DNA of 64,000 nt from Anaerolineales bacterium. GTDB lineage: Bacteria > Chloroflexota > Anaerolineae > Anaerolineales > Villigracilaceae. The translations under genes and the position numbers were made by a program. Location: the NCBI GenBank assembly GCA_016932715.1, contig JAFGCG010000090.1, forward strand, positions 48,040 through 112,039, in the 5' to 3' direction. Below the pieces are notes generated by a model. It saw only the letters and a list, made by a program, of their open reading frames with translations, made no database searches and had not been told where the DNA came from. This document shows, one piece after another, positions 1-64,000 of the stretch (position 1 is the first letter of the stretch; every line of letters begins with the position of its first letter).

Positions 1-2
1 CA

Positions 3-716
3 TTTGGCAAAACGCTTGGTCAGGGTTCTGAGCGTGCCGCAAAGATTTGGGGTAATAGGGCGGATGAATATCTCATCACTGTTAAAGGAGCAGAGGCTCC
101 CGCCCACATGCCGCAAGCCAAGCGCAGCCTCGGACTGATCTACGCGGTCAACCCGTTTGGCGCAGATCACCAGTCCTCCGAACATGATCCCTATTATGAA
201 GAAGGCGTTGCTGACCTCAATCTCAACCGTCTTAAGCTGATCGGTCTGGGTGAGCCTCAACCCGGTTACAGCCTCACGCCTGAAAAAGTCCGCTTTGCCT
301 ATCTCACCGAAGTCTTTTATTCGATGCTCGACTCGCTGGAACTTTGCCAGTTCGTCTTCGGTCCGGCGTGGACGCTGTACGGACCCGCGGAAACGGCGGA
401 GATGATCCGCGCCGTCACGGGCTGGGATATGACGGTCGAGGAGTTGATGGAAGTAGGCAAGCGACGCTTGAACCTCTTCCGCACGTTCAACGCCCGTGAA
501 GGCCTGGACCGGAAGGCGGACAAACTGCCAAAGAAGTTCTTCAGGCAATTGGCAGGGACGGGTCCCACAGCGGGCATCGCGCTGACTCACGAGGAAGTGG
601 AATCCGCTATCGACGAGTATTACAGGCTGGCAGGCTGGACCGCCAATGGCATTCCGACCCGCGAGACGCTGAAGCAGCACGACATCGAATGGGCAGCGCA
701 ATATTTGCCGGCATAA
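3..716 (+). CDS. Aldehyde:ferredoxin oxidoreductase, C-terminal part (5' end outside window)
   Basis: Frame is open from base 3 through the ORF at 108; C-terminal AOR-like sequence (YGPAETAEMIRAVTGWDMTVEELMEVGKRRLNLFRTFNAREG). Confidence 0.85.
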   Translation, partial: FGKTLGQGSERAAKIWGNRADEYLITVKGAEAPAHMPQAKRSLGLIYAVNPFGADHQSSEHDPYYEEGVADLNLNRLKLIGLGEPQPGYSLTPEKVRFAYLTEVFYSMLDSLELCQFVFGPAWTLYGPAETAEMIRAVTGWDMTVEELMEVGKRRLNLFRTFNAREGLDRKADKLPKKFFRQLAGTGPTAGIALTHEEVESAIDEYYRLAGWTANGIPTRETLKQHDIEWAAQYLPA

Positions 717-729
717 ATTCGATATTTGA

Positions 730-798
730 GAATCGGGAGTCGGTAATCGGTCTCACCGAATCCCGATTCCCGGGTTACGAATAACGAGTATCGCTAAC
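730..798. repeat. Intergenic 7-bp-periodic inverted array
   Basis: GAATCGG GAGTCGG TAATCGG TCTCA CCGAATC CCGATTC C CGGGTTA CGAATAA CGAGTAT CGC. Confidence 0.7.
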
Positions 799-811
799 AA
801 GAAAGATAAAC

Positions 812-2101
812 ATGGCAACCAACCAACTCTATCAGGAAAATTTCCCCCACATGTCACCGGCCTGGTCGCGCGTTTTCAATTTCGTTGCCGAGCGCGCCGA
901 AGGTTCCTACATCTACACCGTGGATGGGCGCAAGCTGCTCGATTTTACCTGCGGCATTGGCGTGACGAATACCGGCCACTGCCACCCGAAGGTCGTCGAG
1001 GCGATCCGCGAGCAGGCCGGGCTGTTCATCCATGCCCAGGCAAATCTCGTGATTCACAAGTCGATGCTGCAGCTCATCGAAGAACTGCGCACGATCGTCC
1101 CGACTCCGATCGATTCGTTCTTCTTTGCCAACTCCGGGGCGGAGGCTATCGAGAACGCGGTCAAGATCGCGCGCGTTGCGACGGGCAGGCAGAACGTCAT
1201 CGTCTTTAGCGGCTCCTTCCATGGGCGCACCGCGGGCACGATGGTGCTGACTACTTCCAAGACCGTGTACCGCTCGGGCTTTGGTCCGCTGCCGTCCGGT
1301 GTGTATGTCGCGCCGTTCCCGTACGCCTTCCGTTTGAAGATGACCGAAGCGGAAGCCTCCGAGTATGCACTCGAGCAGCTCGAATATCTGCTCGCCTCGC
1401 AGACCTCCCCAAAGGAGACTGCCGCCATTTTAGTGGAATCCGTTCTGGGGGAGGGAGGCTACGTCGTCCCGCCCGTCTCGTTCATGAAAGGCTTGCGCGA
1501 GATTTGCGACCGGCACGGCATCCTCCTGATCTTCGACGAAGTCCAATCGGGGTTTGGGCGCACGGGCAAATGGTTTGCCTTTGAACATTTCCACGTCCTG
1601 CCCGATATCATCACCGCCGCGAAGGGACTTGCCTCGGGCATGCCGCTTTCGGGCGTATTCAGCCGCACGGACATCATGCTCAAACTCGATGTCGGCTCGA
1701 TCGGCGGCACCTATGGCGGCAATGCAGTTGCCTGCGCGGCGGGCGCGGCAACGATCCGTGCGCTGCGTGAAGAGAATATGCTGGAGAACGCCGCGGAGCG
1801 CGGCCTTCAATTGATGACCGGCTTGCGCAGGCTCCAGGAGGACTATTCGCAGATCGGCGATGTGCGCGGCAAAGGCTTGATGATCGGTACGGAGTTTGTC
1901 GTGGACGGCAAGCCGGCGAAAGCAAAAGGACTTGCCAAAAATGTTATTCATGCTGCGGAAGAGCGCGGCTTGTTACTGCTTTCCTGTGGCACCTATGACA
2001 ACACCGTGCGCTGGATCCCGCCGTTGAATGTCACGTCGGAGCAGATCAATGATGGCTTGCATATTTTCGGTGAAGCGTTGAAGGAAGTAGTTGGCCGATA
2101 G
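812..2101 (+). CDS. Class III PLP-dependent aminotransferase (4-aminobutyrate aminotransferase-like)
   Basis: ORF with FDEVQSGFGRTGKWFAFEHF...ITAAKGLASGMPLS, the class III PLP-lysine region. Confidence 0.9.
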   Translation: MATNQLYQENFPHMSPAWSRVFNFVAERAEGSYIYTVDGRKLLDFTCGIGVTNTGHCHPKVVEAIREQAGLFIHAQANLVIHKSMLQLIEELRTIVPTPIDSFFFANSGAEAIENAVKIARVATGRQNVIVFSGSFHGRTAGTMVLTTSKTVYRSGFGPLPSGVYVAPFPYAFRLKMTEAEASEYALEQLEYLLASQTSPKETAAILVESVLGEGGYVVPPVSFMKGLREICDRHGILLIFDEVQSGFGRTGKWFAFEHFHVLPDIITAAKGLASGMPLSGVFSRTDIMLKLDVGSIGGTYGGNAVACAAGAATIRALREENMLENAAERGLQLMTGLRRLQEDYSQIGDVRGKGLMIGTEFVVDGKPAKAKGLAKNVIHAAEERGLLLLSCGTYDNTVRWIPPLNVTSEQINDGLHIFGEALKEVVGR

Positions 2102-2132
2102 AAATTTGTTCTTAAAGGAACTGGAGCAGGAA

Positions 2133-3863
2133 ATGGCTGAATACAAATCCCAGGTTTGGCGTGTCAATGTACGTGAACAGACCTTGAACTATGAACCCAT
2201 TCCGGATTCATGGAAACGACTGGGCGGGCGCGGGCTGCTGGCGCGCATCCTGCTCGACGAGGTGGACCCCAAATGTGATCCGCTGGGCAGAGCGAACAAG
2301 CTCATCTTCGCACCGGGATTACTGGTAGGGCACATGCTTTCCTCCACGGATCGGATCTCGGTCGGTGGGAAGTCGCCCCTGACCGGCGGCATCAAGGAAT
2401 CCAATGCGGGCGGACGGACGGGCCTGCACATGACTCACATGGGCATCCATGCCCTGATCATCGAGGACCAGCCGAAGGAAGATGGTTACTGGGTTTTGCA
2501 TTTGTCACTGAACGGCGCGAAATGGGAAAAGGCGGATGATCTTGCTGGACTGGGCGTTTATGAAACCGCGCCAAGGCTGATCGAGAAGTACGGCGACAAG
2601 GTCGCCATTGCCTTGATCGGTCCCGGCGGCGAGATGCGGATGAAAGCGGCCGGGATCCAAAATCTCGACAAGGATCGAGTTCCTTCCCGCATTGCGGCGC
2701 GCGGCGGGCTCGGCGCGGTCATGGGGTCGAAGGGTCTCAAAGCCATCGTATTCGACCACGCCGGTGGGCAGAAGCCGCCCGTCGTCGACCCGGAGGCGTT
2801 CAAGGTCGCTCAGAAAGATTACACAAAGTCTGTCATGGAGCATCCGCAATCCCACACCTATCGCGATTACAGCACAGCTGCAATTGCTGCCATGTGTCAG
2901 ACATTCGCAGCCCTGACGGCTCGCAATTTCTCGCGAGGCACCTTTGACCAGGTCGACCAGGTGGATGGCGATGCGCTGCGCGAATTTACATTGAAGCGCG
3001 GCAAGCCGTCCGATCCCTCGCATGCCTGTATGGCAGGCTGCACCATCAAATGTTCGAACATTTTTGGCGGCGAAGATGGCAGGATCATTGTTTCGCCTCT
3101 GGAATATGAGACGATCGGGTTGATGGGGGTAAACCTTGAAATTGGTTCGCTCGATTCGATTGGACGATTGAATTGGCAGGTCAATGACCTGGGACTGGAT
3201 TCGATCGAGATCGGCGCGGCGCTCGGCGTCGCGGCGGAGGCGGGTCTGATGCGCTGGGGCAGCGAGGCAGATGCGCTGAAACTGATCGACGAGATTCGCC
3301 GGGGAACGGAGTTGGGGTATGTGCTGGGAAATGGCGCGGTGAGTGTCGGGAAAAAATATAATATCGAACGCGTGCCGGCCGTCAAAGGGCAAGCCATGTC
3401 CGGTTATGAGCCTCGCTCCATTAAAGGAACCGGGGTGACGTATGCGACCACCCCCCAGGGCGCAGACCATACCGCCGGGCTGACTATCCGCGCCCAGATC
3501 AATCACCTCGACCCTGCAATTCAAAAAGATCCTTCCCTGAATGCGCAATTGAATATGGCGGGTTACGATACACTGGGCGCCTGCATCTTCGCAGGCTTCG
3601 GATATGCCGCGACGCCTGATGGCGTGATCAGGCGCCTGTTGAAAGCACGGTATGGCTGGGACGACCTTCCTGATAATACCCTGCAGGCGCTCGGGAAAGA
3701 AACGATCAGGATGGAACGTGAGTTCAACCGCCGCGCCGGGTTCACAAGGGAAGATGACCGTCTGCCCAAATGGATGACGGAGCAGGCCATCCCTGAAACC
3801 GGTCATGTCTTCGACGTGAGCGAGGAAGTGCTCGATCATATCTTCGATGGGATCGAAGAATAG
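2133..3863 (+). CDS. Aldehyde:ferredoxin oxidoreductase (tungsten-dependent AOR family)
   Basis: MAEYKSQVWRVNVREQTLNYEPIPDSWKRLGGRGL start typical of AOR; full-length; ORF-track start at 2091 overlaps the upstream gene. Confidence 0.92.
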   Translation: MAEYKSQVWRVNVREQTLNYEPIPDSWKRLGGRGLLARILLDEVDPKCDPLGRANKLIFAPGLLVGHMLSSTDRISVGGKSPLTGGIKESNAGGRTGLHMTHMGIHALIIEDQPKEDGYWVLHLSLNGAKWEKADDLAGLGVYETAPRLIEKYGDKVAIALIGPGGEMRMKAAGIQNLDKDRVPSRIAARGGLGAVMGSKGLKAIVFDHAGGQKPPVVDPEAFKVAQKDYTKSVMEHPQSHTYRDYSTAAIAAMCQTFAALTARNFSRGTFDQVDQVDGDALREFTLKRGKPSDPSHACMAGCTIKCSNIFGGEDGRIIVSPLEYETIGLMGVNLEIGSLDSIGRLNWQVNDLGLDSIEIGAALGVAAEAGLMRWGSEADALKLIDEIRRGTELGYVLGNGAVSVGKKYNIERVPAVKGQAMSGYEPRSIKGTGVTYATTPQGADHTAGLTIRAQINHLDPAIQKDPSLNAQLNMAGYDTLGACIFAGFGYAATPDGVIRRLLKARYGWDDLPDNTLQALGKETIRMEREFNRRAGFTREDDRLPKWMTEQAIPETGHVFDVSEEVLDHIFDGIEE

Positions 3864-3908
3864 GTGATATAATCACTGTATCTAATAAAAGGTCAAACGT
3901 GTCAGACT

Positions 3909-3943
3909 ACCGTCAACCCTGTTATGGGTTGACGGTTTTTTTA
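3909..3943 (+). terminator. Rho-independent terminator
   Basis: ACCGTCAACCC-TGTTAT-GGGTTGACGGT followed by T run. Confidence 0.85.
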
Positions 3944-3971
3944 TGAGGCACTTTTGTCATTCGAGGACATC

Positions 3972-4475
3972 ATGCTATTCAAAGTTGGTGACTGCGTTGT
4001 CCACCCCAAGCACGGGGTTGGATCTGTAGCGAAATTGGAAATCAGGGAATTTGTGGCCGGTATGACGCTCCCCTATTATGAAGTCGAACTGCCCCAAACT
4101 ACTTTGTGGGTACCGATGCGACTGTCGACCTCCGGACTGCGTAAGCTGGCATTGAAAAGTGAAATTAACCGCTGCCGTGAGTTGCTGAAAGCCCTGGCTT
4201 CGCCATTGAGTGAAAATCCCCGCGTCCGACAGGTGGAGCTGACGGATCATTTGAAGTTGGCGACCTTTAAATCCCAATGTGAGGTCGTCCGCGATCTGAC
4301 CGCCTATGGCTGGCACAAACCGCTAAGCTGGGGGCTTTCAGATTTCCTGAAGGTCATATACGATGTGTTATGCCAGGAATGGGCTGTTGTAGAGGGAATC
4401 CCTGTGTGGCAAGCCGCGCAGGAAATCGATGCCTTGTTAGAGCAGGGCAGGCAGAAAAATAGTTTGCCCGCTTGA
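3972..4475 (+). CDS. CarD/CdnL family transcriptional regulator
   Basis: MLFKVGDCVVHPKHGVGSVAKLE...YYEVELPQTTLWVPM. Confidence 0.85.
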   Translation: MLFKVGDCVVHPKHGVGSVAKLEIREFVAGMTLPYYEVELPQTTLWVPMRLSTSGLRKLALKSEINRCRELLKALASPLSENPRVRQVELTDHLKLATFKSQCEVVRDLTAYGWHKPLSWGLSDFLKVIYDVLCQEWAVVEGIPVWQAAQEIDALLEQGRQKNSLPA

Positions 4476-4485
4476 ACACTTATTT

Positions 4486-4512
4486 GCCACTCCATCCCGG
4501 AGTGGCTTTTTT
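4486..4512 (+). terminator. Rho-independent terminator after the CarD-like gene
   Basis: GCCACTCC...GGAGTGGC followed by TTTTTT. Confidence 0.8.
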
Positions 4513-4580
4513 GTCGGGGGGGGTAAATTCGACAGAAGAAAAAAGACCCCGCGTAGTCTCGGGGATAAAATGACCTGGTG

Positions 4581-4653
4581 AGCCACCGACGAGAGTCGAA
4601 CTCGTGACCTACGCATTACGAGTGCGTCGCTCTGCCAACTGAGCTACGGTGGC
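4581..4653 (-). tRNA. tRNA-Thr (CGT)
   Basis: Reverse complement GCCACCG TA GCTCAGTTGGCAGAGC GACGCA CTCGTAA TGCGTA ... CGAGTTCGACTCTCG CGGTGGC; anticodon CGT. Confidence 0.93.
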
Positions 4654-4701
4654 ATCTCTAATTGCGAGCAATATTTTACCATAATCGATGGGCGATTTAT
4701 A

Positions 4702-5373
4702 ATGTTTGGCATGAAAAGAAGTGGCATATATCTTTGGTCTCTTGGTGGTGTTCCCAAGTATGTCGGAAAGTCTGTTGACGTTCATTATCGAATGATGCGT
4801 AATCACAATGATAATGAAGTTTTGCATCGCGCGATTCAAAAGTATGGTTATGACGCCTTCAAGAAAGAGATTGTTTGTTACTGCGAACCAGACGAATTGA
4901 ACAAGCTTGAAGAGCATTACATCAGAGAATTGCATACTCATCGTTCAGAGAATGGGTATAACCTGACCTGGGGAGGAGATGGGGTTGGCGCAGGTGAGGA
5001 CCATCCGTTATATGGGGTGACGGGCGAAGATCATCCATCCTGGGGAAGGAAGAATTCAACAGAAACGCTCCAGAGAATGTCTGATGCTCACAAAGGAATC
5101 ACTCATTCAGACGAAGCAAAGAAAAAAATCGCCCTTGCTAAACTTGGTGAAAGAAACCCCTTCTTTGGGAAGAAACCCGATACTGCATCGTCCAGATATT
5201 TCGGAGTAAGTAAATCTGTTAGAGACAATAAATATCATTACTGGAAGGCAACAGTAACAATGAATGGAAGAACAAAACATATTGGCTATTTCAAAACAGA
5301 AATTGAGGCAGCGCAAGCCTTTAATGATTATGTTGTTGAGCATAAATTGCCCTACCCCTTAAATGATGTTTAG
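4702..5373 (+). CDS. GIY-YIG homing endonuclease-like protein with NUMOD3-like repeats and C-terminal AP2-like DNA-binding domain
   Basis: SGIYLWSLGGVPKYVGKSV...; GEDHPSWGRKNS / THSDEAKKKIALAKLGERNPFFGKK; YFGVSKSVRDNKYHYWKATVTMNGRTKHIGYFKTEIEAAQAFND. Confidence 0.85.
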   Translation: MFGMKRSGIYLWSLGGVPKYVGKSVDVHYRMMRNHNDNEVLHRAIQKYGYDAFKKEIVCYCEPDELNKLEEHYIRELHTHRSENGYNLTWGGDGVGAGEDHPLYGVTGEDHPSWGRKNSTETLQRMSDAHKGITHSDEAKKKIALAKLGERNPFFGKKPDTASSRYFGVSKSVRDNKYHYWKATVTMNGRTKHIGYFKTEIEAAQAFNDYVVEHKLPYPLNDV

Positions 5374-5457
5374 AGAGGCTCTCAGTTTCTCCAATTGCTC
5401 TATGGAAACTCGCAAGATTTCAACCTCTCGCTACGTCTAGGATGGTAGGAAAAATCA

Positions 5458-6729
5458 ATGTTACGAATCGCGATGATCTCTTACCACACCTGTCCGCTCG
5501 CGACCCTGGGCGGCAAGGATACTGGCGGAATGAACGTCTATGTCCGCGAACTGACGCGCCAGCTGGGCAAAATGGGCATTCATGTGGACGTGTTTACGCG
5601 TTCGCAGGACGATCATGTCCCGCATGTGCTGCACGAGCTGGGCTACGGCAACCGCGTAGTCCATGTGCCCGCAGGACCGGAGCATCCCATCCCGAAAGAG
5701 GAGTTAGCAAGCTACATCCCGCAGTTTGTGGAAGGCGTCAAATATTTTGCCTGTGAAAAAGGCATCCGGTACGACATCATTCACAGCCATTACTGGATGT
5801 CCGGGATCGCAGCCGAGTCGCTTTCCAACGCCTGGGGCGGGATTCCGATTGTGCAGATGTTCCACACCCTGGGCGAGATGAAGAATCGCATCGCGCGCTC
5901 GGAGGCGGAACGCGAGGGCGAGTATCGCGTCAATGGTGAGAAGCAGGTCCTCCGGCGCGCGGACCGGGTGGTCGTCGCCACGATCGCCGAATTGACACAG
6001 CTGCGTTTCCTATACAAAGCGAATGCGGCGAAGATGGTCATCATTCCTCCCGGCGTGGACGTCTGTCACTTTTACCCCATCCCGCCCGACGAAGCCAAGC
6101 TGTATGTGGGCTTGCAGCCCGACGACCGGATGGTGTTGTATGTGGGACGGATCGAACCGCTCAAAGGTGTGGATACACTGATCGAGGCAATGCACTGTCT
6201 GCGGTGGAAGGAGGTGGAACCTGTCCACCTGGCGATCATCGGCGGCGAGCCATCTGCCTCGCCGCGCGCGATGAGCGGGGAGATGGCGCGCCTGCAAAAG
6301 TTGTGCGATGACTTGTGTGTGGGGCAGACGGTTGTCTTTCTCGGCAAACGTGACCAGGATAAGCTGCCTTACTACTATTCCGCGGCGGAACTGGTGGTGA
6401 TGCCCTCGCATTATGAGTCGTTTGGCATGGTCGCTTTGGAAGCGATGGCATGCGGGACACCGGTCATCGCCTCGGAGGTGGGCGGCCTGGCATATCTGGT
6501 CAGGGATGGGGAAACGGGCTTTACCATTCCCGACCAGGAGCCGGATACACTGTGCGAAAAAATATCCTGGCTGTTGAATGACCACGATCTGCACACGACC
6601 ATGAGCCAGCGCGCCGTGGAATACGCCCAGGATTACGCCTGGGAAAAAATCGCCAACCAGATCGTGGATCTGTATCAGGGATTGGTGAAAACAAAAAGCA
6701 TAGGTCAGGAGACCTTGTACCAGCAATAG
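5458..6729 (+). CDS. GT4-family glycosyltransferase (MshA-like)
   Basis: GGMNVYVRELTRQLGKMGIHVDVFTR...VLYVGRIEPLKGVDTLIEAM...ESFGMVALEAMACGTPVIASEVGGL. Confidence 0.88.
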   Translation: MLRIAMISYHTCPLATLGGKDTGGMNVYVRELTRQLGKMGIHVDVFTRSQDDHVPHVLHELGYGNRVVHVPAGPEHPIPKEELASYIPQFVEGVKYFACEKGIRYDIIHSHYWMSGIAAESLSNAWGGIPIVQMFHTLGEMKNRIARSEAEREGEYRVNGEKQVLRRADRVVVATIAELTQLRFLYKANAAKMVIIPPGVDVCHFYPIPPDEAKLYVGLQPDDRMVLYVGRIEPLKGVDTLIEAMHCLRWKEVEPVHLAIIGGEPSASPRAMSGEMARLQKLCDDLCVGQTVVFLGKRDQDKLPYYYSAAELVVMPSHYESFGMVALEAMACGTPVIASEVGGLAYLVRDGETGFTIPDQEPDTLCEKISWLLNDHDLHTTMSQRAVEYAQDYAWEKIANQIVDLYQGLVKTKSIGQETLYQQ

Positions 6730-6741
6730 TTTATATGGGCT

Positions 6742-7380
6742 CTAAAGGCATTTATTGAGGTTCAGCAGGTAGCTTCCATAGGAATAGACCTCACGAACCA
6801 GAAAGCCTGCCTTGCGATCGAACGACTGGTACCGGCTGGTCGGCGTCGGCGAGGACAGCGCCTCCAGCCCGATGCTCTCTGCCAGCCACATGGTCCTGCG
6901 CATGTGCAGCGGGTCGCTGACGAGCAGGACCTGGTCCATGCCGTTCGCCTCGATAATGCGCTTTGCCCCCTGCAGATTAAGACAGGTGCTGTAGGATTCC
7001 GTTTCGATAAAGATGCGCTCTGCCGGCACGCCTTGTGCGAGCGCGTACTCTCTGGCTGCCTCCGACTCGGATAGTTTGTCGTTCCCGGCGAGCCCGCCTG
7101 TGAAAATAATGCTTTCCACGATGCCTTGCCGGTAGAGATTAATGGCATGGTTGATCCGTTCTCGAAACACCGGCGAAGGCCGATCCCCATAGACGGTGGC
7201 GCCCAGCACAACGGCCGCGTCGGCAGGGGCGTAGCTGCTGATTAAAGAGAACGAATAGATTTCTCTCGCTAACACAGTTCCTGCCGCCAGGAGAGATATC
7301 AGGAATGCAATCAAAGTCCTGCGCAATAGTCTCTTTAGCACTCTCAAGGGTGTGAATGTATGTTGATTTGGCGACTGCAT
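6742..7380 (-). CDS. YdcF/SanA-like (DUF218) membrane-anchored protein
   Basis: N-terminal TM; ADAAVVLGATVYGDRPSPVFRERINHAINLYRQG...IFTGG...EAAREYALAQGVPAERIFIETES. Confidence 0.85.
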   Translation of the reverse strand: MQSPNQHTFTPLRVLKRLLRRTLIAFLISLLAAGTVLAREIYSFSLISSYAPADAAVVLGATVYGDRPSPVFRERINHAINLYRQGIVESIIFTGGLAGNDKLSESEAAREYALAQGVPAERIFIETESYSTCLNLQGAKRIIEANGMDQVLLVSDPLHMRRTMWLAESIGLEALSSPTPTSRYQSFDRKAGFLVREVYSYGSYLLNLNKCL

Positions 7381-7489
7381 AACTCCCTAGACGACCATCC
7401 CTGCTTTGGGCTTACTCTCAGCCGCCGTGGAATATATCGAGGACTGAAAATGGCGCAGGCCGGGTCCCACAGGGATGCTCACCTGCACT

Positions 7490-7517
7490 CCCCGGCACCT
7501 GCGTCCGGGGCAGGTGT
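7490..7517. repeat. Short GC-rich hairpin element, copy 1
   Basis: CCCCGGCACCTGCGTCCGGGGCAGGTGT; CACCTGC pairs with GCAGGTG; related copy at 48408-48435. Confidence 0.7.
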
Positions 7518-7593
7518 GCCGCTGCGCGGCTAAGCGCGGGCGCAAGTGTCGCGAAGACCATGTGCCAGCAACGATTTTGATAGTCTATCCGTA

Positions 7594-8352
7594 TTATTCC
7601 TTCATCTTCACATAAAAGATCAGTTGACCCTCTAAATCCTTTGTGCGCATTTCGAACTTGTCTTTGAGTTTGTTCAGCATGCGTGAGAGCTGCTTGTGCC
7701 CGTAGGTGCGCGGATCGAAGCCCGGGTCCACCTGGTAGATGGCATTGCCCATCACGTCCAGCCGCGCCCAGCCGTCCTGTCCCATCGCCATTTCGAATGC
7801 CTGGCTCAGGACGGGCATGGGATCAGGCTCTTCCTTTTCATCTTTTGTCTTTCTGGTTCGACTGGTCTGTGTCCGTTTTTGCTGCGCGGCTTTTGTCTCT
7901 GCCACCAGGTTTTCGGTGTAGACGAACAGGTCACAGGCATTGACAAAAGGCTTCGGCGTCTTCTTCTCGCCGATGCCCATGACGAAGACCCCCGTCTCAC
8001 GGATGCGCGTAGCAAGACGCGTGTAATCGCTGTCAGAGGAGACCAGGCAGAATCCATCCACCACGCCCGAGTGCAGGATGTCCATGGCGTCGATGATCAT
8101 GGCGCTGTCGGTTGCGTTCTTTCCCACGGTGTAACGGAACTGCTGGATAGGCTGGAAAGCATGGTAGTTCAGCGTTTCCTTCCAGGAATTCATACTGTTG
8201 GTGGTCCAGTCCCCGTAGATACGGCGGACAGTGACCTGTCCATGGCGGCCCGCCTCCACAAGCATTTGAGGCAGCAGGGAAGACTGGGCGTTATCGCCGT
8301 CTATCAGCACGGCGATCCTTTGACGACCATTGATTAGTTTTTCGTTTGGCAT
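7594..8352 (-). CDS. NYN-domain (LabA/DUF88-like) putative nuclease with C-terminal OST-HTH/LOTUS-like domain
   Basis: RIAVLIDGDNAQSS...DSAMIIDAMDILHSGVVDGFCLVSSDSDYTRLATRIRETG...; C-term QDGWARLDVMGNAIYQVDPGFDPRTYGHKQLSRMLN. Confidence 0.85.
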   Translation of the reverse strand: MPNEKLINGRQRIAVLIDGDNAQSSLLPQMLVEAGRHGQVTVRRIYGDWTTNSMNSWKETLNYHAFQPIQQFRYTVGKNATDSAMIIDAMDILHSGVVDGFCLVSSDSDYTRLATRIRETGVFVMGIGEKKTPKPFVNACDLFVYTENLVAETKAAQQKRTQTSRTRKTKDEKEEPDPMPVLSQAFEMAMGQDGWARLDVMGNAIYQVDPGFDPRTYGHKQLSRMLNKLKDKFEMRTKDLEGQLIFYVKMKE

Positions 8353-8426
8353 AGTAGTGTGATTATAGTGGACTCCTCGCCACAGAGTAAGGCTTTCTCA
8401 ACGTCTGGAGTCGAGAGTTTTTGTAT

Positions 8427-8502
8427 ACGGATCTCACGGACCAGACGGATTTTTCCGTTTTCTCACGGAAGAGACCGTGATGTCCGTGTTATCTCCGTGT
8501 AC
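8427..8502. repeat. Intergenic inverted array, about 9-bp period
   Basis: ACGGATCTC ACGGACCAG ACGGATTTT ... CCGTGATGT CCGTGTTAT CTCCGTGTA. Confidence 0.6.
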
Positions 8503-8551
8503 CGAAAGAGGAATTTTGCTTGCACAGCTTTGTTAAAGCCATGGCACGATT

Positions 8552-9214
8552 TTATGGATTATTTGGCACCGGTGTGTTCAGGGCTCCCGGCTTCGGCGCA
8601 AAGATACCGATGTCCCGGCAGGCATCGGTGCCCACGCGTCGGAATAACCCGTCGTCGCCGGTCACTTCCACCTGGATGGGTGTCTCTTCCCGGTAGGTGC
8701 TGTCCACGGTCAGTTTCAAGGTGACTTTGTGTCCCACGGCCAGGGAGCTGACTTCCATGGTCTTATCGGGATGTTCGCGTCCTTCATCCAGTGCCTTCAA
8801 AGTTGCCTCCAGGTTCGTCAGTTCGACGCCGCCCGTGTTCCTCAAGACGACAAAAGCGTTCGTGACCTCGCCCATGCCGTGCGTCACATCGATGCTGGTA
8901 TTGCACCCGAGGATCTCCACGGAGATGGCGGGTCCGCTCGGTGAGCTGGTTTCTATGACGGCCGGCGTGTGCGAAGGGATCAGTGTCGGTGTAAATGTGG
9001 CGGTCGGAAAGAAGAAAGCGGTCGCGGTGGCGACTTGAGGCGTCGGCGTGGCGCTCGCGACACCAATCACAACCGGCGTGGCTGTAAAAATGGAAGGCGT
9101 CTTCGTTGGCGGCAGGAATGGGGTGGGAGGGTTGAACGGTCCCGGCTGGATGACCCAGCCGTTGCAGGATGCCAGCATCAGCATCAGCAGAATCGTTGGA
9201 ATAGTCTTTTTCAT
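8552..9214 (-). CDS. Putative lipoprotein with CARDB-like C-terminal domain
   Basis: Lipobox MLMLASCNG; Thr/Pro-rich linker; C-term NAFVVLRNTGGVELTNLEATLKALDEG. Confidence 0.65.
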   Translation of the reverse strand: MKKTIPTILLMLMLASCNGWVIQPGPFNPPTPFLPPTKTPSIFTATPVVIGVASATPTPQVATATAFFFPTATFTPTLIPSHTPAVIETSSPSGPAISVEILGCNTSIDVTHGMGEVTNAFVVLRNTGGVELTNLEATLKALDEGREHPDKTMEVSSLAVGHKVTLKLTVDSTYREETPIQVEVTGDDGLFRRVGTDACRDIGIFAPKPGALNTPVPNNP

Positions 9215-9378
9215 TCTCTTCTCCTGCCTGTTATTGTATCCCGCTTCTTTAAGATGAGCAAAGCCCCAACGCGCATACGCCCATTAGGTTTAGTTTCTTC
9301 GCGTAGTCAAATTATTGTATTTGGGTAACTCGAATGTCTTGCTGAGCCTTCGATAAATATCGGATTCGAAAGTCTAGA

Positions 9379-9498
9379 GAGTATCTAATTTCGAGGAGAC
9401 GTGGGATATGTCTCCCTGAGCCCTTCGGCTTCGCTCAGGATAAACTCCGCGAAGGGTCTCCCGGGAGAATGACATGATCTGTTTGATGTTAGATACTC
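9379..9498. repeat. MITE-like 120-bp element with 10-bp terminal inverted repeats
   Basis: GAGTATCTAA ... TTAGATACTC perfect ends; internal CCTGAGCCCTTCGGCTTCGCTCAGG hairpin. Confidence 0.5.
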
Positions 9499-9505
9499 CC
9501 AAAAT

Positions 9506-10861
9506 CTACAACTGTCCTTTGTCCCCCCAGTTCTCCAGGCTCCTTTGATATTCAGGATCATCATACCGTTCTAACGCAAATGAATTTGCGTAGGATGGCA
9601 GTTCCGCGCCGGTGACATGCGCCGCGAGCAGTTCGCCAACTCCGCAGGCAGACATGATGCCGTAACCTGACACCGCGCCGATCACGTAGGCGCCGTCCAC
9701 GCGGGCGGGACCGACCAGCGGTCGGTTCTCGCGCGTTTTGGTGTAGTAGCCGCCATCGAGCTGCGGGCGCGGCATCCGGCTGAAATATTCCCTCATACGC
9801 GGCAGCATAGCAGCCAGGCCGCGCAGCGCCACCTCCGGATACTGTTCATCCAACTTTGGCGGCCAAACGGGTTCCATGACCTTGGTTTGATATTCCCACA
9901 GCATCAAAATCGTCTGGCTTTCGCCAGCCCCTTCGGGCCGGGTATGCACGCCGGAGGGGAACGATTCCGTCAGCCAGCGCATTTCGTCGTCTTCCGCCAG
10001 TGCCGCGCGCTCTGCCTCTTCCCAGGGCAGCGACTGCGGATCGGTCCAGATCAATAGCGGCGCATCGCGTCCGACTACGCCCAGCGGGTCTTTGATCGCA
10101 GCTTTGAGATGTAATTCCGTGTGGACAGGCAGGTCAACGCCAAGTAGCTTTCCAACATCTTTGAGGTATGGTCCCGCGGCGTTGACGAAGATCGGAGAAT
10201 CGAGGCGTTCGCCCGAACTCAGCCTGACTCCCGTTACACAGCCGCTTGCCAGGTCCACGCCGGTCACGCGCCCGGATTCAAACCAGACCCCGCGGCTGCG
10301 CGCCGTTTCGAGGAGGTACATGCCCAGCTGTTGCGCGCTCAGCCACCCCGCGCGCCGGACGTGCAGTGCCGCGACCGCGCGTTCCGTGAGATATGGGAAA
10401 TGTTTACGGATGAGGTCGTTGCCGAGGAGCAGGTCCGCGCCATCGGGCGAGTCGTGAAACCCCTCCGGGTGCGCGGGTTGGTAGGACGAAGATTCAGACG
10501 AGTGAACGCGCCTCAGACCCGCGCCCAGGCTCGAGGTCCGGAATGACTCGCGCTCCAGGTCCGCCGCGCTGCTTTCGTCGGCGGTCACATACAGATAGCC
10601 GCGTCGATTCATCCGAAAGACGTTCCCGCTTGCATCGGCAAACGCTTCCATCAAATCAATGGAACGATTCATCAACGCCAGCATTTCCGGGTCGGGCCAC
10701 CAGTTGCGATAGCACTCGGTGGAGCGGTCACTTGTGAAGGAGAGGGGCGGGCGTTCGTCAACCAGCAGGATCTTCCCGGCGCCCGCTTTGCTGAGGAAAT
10801 GCGCGGCAGCGACGCCGGTAATCCCGGCCCCGCAGATGACGATATCAGCTGTCTGGCTCAT
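9506..10861 (-). CDS. FAD-dependent oxidoreductase (DadA/sarcosine oxidase-like)
   Basis: MSQTADIVICGAGITGVAAAHFLSKAG; C-term DGAYVIGAVSGYGIMSACGVGELLAAHV; the longer ORF start is not needed. Confidence 0.85.
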   Translation of the reverse strand: MSQTADIVICGAGITGVAAAHFLSKAGAGKILLVDERPPLSFTSDRSTECYRNWWPDPEMLALMNRSIDLMEAFADASGNVFRMNRRGYLYVTADESSAADLERESFRTSSLGAGLRRVHSSESSSYQPAHPEGFHDSPDGADLLLGNDLIRKHFPYLTERAVAALHVRRAGWLSAQQLGMYLLETARSRGVWFESGRVTGVDLASGCVTGVRLSSGERLDSPIFVNAAGPYLKDVGKLLGVDLPVHTELHLKAAIKDPLGVVGRDAPLLIWTDPQSLPWEEAERAALAEDDEMRWLTESFPSGVHTRPEGAGESQTILMLWEYQTKVMEPVWPPKLDEQYPEVALRGLAAMLPRMREYFSRMPRPQLDGGYYTKTRENRPLVGPARVDGAYVIGAVSGYGIMSACGVGELLAAHVTGAELPSYANSFALERYDDPEYQRSLENWGDKGQL

Positions 10862-11124
10862 GCGTATGCAAATTTGGCTTTGAGTTCTTCCCAGTTCGGT
10901 TCCACCAGAATGGAGCCATCCGGAAAGATAATGGTCGGAACGCTCTTGCAGCCACGGTTGACCTTCATGACAAACTCGGTGGCTTCTGCGTTCCCTTCCA
11001 GCCCTACTCGCAGGTGTGGAATCTGGTTCGCTTCGAAGAATCTTTTTGCACGGATACAATCCGGGCAGTACTCAGTTGTATACATGACTATTTGCGTTGG
11101 TGCAGTGGTGTAGAGATCGTTCAT
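10858..11124 (-). CDS. Glutaredoxin/mycoredoxin-like protein
   Basis: VMYTTEYCPDCIRAKRFFEANQIPH...VPTIIFPDGSILVEP; 4-bp ATGA overlap with the oxidoreductase. Confidence 0.85.
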   Translation of the reverse strand: MNDLYTTAPTQIVMYTTEYCPDCIRAKRFFEANQIPHLRVGLEGNAEATEFVMKVNRGCKSVPTIIFPDGSILVEPNWEELKAKFAYA

Positions 11125-11318
11125 GGCTCGATGTTTCCGGCTTTCCTGAGAGATAGGGGGCGCCAAAAGAAATAGCACCAAAGATGACCAAGGTTGTAAC
11201 ATTGTGTACTATTCGGCGTCCAGTTCTAATAGTAATTAGTTTGGGATGAAGATCGTCAGTAAAGGTCTTCTTTTGGGCGCTTTTCTGTTCATAAACCCGA
11301 GACATTCTTTTCATAAAT

Positions 11319-11350
11319 ACGGGAGTATCGGCTCGATACTCCCGTTTCTT
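11319..11350. terminator. Hairpin, probable terminator
   Basis: ACGGGAGTATCG-GCT-CGATACTCCCGT, T-rich flank. Confidence 0.7.
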
Positions 11351-11369
11351 TATTCTCACGCGACTGCTC

Positions 11370-11597
11370 TTACATATATTCCTCCGCGGCTTCCCTCAGG
11401 ATTTCGAAACCGACCGCGATGTTCGTCTGCAGGGAAGCGGGATCCACCTCGGCTCCCGTTTCGATCTGTTCCAGGATTTTTACCAGAGCGCCTCGCACGC
11501 CGCTTGCCCGGTGCGCCCAGTACGAATCGACGGAGATGCGCTCCAGGCGCGGCAGCAGCAGGCGAATCAATTTATCATTGGGTTGCAGGGATTTCAT
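11370..11597 (-). CDS. Small hypothetical protein
   Basis: 75-aa ORF with coding-like composition, MKSLQPNDKLIRLLLPRLERISVDSYWAHRASGVRGAL. Confidence 0.55.
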   Translation of the reverse strand: MKSLQPNDKLIRLLLPRLERISVDSYWAHRASGVRGALVKILEQIETGAEVDPASLQTNIAVGFEILREAAEEYM

Positions 11598-11658
11598 AGC
11601 GGATGAATAACCTGTTCGATATTATACCCAGAGAATTTCCTGCGCCGCGTAACGGGAG

Positions 11659-12096
11659 TTACTTCCTTGACCTAAACCAGCCCCTTTCTTTCGCTGTAAG
11701 CTTTCTGTGGCAGTTGGCACAAAGCACTTGGGTCTTTTTCAGTTCTTCCTCAAGCCTTGCTATATTGGTTACTCTTGTTACCATCTCAGCTATTGCCATA
11801 TCTTTACTGTGGAGGTGGTGGAACTCAAGTACAACAGGGTTACTCTCACCGCAGGATTCGCAAGGGTGAGATAACAGATAATTCCACAAGTATTCCCTTA
11901 CGGTATCACGGTATTCTGCGCTATGCTTTCTGGCATTTGCTATCTGGTACTCCTTATTTCTCTCGTACCATTCAGCACCGTAAATTTTCCTACAGTCTTT
12001 GCAGTAGGATTGTCTTCTTGCTGTAAATCGGTTCCTTAAAGGGAACTCCTCAATATCTTTTTCAACAAAACATTTGGTACAAACTTTAGTTGCCAT
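11659..12096 (-). CDS. HNH endonuclease
   Basis: CTKCFVEKDIEEFPLR...YCKDCRKIYGAEWYERN...HPCESCGESNPVVLEFHHLHSKD...VLCANCHRKLTAKE. Confidence 0.85.
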   Translation of the reverse strand: MATKVCTKCFVEKDIEEFPLRNRFTARRQSYCKDCRKIYGAEWYERNKEYQIANARKHSAEYRDTVREYLWNYLLSHPCESCGESNPVVLEFHHLHSKDMAIAEMVTRVTNIARLEEELKKTQVLCANCHRKLTAKERGWFRSRK

Positions 12097-12142
12097 AGTC
12101 CCCCCCTGAAAGTTTACTCAAGGTCCGCCTGGTATGATTTTA

Positions 12143-12170
12143 AAATAGCCTGGTTTTTTCCAGGCTATTT
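12143..12170 (-). terminator. Hairpin downstream of tRNA-Arg
   Basis: AAATAGCCTGG-TTTTTT-CCAGGCTATTT, 11-bp perfect stem. Confidence 0.7.
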
Positions 12171-12174
12171 CCAG

Positions 12175-12248
12175 CGCCCCCGCCGAGGGTCGAACTCGGA
12201 AACCTTCAGATTCGAAGTCTGCTACTCTATCCATTGAGCTACGGGGGC
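12175..12248 (-). tRNA. tRNA-Arg (TCG)
   Basis: Reverse complement GCCCCCG TA GCTCAATGGATAGAGT AGCAGA CTTCGAA TCTGAAG ... CCGAGTTCGACCCTCGG CGGGGGC; anticodon TCG. Confidence 0.92.
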
Positions 12249-12338
12249 AATACGAGAATTACGGGCAGCCCTAATTTTACCAGAGTCCCTTTAAATGCCT
12301 GTGAATATTCCCATATGGTTGAAGACCCACGAATATAA

Positions 12339-12368
12339 AATCTGATACTCTACCTATTGAGTTACAAA
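12339..12368 (-). pseudogene. Degenerate tRNA fragment resembling the tRNA-Arg D-arm region
   Basis: atctgatactctacctattgagttacaaag versus gtctgctactctatccattgagctacgggg in the intact tRNA (22/30 identical by eye). Confidence 0.55.
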
Positions 12369-12727
12369 GGAGGTTGCACGCTGGATGAGTTTCAGCGGCA
12401 ATCTTGTACTAGCTGTTGCTATGAATCTATACCCCTACACGCAGGCCATGGTGACGAAATATCAAAAGCGGATTTCGGGAGCCCCTGCTTGAGCAAAATG
12501 AAACTCAAATCGAATTCCCACATGTTGATTACGAAAAATTAAGCGACGATCGAATCGGCGACTCGGCTGAAATTATTCGGGCGCGCACAATCGCCAGCTT
12601 GGTGGCGGTGACATGTGGCATAAGTTGCACGCTGCAATAGATGTCAATGTGCCCCACACTGTTATAACGACATTTCTGTCGTACTGGCAGGTCCTGCGGT
12701 AAAATTTACCGTAGAATATACTCAGCA

Positions 12728-14191
12728 TTGATGCAACGAAAGCGAGGCAAGGCTTTGGAAAACCTGGTTGGCAGGACCATTGGCAAGTACAAGATCAGCG
12801 AACTGCTTGGGAGAGGGGCAATGGCAGAGGTGTATAAAGCCTATCATGAACGACTCGACCGCCATGTGGCAATCAAGATTTTGCATGGTCACCTGGCAGA
12901 GGGGCAGGATTTCCTTGCGCGCTTCGAGCGCGAGGCACGCGCAGTCGCGGCTCTGCGTCACCCACATATTGTACAGATCTACGACTCCGACGTCGAAAAT
13001 GGCATGTATTACATGGTGATGGAGTTCGTCGACAGCGGGAACCTGCAGGCGCGCATGGCTGGGTTGGCCGGTAAGGGTCAATACATGCCAATTGCACAGG
13101 TCGTGTCACTCGTGCGGCAGGTCTCGGAAGCGCTGGACTACGCCCATCGCCGCGGTATCCTGCATCGCGATGTCAAGCCCTCCAACGTTCTGTTGGATCA
13201 ATTCGGAGACGCGCACCTGGCTGACTTCGGGCTGGCACGTATCGTCAGCTCTTCGTACTTTACCGCCACCGGGACGCTGCTTGGGACGCCGACCTATATG
13301 TCGCCGGAGCAGGGTCAAGGTTTGGAGTTGACGCCAACGAGCGATATTTACTCACTGGGGGTCATCGTTTACGAGTTGTTGACGGGCCGGGCGCCCTTCA
13401 CTGCCGATACACCTCTGAGCGTGATTTACAAACACATCCACAATGTGCTGCCAGCCCCACGAAGGCTGCGGCCGATACTGCCCGTGGAGGTGGATGCGGT
13501 CATTTCCCGAGCGCTGGCCAAGGATCCGCGTGAGCGTTACCCGACCGCCCTGGAGATGGCCCAGGCGCTGGAGCGGGCCCTGCCGATCGAAGCGATCGCT
13601 ACTGTGGACGAAGCGGGCTCGACGGCGGGGAGCTCCATTTCAGCATTGCCCACTGTGCTCATGCAAGACAAGACGCAGAAGATGCCTGTCGCTGCGGAGC
13701 CTCCTGTGCAGGAACACGCTGCAGAGGCACAGAGTCCCGCCGTAACCCCGGTTTTGGAAGAGAGAGTTCAGGAATCGCCCACGGAAGCCCATCGTCCGCA
13801 CATGCGGCGGTGGAGCAGATTCCTGTTGGTCGCTCTCGCCATCCTAGGCTTGATTGCCCTGGCAGTCCTGCTATTTGTAAATAGAGGTCCGATCAGCGAG
13901 TCTGAGTGTTCGACTTTTGAAGCGTGCATGATACAGGCAGATGACTTAAGAAGCCAGGGAAATTTGGTGGGTTATGTGGATTCAGTTGCCATGGCGCTCG
14001 ACCGTGTCCCTGCCAACGAGCATCCTGCGACTGCCTTTCTATGGTGCGACCGCGCCGACGCATTGAAGGAATTGGGTCGGGTGGACGAATCAAGAGAAAA
14101 CTATCATCTGTGCATCGAGTGGACCGAAGGCGACCCTGACCTGCAATGGCTGCGCGAGCGGGGCGACGAGAGTTTGAATAGTCTTCGCTGA
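12728..14191 (+). CDS. Ser/Thr protein kinase with TM helix and C-terminal TPR-like extracytoplasmic domain
   Basis: GKYKISELLGRGAMAEVYKAYHERLDRHVAIKIL...HRDVKPSNVLLDQFGDAHLADFGLAR...; TM FLLVALAILGLIALAVLLFV. Confidence 0.92.
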   Translation: MMQRKRGKALENLVGRTIGKYKISELLGRGAMAEVYKAYHERLDRHVAIKILHGHLAEGQDFLARFEREARAVAALRHPHIVQIYDSDVENGMYYMVMEFVDSGNLQARMAGLAGKGQYMPIAQVVSLVRQVSEALDYAHRRGILHRDVKPSNVLLDQFGDAHLADFGLARIVSSSYFTATGTLLGTPTYMSPEQGQGLELTPTSDIYSLGVIVYELLTGRAPFTADTPLSVIYKHIHNVLPAPRRLRPILPVEVDAVISRALAKDPRERYPTALEMAQALERALPIEAIATVDEAGSTAGSSISALPTVLMQDKTQKMPVAAEPPVQEHAAEAQSPAVTPVLEERVQESPTEAHRPHMRRWSRFLLVALAILGLIALAVLLFVNRGPISESECSTFEACMIQADDLRSQGNLVGYVDSVAMALDRVPANEHPATAFLWCDRADALKELGRVDESRENYHLCIEWTEGDPDLQWLRERGDESLNSLR

Positions 14192-14286
14192 ACATCTGTA
14201 AACTATGCGTATGTGAAACGGCTGGAATTGCGAAAAGCAATCCAGCCGTTCTTTCTATCCGTTTTCCTTACCTGCCTGCGCCTTCT

Positions 14287-14586
14287 TTATTCTGTTCCTT
14301 TTGTGAGCCGCTGCCCCGCTTTGTTCTTGTCCGGTTCTATACCCTGGGGCTCGTCGCCGCCTGTTTCTTCCTCCTTTGGTGGCGCGGTTTCCACTTTGTC
14401 GTTTTCGGCAGCATTGGTTGTCACCGACTCGAAGGCAGTCTGGATTGCTTCGGACTGTTTATAGTCCCCGGTCCGTTCCACGTGCGCCCGCGGCTCGAAG
14501 GTTGCCTCGTCCAGTGACTCCGTTTCCGCACGGCGGGTTTCGCTGGTTTCGGAGGCGTCTTCGGGTTGAAGGATGATCTCGTCCAT
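14287..14586 (-). CDS. Acidic MDEII-type small protein (module A)
   Basis: MDEIILQPEDASETSETRRAETESLDEATFEPRAHVERTGDYKQSEAIQTAFESVTTNAA; paralogous N-terminus in the 16144-17574 product. Confidence 0.75.
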   Translation of the reverse strand: MDEIILQPEDASETSETRRAETESLDEATFEPRAHVERTGDYKQSEAIQTAFESVTTNAAENDKVETAPPKEEETGGDEPQGIEPDKNKAGQRLTKGTE

Positions 14587-14702
14587 TTTTGCTCCTTGGG
14601 TCAGCAGCGGTTCGACCTGCAAAGAGAAAACCGTTGCCTTCTCTTCTTCTATTCTATCCCCTTTTCCTCTCAGGTTAAAAGGAGAAGGGTGAAAACCATG
14701 CC

Positions 14703-15233
14703 TCAGGGCGGCGATGGAAAACTGACTTCCAACTCCTGCCCAGGTTCTAGGGTGACCGTTCTGAGCGCTCCGACGCAGTATGTCCCGGGCAGAAGATTCT
14801 CAATCCGGTAGTAGCCCTCGCCATTGACCGGCGCGCTGGCCACTTCCTTTGAACTTGGGCAAGGTCCTTCATAGACCGGCATGGTGCTTCCTGCTCCGGG
14901 CGATGGTTCACCGGGGTCATGGCGATCGTTCATGTTGGAGTCGATGTAATCCCAGCCGAAGATGACGCCGCGCGGTTCTCCTTCGGGTTGCTGCTCGGGC
15001 GGATGGATCTCTTCAGGCGGAATTTCTTCGGGCGGAATTTCTTCCGGGGGACGATTCTCCTCGGGAGGGAATCCTTCCTGTGGATGGAACTCTTCGGGCG
15101 GACGTTCCTGAGCCGGAAAATTCTCCTGTGGCGGGTCATTGGACACAGGAACCACCTTGAAGGGCAGGTTGCAGCTCATTGCCGCCAGCGCCAGTGGGGT
15201 GATGATCGCCAAAATCAAATAACATTTTTTCAT
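14703..15233 (-). CDS. Lipoprotein with Pro/Glu repeats (module A)
   Basis: MKKCYLILAIITPLALAAMSCNLPFKVVPVSNDPPQE; PPEEIPPEEIPPEEIHPPEQ. Confidence 0.78.
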   Translation of the reverse strand: MKKCYLILAIITPLALAAMSCNLPFKVVPVSNDPPQENFPAQERPPEEFHPQEGFPPEENRPPEEIPPEEIPPEEIHPPEQQPEGEPRGVIFGWDYIDSNMNDRHDPGEPSPGAGSTMPVYEGPCPSSKEVASAPVNGEGYYRIENLLPGTYCVGALRTVTLEPGQELEVSFPSPP

Positions 15234-15251
15234 AGTATCGCTCTCCTTTTG

Positions 15252-16061
15252 TTACATCCCGGCGCGCGGAATGGACTCCTGGTTGGCTGCCTGGAACAGG
15301 CGCAGCTCTTCCTCCGGGATAGCCAAGCGTGATTTCGCCATACCCAGCATCAACAGGCAGTAGGATAGATTGACCAGGTGCTCGATCTCGAGGAAGCCCT
15401 CCTGTGTCCCTGTCAGCCCGGCGATATGCCGAATGGCAAAACCATAAACCGGGCCCAGAGGTGATTGTTCGGGGGCAGGCTTGTTGACTTCCGCCGCCAG
15501 CATCGCGCGCAATTGGCCGAACTGCGGATCAGAGACCAGGCTGAAATAGCCGTAGTGACAAGGGAGCCGGCAGAACTGGCAGCCCTTTTTACGGTGCAGA
15601 CGGTTCTCAGGCAAGGCTCTTTGCTTGATGCGAGCTACGTTGGCCACCTCTATTTGGAAGGCGAGTGTCTTCTCGGGGCTTTTGTCGGCATTTCGAGCCG
15701 TGTTGATCAGCGCCTCGACTCGGAACGGGCTGGGTTCGCGTGTCCCTTCATGGAAGGCTACGATCCGGCGGCAGACCTCCGGAATAGCAGCTTTGAAGTA
15801 CGCCGCCTCCTTCATCCCGGCTGATTCGGCCAGCGCCTTGCGCAGGGGCTGGGTCAACTGTTTAAAGTCCGCGATGTGCGCCGGTGGACAATAGGAAAGC
15901 AGGTAAAAATAAGCGATAGTCTTTTTCAACGATTCGAGGGACAGGAGTTTTGGCTCAGCGTCTTTTCTCGTTTGCACTGCAGTCGAAGCAGAAGGATTCT
16001 TTCCTCGGGTCGACTTCGTCTTCTGATCTTTGACGGAATGGGATTTCGTTTGCATGATCAT
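15252..16061 (-). CDS. Conserved Cys-motif protein HRKKGCxFCxLPCxYGYF (module A)
   Basis: YFYLLSYCPPAHIADF...ENRLHRKKGCQFCRLPCHYGYFSLVSDPQF; paralog at 18910-19647. Confidence 0.75.
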   Translation of the reverse strand: MIMQTKSHSVKDQKTKSTRGKNPSASTAVQTRKDAEPKLLSLESLKKTIAYFYLLSYCPPAHIADFKQLTQPLRKALAESAGMKEAAYFKAAIPEVCRRIVAFHEGTREPSPFRVEALINTARNADKSPEKTLAFQIEVANVARIKQRALPENRLHRKKGCQFCRLPCHYGYFSLVSDPQFGQLRAMLAAEVNKPAPEQSPLGPVYGFAIRHIAGLTGTQEGFLEIEHLVNLSYCLLMLGMAKSRLAIPEEELRLFQAANQESIPRAGM

Positions 16062-16143
16062 TCTCCTTGCATGATGTCAGCGTGTCTCCGTGGATGTGGA
16101 ACTGTCCGTGAGGAAGTGGTCGACTTCCTCGCGGACAGACCGC

Positions 16144-17574
16144 CTATGACGCAGCTTTCTTAGCCTTGTCGGCTTCGTCGAGGACGTTGGGCGTGTAATA
16201 ATCGGGGTCATCGGGGTTGTTGGGCCGATCTGCACTGGCGAAGAGTCCGCCATACCAATGACCCTCATCCCCTGATGTGCCCGGCTCACCCCCGCCGCTG
16301 CCTGACCCGCCGACCATTTTGCCGTCAACCGAGACGACCACGTTGAAGTGACCGCTTTCCTGATCTGCGCCGCCGATGGACTGCGGCTCCGGCTTCTCTC
16401 CACCTACACCTGAACCTGTATAAGGAATGGGAGAACCTCCTTCCAGTGGGTTGTATATTTTAGACATGCTTACTGAGGTCGAGTTCCAGTTTACAACGTA
16501 GATACCATCGTCTCCACTTATCGTATATTTACCCGAGCTACCCTGATTAGCACTTTTCATTTGAGCCATTTCGAAGGCACGCCGCGCCGTTTTCCCGGCG
16601 CTATCATTGCTTTTGCCTCCGCCGGAATCTGAGTTCCCATGCTTATCCTTCTCCGTGTAGTTGAATTTTGTTCCACCACCTTTATCCTCTCCATACATAC
16701 CGGGGCCATACCCATGTACTGGTAGTCCACCACCCGATGAGGAACTTCCGGACCCATATTTATTTTTGTACCCTTCTATGTCATTACTGCCGGGCACCTT
16801 AGTGCTGTGAGATCCCTCCTGATATCCCGGACCGTAGCCTTCGACAGGACCCGAATGTGTTTTTCCTGGGCCCGATCCATCCAGCATGCCGTGAGTCCCT
16901 TCGCCAATTAAGCCCTTCTCTTTTTGCACCAAGTCCTCGGGAATCAACCGTTCTTTTCCCTGCGGGATGCCAGCTATGTCTGTACCCTCCAGCTTGCCCA
17001 CTTCGACCGTGTTGTCCGCAGCCTGAGCCTGTGACGGGTCTGCGGCCTCCGCGTCGGATACCGGCTCTCCAGGCAGCGCGTCCAAACTATATTCTCCACT
17101 TGCTTCATCGCCCACAGTGGCTTCCTGACCCTGCGCCTGCACGTCATCGTTCTGTCCGCCAAACTCATCCCCCGTCAGTGGATCCTTGCCCAGCTTGTTT
17201 TGCGTCAGATCCTGGATAACAACGTCCGGGTTTTCCAAATTTTGCACGCCCGGCAGGTTGATAGGTGTGGCGGCAGGCTTGTCATCATCACTGGATTCGG
17301 ACGGCTTTGCCTCTTCCAGGTCACCGCGCAGCTTGGGCTGCTGCCCAGACACGCTTTTGTCCTGCTCGACCGCCGCATTCTGCGTCGAGCTTGCAGCGTT
17401 ATTTACCACGCTGGTGAAATCCGTCTGGATGGCTTCGGATTGTTTGTAGTCCCCGGTCCTTTCGACATGAGCCTTCGGCTCGAAGGTTGCCTCGTCCAGT
17501 TTCCGAGCCTCGGTGCTCTCGGTCTTTTCGCCGGTTTCACGGGTTTCCTCGGGTTGAGAAATGATCTCGTCCAT
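16144..17574 (-). CDS. Large acidic, Gly-rich MDEII-type protein (module B)
   Basis: MDEIISQPEETRETGEKTESTEARKLDEATFEPKAHVERTGDYKQSEAIQTDFTSVVNNAA, then a Gly/Ser-rich region. Confidence 0.75.
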   Translation of the reverse strand: MDEIISQPEETRETGEKTESTEARKLDEATFEPKAHVERTGDYKQSEAIQTDFTSVVNNAASSTQNAAVEQDKSVSGQQPKLRGDLEEAKPSESSDDDKPAATPINLPGVQNLENPDVVIQDLTQNKLGKDPLTGDEFGGQNDDVQAQGQEATVGDEASGEYSLDALPGEPVSDAEAADPSQAQAADNTVEVGKLEGTDIAGIPQGKERLIPEDLVQKEKGLIGEGTHGMLDGSGPGKTHSGPVEGYGPGYQEGSHSTKVPGSNDIEGYKNKYGSGSSSSGGGLPVHGYGPGMYGEDKGGGTKFNYTEKDKHGNSDSGGGKSNDSAGKTARRAFEMAQMKSANQGSSGKYTISGDDGIYVVNWNSTSVSMSKIYNPLEGGSPIPYTGSGVGGEKPEPQSIGGADQESGHFNVVVSVDGKMVGGSGSGGGEPGTSGDEGHWYGGLFASADRPNNPDDPDYYTPNVLDEADKAKKAAS

Positions 17575-17665
17575 GTCGACTCCTTATGAAAAAGTAGATA
17601 GTGTTATGAATATGAAACTTCCTGCCTCCTCTCCCAATTGGGAGAGGAGGCGATTCCGGTCACCT

Positions 17666-18577
17666 TTACTTGACTTTAATGTTATTCAAGGCATTATTCC
17701 CACTGTTTGCATCGTTGGCGGGCGGCGTGATCTTGCAGGAGACATACAGTTCCTTCATTTGGGGATCGCGCGCGTATCCTGTCTCGTAATCGGCTGTCTG
17801 GCCCGGGGCAAGGTTAATCGTGATTGTTTTGTTCTGGGGTGGCGGATAAGAATCCTGACCATTCGGCTTGATAACCTTAGCCTGACAACTTACCTTGATG
17901 TTGTTCTTCACGTCCTGGGTGCCTGCGTTCCTGATCCGGATCATGATCTTCCCCGAGGCGGCGGAGTAGATCTGGTTCACTCCAAGATCGAGAAAGTAAA
18001 ACTGCACAACCAAAAAGGTGGGCGTTGGGGTAGGTCCTTTCTTCGTCGGCGCAGGCTTTTGAGCAGGTTTTTGAGTAGGCTGGGGTTGTGGGGGGGGAGG
18101 CGGATTCCCCTGGTTTTCCTGCACGACATTCACCGTGACCTCACGTTCCTGGACCTGTTCACCGGCGCGCACTGTCAGGCGATAATTGGTCGTTGCTTGT
18201 GGACAAACTTCTCGAACGCCACCCTGGTCGACGCGTTCTCCATTTAGCGTGACTTCAGCCGCTCCCTGCACGCCCCATTCCAGGGGAGTACATTCACCGG
18301 ATCGGATCTCTGTGCGGTGGGCAAGGAAGAAAGCAATCTGTGCTTCACCGGCTTGCTCGGGCGGAACTTCCTCCGGCGGACGATTCTCTTCGGGCCGAAC
18401 TTCTTCCGGTGGACGGTTCTCTTCGGGCCGAACTTCTTCCGGTGGACGGTTCTCTTCGGGCCGAACTTCCTCCAGCGGCACGTCATTGGATGCGGGAACC
18501 ACTTTGAAGGGCAGGCTGCAACTTGTGGTCACCAATGCCAGGGCAATGAAAGCCGTGATCAAACTATTTTTTTTCAT
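17666..18577 (-). CDS. Lipoprotein with EENRPPEEVRP repeats and C-terminal CARDB-like domain (module B)
   Basis: MKKNSLITAFIALALVTTSCSLPFKVVPASNDVPLEE; 11-aa repeats; C-term NAGTQDVKNNIKVSCQAKV. Confidence 0.8.
   Translation of the reverse strand: MKKNSLITAFIALALVTTSCSLPFKVVPASNDVPLEEVRPEENRPPEEVRPEENRPPEEVRPEENRPPEEVPPEQAGEAQIAFFLAHRTEIRSGECTPLEWGVQGAAEVTLNGERVDQGGVREVCPQATTNYRLTVRAGEQVQEREVTVNVVQENQGNPPPPPQPQPTQKPAQKPAPTKKGPTPTPTFLVVQFYFLDLGVNQIYSAASGKIMIRIRNAGTQDVKNNIKVSCQAKVIKPNGQDSYPPPQNKTITINLAPGQTADYETGYARDPQMKELYVSCKITPPANDANSGNNALNNIKVK
18358..18477. repeat. 33-bp tandem repeat, about 3.6 copies, inside the lipoprotein gene
   Basis: cgggccgaacttcttccggtggacggttctctt starting at 18358, 18391, 18424 and 18457. 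Confidence 0.9.
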
Positions 18578-18759
18578 CTTACACTCTCCTTTTCAATAGA
18601 TATATGAAATTTATGCGATGTGTACATGGTGAGTTCGTGTGAGGAGAGTTGATATGCTATTGGTTGAGCCTCGAACGTCGAACTCCTGGGAAAATATATG
18701 TAGTATGGCTGGTGGGTGTTCTGCCTCCTTTCAAATCTCGACTCCTGATTCTGGAAAAC

Positions 18760-18860
18760 AAAAAGCTCCTTATTCATGCGTCGGACAGACCTGGCAATTG
18801 CCTGGGTCGGTCCTGAGCAGAGTAAGGAGCTAGTGGTGTGGTCTCAGGAAAATTATTTAG
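18760..18860 (-). ncRNA. Candidate structured RNA/leader element, copy 2
   Basis: 57-nt ungapped match (48/57) to copy 1 on the opposite strand; TAGAAT -10-like box 8 nt upstream; ends in AGCTCCTTA...TAAGGAGCTTTTT. Confidence 0.6.
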
Positions 18861-18909
18861 TTGAGCTTATTCTATACAGTTTTCTTTAAAAGACTATGGT
18901 TCTCTGTTC

Positions 18910-19647
18910 CTATTTTGAACGATGATTGGAAAGCGTCGCCAGGACCGACAGCCTTTGTACTTGATCGCGGCCGGCAGCCTGGAAAGTCAGCAGTTGTTCC
19001 TCCGGCAGTGCCCGCCGTGACTTTGCCATTGCCAGCAGGAGCAGGCAGTATGACATGTTCTTCAGATGTTCCGGCGTGATGATATATGTTTCGTCGCTGC
19101 CTGTTATCTGATGGAGGTGGCGCAGTGCGAATCCCCATACGGCATAAATGGGACTTTGTTCAGCAGGGGGCTTCCGTGTTTCGGTCTCCAGCATTTCCTG
19201 CAAAACATTGAACTGCGGTTCTGAGATCAGTGTAAAGTAACCGTACCAGCAGGGAAGACTGCAGAAGGAACAACCCTTCTTGCGGTGCAAACGATTTTCG
19301 GGTTTGGCTCGCTGCGGCAGCTGCGCGATGCGAGCTATCACCTCCTGGTAGGTCGTTACTTTTTCGGGGCTTTGATCCGCCTCACCCGCTGCCTGGATCA
19401 AAGCCTCCACATATTCCTGGCTTGGTTCGCGCGTGCCTTCATGATAAGCCACGATCCGGCGGCTGACCTCCGGGATGACCTCCTTGAGATACTCTTCCTC
19501 CCTCACCCTGCCATCCTCGGCAAATTGCCTGATGAGCGGCCGGGTGACATCTTTGAAATCCGTGATGCTGTCCACCGGACAGTAGGCAAGCAGATAAAAG
19601 TAGGCAATAGTTCTTTTCAGGATTTCAGTGGAAATATTGCCATTCAC
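18910..19647 (-). CDS. Conserved Cys-motif protein HRKKGCxFCxLPCxYGYF (module B)
   Basis: YFYLLAYCPVDSITDF...ENRLHRKKGCSFCSLPCWYGYFTLISEPQF. Confidence 0.75.
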   Translation of the reverse strand: MNGNISTEILKRTIAYFYLLAYCPVDSITDFKDVTRPLIRQFAEDGRVREEEYLKEVIPEVSRRIVAYHEGTREPSQEYVEALIQAAGEADQSPEKVTTYQEVIARIAQLPQRAKPENRLHRKKGCSFCSLPCWYGYFTLISEPQFNVLQEMLETETRKPPAEQSPIYAVWGFALRHLHQITGSDETYIITPEHLKNMSYCLLLLAMAKSRRALPEEQLLTFQAAGRDQVQRLSVLATLSNHRSK

Positions 19648-19682
19648 GTCATCATCTTCTTTCTTTTGGTGCTCATTGGTCT

Positions 19683-22484
19683 CTAGGCTGGAGGTTTGGG
19701 AATGGGCGTATGCGAGACTTTCACCCAGGAGGCACCGTCATCCTGGATGCCGCACACGATCGCCTGGCCCACTTTGAGGCGCGCGATCACTTTGGCCTGA
19801 TCCTCCGTCAATGCCATCGCACCCGCCATGGCCTGACAGTCGTCCGCAGCAACCAGGCGGTGGACGATTTTCAGGTTCGTGTTCTTCAGCGCATCCGGCA
19901 CGAGTTTGGAAGGTACCTGGTCGATGATCGCCAGTCCCTGGCCGTAGGCGCGGATCTCTGCCAGGATATCGGCGAACATCTCGCCCATTTTGACCTGTGG
20001 GTTGGCGCTGTCAGCCACGAAGTGAGCAGAGCGCAAAATACGATGCGCCTCTTCGATCACCGCCAGGTGGAGCAGTTCACTGGATTCCGGCGAGCCGGCA
20101 CTTTCGTGCTGAGCCTGACGATATTCATACATGAAATTCAGCAAGAGCGCCATGGTGAAGCATTTGTCGGCGTCGTCGCCCATCTGCTGCAGGTTGATGA
20201 CGACCGGCTGGTCGAAGAGTTCTGCCCAGGGTGTCGAGGCCGGCTGGTCGAAGAGACGGCCCTTCCAGCCGCGCATCAGGCTGCCGATGCGCGTCCGCAG
20301 CGCGGCGGTAATGTTATCGGTGATGCGCTGCTCATAGCCTTTGGCGCGCACCAGTCCGGTCACGCGGGCGTGCAGCTGGCTGAGCGTCGGGCATTGGATG
20401 TCTTCGGGCGGCAGGTCATTCTCCAGCCAGCCCTGACTTGCGTAAAGATCGACCAGCGCCTCCTCCAGGATGACCGGCAGGATCTCGTACATGGGGAAGC
20501 TGGCATTGAAGATGGATTTCAGCCGGTCGAGATGGGGCAGGACCTGGGTCAGCGCGCCCGGCATACGGATGATGTCAAAGGGGTTGAGGCGCAGCTCGTT
20601 GATAGGGCTGCCACCCCACTCACTTCGCCCGGGAATGTATACAGCGATCTTGCGGTCGAACGTGCCGGCCCGGTTGTATGCCAGCGCCATCTGAACATAT
20701 TCATCCTTGGCGGGTTCGATGACCAGGAAGTTCCGGCCATGCTCCATCAGGCTGGTGATCAGGCGGCGGCAGGTGTTCGATTTGCCGCTGCCGGTAATGC
20801 CAGTGATGAAGATGTGGCGGGTCAATGTGTTGAGATCCACGTTGTAATCCAGGTCCCCGATCTCCTCGCCGCCCTCGAGCAGGTTCCCCAGGCAGAGCGT
20901 GACGCCCGATGCCTCCACCGGCGGCGGGTTCAGGCTGAAGAACGCTGATGGCTGCATCGGCATGCCGGGCATCTCACGCAATGGAAGATTGGCGAGCAGG
21001 GATAGTTCTTCCGTGTTAAGCGGTGTGGTCAGGTTCTCGAACGCCTCTCCCAGCGGATGGTGGAGCTGGTCATCTTCCCCCGGCGCGAACAACCGGAGAG
21101 GCGGGTGCTGGAAGGCGTCCAACGCGACCTGGATCTGTCCATCCCATAGAGGCTTCAAGTCATGGGCGCGGATAGGTTCACCAGCACTCTTCGCCCCACT
21201 GACCAGTGCCTTGAACTGGGCCTGGCCCTGGGCGGCAGCTTCACTCTGGTCGCTGATCAGATATACACCGACGTTCCAGCAGCCTAGCGACTTGGCGATC
21301 TCGAAACGCGCCGCGGTCTTCTCCAGCAGCTTGACGCAAGCCTCGGCATGTTTGTTGAGATACTCCTGCCCGAACGACATCGACTCGCTCGACGTGGTCC
21401 CCTCGCTGGTCGACAGGCCGGTCGACTTGCTCCTCCCCTCCGTCTCCGAGAAGCTGGTTCCACCTGAAGCTGAGGTGTTCGAGGACGGTAGCAGCTGCCC
21501 GAACAGGCCCATCATTCCGGAGAGCAGGAAGGGTCCGCCGGCAGCCAGCAGCAACCCGGATACGGCGGCCAGCCCGGCGACTTTAAAGCCTTTCCCCGCG
21601 CCGCTCGACTTTTCAACCATTTCGCCCAATACACCCTTGCTTTTGCCGCTGCTCTTGCCTTCGGAAGTGCCGCGCGAAGTGCCGGAGGACGTGGTATCAC
21701 TCTCACTGCGTGAGACGGAGGACGAGGTCCCCGTGTTGGCGCTGCGCTGGATGGTGGACTTGGTAAAGGCATGAACCTGCCCTGCCAGCGTATGGCAGGC
21801 GGTCACGATGCTGCTCACCTCTCGTTCCGGCATGGGATCGGCGATGACCATATAAATGTACGGCTTGCCGCGCAAGCCGCGCATGAACCGATCCAGGCTT
21901 TGCGGATATTCCTCGAGCTTTTCTCCGGATTTGGCAGAGGGAATGCCGGTGAAGGCGCGCCCATAGCGATAGGTGCTGAGTGGGGCATGGATACGATCGA
22001 CGATTTGCTTGTAATCGCCGACGGCCTTGACGCGCGTCCCGGGCCAGTTGGCGCACAGGAATTGACCCAGTTGGGCGGCGAAGAACCTGGGCTGGGTCCC
22101 GGGGGCTTTGGCATTCACGCCGATAAAGATGCGGCTGCGCAGACCATCGCTGCTGATGACAAAGATCATCGTGTAGCGGGGATCGTGACAGGCCGCCAGG
22201 GTCGTCTGGATCGCCTTGAAATATTCCCCGGGCTTTTCGGTGACCGGTTTGCCGACCTGCTCGATTTCCAGAAATGCCAGGTCCTGCTGCTGCGGCGCGT
22301 CGAAGGGGATCAGGCGCAGTGAATCGTTCTCGAAGACCGGCCCATCCAGGTAGTCACGGCCGAGTGTGAACAACAGAGACTTGGACAGGGCATCGCCCGC
22401 TAACATCAGCGTTTCCGCCGAGGGGATTTCAGCCATGCCGGATTCTGGTTCGTCTGCCGGGATCAACTGTTTTTCTTCAGCCAT
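19683..22484 (-). CDS. HerA/DUF87-type ATPase with Ser/Gly-rich linker and hydrophobic segment
   Basis: Walker A HIFITGITGSGKSNT; Walker B LLHLAVIEEAHRIL; linker SSSVSRSESDTTSSGTSRGTSEGKSSGKSKG; hydrophobic VAGLAAVSGLLLAAGGPFLLSGMMGLFG. Confidence 0.85.
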   Translation of the reverse strand: MAEEKQLIPADEPESGMAEIPSAETLMLAGDALSKSLLFTLGRDYLDGPVFENDSLRLIPFDAPQQQDLAFLEIEQVGKPVTEKPGEYFKAIQTTLAACHDPRYTMIFVISSDGLRSRIFIGVNAKAPGTQPRFFAAQLGQFLCANWPGTRVKAVGDYKQIVDRIHAPLSTYRYGRAFTGIPSAKSGEKLEEYPQSLDRFMRGLRGKPYIYMVIADPMPEREVSSIVTACHTLAGQVHAFTKSTIQRSANTGTSSSVSRSESDTTSSGTSRGTSEGKSSGKSKGVLGEMVEKSSGAGKGFKVAGLAAVSGLLLAAGGPFLLSGMMGLFGQLLPSSNTSASGGTSFSETEGRSKSTGLSTSEGTTSSESMSFGQEYLNKHAEACVKLLEKTAARFEIAKSLGCWNVGVYLISDQSEAAAQGQAQFKALVSGAKSAGEPIRAHDLKPLWDGQIQVALDAFQHPPLRLFAPGEDDQLHHPLGEAFENLTTPLNTEELSLLANLPLREMPGMPMQPSAFFSLNPPPVEASGVTLCLGNLLEGGEEIGDLDYNVDLNTLTRHIFITGITGSGKSNTCRRLITSLMEHGRNFLVIEPAKDEYVQMALAYNRAGTFDRKIAVYIPGRSEWGGSPINELRLNPFDIIRMPGALTQVLPHLDRLKSIFNASFPMYEILPVILEEALVDLYASQGWLENDLPPEDIQCPTLSQLHARVTGLVRAKGYEQRITDNITAALRTRIGSLMRGWKGRLFDQPASTPWAELFDQPVVINLQQMGDDADKCFTMALLLNFMYEYRQAQHESAGSPESSELLHLAVIEEAHRILRSAHFVADSANPQVKMGEMFADILAEIRAYGQGLAIIDQVPSKLVPDALKNTNLKIVHRLVAADDCQAMAGAMALTEDQAKVIARLKVGQAIVCGIQDDGASWVKVSHTPIPKPPA

Positions 22485-24072
22485 CGTCCTCACCACCTTT
22501 GGTTGCCTGATTCCACGAGAGAACGAACTTCGTACTGCCGATGGCAACCTCATCGCCGGAAACCAATGGGTACGATTTGTGCGGCGTCAGGCGCTCGCCG
22601 TTCTTAAACGTCCCATTCGTGCTGCCAAGATCGACGACCTCCAGCCTCTCATCTTTTGCGTGAAATTCAGCATGGAAACGCGAGATGTTCAAATCATCGA
22701 TTTTGATGTCATTTCCCTTCCCCCGGCCGATTGTGGTGACGCCAGAGTGAAGGACGGTAATTTCGTCCTCCGCCGAGATCAGCGCCCAGGACGGCCCTGA
22801 ATCTGTTTCTTCGGGCTTCAGCGCCCCGGACGGGAAAATGATCGAGCTTTCAGCCTGCATGGCTGAGACACCGAACTCCAGGCCGATCCCCTGGGCGACG
22901 ATTTCATCCGCGTTATCGGCGATGATCACCTTTTGACTGCCAAAGTAGGAGTGCAGATATTCGACAATCGAAAAGAGTTGCGCGCCGCCGCCTACCAGAA
23001 TGACCTGCCCGATCTCTTCCCGGCGGATCGCGATGGCTGCCAAAGCCTTGTCCAGCAAGCGATGGAACTCCTCGTCCAGTGAACGCGTAATCTCGCGGAA
23101 GCGCACCTCACTCAGGGTGATGGTGCGGCGGTACACCTTGCCGTCTCGCGTCACGAGCGTGATTGTGCGCTGGGGTGTATGTTTTCCACGATTGGGGTGT
23201 ATCAACTGGCGGCTCAATGATTCCTTGAGACGCTGACCGGAGATGCGCAAAGAGATCAAGGCCGAGGGATCATCGATTAACGCCGTTGCAGGAATGGACA
23301 GCTCATCAGCGATGCTCTTTGCCAGTTCGGCATCGTACAGACCGCCGCCGAAGAGCTCGCCGTAACGTCCGAGGTATTCCAGATTGCCGCTCTTCGAATG
23401 AACTTGCCCGGCAATGATATCCGTTGTGCTGCCGCCGATGTCGATGATCAAGGTGATTTCCGCCGCATCCTGTCCTCCCAGCATCCCGCCTCGCTGCAGG
23501 CTCAAGATGGCGCCATCCGGCTCCGAGACGAAACGGACCTGCTCGAACGATTCACCGAGACAACCGCGGACCAGCTGCGTGAACTCTTTGAATACCTGCC
23601 CTCCATGATCGTAACGCCAGTGTACCGGATAGGCGAAGGCAAAATGAACACGGTCATCAAAAGCTTCCGCGCGCAGCTTTTCCTGCCGAAGCTGGTCCAG
23701 CACGGCGGTTAAGAGCATCCTGGTGTATTCCAGCGCCTGGGTATGAGTGTAGCATCTTTGATGGGGCAGGGGGTTTTGTTGGATGTGGGCGCCAATGCAT
23801 GGCTTGAAATAATCACGCACGCGCTCACGCGTATGTTCGTTCTCCAACTCCTGCTGGGCGGTTTCGCCAAAGCTCTCAAGGGCCGACCCGGCCGGATCAA
23901 GGCAAATCACTGCCGGCAGTTTACGATCGATGAAACTGGTCAGCGGCGAAGGCTGCGGCTCGCCCAACATCTGGGCACTCCCATCGGACATCTTATACGT
24001 TGCCCGGAAGAGCCGCCAGTTTGTTGCACCACAGTCCAGTGCGAAGAGGGTTAATTGCCCTTTGTTTGACAT
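22477..24072 (-). CDS. Hsp70/actin-fold ATPase fused to C-terminal FHA domain
   Basis: LFALDCGATNWRLFR; ITLIIDIGGSTTDIIAG; VILVGGGAQLFS; FHA TTIGRGKGNDIKIDDLNISRFHAEF...VVDLGSTNGTFKNGERL. Confidence 0.88.
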   Translation of the reverse strand: MSNKGQLTLFALDCGATNWRLFRATYKMSDGSAQMLGEPQPSPLTSFIDRKLPAVICLDPAGSALESFGETAQQELENEHTRERVRDYFKPCIGAHIQQNPLPHQRCYTHTQALEYTRMLLTAVLDQLRQEKLRAEAFDDRVHFAFAYPVHWRYDHGGQVFKEFTQLVRGCLGESFEQVRFVSEPDGAILSLQRGGMLGGQDAAEITLIIDIGGSTTDIIAGQVHSKSGNLEYLGRYGELFGGGLYDAELAKSIADELSIPATALIDDPSALISLRISGQRLKESLSRQLIHPNRGKHTPQRTITLVTRDGKVYRRTITLSEVRFREITRSLDEEFHRLLDKALAAIAIRREEIGQVILVGGGAQLFSIVEYLHSYFGSQKVIIADNADEIVAQGIGLEFGVSAMQAESSIIFPSGALKPEETDSGPSWALISAEDEITVLHSGVTTIGRGKGNDIKIDDLNISRFHAEFHAKDERLEVVDLGSTNGTFKNGERLTPHKSYPLVSGDEVAIGSTKFVLSWNQATKGGEDDG

Positions 24073-24359
24073 GATTTATTCTGCGCATCGCAACATCAAC
24101 CAACACTTTTAGGAGGGTGACCACAGTACCTTTAATATGTTTTCCCCCCTGCTGTTGGAACGATAAAATTATTATATCGTAAACCCAATGCTCATACATC
24201 AGCCGAATTTCCTAACCATACCTTCCAGGTGATCAAATTCCTTTCTTTCAAGTGAGAAGTGCCCGGCAGACGGCAGAGGCCATGCGGGTGATAGGTATTC
24301 GCTGGAATAGGAACAGAGTCCTGATTTCCTTTTCTGACGAATGGTTACAATGAGACAAG

Positions 24360-24497
24360 CTAAATAGTTTTCCTGAGATCACTCCCATAGCTCCTTTTCC
24401 TGCTCAGGACTGACCCTATGCCATCGCAAGGAGGGGAGTGTCCAATTCGAGTGAATTGAGACAGTCTGTGCTTGCTGGCACAGACTGTCTTTTTTTC
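24360..24497 (+). ncRNA. Candidate structured RNA/leader element, copy 1, ending at a terminator
   Basis: TACAAT -10-like box at 24346; TCCTGAG/CTCAGGA stem, AGCTCCTT/AAGGAG potential pseudoknot; terminator at 24459-24497; 48/57 match to copy 2. Confidence 0.6.
24459..24497 (+). terminator. Rho-independent terminator
   Basis: AGACAGTCTGTGC-TTGCTG-GCACAGACTGTCT + T run. Confidence 0.92.
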
Positions 24498-24639
24498 TGC
24501 ATACCACGAGTCAAATGCCACCAGTCGGTGCAATGCAGGAATACCGGCTTAAATTGGACAATCTGTATAAAGTAACATATATCAGATGGACTTATGACAG
24601 TCGGCAGTGGTGCAAAAAGGGCGATTGTGTTATCTCTGA

Positions 24640-25152
24640 ATGAGATTGCTTGAAAATAATGAATTAAGGAATCTTATGACCATCTTGTTCACTCCAGAAT
24701 TAGCCGAAGATCTTATTGACCTCACTATCTTTTCTAGACAACCGCACCAGTTAATTCCCATATTGCAGTACTGCCAGAGTCAAAACGGTTATATTTCCAG
24801 GGAAACGGTGAGGCAGATCGCCGATTATCTCGGCGTTTCGGAAGCTCATGTTTACGGTGTGGCATCTTTTTACACCCAGTTCCGCTTCGAGAGGCCCGGC
24901 GATCATCAGGTCCGGATCTGCCTGGGCACGGCCTGTCACGTTCAGGGTGGAGAAATCCTGTCGGAGGAAATCCAGAAGATCATCGGGATCAGACCCGGAG
25001 AGATCTCCCAGGACCAGAAATTCGAGTTCCACGAAGTTGCCTGCCTGGGCTGCTGCGCGCAAGCGCCGGTGGTTGAAGTGGATGGAAGGATTTACGGGAA
25101 GGTGACGCGCAGGAAATTACAGAAGGTATTGAGGGACCATGAATCGATTTAA
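24640..25152 (+). CDS. NuoE-like [2Fe-2S] subunit
   Basis: SREtvrQIADYLGVSEAHVYGVASFYTQFRFERPGDHQVRICLGTACHVQGG...CLGCCAQAPVVEVDG. Confidence 0.9.
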   Translation: MRLLENNELRNLMTILFTPELAEDLIDLTIFSRQPHQLIPILQYCQSQNGYISRETVRQIADYLGVSEAHVYGVASFYTQFRFERPGDHQVRICLGTACHVQGGEILSEEIQKIIGIRPGEISQDQKFEFHEVACLGCCAQAPVVEVDGRIYGKVTRRKLQKVLRDHESI

Positions 25153-27046
25153 CTCGTACCGGGAGGAAGCCCTGCAAAAGTGGGACTCACAAATGGTCCA
25201 TAGTGAAATCCCGGTCATCTACCTGGGCACCGCCTCCTGCGGGATCGCAGCCGGCGCGCTCGATGTTTTGGGGACAATTCAGCAAACGCTGACCGAGCTT
25301 GGACAGCCTGCCCGCATCGTCCAGGTTGGGTGCATCGGGCCCTGTTACCTGGAACCGATCATGGATATCGCCATGCCTGGGGGACCGAGGGTCAGCTATA
25401 CCAATGTCACACCGCAGAAAGCCAAAAGAATCCTGCAGGCGAATCTGACCGAGGGCGATCTTGCCCCGAAGATGGCGAAGGGTCATTTCGGCGACGAAGC
25501 GTTCTCGAGCAAAACCGGTATACCCAAATTCTTTGATCTTCCCATGTTGAAGCCTCAGGTGCGGGTGATCCTGAAAAACTGCGGGTTCATCGACCCGGAA
25601 GACGGCGACCATTACCTGGCGCAGGATGGCTACGCGGGTTTCCTCAAGGTGCTGGAGGCGGGACCGCAGTACGCGCTCGAGGCGCTGAAAGAGTCCGGGC
25701 TGCGCGGGCGCGGCGGCGCGGGTTTCCCAGCCTTCAAAAAATGGGAGCTGGCACGCAGCGCCGCGGGGGAGCAAAAGTACGTCGTCTGCAACGCGGATGA
25801 AGGCGACCCGGGAGCTTTCATGAATCGGGCCTTGATCGAAAGCGATCCGCACGCGGTCCTCGAGGGATTGCTGATCGCCGGATATACCGTCGGCGCCAGC
25901 CAGGGCATCATCTACGTGCGGGCGGAGTATCCGCTGGCTGTCAAGCGGCTCAGGAAGGCGATCGGGCAGATGCGCTCGTATGGACTCCTGGGCGACGACA
26001 TCCTGGGTTCGGGGTTTTCTTTCGACATCAACATCAAGGAAGGCGCTGGCGCCTTTGTGTGCGGCGAGGAGACGGCGCTGATCGCTTCGCTCGAAGGGAA
26101 GCGCGGGATGCCGCGTCCCCGGCCTCCTTTCCCCTCTGACAGCGGTTACAACGGCTGCCCGACGCTGATCAACAACACCGAGACATTCGGGACCGTTCCG
26201 GCGATTATGCGCAATGGCGGCGAATGGTACCAACAGTTCGGCGTCCCGGGCAATTATGGCACGAAGACATTTTCACTGGTTGGAAAAGTCAAACATACCG
26301 GCTTGATCGAGGTGCCGCTTGGAACGTCATTGCGGCAGGTGGTCGAGGAAGTTGGGGGCGGGACAGAGCTGCCTTTCAAAGCCGTCCAGACGGGCGGTCC
26401 GCTCGGCGGCTGTCTGGGAGCCTCTCAACTGGACACGCCCATCACCTACGAAGCGATGCGCGACCAGGGCTCGATCATGGGGTCGGGCGGTCTGATCGTC
26501 ATGGATGAGAGCACCTGCATCGTGGACATGGCAAGGTACTTCATCGGTTTCGCTCTGCGGGAATCATGCGGGAACTGCACGCCCTGCCGGATCGGGACGC
26601 GCGTGCTCATCGACCGGCTCGAAAAGATCATCCGCGGCGAAGGAGAACCGCACGACCTGGAGGTCATGCGCAAAGCAGCCGACACGATGGTCAAGACCTC
26701 CCTGTGCGGCCTAGGCCAGGCAGCCTCGAACCCTGTGACCAGCAGCCTGAACTTCTTCGCTGCCGAATATGAATCTCATGTTCATGATCACTACTGCCAG
26801 GCCGGGGTATGCAAGGGTCTGTTCCAGTACGTCATCCTGGCGGAACGGTGCAACGGCTGCGGGCTGTGTGTCAAAGTCTGTCCCGCGAACGCCATCGCGG
26901 GGAAGCTAAGAGAGACGCATACCCTGGATGCAAACCTGTGCACGCAGTGCCATGCCTGCGTCGAAGTTTGCACCAAACAAGCGATACTCAGTCTGCCACT
27001 ATCGGCTGAACAGGACCATCTCTTATTGAGCGAGGCGCTGCAATGA
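25139..27046 (+). CDS. NuoF/HndC-like NADH-binding flavoprotein with extra Fe-S domains
   Basis: LRGRGGAGFPAFKKWELARS...CNADEGDPGAFMNR...CGNCTPCRIGTR...; C-terminal 2x[4Fe-4S] CNGCGLCVKVCP / CTQCHACVEVC. Confidence 0.92.
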   Translation: MNRFNSYREEALQKWDSQMVHSEIPVIYLGTASCGIAAGALDVLGTIQQTLTELGQPARIVQVGCIGPCYLEPIMDIAMPGGPRVSYTNVTPQKAKRILQANLTEGDLAPKMAKGHFGDEAFSSKTGIPKFFDLPMLKPQVRVILKNCGFIDPEDGDHYLAQDGYAGFLKVLEAGPQYALEALKESGLRGRGGAGFPAFKKWELARSAAGEQKYVVCNADEGDPGAFMNRALIESDPHAVLEGLLIAGYTVGASQGIIYVRAEYPLAVKRLRKAIGQMRSYGLLGDDILGSGFSFDINIKEGAGAFVCGEETALIASLEGKRGMPRPRPPFPSDSGYNGCPTLINNTETFGTVPAIMRNGGEWYQQFGVPGNYGTKTFSLVGKVKHTGLIEVPLGTSLRQVVEEVGGGTELPFKAVQTGGPLGGCLGASQLDTPITYEAMRDQGSIMGSGGLIVMDESTCIVDMARYFIGFALRESCGNCTPCRIGTRVLIDRLEKIIRGEGEPHDLEVMRKAADTMVKTSLCGLGQAASNPVTSSLNFFAAEYESHVHDHYCQAGVCKGLFQYVILAERCNGCGLCVKVCPANAIAGKLRETHTLDANLCTQCHACVEVCTKQAILSLPLSAEQDHLLLSEALQ

Positions 27047-29160
27047 GTCTTCAAATCACCATCGATGGGCGTTCGTTATCGGTCGAGAAGGGGCAGACCC
27101 TCCTGCAGGTCGCGCGCGAGAACGGGATCGATATCCCCACGCTGTGTGATTTTCCCGGGCTTCCGAGTCATGGAAGCTGCCGGATGTGCGTGGTCGAGAT
27201 CGAAGGCAGATCCAATACGCCAACCGCCTGTACAACCCTGGCTGAAGATGGGATGGTCGTGCAAACGAACAGCCCGATCGTACAAGCGCAGCGCATCGAA
27301 TTATTGAAGCTGCTGCTGTCGGAACACACCTCGAGCTGCCTGATCTGTACGGAGAAGAGTCACTGCGATGAATGTATGGTGACGCTGCGAAAGGCCGGTG
27401 TGACCACCGGCTGCCGGTCTTGTTCCATGGATGGGGCGTGCGCCCTGCAGGACCTGGTGGAGCGGTTCGGCATAACCGAGATCGGATACCCCGTCCGCTA
27501 CCGCATGCTGCCGGTGCAGAAGCAGGATCCGTTTTTCGACCGGGACTACAACCTGTGCATTCTCTGCGAGCGCTGCGTGCGCGTATGCGAAGAGAATCAT
27601 TTTTCGAGCACACTGACGCTTGCCGGTCGGGGCACGGATGCCATCGTGAGCACGGCGTTTGGGCGTACTCACATCGAGGCCGGCTGCAGCTTCTGCGGCG
27701 CCTGCGTGGAAGTTTGTCCGACCGGGACTCTCTCGGAAAAGACCCGCAAATGGGATGGAAAACCGGAACGTGAAGTCTCCACGACCTGCCCGCTGTGCAG
27801 CCTCGGCTGTCAGATCGATCTGCTGGTGAAAAATGACATGGTCATTGGAAGTCTGCCTGCCCATGCCAGCGGATCCGACATGTTGTGCGTCAAAGGTCGG
27901 TTTGGGATTACCGAGCTGGTCAATCATCCAACGCGGCTGGGACATCCCATCGCTGTGAATCGCGAGGGCAGCTTGCCCGTCTCGTGGGAACAAGCTATCG
28001 AGGCTGCTGCCGAAAAGATATCCTCCTGCGCACCCGGAAAATACGGGATGCTCATCTCTGCCGATTGCAGCAATGAGACCTTGTATGTCGCTCGGAAATT
28101 CGTCCGGGAAGCTGCCCGCTCGAATCATCTGCGAACGTCTTCCACGGCTTTGTATGGAGACGGCTTGCCTGTGCTCCAACGCTTATACGGTTTAGCCCAA
28201 CCGCTTTCTGTTTTATCCGAAGCCGATATCATCCTCTGCCTGGGCTTTGATGGAACGTATGCCCAATCGGTGGTCGATGTCGGACTCCACCGGGCGAAGA
28301 AACATGGAGCAAAGCTCGTCACGCTCAACGCCAATGAACACAGTTTGAGCAAAGCCGCTGATGAATGGCTGCGACCCGAGCCTGGCGAGGAAGCGGATGT
28401 TATTGAAATGTTGGTTGAGAACACTCGCATGGGAGAACAGCAGAATCGCTTATCGCCTATCGCGAGTCAGGCGCAACGCGTGAGCGATATGCTTCTCAAA
28501 TCGAGGCAGGCAATCATCCTTTTAGGACCAGCATTTTTAACGCACCCGGACAATCTCTTCCTGCTCAAAGCGGTCGAACGATTGGTGGCTCAAACCGCGG
28601 CGCAGCTGATCATCCTCCCGGACTCGGCGAACCTGGCTGGAGCGTTCCGGACGGGGATCATCACGCCTGCGACGACGGCAGGTTTACAGGATCTCGAAGT
28701 CCTGCATCTGGTCGGTGAAACCGTTCCGCCGCACCTGCCGGATCAGCCTTTTATCCTGTACCAGAACATTTATCCACCCAGGCGCGACCTCCCGGCGGGC
28801 CTGATCCTGCCTGCGGCTGCTTTTACCGAGGAAGACGGCACATTCCTCGATCACGCGGGCAGGACCCGGAGCATTCAGCGCGCCGTGCCGGCTCCCGGCG
28901 AGGCGCTTCCCTCCTGGCAGATTCTTTGCCGGATCGCGCGGAAATTGGGCGTCGCGGGCTTCGACTATGAAAACGCAGCCCAGGTCCGGGCTGAGTACGA
29001 AACGACGGGCTTCACCGGCGCTGATTTTGCTATCTCTGTTCCGGGCCTGCTTCAACCCGGGCTGGATGTGTTTCAGTGGGTCCGGCGTGAAGATCATGCC
29101 TACATGGGCTTTCCACTGGGAACATTGGTGGCAGGTTTTCGACGGTTATATCCGGAGTGA
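27043..29160 (+). CDS. NuoG/formate-dehydrogenase-like Fe-S and molybdopterin-fold subunit
   Basis: [2Fe-2S] CDFPGLPSHGSCRMC; CILCERCVRVC; CSFCGACVEVCP; CPLCSLGCQIDLL...LCVKGRFG. Confidence 0.88.
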   Translation: MSLQITIDGRSLSVEKGQTLLQVARENGIDIPTLCDFPGLPSHGSCRMCVVEIEGRSNTPTACTTLAEDGMVVQTNSPIVQAQRIELLKLLLSEHTSSCLICTEKSHCDECMVTLRKAGVTTGCRSCSMDGACALQDLVERFGITEIGYPVRYRMLPVQKQDPFFDRDYNLCILCERCVRVCEENHFSSTLTLAGRGTDAIVSTAFGRTHIEAGCSFCGACVEVCPTGTLSEKTRKWDGKPEREVSTTCPLCSLGCQIDLLVKNDMVIGSLPAHASGSDMLCVKGRFGITELVNHPTRLGHPIAVNREGSLPVSWEQAIEAAAEKISSCAPGKYGMLISADCSNETLYVARKFVREAARSNHLRTSSTALYGDGLPVLQRLYGLAQPLSVLSEADIILCLGFDGTYAQSVVDVGLHRAKKHGAKLVTLNANEHSLSKAADEWLRPEPGEEADVIEMLVENTRMGEQQNRLSPIASQAQRVSDMLLKSRQAIILLGPAFLTHPDNLFLLKAVERLVAQTAAQLIILPDSANLAGAFRTGIITPATTAGLQDLEVLHLVGETVPPHLPDQPFILYQNIYPPRRDLPAGLILPAAAFTEEDGTFLDHAGRTRSIQRAVPAPGEALPSWQILCRIARKLGVAGFDYENAAQVRAEYETTGFTGADFAISVPGLLQPGLDVFQWVRREDHAYMGFPLGTLVAGFRRLYPE

Positions 29161-29174
29161 GACAGGATTAGCGT

Positions 29175-29996
29175 ATGGTAAAAATTCTTGAGAATAAGAT
29201 GATCGTCCCGAACATCTGCACGATAACGGTATTTGCCCCAGAAATCGCCGGCTCTGTCAAAGCGGGCCAATTCGCGATCCTGCGAGTCGACGAAGATGGC
29301 GAGCGAATTCCTCTGACGGTTTCCGATTGGGATGCGGAGCGCGGGACGATTACGATGGTGTACGTGATGGTCGGGAAGACTACGCAGAAGCTGGCGACCC
29401 TCACGACGAACGATACTCTGGCAACGGTGGTAGGACCTCTCGGCAACCCCATGGAGATTGACCTGTTCGGGAAGGTGATCTGCATTGGCGGCTGCTATGG
29501 CAATGCGAGCATCTATCCGATTGCCAGAGCGCTCAAGGAGAAGGGCAATCGCGTGACGTCCATTATCGAAGGGCGCAGTTCCTATATGCTGTACTGGCAG
29601 GAGAAGCTCAAAACCGTCAGCGATCAACTGATCGTCATTACCCGGGATGGTTCTCAGGGGAAAGCCGGTCATATTGGAAACCTGAAATCCATCCTTGCTG
29701 CCGGCACACCGCCGGACCGTGTCATCGTCAACGGCTGCAATTATTTGATGATGCGCGCTGCCCAGGAGACCCTTCCGTTCAAGATCAAAACGATCGTCAG
29801 CCTGAATACCTTGATGATCGATGGGACGGGGATGTGCGGTGTATGCCGCGTGACTGTGAACTCGTCCACGAAATTCGCGTGCGTGGACGGGCCTCATTTC
29901 GATGCTCACGAGGTCGATTGGGACGAGCTGGCTCAACGTAGGAAAGCGTACCTGTCCGAGGAAGTGCAGACGCTGCGCTCCAGTATGGCTCAGTGA
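29175..29996 (+). CDS. Ferredoxin-NADP+ reductase subunit alpha-like (NfnA/SudB family)
   Basis: KAGQFAILRVDEDGERIPLTVSDWD; C-term MIDGTGMCGVCRVTVN...FACVDGPHFDAHEVDWDEL. Confidence 0.9.
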   Translation: MVKILENKMIVPNICTITVFAPEIAGSVKAGQFAILRVDEDGERIPLTVSDWDAERGTITMVYVMVGKTTQKLATLTTNDTLATVVGPLGNPMEIDLFGKVICIGGCYGNASIYPIARALKEKGNRVTSIIEGRSSYMLYWQEKLKTVSDQLIVITRDGSQGKAGHIGNLKSILAAGTPPDRVIVNGCNYLMMRAAQETLPFKIKTIVSLNTLMIDGTGMCGVCRVTVNSSTKFACVDGPHFDAHEVDWDELAQRRKAYLSEEVQTLRSSMAQ

Positions 29997-30021
29997 TTGA
30001 AGTCCAGATAATCAGTTTTCA

Positions 30022-30084
30022 GCCACGGATTTTCGCGGAGGAATCTTTCAAGGAAATCAGTGCAAATCGGTGCCAATCCGTGGC
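30022..30084. repeat. Intergenic inverted array, about 9-bp period
   Basis: GCCACGGATT TTCGCGGAG ... AAATCAGTGCAAATCGGTGCC AATCCGTGGC. Confidence 0.65.
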
Positions 30085-30119
30085 AAAAAAGAATCGAGAT
30101 CGTTTTAGGAAAAGATTGC

Positions 30120-31526
30120 ATGTCAGAAGAACCGAAACCGAAACCAAAAATCGATTTGAACCGCAGGGAGATGCCGAAGCAGGAGGAGCACGTCCGCAGC
30201 CACAACTTCCTCGAGGTTGCCCTGGGCTATACCGCCGAACTGGCGATGGCGGAAGCCCGGCGCTGTCTGCAATGTAAAAAACCCTTTTGCATTGCGGACT
30301 GTCCCGTGCAGATCAAGATCCCCGAGTTTATCCAGGCAATCGCCGACGGTGATTTTGCTGCCGGGGTCCGCATCCTGAAGGAGAGGAATTCACTCCCTTC
30401 GGTCTGCGGGCGGGTCTGCCCCCAGGAGGAACAGTGCGAGAAGCACTGCGCCCTGACAAAACGGGGCGGCACGATCGCCGTTGGGCGTTTGGAACGCTTT
30501 TTAGGCGATTGGGAGGCAGCCCAGCCTGAGATGGCGCTTCCCGAACTGTCCTCCCCAACCGGCAAAAAGGTTGCCATCATTGGAGGCGGACCCGCTGGGT
30601 TGACCGCTGCTGCCGACCTGATCAAAGCCGGGCATCAGGTCGTCATCTACGAGGCGCTGCACAAGATGGGCGGCGTGCTCTACTACGGCATCCCGGAATT
30701 CCGTCTGCCGAAAGCGATCGTGGACCGGGAGGTGGATTACCTCCGCCGCCTGGGAGTCGAAATGCACACCGATTTCGTGGTGGGCAAGACCCGCTCGATG
30801 GATTCCATCCTGGAGGAATTCGACGCCGTCTTCGTTGCTACGGGCGCCGGGCTGCCCTGGTTCATGGAAATGTCGGGGAATAATTTCAACGGCGTATATT
30901 CAGCCAACGAATATCTGACCCGCATCAATTTGATGAAAGGCTATGCCTATCCTAAAAATGATACGCCGATCAAGCGCCATCGAAAAGTAGCCGTCCTGGG
31001 CGGCGGAAACGTCGCCATGGATTGCGCCCGCACAGCCCTGCGTCTGGGGGCTGAGGCAACCATCGTCTATCGCCGCTCACGCACAGAGCTGCCGGCGCGT
31101 CTGGAGGAGATCGAAAATGCGGAAGAGGAAGGCGTCAAATTCCATTACCTGACCCTGCCGGTCAGGACCATTGGTGACGACCGTTTCAATGTCACCGCGC
31201 TGGAGTGCCTGAAGATGGAGTTAGGCGAACCGGATGCTTCGGGCCGGCGCAGCCCGGTGCCGATCCCGGGGTCCGAATTCATCCTCCCGTTCGACTCTGT
31301 CATCCATGCCATCGGCAACAGTCCCAACCCGTTGATCCCCCAAACAACACCCGGGCTGACGATCGGCAGGAAAGGGAACATCGTCATCGACAGCGAAACG
31401 GGCAAGACGTCCAAAGAGCGGGTCTGGGCGGGCGGCGATATCGCCACCGGCGCAGCCACCGTGATCAGCGCGATGGGCGCGGCGAGGAAAGCCGCTTCCT
31501 CCATCCATGAATTTCTTATGTCCTGA
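30120..31526 (+). CDS. Glutamate synthase small chain-like NADPH oxidoreductase (NfnB/SudA family)
   Basis: RCLQCKKPFCIADCPVQIKIPEFI...SVCGRVCPQEEQCEKHC...VAIIGGGPAGLTAAADL; ORF-track start at 30060 reads through the repeat. Confidence 0.9.
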   Translation: MSEEPKPKPKIDLNRREMPKQEEHVRSHNFLEVALGYTAELAMAEARRCLQCKKPFCIADCPVQIKIPEFIQAIADGDFAAGVRILKERNSLPSVCGRVCPQEEQCEKHCALTKRGGTIAVGRLERFLGDWEAAQPEMALPELSSPTGKKVAIIGGGPAGLTAAADLIKAGHQVVIYEALHKMGGVLYYGIPEFRLPKAIVDREVDYLRRLGVEMHTDFVVGKTRSMDSILEEFDAVFVATGAGLPWFMEMSGNNFNGVYSANEYLTRINLMKGYAYPKNDTPIKRHRKVAVLGGGNVAMDCARTALRLGAEATIVYRRSRTELPARLEEIENAEEEGVKFHYLTLPVRTIGDDRFNVTALECLKMELGEPDASGRRSPVPIPGSEFILPFDSVIHAIGNSPNPLIPQTTPGLTIGRKGNIVIDSETGKTSKERVWAGGDIATGAATVISAMGAARKAASSIHEFLMS

Positions 31527-31537
31527 AAGGCGGTCAT

Positions 31538-31747
31538 ATGCCATACATAATCGTAGTTGCGAAGTGTATCGGGTGTGGATCCTGTGTTCATTTTTGTACG
31601 TGTGGGGCAATCGATTATCTCGGTGAGGTCTGTGTAATCGATCAGACCAAATGCGATCCATCCTGCGGCGGCAAGTGCATCGAGTACTGCCCCATCGATG
31701 ACACCATCATTGAGGTGAAACAGGAAATCAAACCAGTCGAGCTGTAG
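31538..31747 (+). CDS. 2[4Fe-4S] ferredoxin
   Basis: MPYIIVVAKCIGCGSCVHFCTCGAI...CGGKCIEYCPIDDTI. Confidence 0.85.
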   Translation: MPYIIVVAKCIGCGSCVHFCTCGAIDYLGEVCVIDQTKCDPSCGGKCIEYCPIDDTIIEVKQEIKPVEL

Positions 31748-31780
31748 GGAGACGTCAACCACGAAACGGAAATATTGGAA

Positions 31781-32563
31781 TTAAGCCAGCTCTTCCAGCC
31801 AGCGCAGCGTCTCGCCGGGAGAATCAAAAAGGAAATCGGCTTCTGTCGGCTGCGCGGCCTGGGATGGCTGCAGGACTTTGAGCGCGACTCCCCTATGCGC
31901 GTGGATTACACGAAAAGCTTCTTCATCCTTATCATCATCTCCAATATACAGCAGCCGCGCGTCCGGAAAGGGATACCGGCTCAATAGATGGGCGACCGCT
32001 TCCTTTTTGCTTGCCAGCCATGGAGCAATTTCCAAAAATTTATGACCGCCCAGAATACGAAAGCGATTGGCAGGGCGCGTTTCGTCGATCTTCTGCCGTG
32101 CCAGCGCGAGGGCTTCTTCCGCCTGCTCATCGTCGGCGAAGCGGGCGTGCAGTGCAAGCGTCCAGCCTTTGTCCTCCAGAAAGAAACCTTTTCGTCCGCG
32201 GATGATCTGTGCCCATTGCGGCTTGATCTTTTCCAGCACCGGCCGGACGGCGGCAAACTCAACAGACTGAACGATCTCACCAGTCGGCGTCAGGTATTCG
32301 ATGCCATACGTGCCAGCCAGGAAAATGCCTGAGACCGGCAGCAGAAGACGGATATGTTCCAGCCTGCGCCCGCTGAGGACCGTCACGCGGATGGCCGGTT
32401 TGCGGCTAAGCCGTTCGAGCAATCCAATGATTTCGGGGTTTGGCTCAATCTCATCAGGTGTGGGAGCAAAGTCTGCGAGTGTGCCATCGTAATCCAGGAA
32501 TAGCCACAGGCGCTCGGCCTCCCGAGCCCACTTTGTAAGGTCCGCTTTGCTTGTGAACTTTAT
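31781..32563 (-). CDS. otsB: Trehalose-6-phosphate phosphatase (HAD family); start codon uncertain, possibly ATA at 32563
   Basis: In-frame extension upstream of the called TTG encodes LWLFLDYDGTLADFAPTPDEI; C-term LLYIGDDDKDEEAF. Confidence 0.82.
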   Translation of the reverse strand: MKFTSKADLTKWAREAERLWLFLDYDGTLADFAPTPDEIEPNPEIIGLLERLSRKPAIRVTVLSGRRLEHIRLLLPVSGIFLAGTYGIEYLTPTGEIVQSVEFAAVRPVLEKIKPQWAQIIRGRKGFFLEDKGWTLALHARFADDEQAEEALALARQKIDETRPANRFRILGGHKFLEIAPWLASKKEAVAHLLSRYPFPDARLLYIGDDDKDEEAFRVIHAHRGVALKVLQPSQAAQPTEADFLFDSPGETLRWLEELA

Positions 32564-33828
32564 GGCGCACCTCGATTCAATAGCGGCAGAATGTCATGCC
32601 GGAATATGCTCTGCCAGGTAAGATTTTGCCGGATGTGCCGGCGCAGGCGCAGAACGGAACTGTTTTCCGCCCATTGGAGGATCAAGCCGGCAATTTGCTC
32701 CGGGTCAGCTTCCGGGGAAAACCTGATCACCTCGTGCCGGCCGATCTCATTTGCGGCTGGTACAGTATCTGCGCAGAAAATCGGAATGCCAACCAGTCCG
32801 GCCTCCAGAACGGGCATGCCAAAGCCCTCGCGATGGCTGGGCATGAAGAGCGCATCGCTCACGCGCAGAAGTTCTGCCACCACGGGCATGTCGATGGCAA
32901 ATGATTCGGCGGGATTGGGACCTGACTCATAGACAAAGCGCATCTCCTGCTGTACTCCCAATCCCGCGCGCAGCTTCAGCAGATCTCGAAAGTATTCCAT
33001 GTTCCTCTCATCGTGAGGATCGGGAGGACCGGTCACGACAAGCCTTGGGTGAATGCCTTTCTCTTTTACTGCTGCCAGGACGTGTAGAGCCAGTTCCATA
33101 TTCTTGGCTTGTGTGACACGTACAGGCATGAGGAGGTTGAGGTCGCTGTCCCAAAGATCCAGCCGGTTGATCAGAGCCAGGCCCACGTCGGAAAGAGCGA
33201 GCAGTGTGCGCGAGTCTACACCATTGTAGATGATCCGGATCTGTTCAGGCGAACACCCGAACATGCCGGCTGCTTCGCGCTGTCTTTCCTGCGATATGGT
33301 TACATAGGTGATGTCGGAATGATGGGTGCGGAGCAAATCCCACGGGTAGCCCGGATGAACTTTCGAACGGGAATTCGGACTTGTCCATGTGAGATCGTGA
33401 CACCAGGCAACGCAGTGTGGGATCGCGCCCTGGTCGAGCAGACGGAAAAGCCCGGCGGTCAATGGAAGATTGAAGTGTTTGGTGAATACATTGTGTACGA
33501 TGAGAAGATCCATGGAAGCCAGGATGGGAGCGAGTTTCCCCGCGACCTGTGTGACCATCTGCTCAAAATTCGGCGGGACGATGCCTCGGTCCAGTTCACG
33601 ACTCATCTCCAGGATTTGAGGATGCTGGCTATCCAGCTCAGGGATAGGGATGAAGTCTGCTCCGATGGGCAGCGCCTCGCTGTGGCCTCTGCCTCCCAGG
33701 ATGGCTGTGGGATATCCCGCTTCGATGAACAAGTGCGCGTGCGCGAGAATCACATTCTCCACGCCGCCGATCACCGGAGGAGCCGAATAATGCAGTACAG
33801 CAACTCTATGTGAAAGTTTCGGCATCAT
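32560..33828 (-). CDS. GT4-family glycosyltransferase
   Basis: MMPKLSHRVAVLHYSAPPVIGGVENVILAHAHLF...PSHREGFGMPVLEAGLVGIPIFCAD; ATGA overlap with otsA. Confidence 0.85.
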   Translation of the reverse strand: MMPKLSHRVAVLHYSAPPVIGGVENVILAHAHLFIEAGYPTAILGGRGHSEALPIGADFIPIPELDSQHPQILEMSRELDRGIVPPNFEQMVTQVAGKLAPILASMDLLIVHNVFTKHFNLPLTAGLFRLLDQGAIPHCVAWCHDLTWTSPNSRSKVHPGYPWDLLRTHHSDITYVTISQERQREAAGMFGCSPEQIRIIYNGVDSRTLLALSDVGLALINRLDLWDSDLNLLMPVRVTQAKNMELALHVLAAVKEKGIHPRLVVTGPPDPHDERNMEYFRDLLKLRAGLGVQQEMRFVYESGPNPAESFAIDMPVVAELLRVSDALFMPSHREGFGMPVLEAGLVGIPIFCADTVPAANEIGRHEVIRFSPEADPEQIAGLILQWAENSSVLRLRRHIRQNLTWQSIFRHDILPLLNRGAP

Positions 33829-35375
33829 AGTCGCAACCTGATGATCATCCTCAGTTGCTGGCGCAGCCAATCGACGATATCCTGATTCTCGATCAGGGAA
33901 CGCAGGCGCTGAGCTTTTTCGCGTCGTTCTTCTGCCGGCATGATCAGCGCCTGATGCATCGCCTCGGCTGTGCCATAGACATCCAGAGGGGCAATGACCA
34001 GGACCCCCGGCTCGAGCTGCTGGTAGGCGCCTGTCCGTTCGGACAGGACCAGCACGCCATCCCGGCGATTGACGATCGGTCCTTCCTTGGCGACCAGATT
34101 CATGCCGTCGGCAATGGAATTTACCAGCAGCAAATCGTAGATCTGCAGGGCTGCCACAGCGCGCGGATAGTTCTCGTCCACCAAGATGCGGATCGGCTCC
34201 CAATCATTGCCGCCGTATTTGGCATTTATCCTTCCGGCGATGCCCATGACTTCATCCAGATAACTTCCATATTCGCTTACCCCCAGGCGGGAAGGCACAA
34301 GCAGCGCTACGAACTTAACGTTGCCGCGATGTTCGGGGTAAAGTTCGAGCATTTCACCGAATGCCTGGAAGCCGCGGACAATGTTCTTGCTCGGCTCGAT
34401 GCGGTCGATGCGCAGCAGGATCTGCCAGTCGCCATGCGACTGTAACAGCTGCTCGCGATACGAGTTCACTTCCTCCGTTTCAGCCAATTGCCTGAGACCG
34501 TTCACATCGATCGAAATCGGGAAGTCCTGGATGTAGGTGGAGTGGTTGCGAAACCAGACCCTGCCTTGTCTGTAATTGACATGCGCGCCCGGCAAATGAG
34601 ATTCACATGTCCGGATGAAATTCAGCCCATCCTCACGCGTCTGGAAACCGAGCAGGTCCACAGCGCATAATCCTTCCAGGATGGCCCGCCGCATTTTTAC
34701 CGGCAGGAAGCCCCAATCCTCCGCGCCGGGCCAGGGGATGTGCACAAAATGCGTGAGGGTATATCTGGCTTTGGGACGGAATTTGTACCGAATGAAATTA
34801 GGCGCCAGATAAAGGTGATAATCCTGCAGCATGACCAGGGCCGATTGCGGCGTATTCGTGCTCTGTTGCGCACTCGCGATCTGCCGGGCAATCGCTTCTG
34901 CAAAAAGCATATTGACAGCTACATACCCATTTTCCCAATGGTCCCAAACTGCCTGATCGATGGTGGGCTCCCGGAAAATGTCCCACATCGAATGTTGCAG
35001 GAACCACAGCAATGGATTGGCAATCACGTGATAATAGCCTTCATAGGATTCCTCTGAGGGTGTCAGAAATTGCATCCAGACTTGTGCGTCGCTTTCTCCA
35101 AGCGGTACGACTCCTCTCCCCCAGGCGTTATCCTCCGGCGTTTGGGCACAGGCAATCCAGCGCGCTTCAGCATGCTGGATCACTCCGGCAAGCGCGGTCA
35201 CCAAGCCTCCACTGCCCCGCTGATATTCCAGGTCGCCGCTTTCATTTTTGTGGAGGCTGACCGGTCCGCGATTGGAAGCGATGATCAATGTCTTTTGCGC
35301 CAGGAGATTTTGAATCAGAGAATCGGGATCTTCATCATCGCTGGCTGCATTGGCAGGCTGGAGATTCGGTTTCAT
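33825..35375 (-). CDS. otsA: Trehalose-6-phosphate synthase (GT20)
   Basis: LIIASNRGPVSLHKNESGDLEYQRGSGGLVTAL...HFVHIPWPGAEDWGFLP...SIADGMNLVAKEG. Confidence 0.9.
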   Translation of the reverse strand: MKPNLQPANAASDDEDPDSLIQNLLAQKTLIIASNRGPVSLHKNESGDLEYQRGSGGLVTALAGVIQHAEARWIACAQTPEDNAWGRGVVPLGESDAQVWMQFLTPSEESYEGYYHVIANPLLWFLQHSMWDIFREPTIDQAVWDHWENGYVAVNMLFAEAIARQIASAQQSTNTPQSALVMLQDYHLYLAPNFIRYKFRPKARYTLTHFVHIPWPGAEDWGFLPVKMRRAILEGLCAVDLLGFQTREDGLNFIRTCESHLPGAHVNYRQGRVWFRNHSTYIQDFPISIDVNGLRQLAETEEVNSYREQLLQSHGDWQILLRIDRIEPSKNIVRGFQAFGEMLELYPEHRGNVKFVALLVPSRLGVSEYGSYLDEVMGIAGRINAKYGGNDWEPIRILVDENYPRAVAALQIYDLLLVNSIADGMNLVAKEGPIVNRRDGVLVLSERTGAYQQLEPGVLVIAPLDVYGTAEAMHQALIMPAEERREKAQRLRSLIENQDIVDWLRQQLRMIIRLRL

Positions 35376-35618
35376 ATCTCCCGTTCCTCCATGCGGCGCT
35401 TCCATGATCCAACCGGGAAAATATTGATTGACACGGGTCGAGAGCCCGGCACGGCTGGGCAGACCCGTATTCCGATCGTTATTTTTCTGTTCATGTTCCT
35501 CCTAAAGATGTTCGATCAGGGAGGGGATGTGATATGACGGCAGTGACGCTCCCTCCTCAGCAGAAGCCAGGGTAAACCGGGCAACCTGACATCACAGTAA
35601 TTCTACCCGCTTTCAACG

Positions 35619-38297
35619 ATGTATAATCGTTTTATGCTCCCATTGCTGCGTACCAAGATTTCCATCCCTGCACCGAGGTCGAACCGGGTGGAGCGGACTC
35701 GTCTGATGGAACGGATCGATGCCGGGATGCAGCGCGCGCTGACACTGGTGGTAGCGCCCGCCGGCTTTGGAAAAACAACCCTGATCGCGGATTGGGCGCG
35801 GACCACCTCCATGCCTGTCACCTGGCTTTCGCTCGAACGTACCGATCACACCCTCGACCGGTTTCTCTCCTATCTTGTCGGCGCGCTTCAACAACTATCT
35901 CCGAAAATGGGGCAGACCGCTCTTGCCATGCTGCACAGTGGACAGACTGTGACCGGGGAAGCAATCCTGTTTTCCTTGATTAATGACTTGAGCGAGATCT
36001 CACAAGACTTCGCTATTATTCTCGATGACTATCATCATGTAGATGGAAGCGAGGTCGATGGCGTTATTCAATCATTGCTCGAACATCATCCCGAGCAGAT
36101 GCACCTCGCCATCGTCACGCGCAGCCTGCCGGGACTTTCGCTTGCGCGCCTGCGCGCCCTCGATGAGGTAGTCGAAATCGAGGCAGCGGACCTGCGCTTC
36201 AACGAGGCTGAGGTTCGATCCTTTCTGGAGCAGATGGGCGCGTCCCTCACGCCGGAACAACTTGCACACTTGGACCAATCCACGGAGGGCTGGGCGGTGG
36301 GATTGCAGCTCGCGGGTCTTGCCCTGGCGCGCCAGCCTTTCGATTGGAACATCCCTGCCGGGCAGGCGCACATCTTCGATTATCTGGCTGAAGAAATCCT
36401 GAGCCGCCAGCCGCCCGAAGTGCAGGAGTTCCTGAAGATCTCGGCGCTGTTCGACCGCTTCTCTGCCGCAGCGATTGATTACATCTCACACCATACAGAC
36501 TGCATCTTCACGCAAACGGTCCCCGACATCCTCGCGCACATCGAACGCGCCAACCTCTTTCTCGTCCCGCTCGATTCGTCAGGGATATGGTTTCGCTATC
36601 ATGCCTTGTTTGCCGAGTTCCTGCGCCGTCAGCTTCCACCGAAGCGAACTGAACAATACTGTGATGCCGCCAGTCACTGGTTCGAAGAGAACCACCTGCT
36701 GGACGAAGCCATCCATTATGCCACGCACGGCGCCGACTACGCGCGCGCCGTCAACCTGCTCGAAGATCATTACGTCGACATCGTTCAGCGCGGCGAACAG
36801 TCCGCCTTGCTGGAATGGCTCTCGACCCTGCCGCCGGAATGGATGGAAGGGCGTCCGCGCTTGTGGCTGGCGAAGGGCTGGAGCAGAATCATCTCGCTCA
36901 ACTCTGCCGAGGCGGAGGCGTGCGCGGCAAAAGCCGAGGCGCTGATCCCGGCCGATGAAACGGGAGACAGGCTGAGGGGCGAAGTGAAGTCCCTGCTCAT
37001 CCTGGCGGGCATCTTTGCCGGCAAAGTTGCCGCGGCGGACGAGATCTCCGACGCCTTCGTCCTGCTTGCCGAAAAGGATGATTTCCTGCACAGCCTCCTG
37101 CACTTCAATCTGGGTCTGCATCATGTGATGCTCGGTAATACCAGCCAGGCACTGGATGCCTTCGCCGAAACCCTGCGTCTGACAAAAAACGTCAATAATC
37201 CACTGATGTCCATTATTGCCCAGGTGCAAATGGGGGAAGTCCGTCAGATGCGCGGCGCGCTCGGGCTGGCGGAACGCGTCTTCCAGCAGTTGATCCACTA
37301 CACACGTGAAACGCTCGGTGAACATACCTTTTTGCTCGGTATGCCGTTCATCAGTTACGCTGACCTGCTGCGCGAACAAAACCGTTTCGACGAGGCGATC
37401 CGCTATGCCGAGCAGGGCATCGCCTATTGTCAGGTCTGGCAGCCCGTTGCCAGCATGGACGGCCAGATCGCTCTTGCCCGCATCAGCGCCGCGCAGGGTC
37501 GCTGGGAGGAAGCCTTTGCCCGCCTGGAACGTGCCATGCAGGTTGCCGAAAACAGTATCTCTGTGCTCGACGATACCTTCATTGCCATCCAACAGATCCG
37601 CCTGATGCTTCTGCGCGGCGACTTGCCCAAAGCCCGGCATCTGATCAAGGTCTATGATCTGGAAAAAATGCTCGATGGGATGTGTTTTCATCTGCGCGAG
37701 ATGGCGCAGTTGGTGCTGTTACGTGCGGATGTGCAGGCGCTTCTCGCTGACCCTCAGTCTGCTCCTGTTGTCCTCGAGGCTTTATCCAGGCTGATCGCGG
37801 AAGCTGAACGCCGCGAGCGCGTGACGCCCGTGATCGAAGCCTCCATCCTGCGTGCGTATGCCTGTCATGCTGTTGCAGAACATGCCCGCGCCATCGAGAG
37901 CTTATCTCATGCTCTGATTCTTGGCGCACAATGCGGATATGTTCGAATCTTTGCGGACGAAGGCAAGCTGCTCCTGCACTTGCTCGAGCAATGTCATGGC
38001 CAGATCCATGCCCCGCGCGCTTATGTGGAAAACATCCTGAAGATCCTCCGGCGCGAAGCCGTCGAGCCTGAACCTGTCACTTTGCCTAAAACCGAAGGGC
38101 TGATCCCGCTGACCCGCCGCGAGCTCGATATCCTGCAGCTGCTTGCCGCGGGGAAGAGCAACCAGGAGATCGCGGAGGAGCGCGTGCTGACGTTGAACAC
38201 CGTCAAGAAACATGTAGGAAACATCCTGTCCAAGATGGGGGTTGCCAATCGCACCCAGGCGGTCATGCTGGCGAAGAAATTGGGGTGGGTGGAATAG
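35619..38297 (+). CDS. LuxR-family MalT-like (LAL) transcriptional regulator
   Basis: [21 protein letters not shown]-term [52 protein letters not shown]. Confidence 0.92.
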
Positions 38298-38446
38298 AAG
38301 TAAGATGTCGTGGCGCCAAAGGCGTCACTCCTCGCAACGACATCTCTGGAATAAAAATACCTCTTTTCTACTCCTTTTGAGCGCCGACAAACTGCTCCCC
38401 GGAAGGTATCCTAAGCTAAAAGATACATCCGGGGAGTTCGTTTTGT

Positions 38447-38518
38447 GAACCGTAAAGTACGCGAAGGTCGCAAAGAAACCTTTAAAAAGCTTCGCGCCCT
38501 TAGCGTGCTTCGCGGTTC
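38447..38518. repeat. Intergenic inverted array with 9-bp units
   Basis: GAACCGTAAAG TACGCGAAG GTCGCAAAG aaacctttaaaaag CTTCGCGCC CTTAGCGTG CTTCGCGGTTC. Confidence 0.8.
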
Positions 38519-38540
38519 AAATCTCCCCGAAAGGAGCCTC

Positions 38541-39257
38541 ATGACCATTTCCAATCCGTCCCTGCTCATCGACCTCAACGCCGTCACCAAAGCCTATCAA
38601 ACCGACGCGGGCTTCTTCATGGCATTGAAGAGCATCGACTTGCACATCAACGCGGGGGAGTTCGTGGCGATCGTTGGCAAGTCGGGCAGCGGCAAGACGA
38701 CTCTCATCAACATGATTACGGGGCTGGATCGTCCCACCGATGGCGAGATCCTCGTCGGCGGGGAGAAGGTTGAGAAGCTTGGCGAGAACCAGCTTGCCAT
38801 CTGGCGCGGGCGCACCATCGGGGTGGTCTTTCAATTTTTTCAACTGCTTCCGACGCTGACCACGCTCGAAAACGTGATGCTCCCCATGGATTTCTGCGCC
38901 ACACCTGCCTTTAGTGAACGCCGTGACCGCGCCATGGAATTGCTCCGCCTGATGGAGATCGAAGATCAGGCCAGCAAACTCCCCGCCAAACTTTCCGGCG
39001 GGCAGCAGCAGCGCGTTGCGATCGCGCGTGCCCTCGCCACCGATCCGCCTATCCTGGCCGCCGACGAACCTACCGGCAACCTCGACTCGAGAACCGCTGC
39101 GGCGGTCTTCTCCCTCTTCGAGCGCCTGATCAGCCTCGGTAAGACGGTCCTGATGGTGACTCACGATCCCGACCTTGCGCGCCGTGCGGGACGCCAGCTC
39201 CATATCGCGGACGGGGTGATCGTGGATGATGTGGAAGGTAGACAAGTATACAAGTAG
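38541..39257 (+). CDS. ABC transporter ATP-binding protein (LolD/MacB-like)
   Basis: [22 protein letters not shown]...[32 protein letters not shown]; upstream ORF extension is repeat-derived. Confidence 0.92.
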
Positions 39258-39309
39258 ACAGGTAATGCAATCACTTGTGTACTTGTTTACCTGTCTACTT
39301 ATTTACCTG
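39238..39309. repeat. Inverted array with 8-bp units spanning an ORF 3' end and intergenic DNA
   Basis: GTAGACAA GTATACAA GTAGACAG gtaatgcaatca CTTGTGTA CTTGTTTA CCTGTCTA CTTATTTA CCTG. Confidence 0.8.
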
Positions 39310-39319
39310 AAAGGAAACC

Positions 39320-41710
39320 ATGACCCGCTGGAAAAAAGTTTACCGTGATCTGTGGATCAACCGCTCGCGCACGATATTAGTCATTCTCTCGATCGCCGCA
39401 GGCGTGTTTGCAATTGGCATGATCGTTTCCACCCAGCAGGCGCTGACCGCCTCCCTTGCCGAGCAATACGCGGACATCCACCCCGCGGACATCATCCTCG
39501 AGACCGAACCGCAGCTCGATGACGACTTCGTCACTTCCATGCGCCACATGCGCGGCGTGGACGAAGCCGAAGGACGGCGTTCCCTTGCCTTGAGGATTTC
39601 TCTCGACGGCAACGGCGACACTTGGCGCGACCTGACGTTTTATGCGATCCCGGATTATGACGATCAGCGTTTGCTCCGTGTCCGGGAACAAAGCGGAAAC
39701 TGGCCGCCCGAGAAAAGGGAAGTCCTGCTCGAGCGCGCCACCGCCGCCTACCTTGGGCTGGGTCCCGGCGACGAAATCCTGGTCAAGACCTCGCAGGGCA
39801 AAAAATATACCTTGCGCGTGGCAGGCATCGCGCATGACCTGTATCGAGTCCCGCCGGTGATCGAAGGCTGGGTCTATGGCTACGTCAGCATGGATACGAT
39901 CCGCTGGATGGGACAGCCCGAAGGCTACAACCAGCTCTATCTGGATGCCAGCGCCACTTCCGATGCAGAGATCCGCGCACTGGCGAATGAAGCCGAAGAC
40001 CGCATCGAAGGGGAAGGGTTGCCGGTCTATCAAAAGACCATGCCCGACCAGGGCGTCCATCCGATGAATTTCATCATCGAAACCATGTTGATCCTGCTTG
40101 GGATCATCGCGGCTCTCGCCATGTTCCTGAGCGGACTGCTCGTGGTCAACATCATCTCCGCCCTGATCGCCCAGCAGGAAAAACAGATCGGCATCATGAA
40201 AGCGATCGGGGCGCGTTCCTGGCAAATTATCGGTTTGTATTTTGGAATGGTACTGGTCCTCGGACTCGCTGCCTGCCTGCTTGCCATTCCGTTCAGTAAG
40301 CTGGGCGCAAACGCCCTGGCGCAGTTTGTCGCGGAACTGATCAACTTCAATCCGCCCCGGGTGGAATACACCCTGTCAGCTTTGCTGGTCCAGTTCGGGG
40401 TTGGCTTGATCGTTCCGCTGATCGCTGCCGCCCCGTCCATTCTCAACGGGACCAGGGTCTCACCGGCGCGCGTCCTCAGTGAATATGGGATCAGTCAGGT
40501 CTGGCGCGGCGCGGGTTTCATGGACGCCATCCTCCAGCGCTTCCCGCGCTTCACCCGCGACCTGTTGTTTGCACTGCGCAATCCCTTCCGCAAGCGCGGA
40601 CGGTTGATCCTCTCGCTGGTCACGCTCACGTTTGCCGGTGCGATCTTTATGGGCATCGTCAACCTGCGAGCCTCGCTCAACGGCTCGCTCGACCAGATGC
40701 TGGACTTCTGGAACTACGACGCCTGGCTGGTCGTGGACGGACATGTTCCGGCGCAGAAACTGGTCAATGTCGCGGAATCCGTTCCCGGCGTCGGTCGATC
40801 GGAAGCCTGGGGATTCACGATTGGTCGTTATGTCCGTCCGGATGGTTCCGAGAGCGACAATCTTTACCTGCTGGCTCCTCCTGCCGGAAGCGATCTTCTC
40901 GATCCGCCCGTCGTCGAAGGGCATCCGCTTCAACCCGGTGATGTCAATTCGATTCTCGTCAGCCCGGGTCTGCTCGCCAATGAACCGACCATTGAACTTG
41001 GCGGTCCTGTCACTGTCAAGATCGAAGGCCGCGAAGAGACTTATCGCGTCGTGGGTGTCATGCAGATGATGGGCAACAGCACCATTGGCTACTTCACGGT
41101 GATGGACTACGCCGCCTATACCCGCCATGTGCGCGAACCCAACCGCTCCAATGCGATTGTCTTCACCATCCAGGCGCGCGACGTTGAAACCCAGCGTCAG
41201 ATCGCCAGCGCCGTCGAAAAGCAGTATGACCGCTCCGGCATCCGCGTGCTCTCGAACTTTCTCATCAGCGAGGAGCGCGAGGAAATCGACGCCGCCTTTG
41301 CCATCATCGTCGCCCTGCTCATGGTCATGACGGTTGTGCTCGCTACCGTCGGCGGGCTGGGCTTGATGGGGACGATGAGTCTCAACGTCATCGAACGCAC
41401 CCGCGAGATCGGCGTGATGCGCGCCTTTGGCGCCTCCAGCGCAGCAGTGTTCCGGATTGTCATCGTCGAGGGTCTTTTGATCGGCATGATGAGCTGGATC
41501 CTGGCGATCGGCTTTTCCATACCCATCAGCATGCTGCTTGCCCGCGAAATTGGGCTCTCGTTCATGGACTACCCGGTCCCGGCCTCCTTTTCGATGGGCG
41601 GGATCCTCGCCTGGGCACTGCTCGTCGTCGTGATCGCGATCGTTGCCAGTTTCCTGCCGGCTCTGCGCGCCGTCCGCCTGACCGTGACGCAAGTGCTGGC
41701 ATACGAATAA
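39320..41710 (+). CDS. ABC transporter permease (FtsX/MacB-like)
   Basis: Two FtsX-like TM blocks; IGIMKAIGARSWQIIGLYFG, EIGVMRAFGASSAAVFRIVIVEGL. Confidence 0.9.
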   Translation: MTRWKKVYRDLWINRSRTILVILSIAAGVFAIGMIVSTQQALTASLAEQYADIHPADIILETEPQLDDDFVTSMRHMRGVDEAEGRRSLALRISLDGNGDTWRDLTFYAIPDYDDQRLLRVREQSGNWPPEKREVLLERATAAYLGLGPGDEILVKTSQGKKYTLRVAGIAHDLYRVPPVIEGWVYGYVSMDTIRWMGQPEGYNQLYLDASATSDAEIRALANEAEDRIEGEGLPVYQKTMPDQGVHPMNFIIETMLILLGIIAALAMFLSGLLVVNIISALIAQQEKQIGIMKAIGARSWQIIGLYFGMVLVLGLAACLLAIPFSKLGANALAQFVAELINFNPPRVEYTLSALLVQFGVGLIVPLIAAAPSILNGTRVSPARVLSEYGISQVWRGAGFMDAILQRFPRFTRDLLFALRNPFRKRGRLILSLVTLTFAGAIFMGIVNLRASLNGSLDQMLDFWNYDAWLVVDGHVPAQKLVNVAESVPGVGRSEAWGFTIGRYVRPDGSESDNLYLLAPPAGSDLLDPPVVEGHPLQPGDVNSILVSPGLLANEPTIELGGPVTVKIEGREETYRVVGVMQMMGNSTIGYFTVMDYAAYTRHVREPNRSNAIVFTIQARDVETQRQIASAVEKQYDRSGIRVLSNFLISEEREEIDAAFAIIVALLMVMTVVLATVGGLGLMGTMSLNVIERTREIGVMRAFGASSAAVFRIVIVEGLLIGMMSWILAIGFSIPISMLLAREIGLSFMDYPVPASFSMGGILAWALLVVVIAIVASFLPALRAVRLTVTQVLAYE

Positions 41711-41752
41711 ATTCGTTGCGCAAGATGCCATCTTGCCCACAAGGAGCTTAAT

Positions 41753-42841
41753 ATGAAAACCAAACTCTTCTCCATCCTCCTCCTGCTTGCCCTCTTCGCG
41801 GCTGCCTGTGGCACGGCGAACACTCCTGCGCCAACCGCGGAACCGGAAGCGGATCCAGCCAGCCGCTCCGTCGCCACCGCCGAAGGGACGTTGCTGCCGG
41901 CTCCGTCTGTGGAACTCGCCTTCGCTCAGGGCGGTGTGGTTTCGGAAATCCTTGCCCAGCCTGGTGAGACTCTTGCCGCTGGCGATGTGATTGCCCGACT
42001 GATCGGACTCGAGACCGTGCAGGCGGAACTCGCCGCCGCCCAACTGGAGCTGGCAAGTGCCAGAAAAGCCTTGAACGATCTGCAAAACGCGGGTGACGCC
42101 GAACTGGCTCAGACCGTCATCGATCTGAAGGATGCCAGGGAGGAATACGACAAGGCTGTCGATTATTTGGATTACCTCCTGGATGCAAAGAAAGTGCCTC
42201 AAACCGAGACTCGCCGGGTCCTGATGCAAAGCTGGAAAGGCTATTTCTATGTGACCAAGACGAAACATTTCAAAGGTCCTGCGCCCCAGGATTGGATCAT
42301 CGAAGCCGAAAATGACCTGGCTCTGGATAAGGCGCGAATGGAAGAACTCCAGCGCGCCTACGATCGCCTGAAAGGCGGTGTGGATGCTGAGCAGCTGCTC
42401 GTGTTGGAAGCCCGGCTGAACGCGGCGCATGCCAACGTCGCGGCGGCTGAAGCCGCGATCGAACTGTACGAGCTGCGCGCGCCCTTCGATGGTGTCCTGC
42501 TCAGCCTCGACCTGACGGTTGGCGAATCGGTCGCGCCGACGCTGCCCATCGCCTTCCTGGCTGACACGTCTCTCTGGACAGTGGAGACCAAAGACCTCGC
42601 TGAGATCGACGTCGCGAACGTTGCCCTCGGCGACCAGGCTGCCGTCCAACTGGATGCCTTTCCCGGAGAGGAATTCAAAGGTACGGTGACGGAGATCGAT
42701 CCTGTTGGGCGTGAGTACCTGGGTGACATGACCTACAAAGTCACCATCACATTGGATGATGCGGATCCGCGCTTCCTGTGGAACATGACCGCAACTGTGA
42801 ATATCGACGTAGACCCGGAGACATTTGAAATCAGCCAGTAA
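41753..42841 (+). CDS. HlyD/MFP-family efflux adaptor lipoprotein
   Basis: Lipobox FAAACGTA; lipoyl/hairpin region; APFDGVLLSLDLTVGESVAPTLPIAFLAD. Confidence 0.85.
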   Translation: MKTKLFSILLLLALFAAACGTANTPAPTAEPEADPASRSVATAEGTLLPAPSVELAFAQGGVVSEILAQPGETLAAGDVIARLIGLETVQAELAAAQLELASARKALNDLQNAGDAELAQTVIDLKDAREEYDKAVDYLDYLLDAKKVPQTETRRVLMQSWKGYFYVTKTKHFKGPAPQDWIIEAENDLALDKARMEELQRAYDRLKGGVDAEQLLVLEARLNAAHANVAAAEAAIELYELRAPFDGVLLSLDLTVGESVAPTLPIAFLADTSLWTVETKDLAEIDVANVALGDQAAVQLDAFPGEEFKGTVTEIDPVGREYLGDMTYKVTITLDDADPRFLWNMTATVNIDVDPETFEISQ

Positions 42842-42872
42842 AGCATCGTGCAGGGGTTTCCCGATATAACAG

Positions 42873-42909
42873 GAACACTCACGGACGTTCCTAACGTCCG
42901 TGAGTGTTC
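42873..42909. terminator. 17-bp perfect hairpin between convergent genes
   Basis: GAACACTCACGGACGTT-CCT-AACGTCCGTGAGTGTTC. Confidence 0.75.
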
Positions 42910-42954
42910 TGTGGTTTTGGACTGAGTCTGTGGGCGTGGTTGTTCAGTTCCCTG

Positions 42955-43725
42955 TCACCAGATGCCAGGGACCAGGCGGTACCGAACCTGTTGTGCGTAC
43001 TCTGCGTAGCCGGGGAGTTCGGCAGTCAGCATGCGGTCTTCATAAACGGTCCGAATGACCATCATCAACCCCGCCAGGAACCCGGGGAGGGTCGCCCACC
43101 ACGATTCGAGCATCAGTCCTGTCGTGACCCAGAGCAGGAACGCGCCGGAGTAGGCGGGATGTCGAATGAAGCGGTAGGGTCCCGTGCTGGCAACTTTCTG
43201 AGCGCGCTCTGTCTGCAGGCGCGACTCGGAGGAAAAGAATGGATTCGAATTGATCGCCCAGCCGGCCAGGCTGTTTCCCAGCAGATAAATAACATAAGCC
43301 GCGACGATCAACACGGTTGGCAGTTCGCCCGACCAGCGGAAGCGGCCTCCATCCAGGCCGGCAACAATGAATGTGCCAAATGCGAACAGGAAGTAGATCG
43401 GCAAAATGATTCGATCGTAGCGCTGTGTGTTTTTGTGGCGGGTAGCGCGTTCGACCAGCAGATCAGGATCGCGCCAGCGCAAAAGGATGAGAAAGACCAG
43501 CTTCGGCACGATCCAGGCTGTGACGAAGCTCCACCCCAGAGTCCAGTCGAGCCGGCCCGCTCCTGCGAAGAGGAGTACCATGCTCAGGAGCAGCGCGACA
43601 AGGAAACTGGCAAGCATTCTCAACGCGGCTTGATTTGGCGTGATCGGTGTGGTTTCATTTGACATGTCATGCTTCCTTCCTGTGGGGGAACGATAGCAAA
43701 GTTGTGGACATATTCTGAGTGCCAT
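42955..43725 (-). CDS. Isoprenylcysteine carboxyl methyltransferase-like (ICMT) membrane protein
   Basis: Multiple TMs; GPYRFIRHPAYSGAFLLW ... YEDRMLTAELPGYAEYAQQVRYRLVPGIW. Confidence 0.85.
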   Translation of the reverse strand: MALRICPQLCYRSPTGRKHDMSNETTPITPNQAALRMLASFLVALLLSMVLLFAGAGRLDWTLGWSFVTAWIVPKLVFLILLRWRDPDLLVERATRHKNTQRYDRIILPIYFLFAFGTFIVAGLDGGRFRWSGELPTVLIVAAYVIYLLGNSLAGWAINSNPFFSSESRLQTERAQKVASTGPYRFIRHPAYSGAFLLWVTTGLMLESWWATLPGFLAGLMMVIRTVYEDRMLTAELPGYAEYAQQVRYRLVPGIW

Positions 43726-44070
43726 TCAACCTTGCAGTATGAGTAACTAAAAATAAATTTAGTTCTACCTAAATTATTATAGCTGAACAGAAAAGCCCCG
43801 TCAAGGCGCGGCTCCCGGGACAGGTGTCCGATCCGGACTGGCGATACCCCTCCAGGGAGGGGGTGAATGCACTTGCTCATCGTTTGGAATGCTCGTACAA
43901 TCAGAGCGGTAGTTCAGTCGGGGTGATCCGCCTCGGGCATCAAAAAAGAGTTGTATGCAAGCCTGACACAATTTCAGCAGGGATGGCTTGCCGGGTCACC
44001 TCTGCACACCGCCTGATTTGCTAAGCAAATCATGGTTTGGTGCCCGGGAAACATAGAAATCGGGAGAGCA

Positions 44071-45057
44071 ATGCACATGACCGACCTGAAAAGTTTTGGT
44101 GAAAGTATTGTCGATAATCTTGAGCAAGTCATTGTGGGGAAGTCCCAATCTGTGGAACTGGTGGTGATCGGTTTGTTATGCCAGGGACATGTTTTGATCG
44201 AGGATGTGCCTGGGGTGGGGAAGACCATGCTGGCGCGCAGTCTGGCAAAATCATTGGACTGCACGTTCAACCGTATCCAGTTTACGCCTGACATGCTTCC
44301 GAGTGATGTCACAGGCGTTTCCATATTCAACCAGGAGACGCGCAAATTCGAGTTCCGGGCGGGACCGATCATGGGGCAGATCATCCTCGCCGATGAAGTG
44401 AATCGCGCCACGCCCAAGACACAGGCTGCTTTGCTGGAAGCGATGGAGGAGCACCAGGTCACTGTGGATGGGACGACCTATCCTCTCCCGAAACCGTTCA
44501 TGGTGCTTGCGACGCAGAATCCGATCGAGTATGAAGGGACGTTCCCTCTTCCGGAAGCCCAGCTCGATCGTTTCCTGCTGCGCGTGCGACTTGGTTATCC
44601 CAACCCGACCGAGGAGATGAAGATTCTCAATGCGCAGCAGATCCAGCATCCGATCGAGTCGTTGGAGTCCGTCGTCAAGGTCAACGATTTATTGAACGCC
44701 ATCACACAAATCCGCCAGGTGTACGTCTCGCCCGCGATCCAGCGCTACATCATCGATCTGGTGGGACGCACGCGCCAGAGCGGGGATGTCTATCTGGGCG
44801 CGAGCCCGCGCGGCAGCCTGGCGTTGTTCCGCACCGGGCAGGCGCGCGCCGCCCTGCAGGGCCGCGACCACGTCCTGCCGGATGATATCAAGGCGCTGGC
44901 GGTCCCCGTGCTCGGGCATCGCATCATTGTCTCGCCTGCGGCGCGTTTGCGTGAGCTGAGCGCGGATCGGATCGTACAGGAAATCGTCTACGCTGCCCCG
45001 GTACCCGGAGGCGACTATCATATGTCATTGAAGAAGGAAAAGGTCAAAACGCAGTGA
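44071..45057 (+). CDS. MoxR-family AAA+ ATPase
   Basis: [43 protein letters not shown]...[17 protein letters not shown]. Confidence 0.93.
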
Positions 45058-46376
45058 CACCCGGACGCATCTTTGTTCTCCTGACACTTGCCGTTGGCAC
45101 GATTGGGACGGTAGTGAACGGTGGGGTGGTGTACGTCAGGCTTCTTTATCTAAGTGTGTTGCTGCTCATGCTGGCATGGCTGTTGACCATTCCTGCGCTG
45201 CGAGGCATCCGGGTGGACAGACAGGCGCGTGCCCTGCGCGGCAGTGTGGGTGACATCTTCGAAGAGCATTTTGAGATTTCCAACTTGAGCAGGCTGCCCA
45301 AACTGTGGCTGGAGGTGGCGAACGAGACGCCCATTCCGCATGCGACCGGCTCGCGCGTGCTGACCTTTTTACGCGGAAAACAGAAGCGTATCTACACTGC
45401 CCGCACCTGGCTCACCCACCGCGGCGGGTTCCCCCTGGGACCGACCACCATCACGTCGGGTGATCCCTTCGGCATTTTCCGCGTTTCCAGAAGCCATCCG
45501 GCAATAGCTTCCCTGGTGGTCCTGCCGATGATCTTCCCTGTGGCGCAGTTTGTTTCTCCGCCGGGCTTGTTGCCGGGCGGCAAAGCGATTCGGCGCAAGT
45601 CCCTCGACATTACCCCGCATGCCACGGGCGTCCGCGAGTATGTGCCCGGCGACCCAATGAAGCGTATCCACTGGCCCACCAGCATCCGTCGCAGCCAGCT
45701 CATGGTCAAGGAGTTCGAACAGGACCCACAGGCCGAAGTCTGGTTATTCCTCGATACCAACAAGAACGTACATGTTGCCAAACCCAGTGAGGTTTATGAC
45801 GCGCCCCCGATCGATGATTTGCTTCTGCTGCGGCGGCGCAAGGTAAAGTTACCGCCCTCCACCATGGAATATTCAGCCAGCATTGCCGCCTCGCTTGCAC
45901 ATTACTTTATCGAACAGCGCCGGGCGGTTGGGCTGGTCAGCGCCTCCGAACGGACGTTCAAGGTCACGCCGGCGGAACGCAGCGAGCGTCAGGAAGCCAA
46001 AATCCTGCAGGAACTGGCATTCCTCCAGGCTGAGAGCACGTACACATTGCCGGGCCTGGTCACCGCCCAAATGGGACAATTATCGCAGGGCAGCAGCGCC
46101 ATTCTGATCACACCGATGATCTGGCCCGAGCTGTTGATCGGCGTGGATAGCCTCCAGCGGCGCAACGTGCGGCCCGTGGTCGTGATGTTGATGTCCGGTT
46201 CCTTTGGCAATCACACCAGTAATGAGGATTTGGCAAATTCCCTGATGGAGCGCAAAGTGCCTGTCTGCCGCGTCTATTGCGAAGCTGATCTCTCCGAAAC
46301 CCTTTCGAGTTTTGTGTTCAGTACTTTTTCTCAGGATGTTGTATGGCGAAGACCCGTGTTATCACACTTGACTTGA
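45054..46376 (+). CDS. DUF58 domain-containing protein
   Basis: [43 protein letters not shown]; overlaps MoxR by 4 bp. Confidence 0.88.
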
Positions 46377-47248
46377 ATTTTCAGGGGCGGCCCTATGCCA
46401 TTGCCTCCTATCTGATTCGAGCAGGAGTCGGCGTGATATTGATCGAAAGCGGACCCGGCTCGACGCGCGCGGCGCTGGAAGCGGGTCTGGCGAAAGAGGG
46501 CTTATCCCCCCGCGACGTGACCCACGTCCTGCTGACGCACATTCACCTCGACCATGCCGGGGCGGCCGGCTGGCTGGCGCGTCAGGGCGCGCAGGTCTAT
46601 GTGCATCCCGTCGGCGCACCGCACATGCTCAACCCCGATAAACTGATCGCCAGCGCGGCGCGCATCTACGGCGACAGGATGGAAACCCTCTGGGGTGAGT
46701 TCCTGCCTGTCCCCGAGGACAAGCTCCATATTCCACAGGACACGGAAGAGATCGCCATCGGGAATCTGAAGTTTGTCCCTGTCAATACACCCGGTCACGC
46801 GGAACATCATTACGCCTACCTGTTCGAAGATGTTTGTTTCTCAGGCGATGTGGGCGGAGTACGGATCCCGGGCTATCAATATTTGCGCGTCCCGATGGTC
46901 CCGCCCGAACTGCATCTGGAGCGCTGGCATGAAAGCATGAGACGCCTCCGCAGGGAGAAGTTCGCGCGCCTCGCCCCGACACACTTCGGCATTTACGATG
47001 ACCCCGAATGGCAATTGCGCGAGGTGGATAAAGCGTTGGACGACGCGGCGCGCTGGATGGAGGAAGTCATGCCTGCCGATCCTTCGATCGATGAACTGCG
47101 CCAGCTCTTCACCGAAAAGACAATGGCGGAAAATGAAACGTTGGGGTTGAGCGAAGAGGTCGTGAATGCCTATCAATTGGCAAATCCGCCCGGCATGAGC
47201 GCCGATGGGTTGATGAGATATTGGAAGAAAGTCAGGAACGCTGTATAA
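46343..47248 (+). CDS. MBL-fold metallo-hydrolase
   Basis: THVLLTHIHLDHAGAAGWLARQGAQVYVH...VNTPGHAEHHYAYLFEDVCFSGD. Confidence 0.88.
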   Translation: MAKTRVITLDLNFQGRPYAIASYLIRAGVGVILIESGPGSTRAALEAGLAKEGLSPRDVTHVLLTHIHLDHAGAAGWLARQGAQVYVHPVGAPHMLNPDKLIASAARIYGDRMETLWGEFLPVPEDKLHIPQDTEEIAIGNLKFVPVNTPGHAEHHYAYLFEDVCFSGDVGGVRIPGYQYLRVPMVPPELHLERWHESMRRLRREKFARLAPTHFGIYDDPEWQLREVDKALDDAARWMEEVMPADPSIDELRQLFTEKTMAENETLGLSEEVVNAYQLANPPGMSADGLMRYWKKVRNAV

Positions 47249-47252
47249 GATC

Positions 47253-47288
47253 AGGTGACTGCCACTTTCAAAGTGACAGTCACCTTTT
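47253..47288 (+). terminator. Hairpin terminator
   Basis: AGGTGACTGcCACTTT-c-AAAGTGaCAGTCACCTTTT. Confidence 0.75.
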
Positions 47289-47411
47289 CATTTGGAGCTG
47301 TTTTTCGTTTTTATTCCTTGACCAGAAGTGCATTGTGTCACATTGAACGCATGATTCTTGCAACAGCACAGAATTTGCCTGACAAGTTATACTTAGACCA
47401 GAGGAGTTTTC

Positions 47412-48335
47412 ATGAAACATTTTCTTGCCATCTCAGATCTATCCCCGGGGGAAGTGCAGGACCTGCTCGACCTCGCTATCAAACTTAAACAGGAATATTT
47501 CACGCAAGGCAACCCGCCCTATTTCAAGGGCAAAGTTCTCGGCATGATCTTCCAGAAGCCCAGCCTGCGGACGCGCGTCTCGTTCGACATGGCGATGCGT
47601 CACTGCGGGGGCGATGCGCTCTATCTCTCGCCGAACGAGATCGGCCTGGGCAAGCGCGAAACGACTGCCGATATTGCCCGCGTCCTCTCTGGCTATGTCC
47701 AGGCCTTGATGGCGCGTGTCTTCGATCACGCGCACGTGCTGGACCTGGCGAAGTGGTCCGACATCCCTGTCGTCAATGGTTTGAGCGATTACAACCATCC
47801 CTGCCAGGGCATGGCAGACGCCATGACGATCCAGGAGAAGTTCGGCAAAGCCAGAGGCTTGAACGTGGCGTATGTGGGCGATGCGAATAATGTGGCGGTT
47901 TCGCTGATGCACGTCTGCGCGAAATTGGGCTGGAATTTTACGATTGCGAATCCCGAGGGGTACGATCTCAATGCCAAAGCCGTCGGGGTCGCAAAGGATA
48001 TTTCCGAGGAAACCGGCAGCAAATTGATGTTCCTGCGTGACCCGCATGAGGCTGTCAGAGAGGCGCAGGTCATCTACACCGATACCTGGACCTCGATGGG
48101 GCAGGAGGAGGAGACTGCCAGGCGCGAGAAGGTCTTCCCGCCGTACCAGGTCAATGCGAAGCTGGTCGGGGAAGCGGATAAGGATGTGATCGTGATGCAC
48201 TGCCTGCCGGCGCATCGCAACCAGGAGTTGACCGACGATGTGGCGGACGGTCCCCATTCCGTGATCTTCCCGCAGGCGCATAACCGTTTGCATGCGCAAA
48301 AGGCGATCCTGGCCAGACTTTTCGGCGTGGCTTAA
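47412..48335 (+). CDS. argF: Ornithine carbamoyltransferase
   Basis: FQKPSLRTRVSFDMAM...NGLSDYNHPCQGMADAMTI...MHCLPAHRNQELTDDV. Confidence 0.93.
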   Translation: MKHFLAISDLSPGEVQDLLDLAIKLKQEYFTQGNPPYFKGKVLGMIFQKPSLRTRVSFDMAMRHCGGDALYLSPNEIGLGKRETTADIARVLSGYVQALMARVFDHAHVLDLAKWSDIPVVNGLSDYNHPCQGMADAMTIQEKFGKARGLNVAYVGDANNVAVSLMHVCAKLGWNFTIANPEGYDLNAKAVGVAKDISEETGSKLMFLRDPHEAVREAQVIYTDTWTSMGQEEETARREKVFPPYQVNAKLVGEADKDVIVMHCLPAHRNQELTDDVADGPHSVIFPQAHNRLHAQKAILARLFGVA

Positions 48336-48343
48336 GGGATTCA

Positions 48344-48450
48344 AACACAAAGGACACGAAGAACACCAAGGTTTTTTCTTTTCCCTTTTATCTTTCCTTT
48401 GTGACCTCCCCGGCACTTGCGCCCGGGGCAAGTGTAGTGCCCTTCGTGGT
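48344..48450. repeat. Intergenic 9-bp-unit inverted array with hairpin element in right arm
   Basis: AACACAAAG GACACGAAG AACACCAAG ... CTTTGTGAC [hairpin 48408-48435] CTTCGTGGT. Confidence 0.7.
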
Positions 48451-48465
48451 TAAAAAGGTGAATTC

Positions 48466-49668
48466 ATGAATACAAAAGATTTTATTGGTTTAGAGGAGCA
48501 ATACGGCGCACATAACTATCATCCGCTGGATGTGGTGGTCGCGCGGGCGGAAGGCGTCTGGGTCTACGACGTGGAGGGCAACAAATATCTCGATTGCCTT
48601 TCCGCTTATTCCGCGCTCAATCAGGGACACGTCCATCCGAAAATACTGAATGCCATGCTGGAACAGGCGCAAAGGGTCACGCTGACCTCACGCGCCTTCC
48701 GCAACGACCAGCTGCCGCTCCTTTACCAGGAACTCTCGGAGATGACGGGGTATGAAATGTCCCTGCCGATGAACAGCGGCGCGGAGGCGGTCGAGACGGC
48801 CCTCAAGCTGGCGCGCAAGTGGGCGTATCGCGTCAAAGGCGTGCCGCGCCACCAGGCTGAGATCATCACCGCGCAGGGCAACTTCCACGGGCGGACGATC
48901 TCCATCGTGACCTTCTCCACGGAATCGACCTATCGTGAGGACTTCGGTCCATTCACGCCCGGGTTTGTGAACATCCCGTATGGCGATGCGGCGGCCATCG
49001 AAAAAGCGATCACACCCAATACCGCGGCAGTCCTGCTCGAGCCGATCCAGGGCGAAGGCGGAGTCATCATCCCGCCGGCGGGTTATCTCAAGCGGGTTGC
49101 GGAAATCTGCAGGAAGAATAATGTCCTGTTGATGCTGGATGAAATTCAAACGGGCCTGGGCCGGACCGGGAAGCTGTTCGCCGCGCAGCATGAGAATGTC
49201 CGCCCGGATGTGACGATCATCGGCAAGGCTCTTTCCGGCGGCTTTTATCCCGTGTCGGCGGTGCTGGCGGACAAAGCCCTGCTGGGACTCTTTACGCCGG
49301 GGGAGCACGGATCCACCTTCGGCGGGAATCCGCTTGGGGCAGCCATCGCACGCGCCGCCCTGCGCGTGATCCGCGAAGAGAAATTAGCGGAACGTTCCCA
49401 GGAGTTGGGGCAGTACCTGCTGGAGCAGTTATCCGAGATCCCAAGTCCGCACGTGAGGGAAGTGCGCGGCAAGGGGCTCTTTATTGGCATCGAACTGAAA
49501 CCGGAAGCAAGGGGCGCCCGCAGGTTCTGCGAAGCGCTGCAGGCGCGCGGCATTCTTGCCAAAGAGACGCATGAACATGTCATCCGTTTTGCGCCGCCCC
49601 TCGTGATCGATAGAGAGACGATTGATTGGGCGCTGCCCTTCATTCGTGAAGTTCTGAATATGAAGTAA
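48466..49668 (+). CDS. rocD: Ornithine aminotransferase
   Basis: [47 protein letters not shown]; class III PLP motif. Confidence 0.92.
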
Positions 49669-49726
49669 ATTACAGGCCTAAGGATATGCTCTGCGAAAAT
49701 CCTTGGGGTCCGTACATGGAGGCCCT

Positions 49727-50824
49727 ATGAACATTGGTATTCCAAAGGAAAGACGCCCGTTCGAGGAGCGGGTGGGTCTCTCTCCAATCGGGGTGGAACT
49801 TCTGACCCAGCGCGGGCACCAGGTGTACGTTGAGCATCAGGCGGGTGTGGGGGCGGGGTTCGAAGACCGGGAGTTCGAAGCGGCTGGGGCGCGCCTTGTC
49901 TATTCTCCGGAGGAGGTCTTCGTCCGCGCGGACCTGATGCTCAAGGTGGCGCGTCCGACCAGGCAGGAGTTGGATTGGCTGCGTCCGAACACTGTGCTTG
50001 CCGGTCAGCTGCACCTGGCAGCCACGCGCGAGGACAAGATCGAAGTTTTGCTCCAGAAGAAGATCACTGCCATCGCGTACGAGCAAATCCAGGCCGCCGA
50101 TGGTTCTTTGCCTGTCCTGCGCCCATTCAGCCAGATCGGTGGAAAGATGGCGGCATCGATTGCCGCGCTCCTGCTTCAAAATAATTGGGGCGGAAGGGGC
50201 ATGCTATTGGGCGGCATTCCCGGTGTGCCGCCGGCCGAGGTTGTGATTCTGGGCGGCGGCGTGGTTGGGATGTGCGCCACCTATGCCTTCCTGGGTCTGG
50301 GCGCGCATGTAACCGTGATCGATAGGGATATGAATATATTGCAGCAGGTTGCCAATCGTTTTCCGAATGTTGTGACGATGATCTCCATCAAGCGTAATAT
50401 AGAGAAAGCGACGGCTTATGCCGATGTGGTAGTCGGCGCGGTGCTGATTTCCGGCGAGCGCACGCCGATCCTGATCACACGGGAAATGATGCGTGCCATG
50501 AAGCCGCGCTCGGTCTTCATCGATGTGAGCATCGACCAGGGTGGCTGTTCCGAAACCTCGCGTCCCACCATGCATGACCACGCAACCTATGTGGAAGAAG
50601 GCGTGATCCATTATTGTGTTCCCAATATGCCCGGTGTGGTTGCCCGCACGGCGACGCACGCGTTCGTCAATGCAGCTATGCCCTACATTTTGGAAATTGC
50701 TGATTTGGGTCCCGAGAAAGCCATTGCACAGAATCCCGCGCTGGAGAAGGCGGTCAATACGCATAATGGAGAGTTGGTCCACCTGACGCGTCTGTCTGAA
50801 GGAGGCCAAAATGGACTGGACTAG
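49727..50824 (+). CDS. ald: Alanine dehydrogenase
   Basis: MNIGIPKERRPFEERVGLSPIGVELLTQRGHQVYVEHQAGVGAGF. Confidence 0.88.
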   Translation: MNIGIPKERRPFEERVGLSPIGVELLTQRGHQVYVEHQAGVGAGFEDREFEAAGARLVYSPEEVFVRADLMLKVARPTRQELDWLRPNTVLAGQLHLAATREDKIEVLLQKKITAIAYEQIQAADGSLPVLRPFSQIGGKMAASIAALLLQNNWGGRGMLLGGIPGVPPAEVVILGGGVVGMCATYAFLGLGAHVTVIDRDMNILQQVANRFPNVVTMISIKRNIEKATAYADVVVGAVLISGERTPILITREMMRAMKPRSVFIDVSIDQGGCSETSRPTMHDHATYVEEGVIHYCVPNMPGVVARTATHAFVNAAMPYILEIADLGPEKAIAQNPALEKAVNTHNGELVHLTRLSEGGQNGLD

Positions 50825-52121
50825 CATTTACCAGTCGCGGATCACGACAGCCGAGGAGGCTGTGCGCGTGATCAAATCCGGGATGCGCATCTTTCTGACC
50901 GGCAACGTATCGGTGCCGCAAAAGGCACTGGGCGCTCTGGTGGAATACGCGCCCAATCTTCACGATGTCGAGATCTGCCAGGCGCTGACGATCGGTTCTG
51001 CCGATTACGTAAAACCAGACATGGAAGGCCATTTGCGCGTCAACACGCTCTTCATCAGCCACAACGTTCGCAAGGCTGTCCATGAAGGGCGTGCAGATTT
51101 TACCCCTGTGTTGCTTTCTGAATTTCCACTGCTCTTCAAACGCGGCATCCTGCCGGTTGATGTTGCTGTCATCCACGTCTCTCGACCGGATGAGCATGGA
51201 TTTTGCAGTCTGGGTGTGGAAGTGGGCCTCACCAAATCGCCGGCTGAATCGGCAAAAATCATCATCGCCGAGGTCAACCAGCAGATGCCGCGTACCCTGG
51301 GTGATTCCTTCATCCATGTCAGCCGTTTGAATCACATCATTCCGGTCGATTACCCTATCGTTGAAATGCCGATGACAGAGGAAGGTAATTCGGAAGTTGT
51401 TGAAAAGATCGCCGGTTTCGTTGCCGAATTGATCCCGGATGGTGCGACCATGCAGTTAGGCATCGGCGCGATCCCGGATGCCGTCTTGAGGTATCTGCGC
51501 CATAAAAAGGACCTTGGTGTTCACAGTGAGATGTTTTCTGACGGTATCATTGATCTTGTGAATGAAGGCATATTGACCAATGCCCGCAAGACGTTACATC
51601 CCGGAAAGATCATTGTTGGGTTCATGCTTGGCACACAAAAGCTGTATAAATGGTCGGATGATAACCCGCTGATCGAAATGCACCGCACGGAATACGTCAA
51701 CGATCCGTTTGTGATCGCGCAAAATGAACGCATGGTAGCGATCAATTCTGCCATCGAAGTCGATCTGACCGGACAGGTATGCGCGGACAGCATTGGACCC
51801 AAACTCTATAGCGGCGTCGGCGGACAGCTTGATTTTATCTATGGCGCTTCGCGTTCCAAGGACGGCGTGCCGATCATCGCCTTGCCGAGCACAACAACGC
51901 TGCGGGATGGAACGCCTGTCACTCGGATTGCCGCCATGCTCAAACCGGGCGCGGGTGTGGTCACCAGCCGTAACCATGTACACTATGTGGTTACCGAATA
52001 CGGTGTTGCCGACCTATACGGCAAGACCATTCGGCAGCGGGCGCGGCAGTTGATCGGTATCGCGCACCCCGATTTCCGCCCGGATCTTGAAAAACAGGCA
52101 GCGGAATTGCATTACCTGTAA
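50811..52121 (+). CDS. Acetyl-CoA hydrolase / 4-hydroxybutyrate CoA-transferase family
   Basis: QLGIGAIPDAVLRYLRHKKDLGVHSEMFSDGIIDLVNEG...GVGGQLDFIYGASRSKDGVPIIALPST. Confidence 0.9.
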   Translation: MDWTSIYQSRITTAEEAVRVIKSGMRIFLTGNVSVPQKALGALVEYAPNLHDVEICQALTIGSADYVKPDMEGHLRVNTLFISHNVRKAVHEGRADFTPVLLSEFPLLFKRGILPVDVAVIHVSRPDEHGFCSLGVEVGLTKSPAESAKIIIAEVNQQMPRTLGDSFIHVSRLNHIIPVDYPIVEMPMTEEGNSEVVEKIAGFVAELIPDGATMQLGIGAIPDAVLRYLRHKKDLGVHSEMFSDGIIDLVNEGILTNARKTLHPGKIIVGFMLGTQKLYKWSDDNPLIEMHRTEYVNDPFVIAQNERMVAINSAIEVDLTGQVCADSIGPKLYSGVGGQLDFIYGASRSKDGVPIIALPSTTTLRDGTPVTRIAAMLKPGAGVVTSRNHVHYVVTEYGVADLYGKTIRQRARQLIGIAHPDFRPDLEKQAAELHYL

Positions 52122-52201
52122 CAGTAAAAAAACACTTTGCAATAGTGTTAGTTGACGGCTGGTGCTCCCGTGCTTATGATTGAACAGTCATAGGCACATC
52201 A

Positions 52202-53176
52202 ATGCCGGACCTCTCAGCCTTCATCCCTGAAATTCATCGGGACATTTCCTCAGGTTATGTGGAAACGTTGATTCAGGCACGGCGGGAGGAACTCTTTACC
52301 GGCTTAATGCGCCTGCATTGTCCCTCAGGGGAAAACCTGGTGTTCACTTTTCTGGAGGGGGTACAGCAAAAGCTTTATCGCTGTCTCGAAAATACAGTCG
52401 ATGTGATTCCCAGGCAACTTTGGTTTGACACATTCAATCGCTCGAGCATGTCAGCCGGTTTTTTGCCGCTTCCTGTCGAGGCGATGCGCTTCACGCGCGT
52501 TGCCTATGAGGCGTCTGTCGTTCGTGTGGAAACGTCGACCCTGGCACCGGGGGAATTGATCGATAGCGCCCGAAAGTGGGCTGCCGGGCCGGAGCCCGGT
52601 CTCGTTCATATGCAGAATGCTGCGGTCAATAAGTTTTGCCTGATTGCGGGCCACGCAACCCCGGTCATCGAAGAATTATCTTTTGGGGCTGGGGGGGTGC
52701 GCTTCGCAATAAACGATGCATCCTTCTCACAGACACTGCCAAGGGCCGACTATCACGTTACACGCTATGTCGGCAATTGTGAGGATGAAGCCTGGCGCCA
52801 GTATGAATTGCGGCTCACTTTCACCGCTCTGTTTCGGATGCTGATGAGCCGGTTCAATGAGTTGGCGGGCCGCGCCCTGACAGGCCGATTGTGCGAGCGG
52901 CTATCGATCTGGGCAGCCGAGCATGGCTGGAATGTTGCCATTACCAGCAATGGGATCGTGAATCGCCAGTATTTTGAATCGCTTGAAAGCGCAGTGGGAT
53001 TCTATGTCGACCTTATCCGCTGTTTTCAATCTGAAGCAATGCCTGCCCTGGGCGCCCGTATGGTGGATGGAATCTCGCACGACGTTTTGATCAGGCTGGA
53101 TCCTTATCGCCGTGAACTCCTGAACCGGCACATCTTTAGTCAGCCCGGTGTCGGGCATGTCACCGGTGCAAGGTAG
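52202..53176 (+). CDS. Hypothetical protein
   Basis: 324-aa ORF with coding-like composition; no family recognised. Confidence 0.6.
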   Translation: MPDLSAFIPEIHRDISSGYVETLIQARREELFTGLMRLHCPSGENLVFTFLEGVQQKLYRCLENTVDVIPRQLWFDTFNRSSMSAGFLPLPVEAMRFTRVAYEASVVRVETSTLAPGELIDSARKWAAGPEPGLVHMQNAAVNKFCLIAGHATPVIEELSFGAGGVRFAINDASFSQTLPRADYHVTRYVGNCEDEAWRQYELRLTFTALFRMLMSRFNELAGRALTGRLCERLSIWAAEHGWNVAITSNGIVNRQYFESLESAVGFYVDLIRCFQSEAMPALGARMVDGISHDVLIRLDPYRRELLNRHIFSQPGVGHVTGAR

Positions 53177-53186
53177 AGGTAAAAAT

Positions 53187-54011
53187 ATGCGATTTGGATG
53201 GAGCGCGAAAGATGCATCCGTGCGTGTACGCGGGATCGCAAAGATCGCGGCTGTGATATTCATCGCGATTTACATTGTCATTTACCTGGCGGAACCCTTT
53301 CCGGATCTATGGAATGACATCCTCATCGCTTTGTCTCCAGTGATCGCTGCATCCTTGTCCGCCGTGGTAGCGACGATGATTTGGCGGCGTTATGAGCAGA
53401 CGGAGACGCCTCGTCGTATTTGGCGTTATATTGCCTTTGGCTTGTGGCTGTGGACTGCGGCAGAACTCGCGTATGGATATTTGGATATCACACAGGAAGA
53501 AGTCCGCGTAGGTCTTCCGGATGTTTTCTGGGTGGCAGCTTATATCTTTTTTGCCCATGCGTTATTCATTCAGTACCGTCTCCTGGCGAATCCGAGCAAA
53601 CAGGAATTATGGAACCGCAGTTTATTGGCGGTGCTGGTCCTGCTCGCGGTTTATTTTCTCGTTGACCGCCTGTTGAGCCTCTGGGTGGTTGCGGAGAACT
53701 GGGTGGCTGCCGCGGTCAATTCGTTCTATCCGGTTGGCGATCTTTTCCTGGCGTTGATTGCGGTCTGGCTGATCCGCCATTTTCGCGGGGGCGCCTTTGC
53801 CCGCCCCTGGCTGGGCCTGCTGGCGTTTTCGTTTACCGACTTCCTGTATGCCTGGATCGATACATCGGGTATCTACGATCAGGCGAATACTCTCTGGACT
53901 GCACTGTTCGATACCAGCTATTTAGGAGCCTACCTTATCCTTGGTCTGGGTCTCCTGTCTCAGTGGACGTTTTTGAAATACGGTTTGCGCTCTTCCACCT
54001 CGACAGAGTAG
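53187..54011 (+). CDS. Hypothetical integral membrane protein
   Basis: Several predicted hydrophobic helices; no family recognised. Confidence 0.65.
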   Translation: MRFGWSAKDASVRVRGIAKIAAVIFIAIYIVIYLAEPFPDLWNDILIALSPVIAASLSAVVATMIWRRYEQTETPRRIWRYIAFGLWLWTAAELAYGYLDITQEEVRVGLPDVFWVAAYIFFAHALFIQYRLLANPSKQELWNRSLLAVLVLLAVYFLVDRLLSLWVVAENWVAAAVNSFYPVGDLFLALIAVWLIRHFRGGAFARPWLGLLAFSFTDFLYAWIDTSGIYDQANTLWTALFDTSYLGAYLILGLGLLSQWTFLKYGLRSSTSTE

Positions 54012-54036
54012 GGCAGGCGGCACAAATTGGCTTGAA

Positions 54037-54071
54037 AAGCCTGACGAGGTCATCTCGTCAGGCTTCGTTTT
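54037..54071 (+). terminator. Rho-independent terminator
   Basis: AAGCCTGACGAG-GTCAT-CTCGTCAGGCTT cgtttt. Confidence 0.85.
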
Positions 54072-54128
54072 ATGGTGTACCATTAATGAGCAAGGGGCAG
54101 GTACTACTTTCTATGAGTGGATTGATCT

Positions 54129-55565
54129 ATGACACGAAAAGCAAAAATTGTCGCAACGATTGGGCCCGCCAGCCAGGATGAAGAAGTACTGGAGAAACTT
54201 GTCCTGGCTGGCATGAATGTGGCACGCATGAATTTTTCGCATGGCACACATGCAGAGCATGCGGAGCGAATCGCGCGCCTCCGCAGAGTTTCTGAAAAAC
54301 TGGGCGTCTGCATCGGAATTTTACAGGATCTGCAGGGACCGAAGATCCGTGTGGGTGAATTTTCCGAGCCCATGCAGCTCTCAGAAGGGGAGCAGGTCAC
54401 TCTCTATGCAACTGGGACGCCCTCGCCGGAAAACGGCGCGAAAAAGATTCCCGTGGATTTTCGCCAGCTTTTCGATTCTGTCCAGGTCTCGGACCGGCTT
54501 CTGCTCGATGATGGTCGCCTTACGCTGGAAGTGCTTTCCGTTAAAGATCGCAGCGCATTGTTGGCGAAAGTCGTGGTCGGCGGGCTGCTTTCCTCCCATA
54601 AGGGGATCAACCTTCCCGGAGTCCGGCTGCGCATCGCCGGGTTCACGGAAAAAGACGAGGCTGACCTGGCGTTCGGAATCTCCCAGGGGATAGACGCGGT
54701 CGCGGTCTCCTTTGTTCGCAGCGCGGATGAGATCAAAAAAGTCCGCCACGCGCTGGAGCGATTTGCGAATGGCAAACACCTGCCGCTGCTCATCGCGAAA
54801 ATTGAAAAGCCCGAGGCTCTCGATAACCTCGACGCGATCCTGGAAGTTGTGGATGGTGTGATGGTGGCACGCGGCGACTTGGGCGTTGAGCTTCCACCCG
54901 AGCGTGTCCCTGTCGAACAGAAGCGTATTATCCGTACTGCCAACCTGCGTGCCAAGCTGGTGATCACGGCTACACAGATGCTCGAATCGATGATCACGAA
55001 CCCGCTGCCCACGCGCGCCGAGGCGTCAGATGTGGCGAATGCCATCTTCGATGGGACCGATGCGGTCATGTTGTCGGCTGAATCGGCTGCAGGGAAATAT
55101 CCAATTGAGTCTGTTCAAATGATGGATCGCATTGTGCGTGAAGCGGAGACGCATTTTCTTGAGTGGGGCACGGCACAACATGTGAGCGGCTTCGAGCAAA
55201 GCGATGCCGCCTCCATGGCGCGCGCCGCGCAGGCATTGGCGAACGATAAAAATGTCACGGCGGTCGCCTGCTTCACCATGCAGGGCCAGACTGCCTGGCT
55301 GATGTCGAAGATCAGGCCGCGTGTGCCTGTCCTGGCGTTTACCCCAAGCTCCGAAACCGCCCGCCGTATGGCGTTCATGTGGGGCATACGCCCGGAAGTT
55401 GTTCCGTTTGTAAACTCCGTCGAAGAAATGCTCGGCCATGTCGATGCCGCTCTGACGCGCTCACAGGTCGTTCAGGTAGGCGATCAGGTTGTACTGGTCT
55501 GCGGTTTCCCGGTCGGTGCCGTGCGCCCGCCAAACATGGCATTGCTGCATACTGTGGGGGAATAG
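54129..55565 (+). CDS. pyk: Pyruvate kinase
   Basis: MTRKAKIVATIGPASQDEEVLEKLVLAGMNVARMNFSHG...LQDLQGPKIRVG. Confidence 0.95.
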   Translation: MTRKAKIVATIGPASQDEEVLEKLVLAGMNVARMNFSHGTHAEHAERIARLRRVSEKLGVCIGILQDLQGPKIRVGEFSEPMQLSEGEQVTLYATGTPSPENGAKKIPVDFRQLFDSVQVSDRLLLDDGRLTLEVLSVKDRSALLAKVVVGGLLSSHKGINLPGVRLRIAGFTEKDEADLAFGISQGIDAVAVSFVRSADEIKKVRHALERFANGKHLPLLIAKIEKPEALDNLDAILEVVDGVMVARGDLGVELPPERVPVEQKRIIRTANLRAKLVITATQMLESMITNPLPTRAEASDVANAIFDGTDAVMLSAESAAGKYPIESVQMMDRIVREAETHFLEWGTAQHVSGFEQSDAASMARAAQALANDKNVTAVACFTMQGQTAWLMSKIRPRVPVLAFTPSSETARRMAFMWGIRPEVVPFVNSVEEMLGHVDAALTRSQVVQVGDQVVLVCGFPVGAVRPPNMALLHTVGE

Positions 55566-55570
55566 ATAAG

Positions 55571-55687
55571 CGCGCTGAGCGGAATGCAGTGCAGTCGAAG
55601 CGCGCATAAGCAACATACACTAACTCTCCTTGCAATTTGCACTTCGACTGCGCTCCTCGACGAACCCTCGTCGCTCCGCTCAGCGCG
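55571..55687. repeat. Long imperfect palindrome between convergent genes
   Basis: Outer CGCGCTGAGCGGA/TCCGCTCAGCGCG, inner GCAGTCGAAG/CTTCGACTGC. Confidence 0.65.
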
Positions 55688-55693
55688 AGACTT

Positions 55694-57304
55694 TTACTTC
55701 AACCAGAGATATTGATAAGGCATCAATTCAATTTCAAGATTTCCGTTTGTCGGCACAAACTGTTTTTGCGTGAGAAGGTCGGTCAGGGAACTGACCGGCT
55801 TTTTGACGGAGGAAATTTTCTGCCCGGCGCCGCTGAGATTATGGATGGCAAGGACCGTCTCGTTTTCGTGAGTCCTCTGAAACGCGGCGACTGCGTCATT
55901 CCGGACATCGATCCACTCGAATTTTCCCCAGCCAAATACCCGGTGCTGTTTGCGGATGGCGATCATGCGGCGAATGACGTTCCACATCGAATGCGGATCT
56001 GCGCGCTGGGATTTGACGTTGACCCGCGCGGGGCTGTAGAGATCGCTGTCGATCACCGGCGCATACAGAGAGTGGATGGGCGCTTCAGAAAAGCCGGCAC
56101 CTGCTCCCGCTTCCCATTGCATCGGCGTGCGGACACCATTCCGGTCGTCGAGCCAGATGTTATCTCCCATGCCGATCTCATCCCCGTAGTAAAGGATCGG
56201 GGAGCCGGGCAGCGTGAAAAGCAGGGAGTACGCCAGCCGTATTTTACGTTCATCGTTGTCGAGCAGCGGCGCCAGCCGGCGGCGGATTCCCAGGTTGAGA
56301 CGCATGCGCGGCTCGGGCGCGTAATTCTCCCACATCCATTGACGTTCCTGCTCGGTGACCATTTCGAGAGTCAATTCATCGTGGTTGCGGAGGAAAATAC
56401 ACCACTGGCAATTTTCAGGGATGGGCGGTGTGCGGCGCAGAATCTCGACCATATCCTGTGCCCGTCCCTTTTTGATCGCCATATAGATGCGCGGCATGAT
56501 CGGGAAATGAAACCCCATGTGAAATTCGTCCCCATCGCCGAAGTAGGGCCGGACATCCTCGGGCCATTGATTCGCTTCGCATAAAAGGATTCGTCCCGGG
56601 TAATGATCCTCGATGAAGGCGCGCAGTTTCCTGAGATATGCATGTGTCTCGGGCAGGTTCTCGCAGCTGGTGCCTTCGCGCTCGAACAGATACGGGACCG
56701 CATCGGCGCGGAATCCATCGATGCCCAGCTCGAGCCAGAAGCCGGCCACCTGGAGCATTTCCTCCTGTACCCTGGGGTTGTCGTAATTGAGATCGGGCTG
56801 GCTGGCATAGAAACGATGCCAGTAATATTGACCGGCCGTTTCATCCCATGTCCAATTGGAGGGTTCAGTATCGACAAAGATGATGCGTGCGTCTTTGTAT
56901 TTCTGATCTGTATCGCTCCAGACGTAATAATCGCGATAGGGCGAGTCGCGCTCGGCGCGTGAAGCCCGGAACCAGGGGTGCTGATCGGAGGTATGATTCA
57001 GCACGAGGTCCATGATGATGCGGATGTCCCGCTGGTGTGCGGCTTCGATCAGCGCCTTGAAATCTTCAAGAGTGCCGAAGGTCTCGGCAATGTTATAAAA
57101 ATCCGCAATGTCGTAGCCGTCATCCTTCAATGGGGAGACATAGATCGGCATGAGCCACACGCAATCCACCCCCAGGTCTCTCAGATAATCAAGCCTGCGA
57201 GTGAGCCCGCGCAAATCTCCGTGACCGTCTCCATTGCTGTCCTGGAACGCGCGCGGGTAGACTTGATAGAAGACAGCGTCTTTATACCAGAGGGCTTGAT
57301 TCAT
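55694..57304 (-). CDS. GH13 alpha-amylase family, TreS-like (maltose alpha-D-glucosyltransferase)
   Basis: [36 protein letters not shown]...[25 protein letters not shown]. Confidence 0.88.
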
Positions 57305-57400
57305 AAGATTGGTTTTTCCTGCTCCTTGTCATAGACTTATGCCCGGATGTGGAATCTCTCAGGCAGGACCGGCTTCTCCACCCCTGCTGGTCGAAACAAT

Positions 57401-57898
57401 TCATAATGATGAGCTGGCTGTAATCGTTCCGGGTTTTGGATTGCGCAGCAAAACCTCAAGACACATTCCGGTGAGAGTACCCGCCATAATTCCTGTCAGG
57501 AAAATGCCGGAAAGCAGGTGCAGACCCGTGACCCATCCCATCATGCTGAAGACAATCCACCAGCCCGCCCAGTGCACTTCCCGGCGCAGGATGATCCATT
57601 GCGCAACTCCGGCGGTCAAACCGATTACCACCCCTGTTAAGGTCTCAAGTTCTGGAGGAAGCAGGTAGAACGCGATGAGATACCCTGCGATCCAGCCGAT
57701 GGTTGTCATGACGATCCAGCGCCAGGGGCGGGGGACCCGCCCCTGGAGGACCAGCCATTGAAACACCGCTACCATAAATCCCGAAGTGACCAAAGCCAGT
57801 CCGGGGAGGATAAAACCACCCAGCAGCCATCCCCAGGTGGTAGCCATCATCCAAAGGAACAGGAGCGCCCAGTCAAAGGAGAGGATGCTTTTGATCAC
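57401..57898 (-). CDS. Hypothetical membrane protein
   Basis: Several hydrophobic segments, Gly/Trp-rich. Confidence 0.6.
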   Translation of the reverse strand: MIKSILSFDWALLFLWMMATTWGWLLGGFILPGLALVTSGFMVAVFQWLVLQGRVPRPWRWIVMTTIGWIAGYLIAFYLLPPELETLTGVVIGLTAGVAQWIILRREVHWAGWWIVFSMMGWVTGLHLLSGIFLTGIMAGTLTGMCLEVLLRNPKPGTITASSSL

Positions 57899-57908
57899 AA
57901 ACCCGACA

Positions 57909-59009
57909 TCAACCTTTGACAGAGCCGGCGAGCATACCGCGCACGAAGTAGCGTTGCAGGGCGAAGAACACGATCAGCGGGATGAGCATGCTGACGAAGG
58001 CGCCGGCTGTCAGCAAATGCCAGTCCTGGCCGCGGTCGCCGACGATGGAAGCCAGTTTCATGGTCACCACCCGCACGTTCGGGTCGGGTCCCAGGATGAT
58101 CAACGCCACCAGATAGTCGTTCCAGACCCACAGGAACTGGAAGATCGCGAACGAGGCGAGCGCGGGGGTGGAGAGCGGCAGGATCAATTGGGTGAAAATC
58201 GTGAAATGAGAGGCGCCATCGATGAACGCAGCTTCCAGCGTCTCGCGCGGCAGTTGACTGATATAGTTGAACAGCAGATACGTGGCTAAGGGCAAACCGA
58301 AGCCGGTGTGCGCCATCCAGATCCCCAGAAATGTTCCGTTGAGAGACAGTCCGGCAAAGTCTCTTAACACGGGGACAAGCGCGATCTGCAAAGGTACAAC
58401 TACCAGTGCCACAGTCAGGATGAACCAAAAGCGCCGGCCCGGAAAACGCATCCAAGCGAAGCCATAGGCCGCAAAGGCGGCGATCAGGATGGGGATGATC
58501 GTAGAGGGAACGGCTACGGTCAGGCTGTTGAGCAGGGCAACTGAAAAATCGTCGCCGCGGACTGTCTGCACCGTGCCATCGGCATGTGTAATTCGGATGT
58601 TCTTTCCCTGGATGACCTGCTGATAGTTATCCAGCGTTAAGCCGCCTGGCATGATCCAGTCCTTTTTCTGGATCTGAATATTGCCAATGCGCCGGTTGCC
58701 GATCCAGACCAGGCGCGTGTCGCCTTCTTCCACCCCGGCCTGCATTTCTTCGAATGTTGCTGTGATGCCCTCCACCGTCATCGGACTGTTCGTGTCCAGC
58801 TCAAGTTCGCGTGGATCGATCGTCTTGGTCATGACCCAGCCGCGATGGGGCAGCACATTCCACCAGGGCGAAGTCTGGATATCAAACCTCTGGCGGAACG
58901 AGGAGACAAAGATACCGACCACAGGGATCAACCAGAGCAGGACGATCAAAATCAGGGTGCCATTGACCAGCAAGGCGTTTATGGATCTTTTGATGCGACC
59001 GATGTTCAT
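57909..59009 (-). CDS. Carbohydrate ABC permease, MalG/AglG-like, with enlarged loop after TM1
   Basis: EAAFIDGASHFTIFTQLILPLSTPALASF; about 100-aa insertion RQRFDIQTSPWWN...GDDFSVALLNS. Confidence 0.88.
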   Translation of the reverse strand: MNIGRIKRSINALLVNGTLILIVLLWLIPVVGIFVSSFRQRFDIQTSPWWNVLPHRGWVMTKTIDPRELELDTNSPMTVEGITATFEEMQAGVEEGDTRLVWIGNRRIGNIQIQKKDWIMPGGLTLDNYQQVIQGKNIRITHADGTVQTVRGDDFSVALLNSLTVAVPSTIIPILIAAFAAYGFAWMRFPGRRFWFILTVALVVVPLQIALVPVLRDFAGLSLNGTFLGIWMAHTGFGLPLATYLLFNYISQLPRETLEAAFIDGASHFTIFTQLILPLSTPALASFAIFQFLWVWNDYLVALIILGPDPNVRVVTMKLASIVGDRGQDWHLLTAGAFVSMLIPLIVFFALQRYFVRGMLAGSVKG

Positions 59010-60223
59010 CGAAATGCCTCCTGTTCCCTGAGTTGGCGCAGATTGTAAAGGATGACTGGGGTTATCGCGAGCAGCAGGACAATCGCAATCGCCGAACCAT
59101 AGCCGGAATTACGGTTGATGAAAGACTGCCGGTAGAACTGCGTGGCGATCACATCCGTGCCGAACTGACCGCCGGTCATCACCCAGACGACGTCAAAGAT
59201 CTTCAGGGTGAAGATAATGATCGTTGTGGTAACCGTGATGATCGTCCCTAAAATATGGGGGATCATGATGCGGAAAAAGACCTGGATTTCAGTCGCCCCA
59301 TCCACACGGGCGGCTTCGATGATCTCCTCCGGGATACCTTTGATCGCGGCGGAGAAAAGCACCATCGCATACCCCGTCTGCAGCCAGACAACGATGATGA
59401 CCAGGAAAAGATTGTTCCAGGGGGCGATGGCTGTGTAGTTCGTCCAGCCGTGCGGTTGACCGCCAAACGCGACGACGACCGCATTCAGCAATCCGATCTG
59501 AGGGGTACCGGGTGGGTTGACCTCGTAGATAAAATTCCAGATCACACCGGCGCCGACGAAAGAGATGGCCATCGGCATGAAGATCAGGGACTTGGACATG
59601 CGCTCGAATTTGCTGCGATCTGCCAGCACAGCGACCAGCAGTCCGACAATGACTGTCAGTGGTGTGGCGATCCCGATCCAGAAGATAATATTGTTGCGCA
59701 GCGCGCTGAGCATCAGCCGGTCGGTAAAGACGGCAGCGTAGTTGGAGAGACCAACGAACTGCGCCGCCACTACCGTGAAGTATTCACCAGGATTCGTGAA
59801 TATCATCGTGACCGGCAGAGCGGGTGGTCCATTGCGGCCAAACAGGCTGAAATAAAAAGTGCGCACTGCCGGGAGAGCCAGGAACCAGATCATCATGGCG
59901 ATGGCTGGTCCTACGAAAACAAATGGCTGGAGTCTTTCGGTCCAATCAGGAGAAAGCGACTCCACCAGTTTGTTAAAAAGATAGTAGAGGATTGCTACTC
60001 CGCCTACCCCCCAAACAATGGCAACCACAGCAATGACCCACTTTGGCGCATTGCCCGCGCGCAGGAAGAGAAATCCCTGATACAAAAAGAAGAAAGCGAT
60101 CACCGGGATTAAAATGGCCAATCCCACTCGTAGAATCCAGGCGACTACCTTGCCTGCCGATTTTTGTTCCTTTTCAACAGTTTGCCCGAATTTTGTCACG
60201 GGAGGCTCCTTTCTCATCCTCAT
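59006..60223 (-). CDS. Carbohydrate ABC permease, MalF/AglF-like
   Basis: EEIIEAARVDGATEIQVFFRIMIPHI; 4-bp overlap with the second permease. Confidence 0.88.
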   Translation of the reverse strand: MRMRKEPPVTKFGQTVEKEQKSAGKVVAWILRVGLAILIPVIAFFFLYQGFLFLRAGNAPKWVIAVVAIVWGVGGVAILYYLFNKLVESLSPDWTERLQPFVFVGPAIAMMIWFLALPAVRTFYFSLFGRNGPPALPVTMIFTNPGEYFTVVAAQFVGLSNYAAVFTDRLMLSALRNNIIFWIGIATPLTVIVGLLVAVLADRSKFERMSKSLIFMPMAISFVGAGVIWNFIYEVNPPGTPQIGLLNAVVVAFGGQPHGWTNYTAIAPWNNLFLVIIVVWLQTGYAMVLFSAAIKGIPEEIIEAARVDGATEIQVFFRIMIPHILGTIITVTTTIIIFTLKIFDVVWVMTGGQFGTDVIATQFYRQSFINRNSGYGSAIAIVLLLAITPVILYNLRQLREQEAFR

Positions 60224-60260
60224 ACGGGGCGAATCGAAATATGCCTGGCAACATGTAATC

Positions 60261-60290
60261 GGGCTGCCAGTCCGTTAGGACTGGCAGCCC
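60261..60290 (-). promoter_or_regulatory. Strong intercistronic hairpin between substrate-binding protein and permease genes
   Basis: GGGCTGCCAGTCC-GTTA-GGACTGGCAGCCC. Confidence 0.7.
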
Positions 60291-60309
60291 ACAAACATCG
60301 AGCGTGAAA

Positions 60310-61746
60310 CTATTCGGGCCAGGAGGCGTCAATTTCCTTCAAAACGGTATCCAGGTCGGCTGACCCGGAGGCCCAGTCGGTCATGCCTTTCCAGAAGGAA
60401 CCAGCGCCGACCTCGCCTGGCATCAGGTCTGAGCCGTCGAAGCGGAAGCTGGTTGCCGTGCCGAAGAGTTCCGCGAGGCTGACTTCCAGCGGGATGCTGT
60501 ACATTTCAGGCGTGGCGGATTTCTGCGCGGCGAAGGCGCCGCCTTCAGCCAGGAAGCCGGAGACGGAGTTTGGCAGGGTGAAGTACTCGATCAGCGCGCG
60601 TACTTCAGGCCGGTCATTGAACATGACATAGATGTCGCCGGCGCCCAGGAGGGGCCTGCCGTACTGCTCGTCGATGGGCGGCAGATAGAAAGCGGCGTAG
60701 TCAACATCTGGTTTGGCGGTCTCGGGGAAGAAACCGGTGATGAAGTTTGCCTGGCGGTGCAGCCAGCAGTTGGGTGGATCGGTGAACAAGCCGGCCGGGG
60801 AGTCGCCAAAGAAGGTCGTGACGATGGCATCGCGGCCGCCGTAGACATAGCCTTCCTTGAACCAGATCTCGCCGATGACCTCGGCTGCATTCTTTACCTC
60901 AGGTGAGTCGAATTTCAGTTCGCCGGCAACCCAGGCATCGTAGTTCTCGAGCGAGGTGGTGCGCAGCATCACGTCTTCCATCCAGTCAGTGGCGGGCCAG
61001 CCGGTAGCTGCCTGGGATTCAATCCCGACGCACCAGGGTGTGCTGCCGTCCGCCACCATCTGATCAGAGAGGGCGAGGAGTTCATCCCAGGTTTCCGGGA
61101 CCTCATAACCGGAAGCCTCGAAGTCATCCTTCGGATACCAGACGAGGCTCTTGGCGCTGTAGCGGTTAAAGACACCGGCTACGATGGGGCCATCGGGGCT
61201 TTCCATGGTCGCCAGTTCCAGCCAGCTTGGAATGTAGGTCTGATTCAGATAATCGTCCGAGAGGAACTGGCCGACATCAATGATCTTGCCTTGCTCTGCA
61301 AACCGGCGGACCAGACTCGGCTGCGGGAAGTCGGCGATGTCAGGGGCCTGGCCAGCATCGACGGCGATCGAGATGCGGGCTTCGAATTCCTTGTTGCCCA
61401 CATAGTTGACCGTAATGCCGGTGGCTTCTTCAAAAGCAGCCCAGCCGCATTTCATCTTGCGGTCGTCGGGATCGGTCTGAGTGCCGTCCACGGTCACAGT
61501 CGTACCGGAATACTCACCAGCCAGGGCTTTCTCGAGGAAGCCGCCTGCAGGACCAACGATCTCTCCGAAATCGTACCCTTCGGCACAGTCCGTGGTGGGG
61601 GCTTCTGTTGCAGCTTCTGTTGCAGCTTCTGTTGCGGCTTCTGTTGCGGCTGCTGTTGCAGGAGGGGGAGTGGTTGCTGGAGCACAGGCTGCCAGAATCA
61701 CGGTAGCCAGCACAAGCACGCCCAGGATCTTGCTGAATTTAGACAT
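60310..61746 (-). CDS. ABC sugar-binding lipoprotein
   Basis: Lipobox VILAACAPA; (ATEA)n linker; solute-binding fold sequence. Confidence 0.88.
   Translation of the reverse strand: MSKFSKILGVLVLATVILAACAPATTPPPATAAATEAATEAATEAATEAPTTDCAEGYDFGEIVGPAGGFLEKALAGEYSGTTVTVDGTQTDPDDRKMKCGWAAFEEATGITVNYVGNKEFEARISIAVDAGQAPDIADFPQPSLVRRFAEQGKIIDVGQFLSDDYLNQTYIPSWLELATMESPDGPIVAGVFNRYSAKSLVWYPKDDFEASGYEVPETWDELLALSDQMVADGSTPWCVGIESQAATGWPATDWMEDVMLRTTSLENYDAWVAGELKFDSPEVKNAAEVIGEIWFKEGYVYGGRDAIVTTFFGDSPAGLFTDPPNCWLHRQANFITGFFPETAKPDVDYAAFYLPPIDEQYGRPLLGAGDIYVMFNDRPEVRALIEYFTLPNSVSGFLAEGGAFAAQKSATPEMYSIPLEVSLAELFGTATSFRFDGSDLMPGEVGAGSFWKGMTDWASGSADLDTVLKEIDASWPE
61601..61660. repeat. 12-bp tandem repeat encoding the ATEA linker
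   Basis: gcttctgttgca units. Confidence 0.85.
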
Positions 61747-61877
61747 TTCTACTTCTCCTAGTTTACTAACGGGTAGATTGAAATTGTAACGAACAGTCTG
61801 CATGGCATTGTGGAATGATAGTTTGTGAGTGCGACCACCTCCTTTATAGATGCACGAACCTGCTGCATCTGAAAATC

Positions 61878-62918
61878 TCAGTTCGGTACCGAAAGCTGAA
61901 AGCTTGACTTGCGCACGATCAATTCTGATTTTAGAAAGACATCTTCCTGGTCAAGCCTGTCACCTTGAATCAAACGGATCAAACGTTCTCCGCCTGCCCA
62001 GCCCAGGCCGAATGCCGGTAAACGAATTGTTGTCAGCGGGGGATCATAATATTCTGCAAGCGGAATATCGTCAAAGCCCACGACCGCGATATCTTTGGGA
62101 ATACATAGTCCGGCTTCTTTGATGGCGAGCATGGCGCCCATCGCCACCACATCACTTGCCACGAAGACGGCAGTCAGGCGAGGGGTCAATTGCAGCAGGG
62201 TTTGCATGGCTTTATAACCACTGGCGGGCGTGTAATTGCCCTCTTTGATGAGTGCCTGGTCAACCGGCAGGTTCGTTTTTTTTAGGGCCTGCAAATATCC
62301 ATCATGACGTTGCCGCGCGGAAGTGTAATTCAATGAGGCATTCGTAATTATACCAATACGCTGGTGTCCGCGCTCGATCAAATGATTCACTGCCATTTCG
62401 GCGCCCACGGTCGCGTTGACGTCGACAAAGGGGATGTCGGTTTCCGGCAGTTGACCCATCAGCAGAATGGGAACATGCTGCCGGTGCAGGTGCATCAGCG
62501 CCGCGTCATCCTGGCGGGGACCCGATAACAAAATACCGTCGACATGATTTTCTGCAACCAGGCGGGCATAACCGCCGGTGTCAGCCGGATCAACAGGTTT
62601 CAACAAGACATGAAAGCCCTGCTGGATGGCGGCCTGTTCCACACCCAGGATCACTTGCGGCAGAAAAGCGTCGCTAAAGATCTGCTCGGGCAATTGGCAA
62701 AGCACAAGTCCGATAGTGTATGACTTTCCGCTGACGAGTTTTTTCCCGGCAATATTGGGGGAGTAATTGAGTTTGCGAGCAGCGTCCAGGACACGTTTGC
62801 GGGTGGCTGTGCTGATGCTGACGCCCGGTACGTTGTTCAAAATAAATGAGACCGTGGTACGCGAAACATGTGCTAGTTTAGCAACATCCCGGCTGGTGGT
62901 TCGCTTGGTGGGTCTCAT
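61878..62918 (-). CDS. LacI-family transcriptional regulator
   Basis: TSRDVAKLAHVSRTTVSFILNNVPGVSISTATRKRVLDAARKLNYSPN. Confidence 0.93.
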   Translation of the reverse strand: MRPTKRTTSRDVAKLAHVSRTTVSFILNNVPGVSISTATRKRVLDAARKLNYSPNIAGKKLVSGKSYTIGLVLCQLPEQIFSDAFLPQVILGVEQAAIQQGFHVLLKPVDPADTGGYARLVAENHVDGILLSGPRQDDAALMHLHRQHVPILLMGQLPETDIPFVDVNATVGAEMAVNHLIERGHQRIGIITNASLNYTSARQRHDGYLQALKKTNLPVDQALIKEGNYTPASGYKAMQTLLQLTPRLTAVFVASDVVAMGAMLAIKEAGLCIPKDIAVVGFDDIPLAEYYDPPLTTIRLPAFGLGWAGGERLIRLIQGDRLDQEDVFLKSELIVRKSSFQLSVPN

Positions 62919-62928
62919 AGGCGTTTTT

Positions 62929-62944
62929 AGTAACACGTGTTACT
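62929..62944. promoter_or_regulatory. Candidate LacI-family operator
   Basis: Perfect 16-bp palindrome AGTAACACGTGTTACT just upstream of the regulator start. Confidence 0.6.
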
Positions 62945-62983
62945 GTTTCAGTATAAGGATTTTGCCTATGCTTGTCAAGTAGC

Positions 62984-63856
62984 TTATGGCTCGCGGCTGG
63001 AAATGGCCAACCCCAGTCCGATCAGCAGACCGCCGAGCAGGAAGAGTGCCGTGATCCGTTCCCCCAGGAAAAGCCATCCCAAAACGGTACCCACGACCGG
63101 CTGCGCGAAGAATGTCAGGGAGGCAAGGTTTGCATCCACCAGGGCGAAGGCGTTATTCCAGAGCACCATTGCCAGCGCAGTGGAGATGATCCCCAGGAAA
63201 AGCACGCCTCCCACGACCCCCAGGCTGATCTCTCCGACCCCGATCGTTTTCCACTCCCAGGCGCCCACGGGCAGGGAGACCGGCAGCCCGCCGAGGAACG
63301 CGATCAGGCTGAACGGAATCACCTCAAGATTCTGAGTCGCTTTGCGGACCAACACTGAATACAACGCCCACGTTACCGCCGCGCCGATGAGCAGGACATT
63401 GCCCAGGAACAGCTCAGGATTCAATTGCGCGGAACTTGGATCGATCACGGCGATCACGCCCAGGGTCGCGAGGACGAGCGCGATCAATCTCCGCCGTGTA
63501 ATTTTTCCCCGGAGCAGGATCCAGGCAAAGATCAACACGAACGCCGGCGTGGCGGAAGTCACCAGAGAGCCGTTCGCCGCAGTGGACAGTTTGGTTCCCA
63601 GGAACTGCAGGCTCAGTGAAACGCCATATCCAACCATGCCAACGCCGAGGACCTGGAATAGCTGTTTGCGAGGAACTTTGGGAAAGCCCCGCCACAGCAG
63701 GACGAGGACGAGCGTCAGCGCGCCCAGGAGCAATCGGAGAGAGACCAGTGCAAATGGGGGAATGATCTCCAGCACAACTTTGCTGACCACATACATCCCG
63801 CCCCAAATGGATGCCGCCGCGAGACCACAAAGAATACCCACAAGTGTTCTGTTCAT
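62984..63856 (-). CDS. EamA/DMT-family transporter
   Basis: Two EamA-like halves, about 10 TMs; GTKLSTAANGSLVTSATPAFVLIFAWILLRGKITRRRLIALVLATLGVIAV. Confidence 0.9.
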   Translation of the reverse strand: MNRTLVGILCGLAAASIWGGMYVVSKVVLEIIPPFALVSLRLLLGALTLVLVLLWRGFPKVPRKQLFQVLGVGMVGYGVSLSLQFLGTKLSTAANGSLVTSATPAFVLIFAWILLRGKITRRRLIALVLATLGVIAVIDPSSAQLNPELFLGNVLLIGAAVTWALYSVLVRKATQNLEVIPFSLIAFLGGLPVSLPVGAWEWKTIGVGEISLGVVGGVLFLGIISTALAMVLWNNAFALVDANLASLTFFAQPVVGTVLGWLFLGERITALFLLGGLLIGLGLAISSREP

Positions 63857-63874
63857 TGGACGGGGATTATATTC

Positions 63875-63916
63875 CGATTTACGATTAACGATTTTCGATT
63901 TCCAATTCCCAATTTC
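63875..63916. repeat. Six consecutive 7-bp units
   Basis: CGATTTA CGATTAA CGATTTT CGATTTC CAATTCC CAATTTC. Confidence 0.8.
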
Positions 63917-64000
63917 AGTAAGTCACGAATTTGCCGTAGTAACGACTTTAGTCGTTGAATTTACATCAAAACCAAGGCACATTTTGCTTAAAGAGCGACT

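Follow-up and report, generated by a model that had tools for sequence, protein, structure and literature searches.

Tandem riboswitches and aptamers, for example those for TPP or glycine, carry one motif twice within a single leader. In the Bacillus subtilis trp leader controlled by TRAP, in the RAT elements of BglG/LicT and in ANTAR targets, a protein-binding hairpin overlaps a terminator, and the trp leader also carries a hairpin that sequesters the Shine-Dalgarno (SD) sequence. SAM-II riboswitches adopt an H-type pseudoknot. The SAM-II riboswitches of metZ and metA in Sinorhizobium reside in small leaders which involve both a terminator and the SD sequence, and termination yields an sRNA termed RZ (PMC9373788).

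Here, a stretch of 64,000 nucleotides from an Anaerolineales bacterium (the window) was analysed, in which a sequence-only reading had pointed out a structured RNA element present in two copies. This element is likely to form the 5' part of cis-regulatory mRNA leaders that make up a new family within Anaerolineales, copy 1 being an orphan version. The leader probably switches genes for lipoproteins and disordered proteins by transcription termination combined with hiding of the ribosome-binding site.

Copy 1 (24360-24416, plus strand) and copy 2 (18804-18860, minus strand) were reported to match without gaps at 48 of 57 positions, which was exact on recount. The extent of the repeat had been underestimated, however: repeat finding gave a length of 111 nt including the promoter (24306-24416 and 18804-18914; 72% identical), with a site AATAGGAACAGAG at the upstream end. 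Within the whole genome the two copies match each other with a BLAST E value of 3e-11, and BLAST detected no third copy there. The core TAGCTCCTTnCTCnGCTCAGGA occurs twice in the window compared to 0.00 occurrences expected by chance. Both copies have a TAnAAT box ending 8 nt before CTAAATA, and both contain the proposed hairpin TCCTGAG:CTCAGGA with a loop able to pair with AAGGAG (AGCTCCTT:AAGGAG), just as described. That no open reading frame accounts for the element was borne out by a test for small ORFs. An apparent similarity of 'PIA' peptides was considered and rejected, as the apparent frames have no start codon in common; the differences between the copies are spread across all codon positions.

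The site AATAGGAACAGAG, a putative operator, is located at 24306-24318 on the plus strand in copy 1 and at 18902-18914 on the minus strand in copy 2, where it overlaps the stop codon of a gene for a 245-aa CxxC protein. In both copies TAGGAACAGAG lies exactly 27 nt upstream of the putative -10 box, and its only two occurrences in the 4.9-Mb genome are at these copies. The -10 boxes TACAAT (24346-24351, plus strand) and TAGAAT (18869-18874, minus strand) were assigned by sequence and by the fixed spacing to the operator; a σ70 consensus including a good -35 element was found at neither copy. Because the site is identical at 13/13 positions and the core at 48/57 while the 27-nt spacer matches at only 11/27, both ends of the repeat appear to be under selection. 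In relatives of the same family the site is often a dyad (ATAGG-n8-CCTAT; AAATAGG-n8-CCTATTT in G767), which suggests a dedicated activator.

Homology searches covered sampled genomes of the order (399), the class (397), the family (152) and the family of G355 (147). The core was first modelled from sequence only (R1), domain 1 then as a covariance model (R2), and domain 2 by a further model (R3). R1 and R2 revealed 15 copies of domain 1 in nine Anaerolineales genomes belonging to three families of the order: two each in G000, G027 and G050, one each in G222, G270, G767, G391 and G064, and four in tandem in G355. Copy 2 and 12 full-length relatives are two-domain mRNA leaders of approximately 250-300 nt. 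The distribution of the element is patchy, as is that of the gene cluster linked to it, whose Hsp70-FHA protein was present in 20 of 200 genomes of the order. In a BLAST search with the copies against 60 relatives, only the core in G050 was recovered, together with an unrelated Anaerolineales repeat GCGGAGTAAGGAGCG. A pattern scan of 85k genomes gave nine matches, of which only that in G222 was real and the others arose by chance. The interspersed repeat GCGGAGTAAGGAGCG...CGCTCCTTACTCCGCTCAGGA of sister genomes (L019, L020, L089) owes its likeness to the core to chance and is a potential source of false matches when searching for the motif.

The statement that the element could not be assigned to an Rfam family was upheld. 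Apart from two tRNAs elsewhere, nothing in the window matched Rfam 15 at the gathering score, and none of the known families including 6S RNA, SAM-II, preQ1, T-box and RAT did so. Five relative loci searched at permissive thresholds yielded nothing beyond chance; the sub-threshold matches were only to eukaryotic miRNA/Plasmodium, AS-traG or Lacto-phage families. A description of the element or its gene cluster was not found in the open literature, which is not proof of absence. The element belongs to a so far undescribed family of structured leader RNAs from Anaerolineales (Chloroflexota).

Domain 1 consists of a 5-bp hairpin with a loop of constant length which carries AUAGCUYCUUACUC and overlaps an intrinsic terminator. 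In all 15 copies the five core pairs are intact, CCUGA (or UCUGA) being able to pair with UCAGG (UCAGA, UCGGG); the loop comprises 27 nt in 12 copies and 30 nt in three. Domain 1 of copy 2 (18752-18865, minus strand) matched R2 with 102 bits. Its hairpin pairs 18843-18849 with 18811-18817 and its loop motif AGCTCCTTACTC is at 18820-18831. The sequence-only reading had credited copy 1 with a strong terminator; this was correct, yet copy 2 has one as well, a long imperfect hairpin ending in AAGGAGCTTTTTGTTTT (18755-18771), with the 3' arm AAGGAGC at 18765-18771 and the U-tract at 18755-18764. In folding calculations, truncated transcripts of nearly all copies adopted the early hairpin, and full-length domain 1 folded into a terminator starting within the loop (AGCUYCUUACUC...GAGnAAGGAGCUUUUU). 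Folding z-scores of the terminator, computed for nine copies, lay between -2.8 and -5.9, the value for copy 2 being -5.9.

Many copies with covarying stems had been named beforehand as the support to look for. Additional copies were found, and the terminator covaries, the early hairpin only weakly. Across 13 copies the terminator comprises 19 pairs with 88% of cells paired and ten pairs showing compensatory changes. Its covariation score was 0.369 compared to 0.229 +/- 0.023 after shuffling (reached in 0/500 shuffles, a significance that is overstated because the copies are related) and dropped to 0.11 when the alignment was slid by one column. Compensations in CCUGA:UCAGG were restricted to G355 and G391 and were not significant (permutation p=0.28), since both arms are nearly invariant. 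The consensus terminator leaves the A and G of UCAGG unpaired in spite of their near invariance, so that UCAGG is needed for something else, the simplest candidate being its pairing with CCUGA. The early hairpin and the terminator may be mutually exclusive or may coexist, stacked as an H-type pseudoknot; the potential pseudoknot between hairpin loop and AAGGAG noticed initially is topologically possible in every copy. In most copies an AAAGGAG box, a third SD-like sequence, follows some 20-40 nt past the terminator with no start codon after it (AAAGGAGG at 18724-18731 on the minus strand in copy 2).

All 13 full-length copies therefore carry the arrangement expected of an attenuator leader, namely an intrinsic terminator lying past the promoter but ahead of the start codon, and a 5' hairpin that competes or overlaps with it. 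One might regard this as a passive arrangement in which a conserved regulated promoter precedes a terminator whose sole task is to end transcription of the upstream operon, without any switching. The dedicated operator is compatible with that explanation, and there would be a use for a terminator 3' of the 245-aa gene. A passive terminator placed between the promoter and the gene would, however, block the latter, and conservation is concentrated in the loop sequence and the two alternative pairings. We consider this explanation highly improbable.

The initial inspection had missed a second structured domain of copy 2 at 18628-18688 on the minus strand (R3, 55.6 bits; P1 GUUC:GAAC, P2 GAGG:CCUC, loop AAUAGCAUAUCAACUCU). 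Domain 2 is a hairpin whose loop AUAGCnnnnnnACUCUCC resembles that of domain 1 and can alternatively pair with the SD sequence GGAGAG. R3 detected it beside every full-length domain 1 and in one additional copy at a contig end in G270, and revealed nothing further that was convincing in the window. In 13/13 full-length leaders the hairpin GAGG...CCUC is positioned 36-77 nt before the start codon. Its outer helix shows compensation (GAGUUC:GAACUC, AAGUUC:GAACUU, GUUCCG:CGGAAC) or an extension (GUGAGG:CCUCAC or AUGAGG:CCUCAU). Arms from the same copy pair better than those from different copies (mean -12.6 vs -9.8 kcal/mol; 0/5000 permutations), an advantage owed in part to the relatedness of the copies.

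In copy 2 the SD sequence AGGAGAG of the controlled gene (18584-18590, minus strand) is complementary to CUCUCCU of domain 2. GGAGAG was found before 11 of the 13 leader-controlled genes, compared to 6 of 103 other SD-bearing ORFs of the same loci. Partition function calculations gave SD:CUCUCC pairing, in competition with P2, as the main state in most copies. The hallmark of a translational switch, a leader complementary to the SD sequence that competes with another helix, is thus present: CUCC complementarity is kept in 12 of 13 copies. The exception is copy 2 of G355, which retained the domain 2 hairpin and lost CUCUCC. The loops of both domains have the motif (CACAA)AUAGC-n5/6-ACUC(U) in common. 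Their mean local alignment score was 15.7, with a null mean of 11.3 and a null maximum of 14.0 in 300 shuffled sets; as the copies are not independent, a single motif common to both loops is suggestive rather than proven. The likeness is clearest in G767 (CACAAAUAGCUUCUUACUCU and CACAAAUAGCAUUUCAACUCU).

Fourteen of the 15 copies are located beside target genes or at the matching position of the cluster, the exception being copy 1. The gene order is Ser/Thr kinase, Hsp70-FHA, HerA-like ATPase, 245-aa CxxC protein, leader and target gene. Targets are of two kinds: some encode a lipoprotein, the others a probably disordered protein that is rich in Gly, Pro and Asp and has a conserved N-terminus. 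The whole cluster is not visible on every contig. The G391 copy runs off its contig, yet follows the same CxxC gene; G027a has only the target gene nearby, and the cluster is present at the other copy of this genome. In the window, the linked operon (18910-24072, minus strand) encodes the Hsp70-FHA protein (22477-24072), the HerA-like ATPase (19683-22553) and the CxxC protein (18910-19647). The controlled gene (17666-18577, minus strand) codes for a 303-aa lipoprotein (MKKNSLITAFIALALVTTSCSLPF...), homologs of which follow the leader in G027b and at all four G355 copies. Next comes the gene for a 476-aa Gly/Pro/Asp-rich, probably disordered protein (16144-17574, minus strand), with homologs directly 3' of the leader in G222, G050, G064, G270, G767 and G027a.

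It could be argued that the copies are independent genes of a trans-acting sRNA family whose CUCCUU/CUUCUU loop serves as a seed for AAGGAG in other mRNAs. Every domain 1 does come with a promoter and a terminator of its own, copy 1 is solitary, and the loop, the most conserved part, is complementary to SD sequences. Fourteen of the 15 copies, however, are found at one and the same position, ahead of genes of the same two kinds, domain 2 always follows downstream and reaches the SD sequence, the four tandem copies in G355 precede one lipoprotein gene each, and the loop has a matching partner close by in the terminator arm as well. A trans-acting family is therefore unlikely, and the cis-regulatory leader is the reading followed here.

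The gene cluster itself (12728-24072 in the window; loci L058, L060-L073, L114-L120 and L134-L135) is patchily distributed and resembles a secretion or signalling machine; PADLOC, NCBIfam and Pfam returned only general domains and nothing specific. Its kinase has a C-terminal region, and the HerA-like ATPase a Ser/Gly-rich hydrophobic insert. Lipoproteins and disordered proteins have the N-terminal motif LDDAT.EPR..VEQTGDY..AEAIQ in common. The unit of CxxC protein, lipoprotein and disordered protein is duplicated in tandem (14287-18577; genes at 18910/17666/16144 and 15252/14703/14287), the second unit being devoid of an RNA leader, with 18 nt between its first two genes. Both lipoprotein genes contain 33-nt tandem repeats (18321-18479 and 14992-15135) coding for PPEEVRPEENR-like segments. 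The product of a small ORF (11659-12096) adjoining a tRNA-Arg gene contains CxxC pairs, finishes in an HNH-like sequence (HHLHSKD...CANCHRKLTAKERGWF) and is possibly an HNH endonuclease.

The 245-aa CxxC protein matched no entry in Pfam, NCBIfam or PDB, and a three-sequence AlphaFold2 model of moderate confidence resembled no solved fold. Its position makes it a candidate for an RNA binder or bound factor and, given its presence in leaderless clusters of family f8, no more than that. Searches with R2 and R3 detected no leader in these f8 relatives, so the cluster machinery does not require it.

Copy 1 is the orphan. Its domain 1 RNA (24358-24442, plus strand) matched R2 with 23.8 bits, and its hairpin pairs 24371-24377 with 24403-24409. 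Two further pairings are possible, one joining the loop AGCTCCTT (24389-24396) to AAGGAG (24428-24433) and one joining CACTCCC (24380-24386) to GGGAGTG (24434-24440), a rebuilt version of the loop pairing (CACUCCC-n3-GCUCCUU with AAGGAG-GGGAGUG). The terminator (24458-24497, plus strand), a perfect 15-pair stem plus T-run, is as strong as claimed, but is a hairpin separate from AAGGAG, which has no U-tract after it. One copy in G050 likewise diverges from an Hsp70-FHA gene but has a target gene behind it; the window lacks that gene, and the nuoE operon lies 3' of copy 1 instead.

The proposal that copy 1 is a leader or attenuator of the nuoE-nuoF-nuoG operon (first gene starting at 24676 or 24640) could draw on its upstream location on the same strand, but appears scarcely credible. 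A strong terminator with no visible alternative fold intervenes, ending approximately 180 nt before the nuoE start, and R3 found no domain 2 at copy 1 or before nuoE. Moreover, nuo genes, including nuoE homologs, are absent beside all other copies, the only nuo-like neighbor being a ferredoxin-like match to nuoF with 24% identity in G355. The other suggestion made at the outset, an sRNA, is the natural reading of this copy: a promoter under the same control as that of copy 2, some 138 nt of RNA and a perfect terminator. As operator and RNA core are conserved and the spacer has diverged, copy 1 is not a recent duplicate or neutral relic. Since it has retained the promoter together with domain 1, is devoid of domain 2 and of a target, and has its own terminator, it is probably a free RNA, acting as a stand-alone small RNA or a decoy for the same regulator.

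The family, both structures, the linkage to target genes and the SD complementarity were computed here, and from them we infer transcription, switching, the direction of control, a regulator and the role of copy 1 as follows. Transcription would start just past the -10 box, at AAC(A)AAUAAAUA. Domain 1 would fold first into the CCUGA:UCAGG hairpin, displaying AUAGCUYCUUACUC in its loop of 27 or 30 nt; on further transcription this loop would pair with GAGnAAGGAGCU and complete the terminator. After read-through, the loop AUAGC...ACUCU(CC) of domain 2 would either be held in its hairpin or sequester the SD sequence GGAGAG. The default state would then be OFF, both loops pairing downstream to cause termination and SD sequestration, whereas bound or stabilized hairpins would permit read-through and leave the SD sequence free (ON), a polarity that is itself presumed. 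A putative regulator, either a small molecule or an RNA-binding protein, may read the common loop motif and set both gates alike, probably ON when bound; the uncharacterized target genes point to no particular ligand. The copy 1 RNA of about 138 nt might serve this regulator too, either as a decoy or as an sRNA. Tentatively, the leader may be a tandem sensor RNA with two similar ligand- or protein-binding motifs acting at two levels of control, copy 1 having evolved as a tuning decoy or sRNA; we hold this less firmly than the leader family itself.

Such a family would add a structured RNA to a phylum with few characterized regulatory RNAs. Its anatomy is clear, its targets form a defined set, and a single genome may have as many as four copies. 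It also offers a handle on an unstudied kinase/Hsp70-FHA/HerA-like cluster and the genes for lipoproteins and disordered proteins in it. A loop motif that is present twice and serves two gates of the same leader is a design open to direct testing. Like SAM-II leaders, these leaders combine a terminator and an SD sequence and allow a pseudoknot; in contrast to them, they differ in sequence, targets and organisms, have no Rfam match and contain two similar domains, one for each level of control. The same motif occurs twice as in tandem riboswitches, but serves two different expression platforms and matches no Rfam aptamer consensus. As in protein-controlled attenuators a hairpin overlaps the terminator, and as in the trp leader an SD-sequestering hairpin is part of the same RNA; the (G/U)AG triplet repeats, RAT consensus and dual-hairpin ANTAR site of those systems were not seen here, and what distinguishes the Anaerolineales leaders from all of them is their large loops of 22-30 nt.
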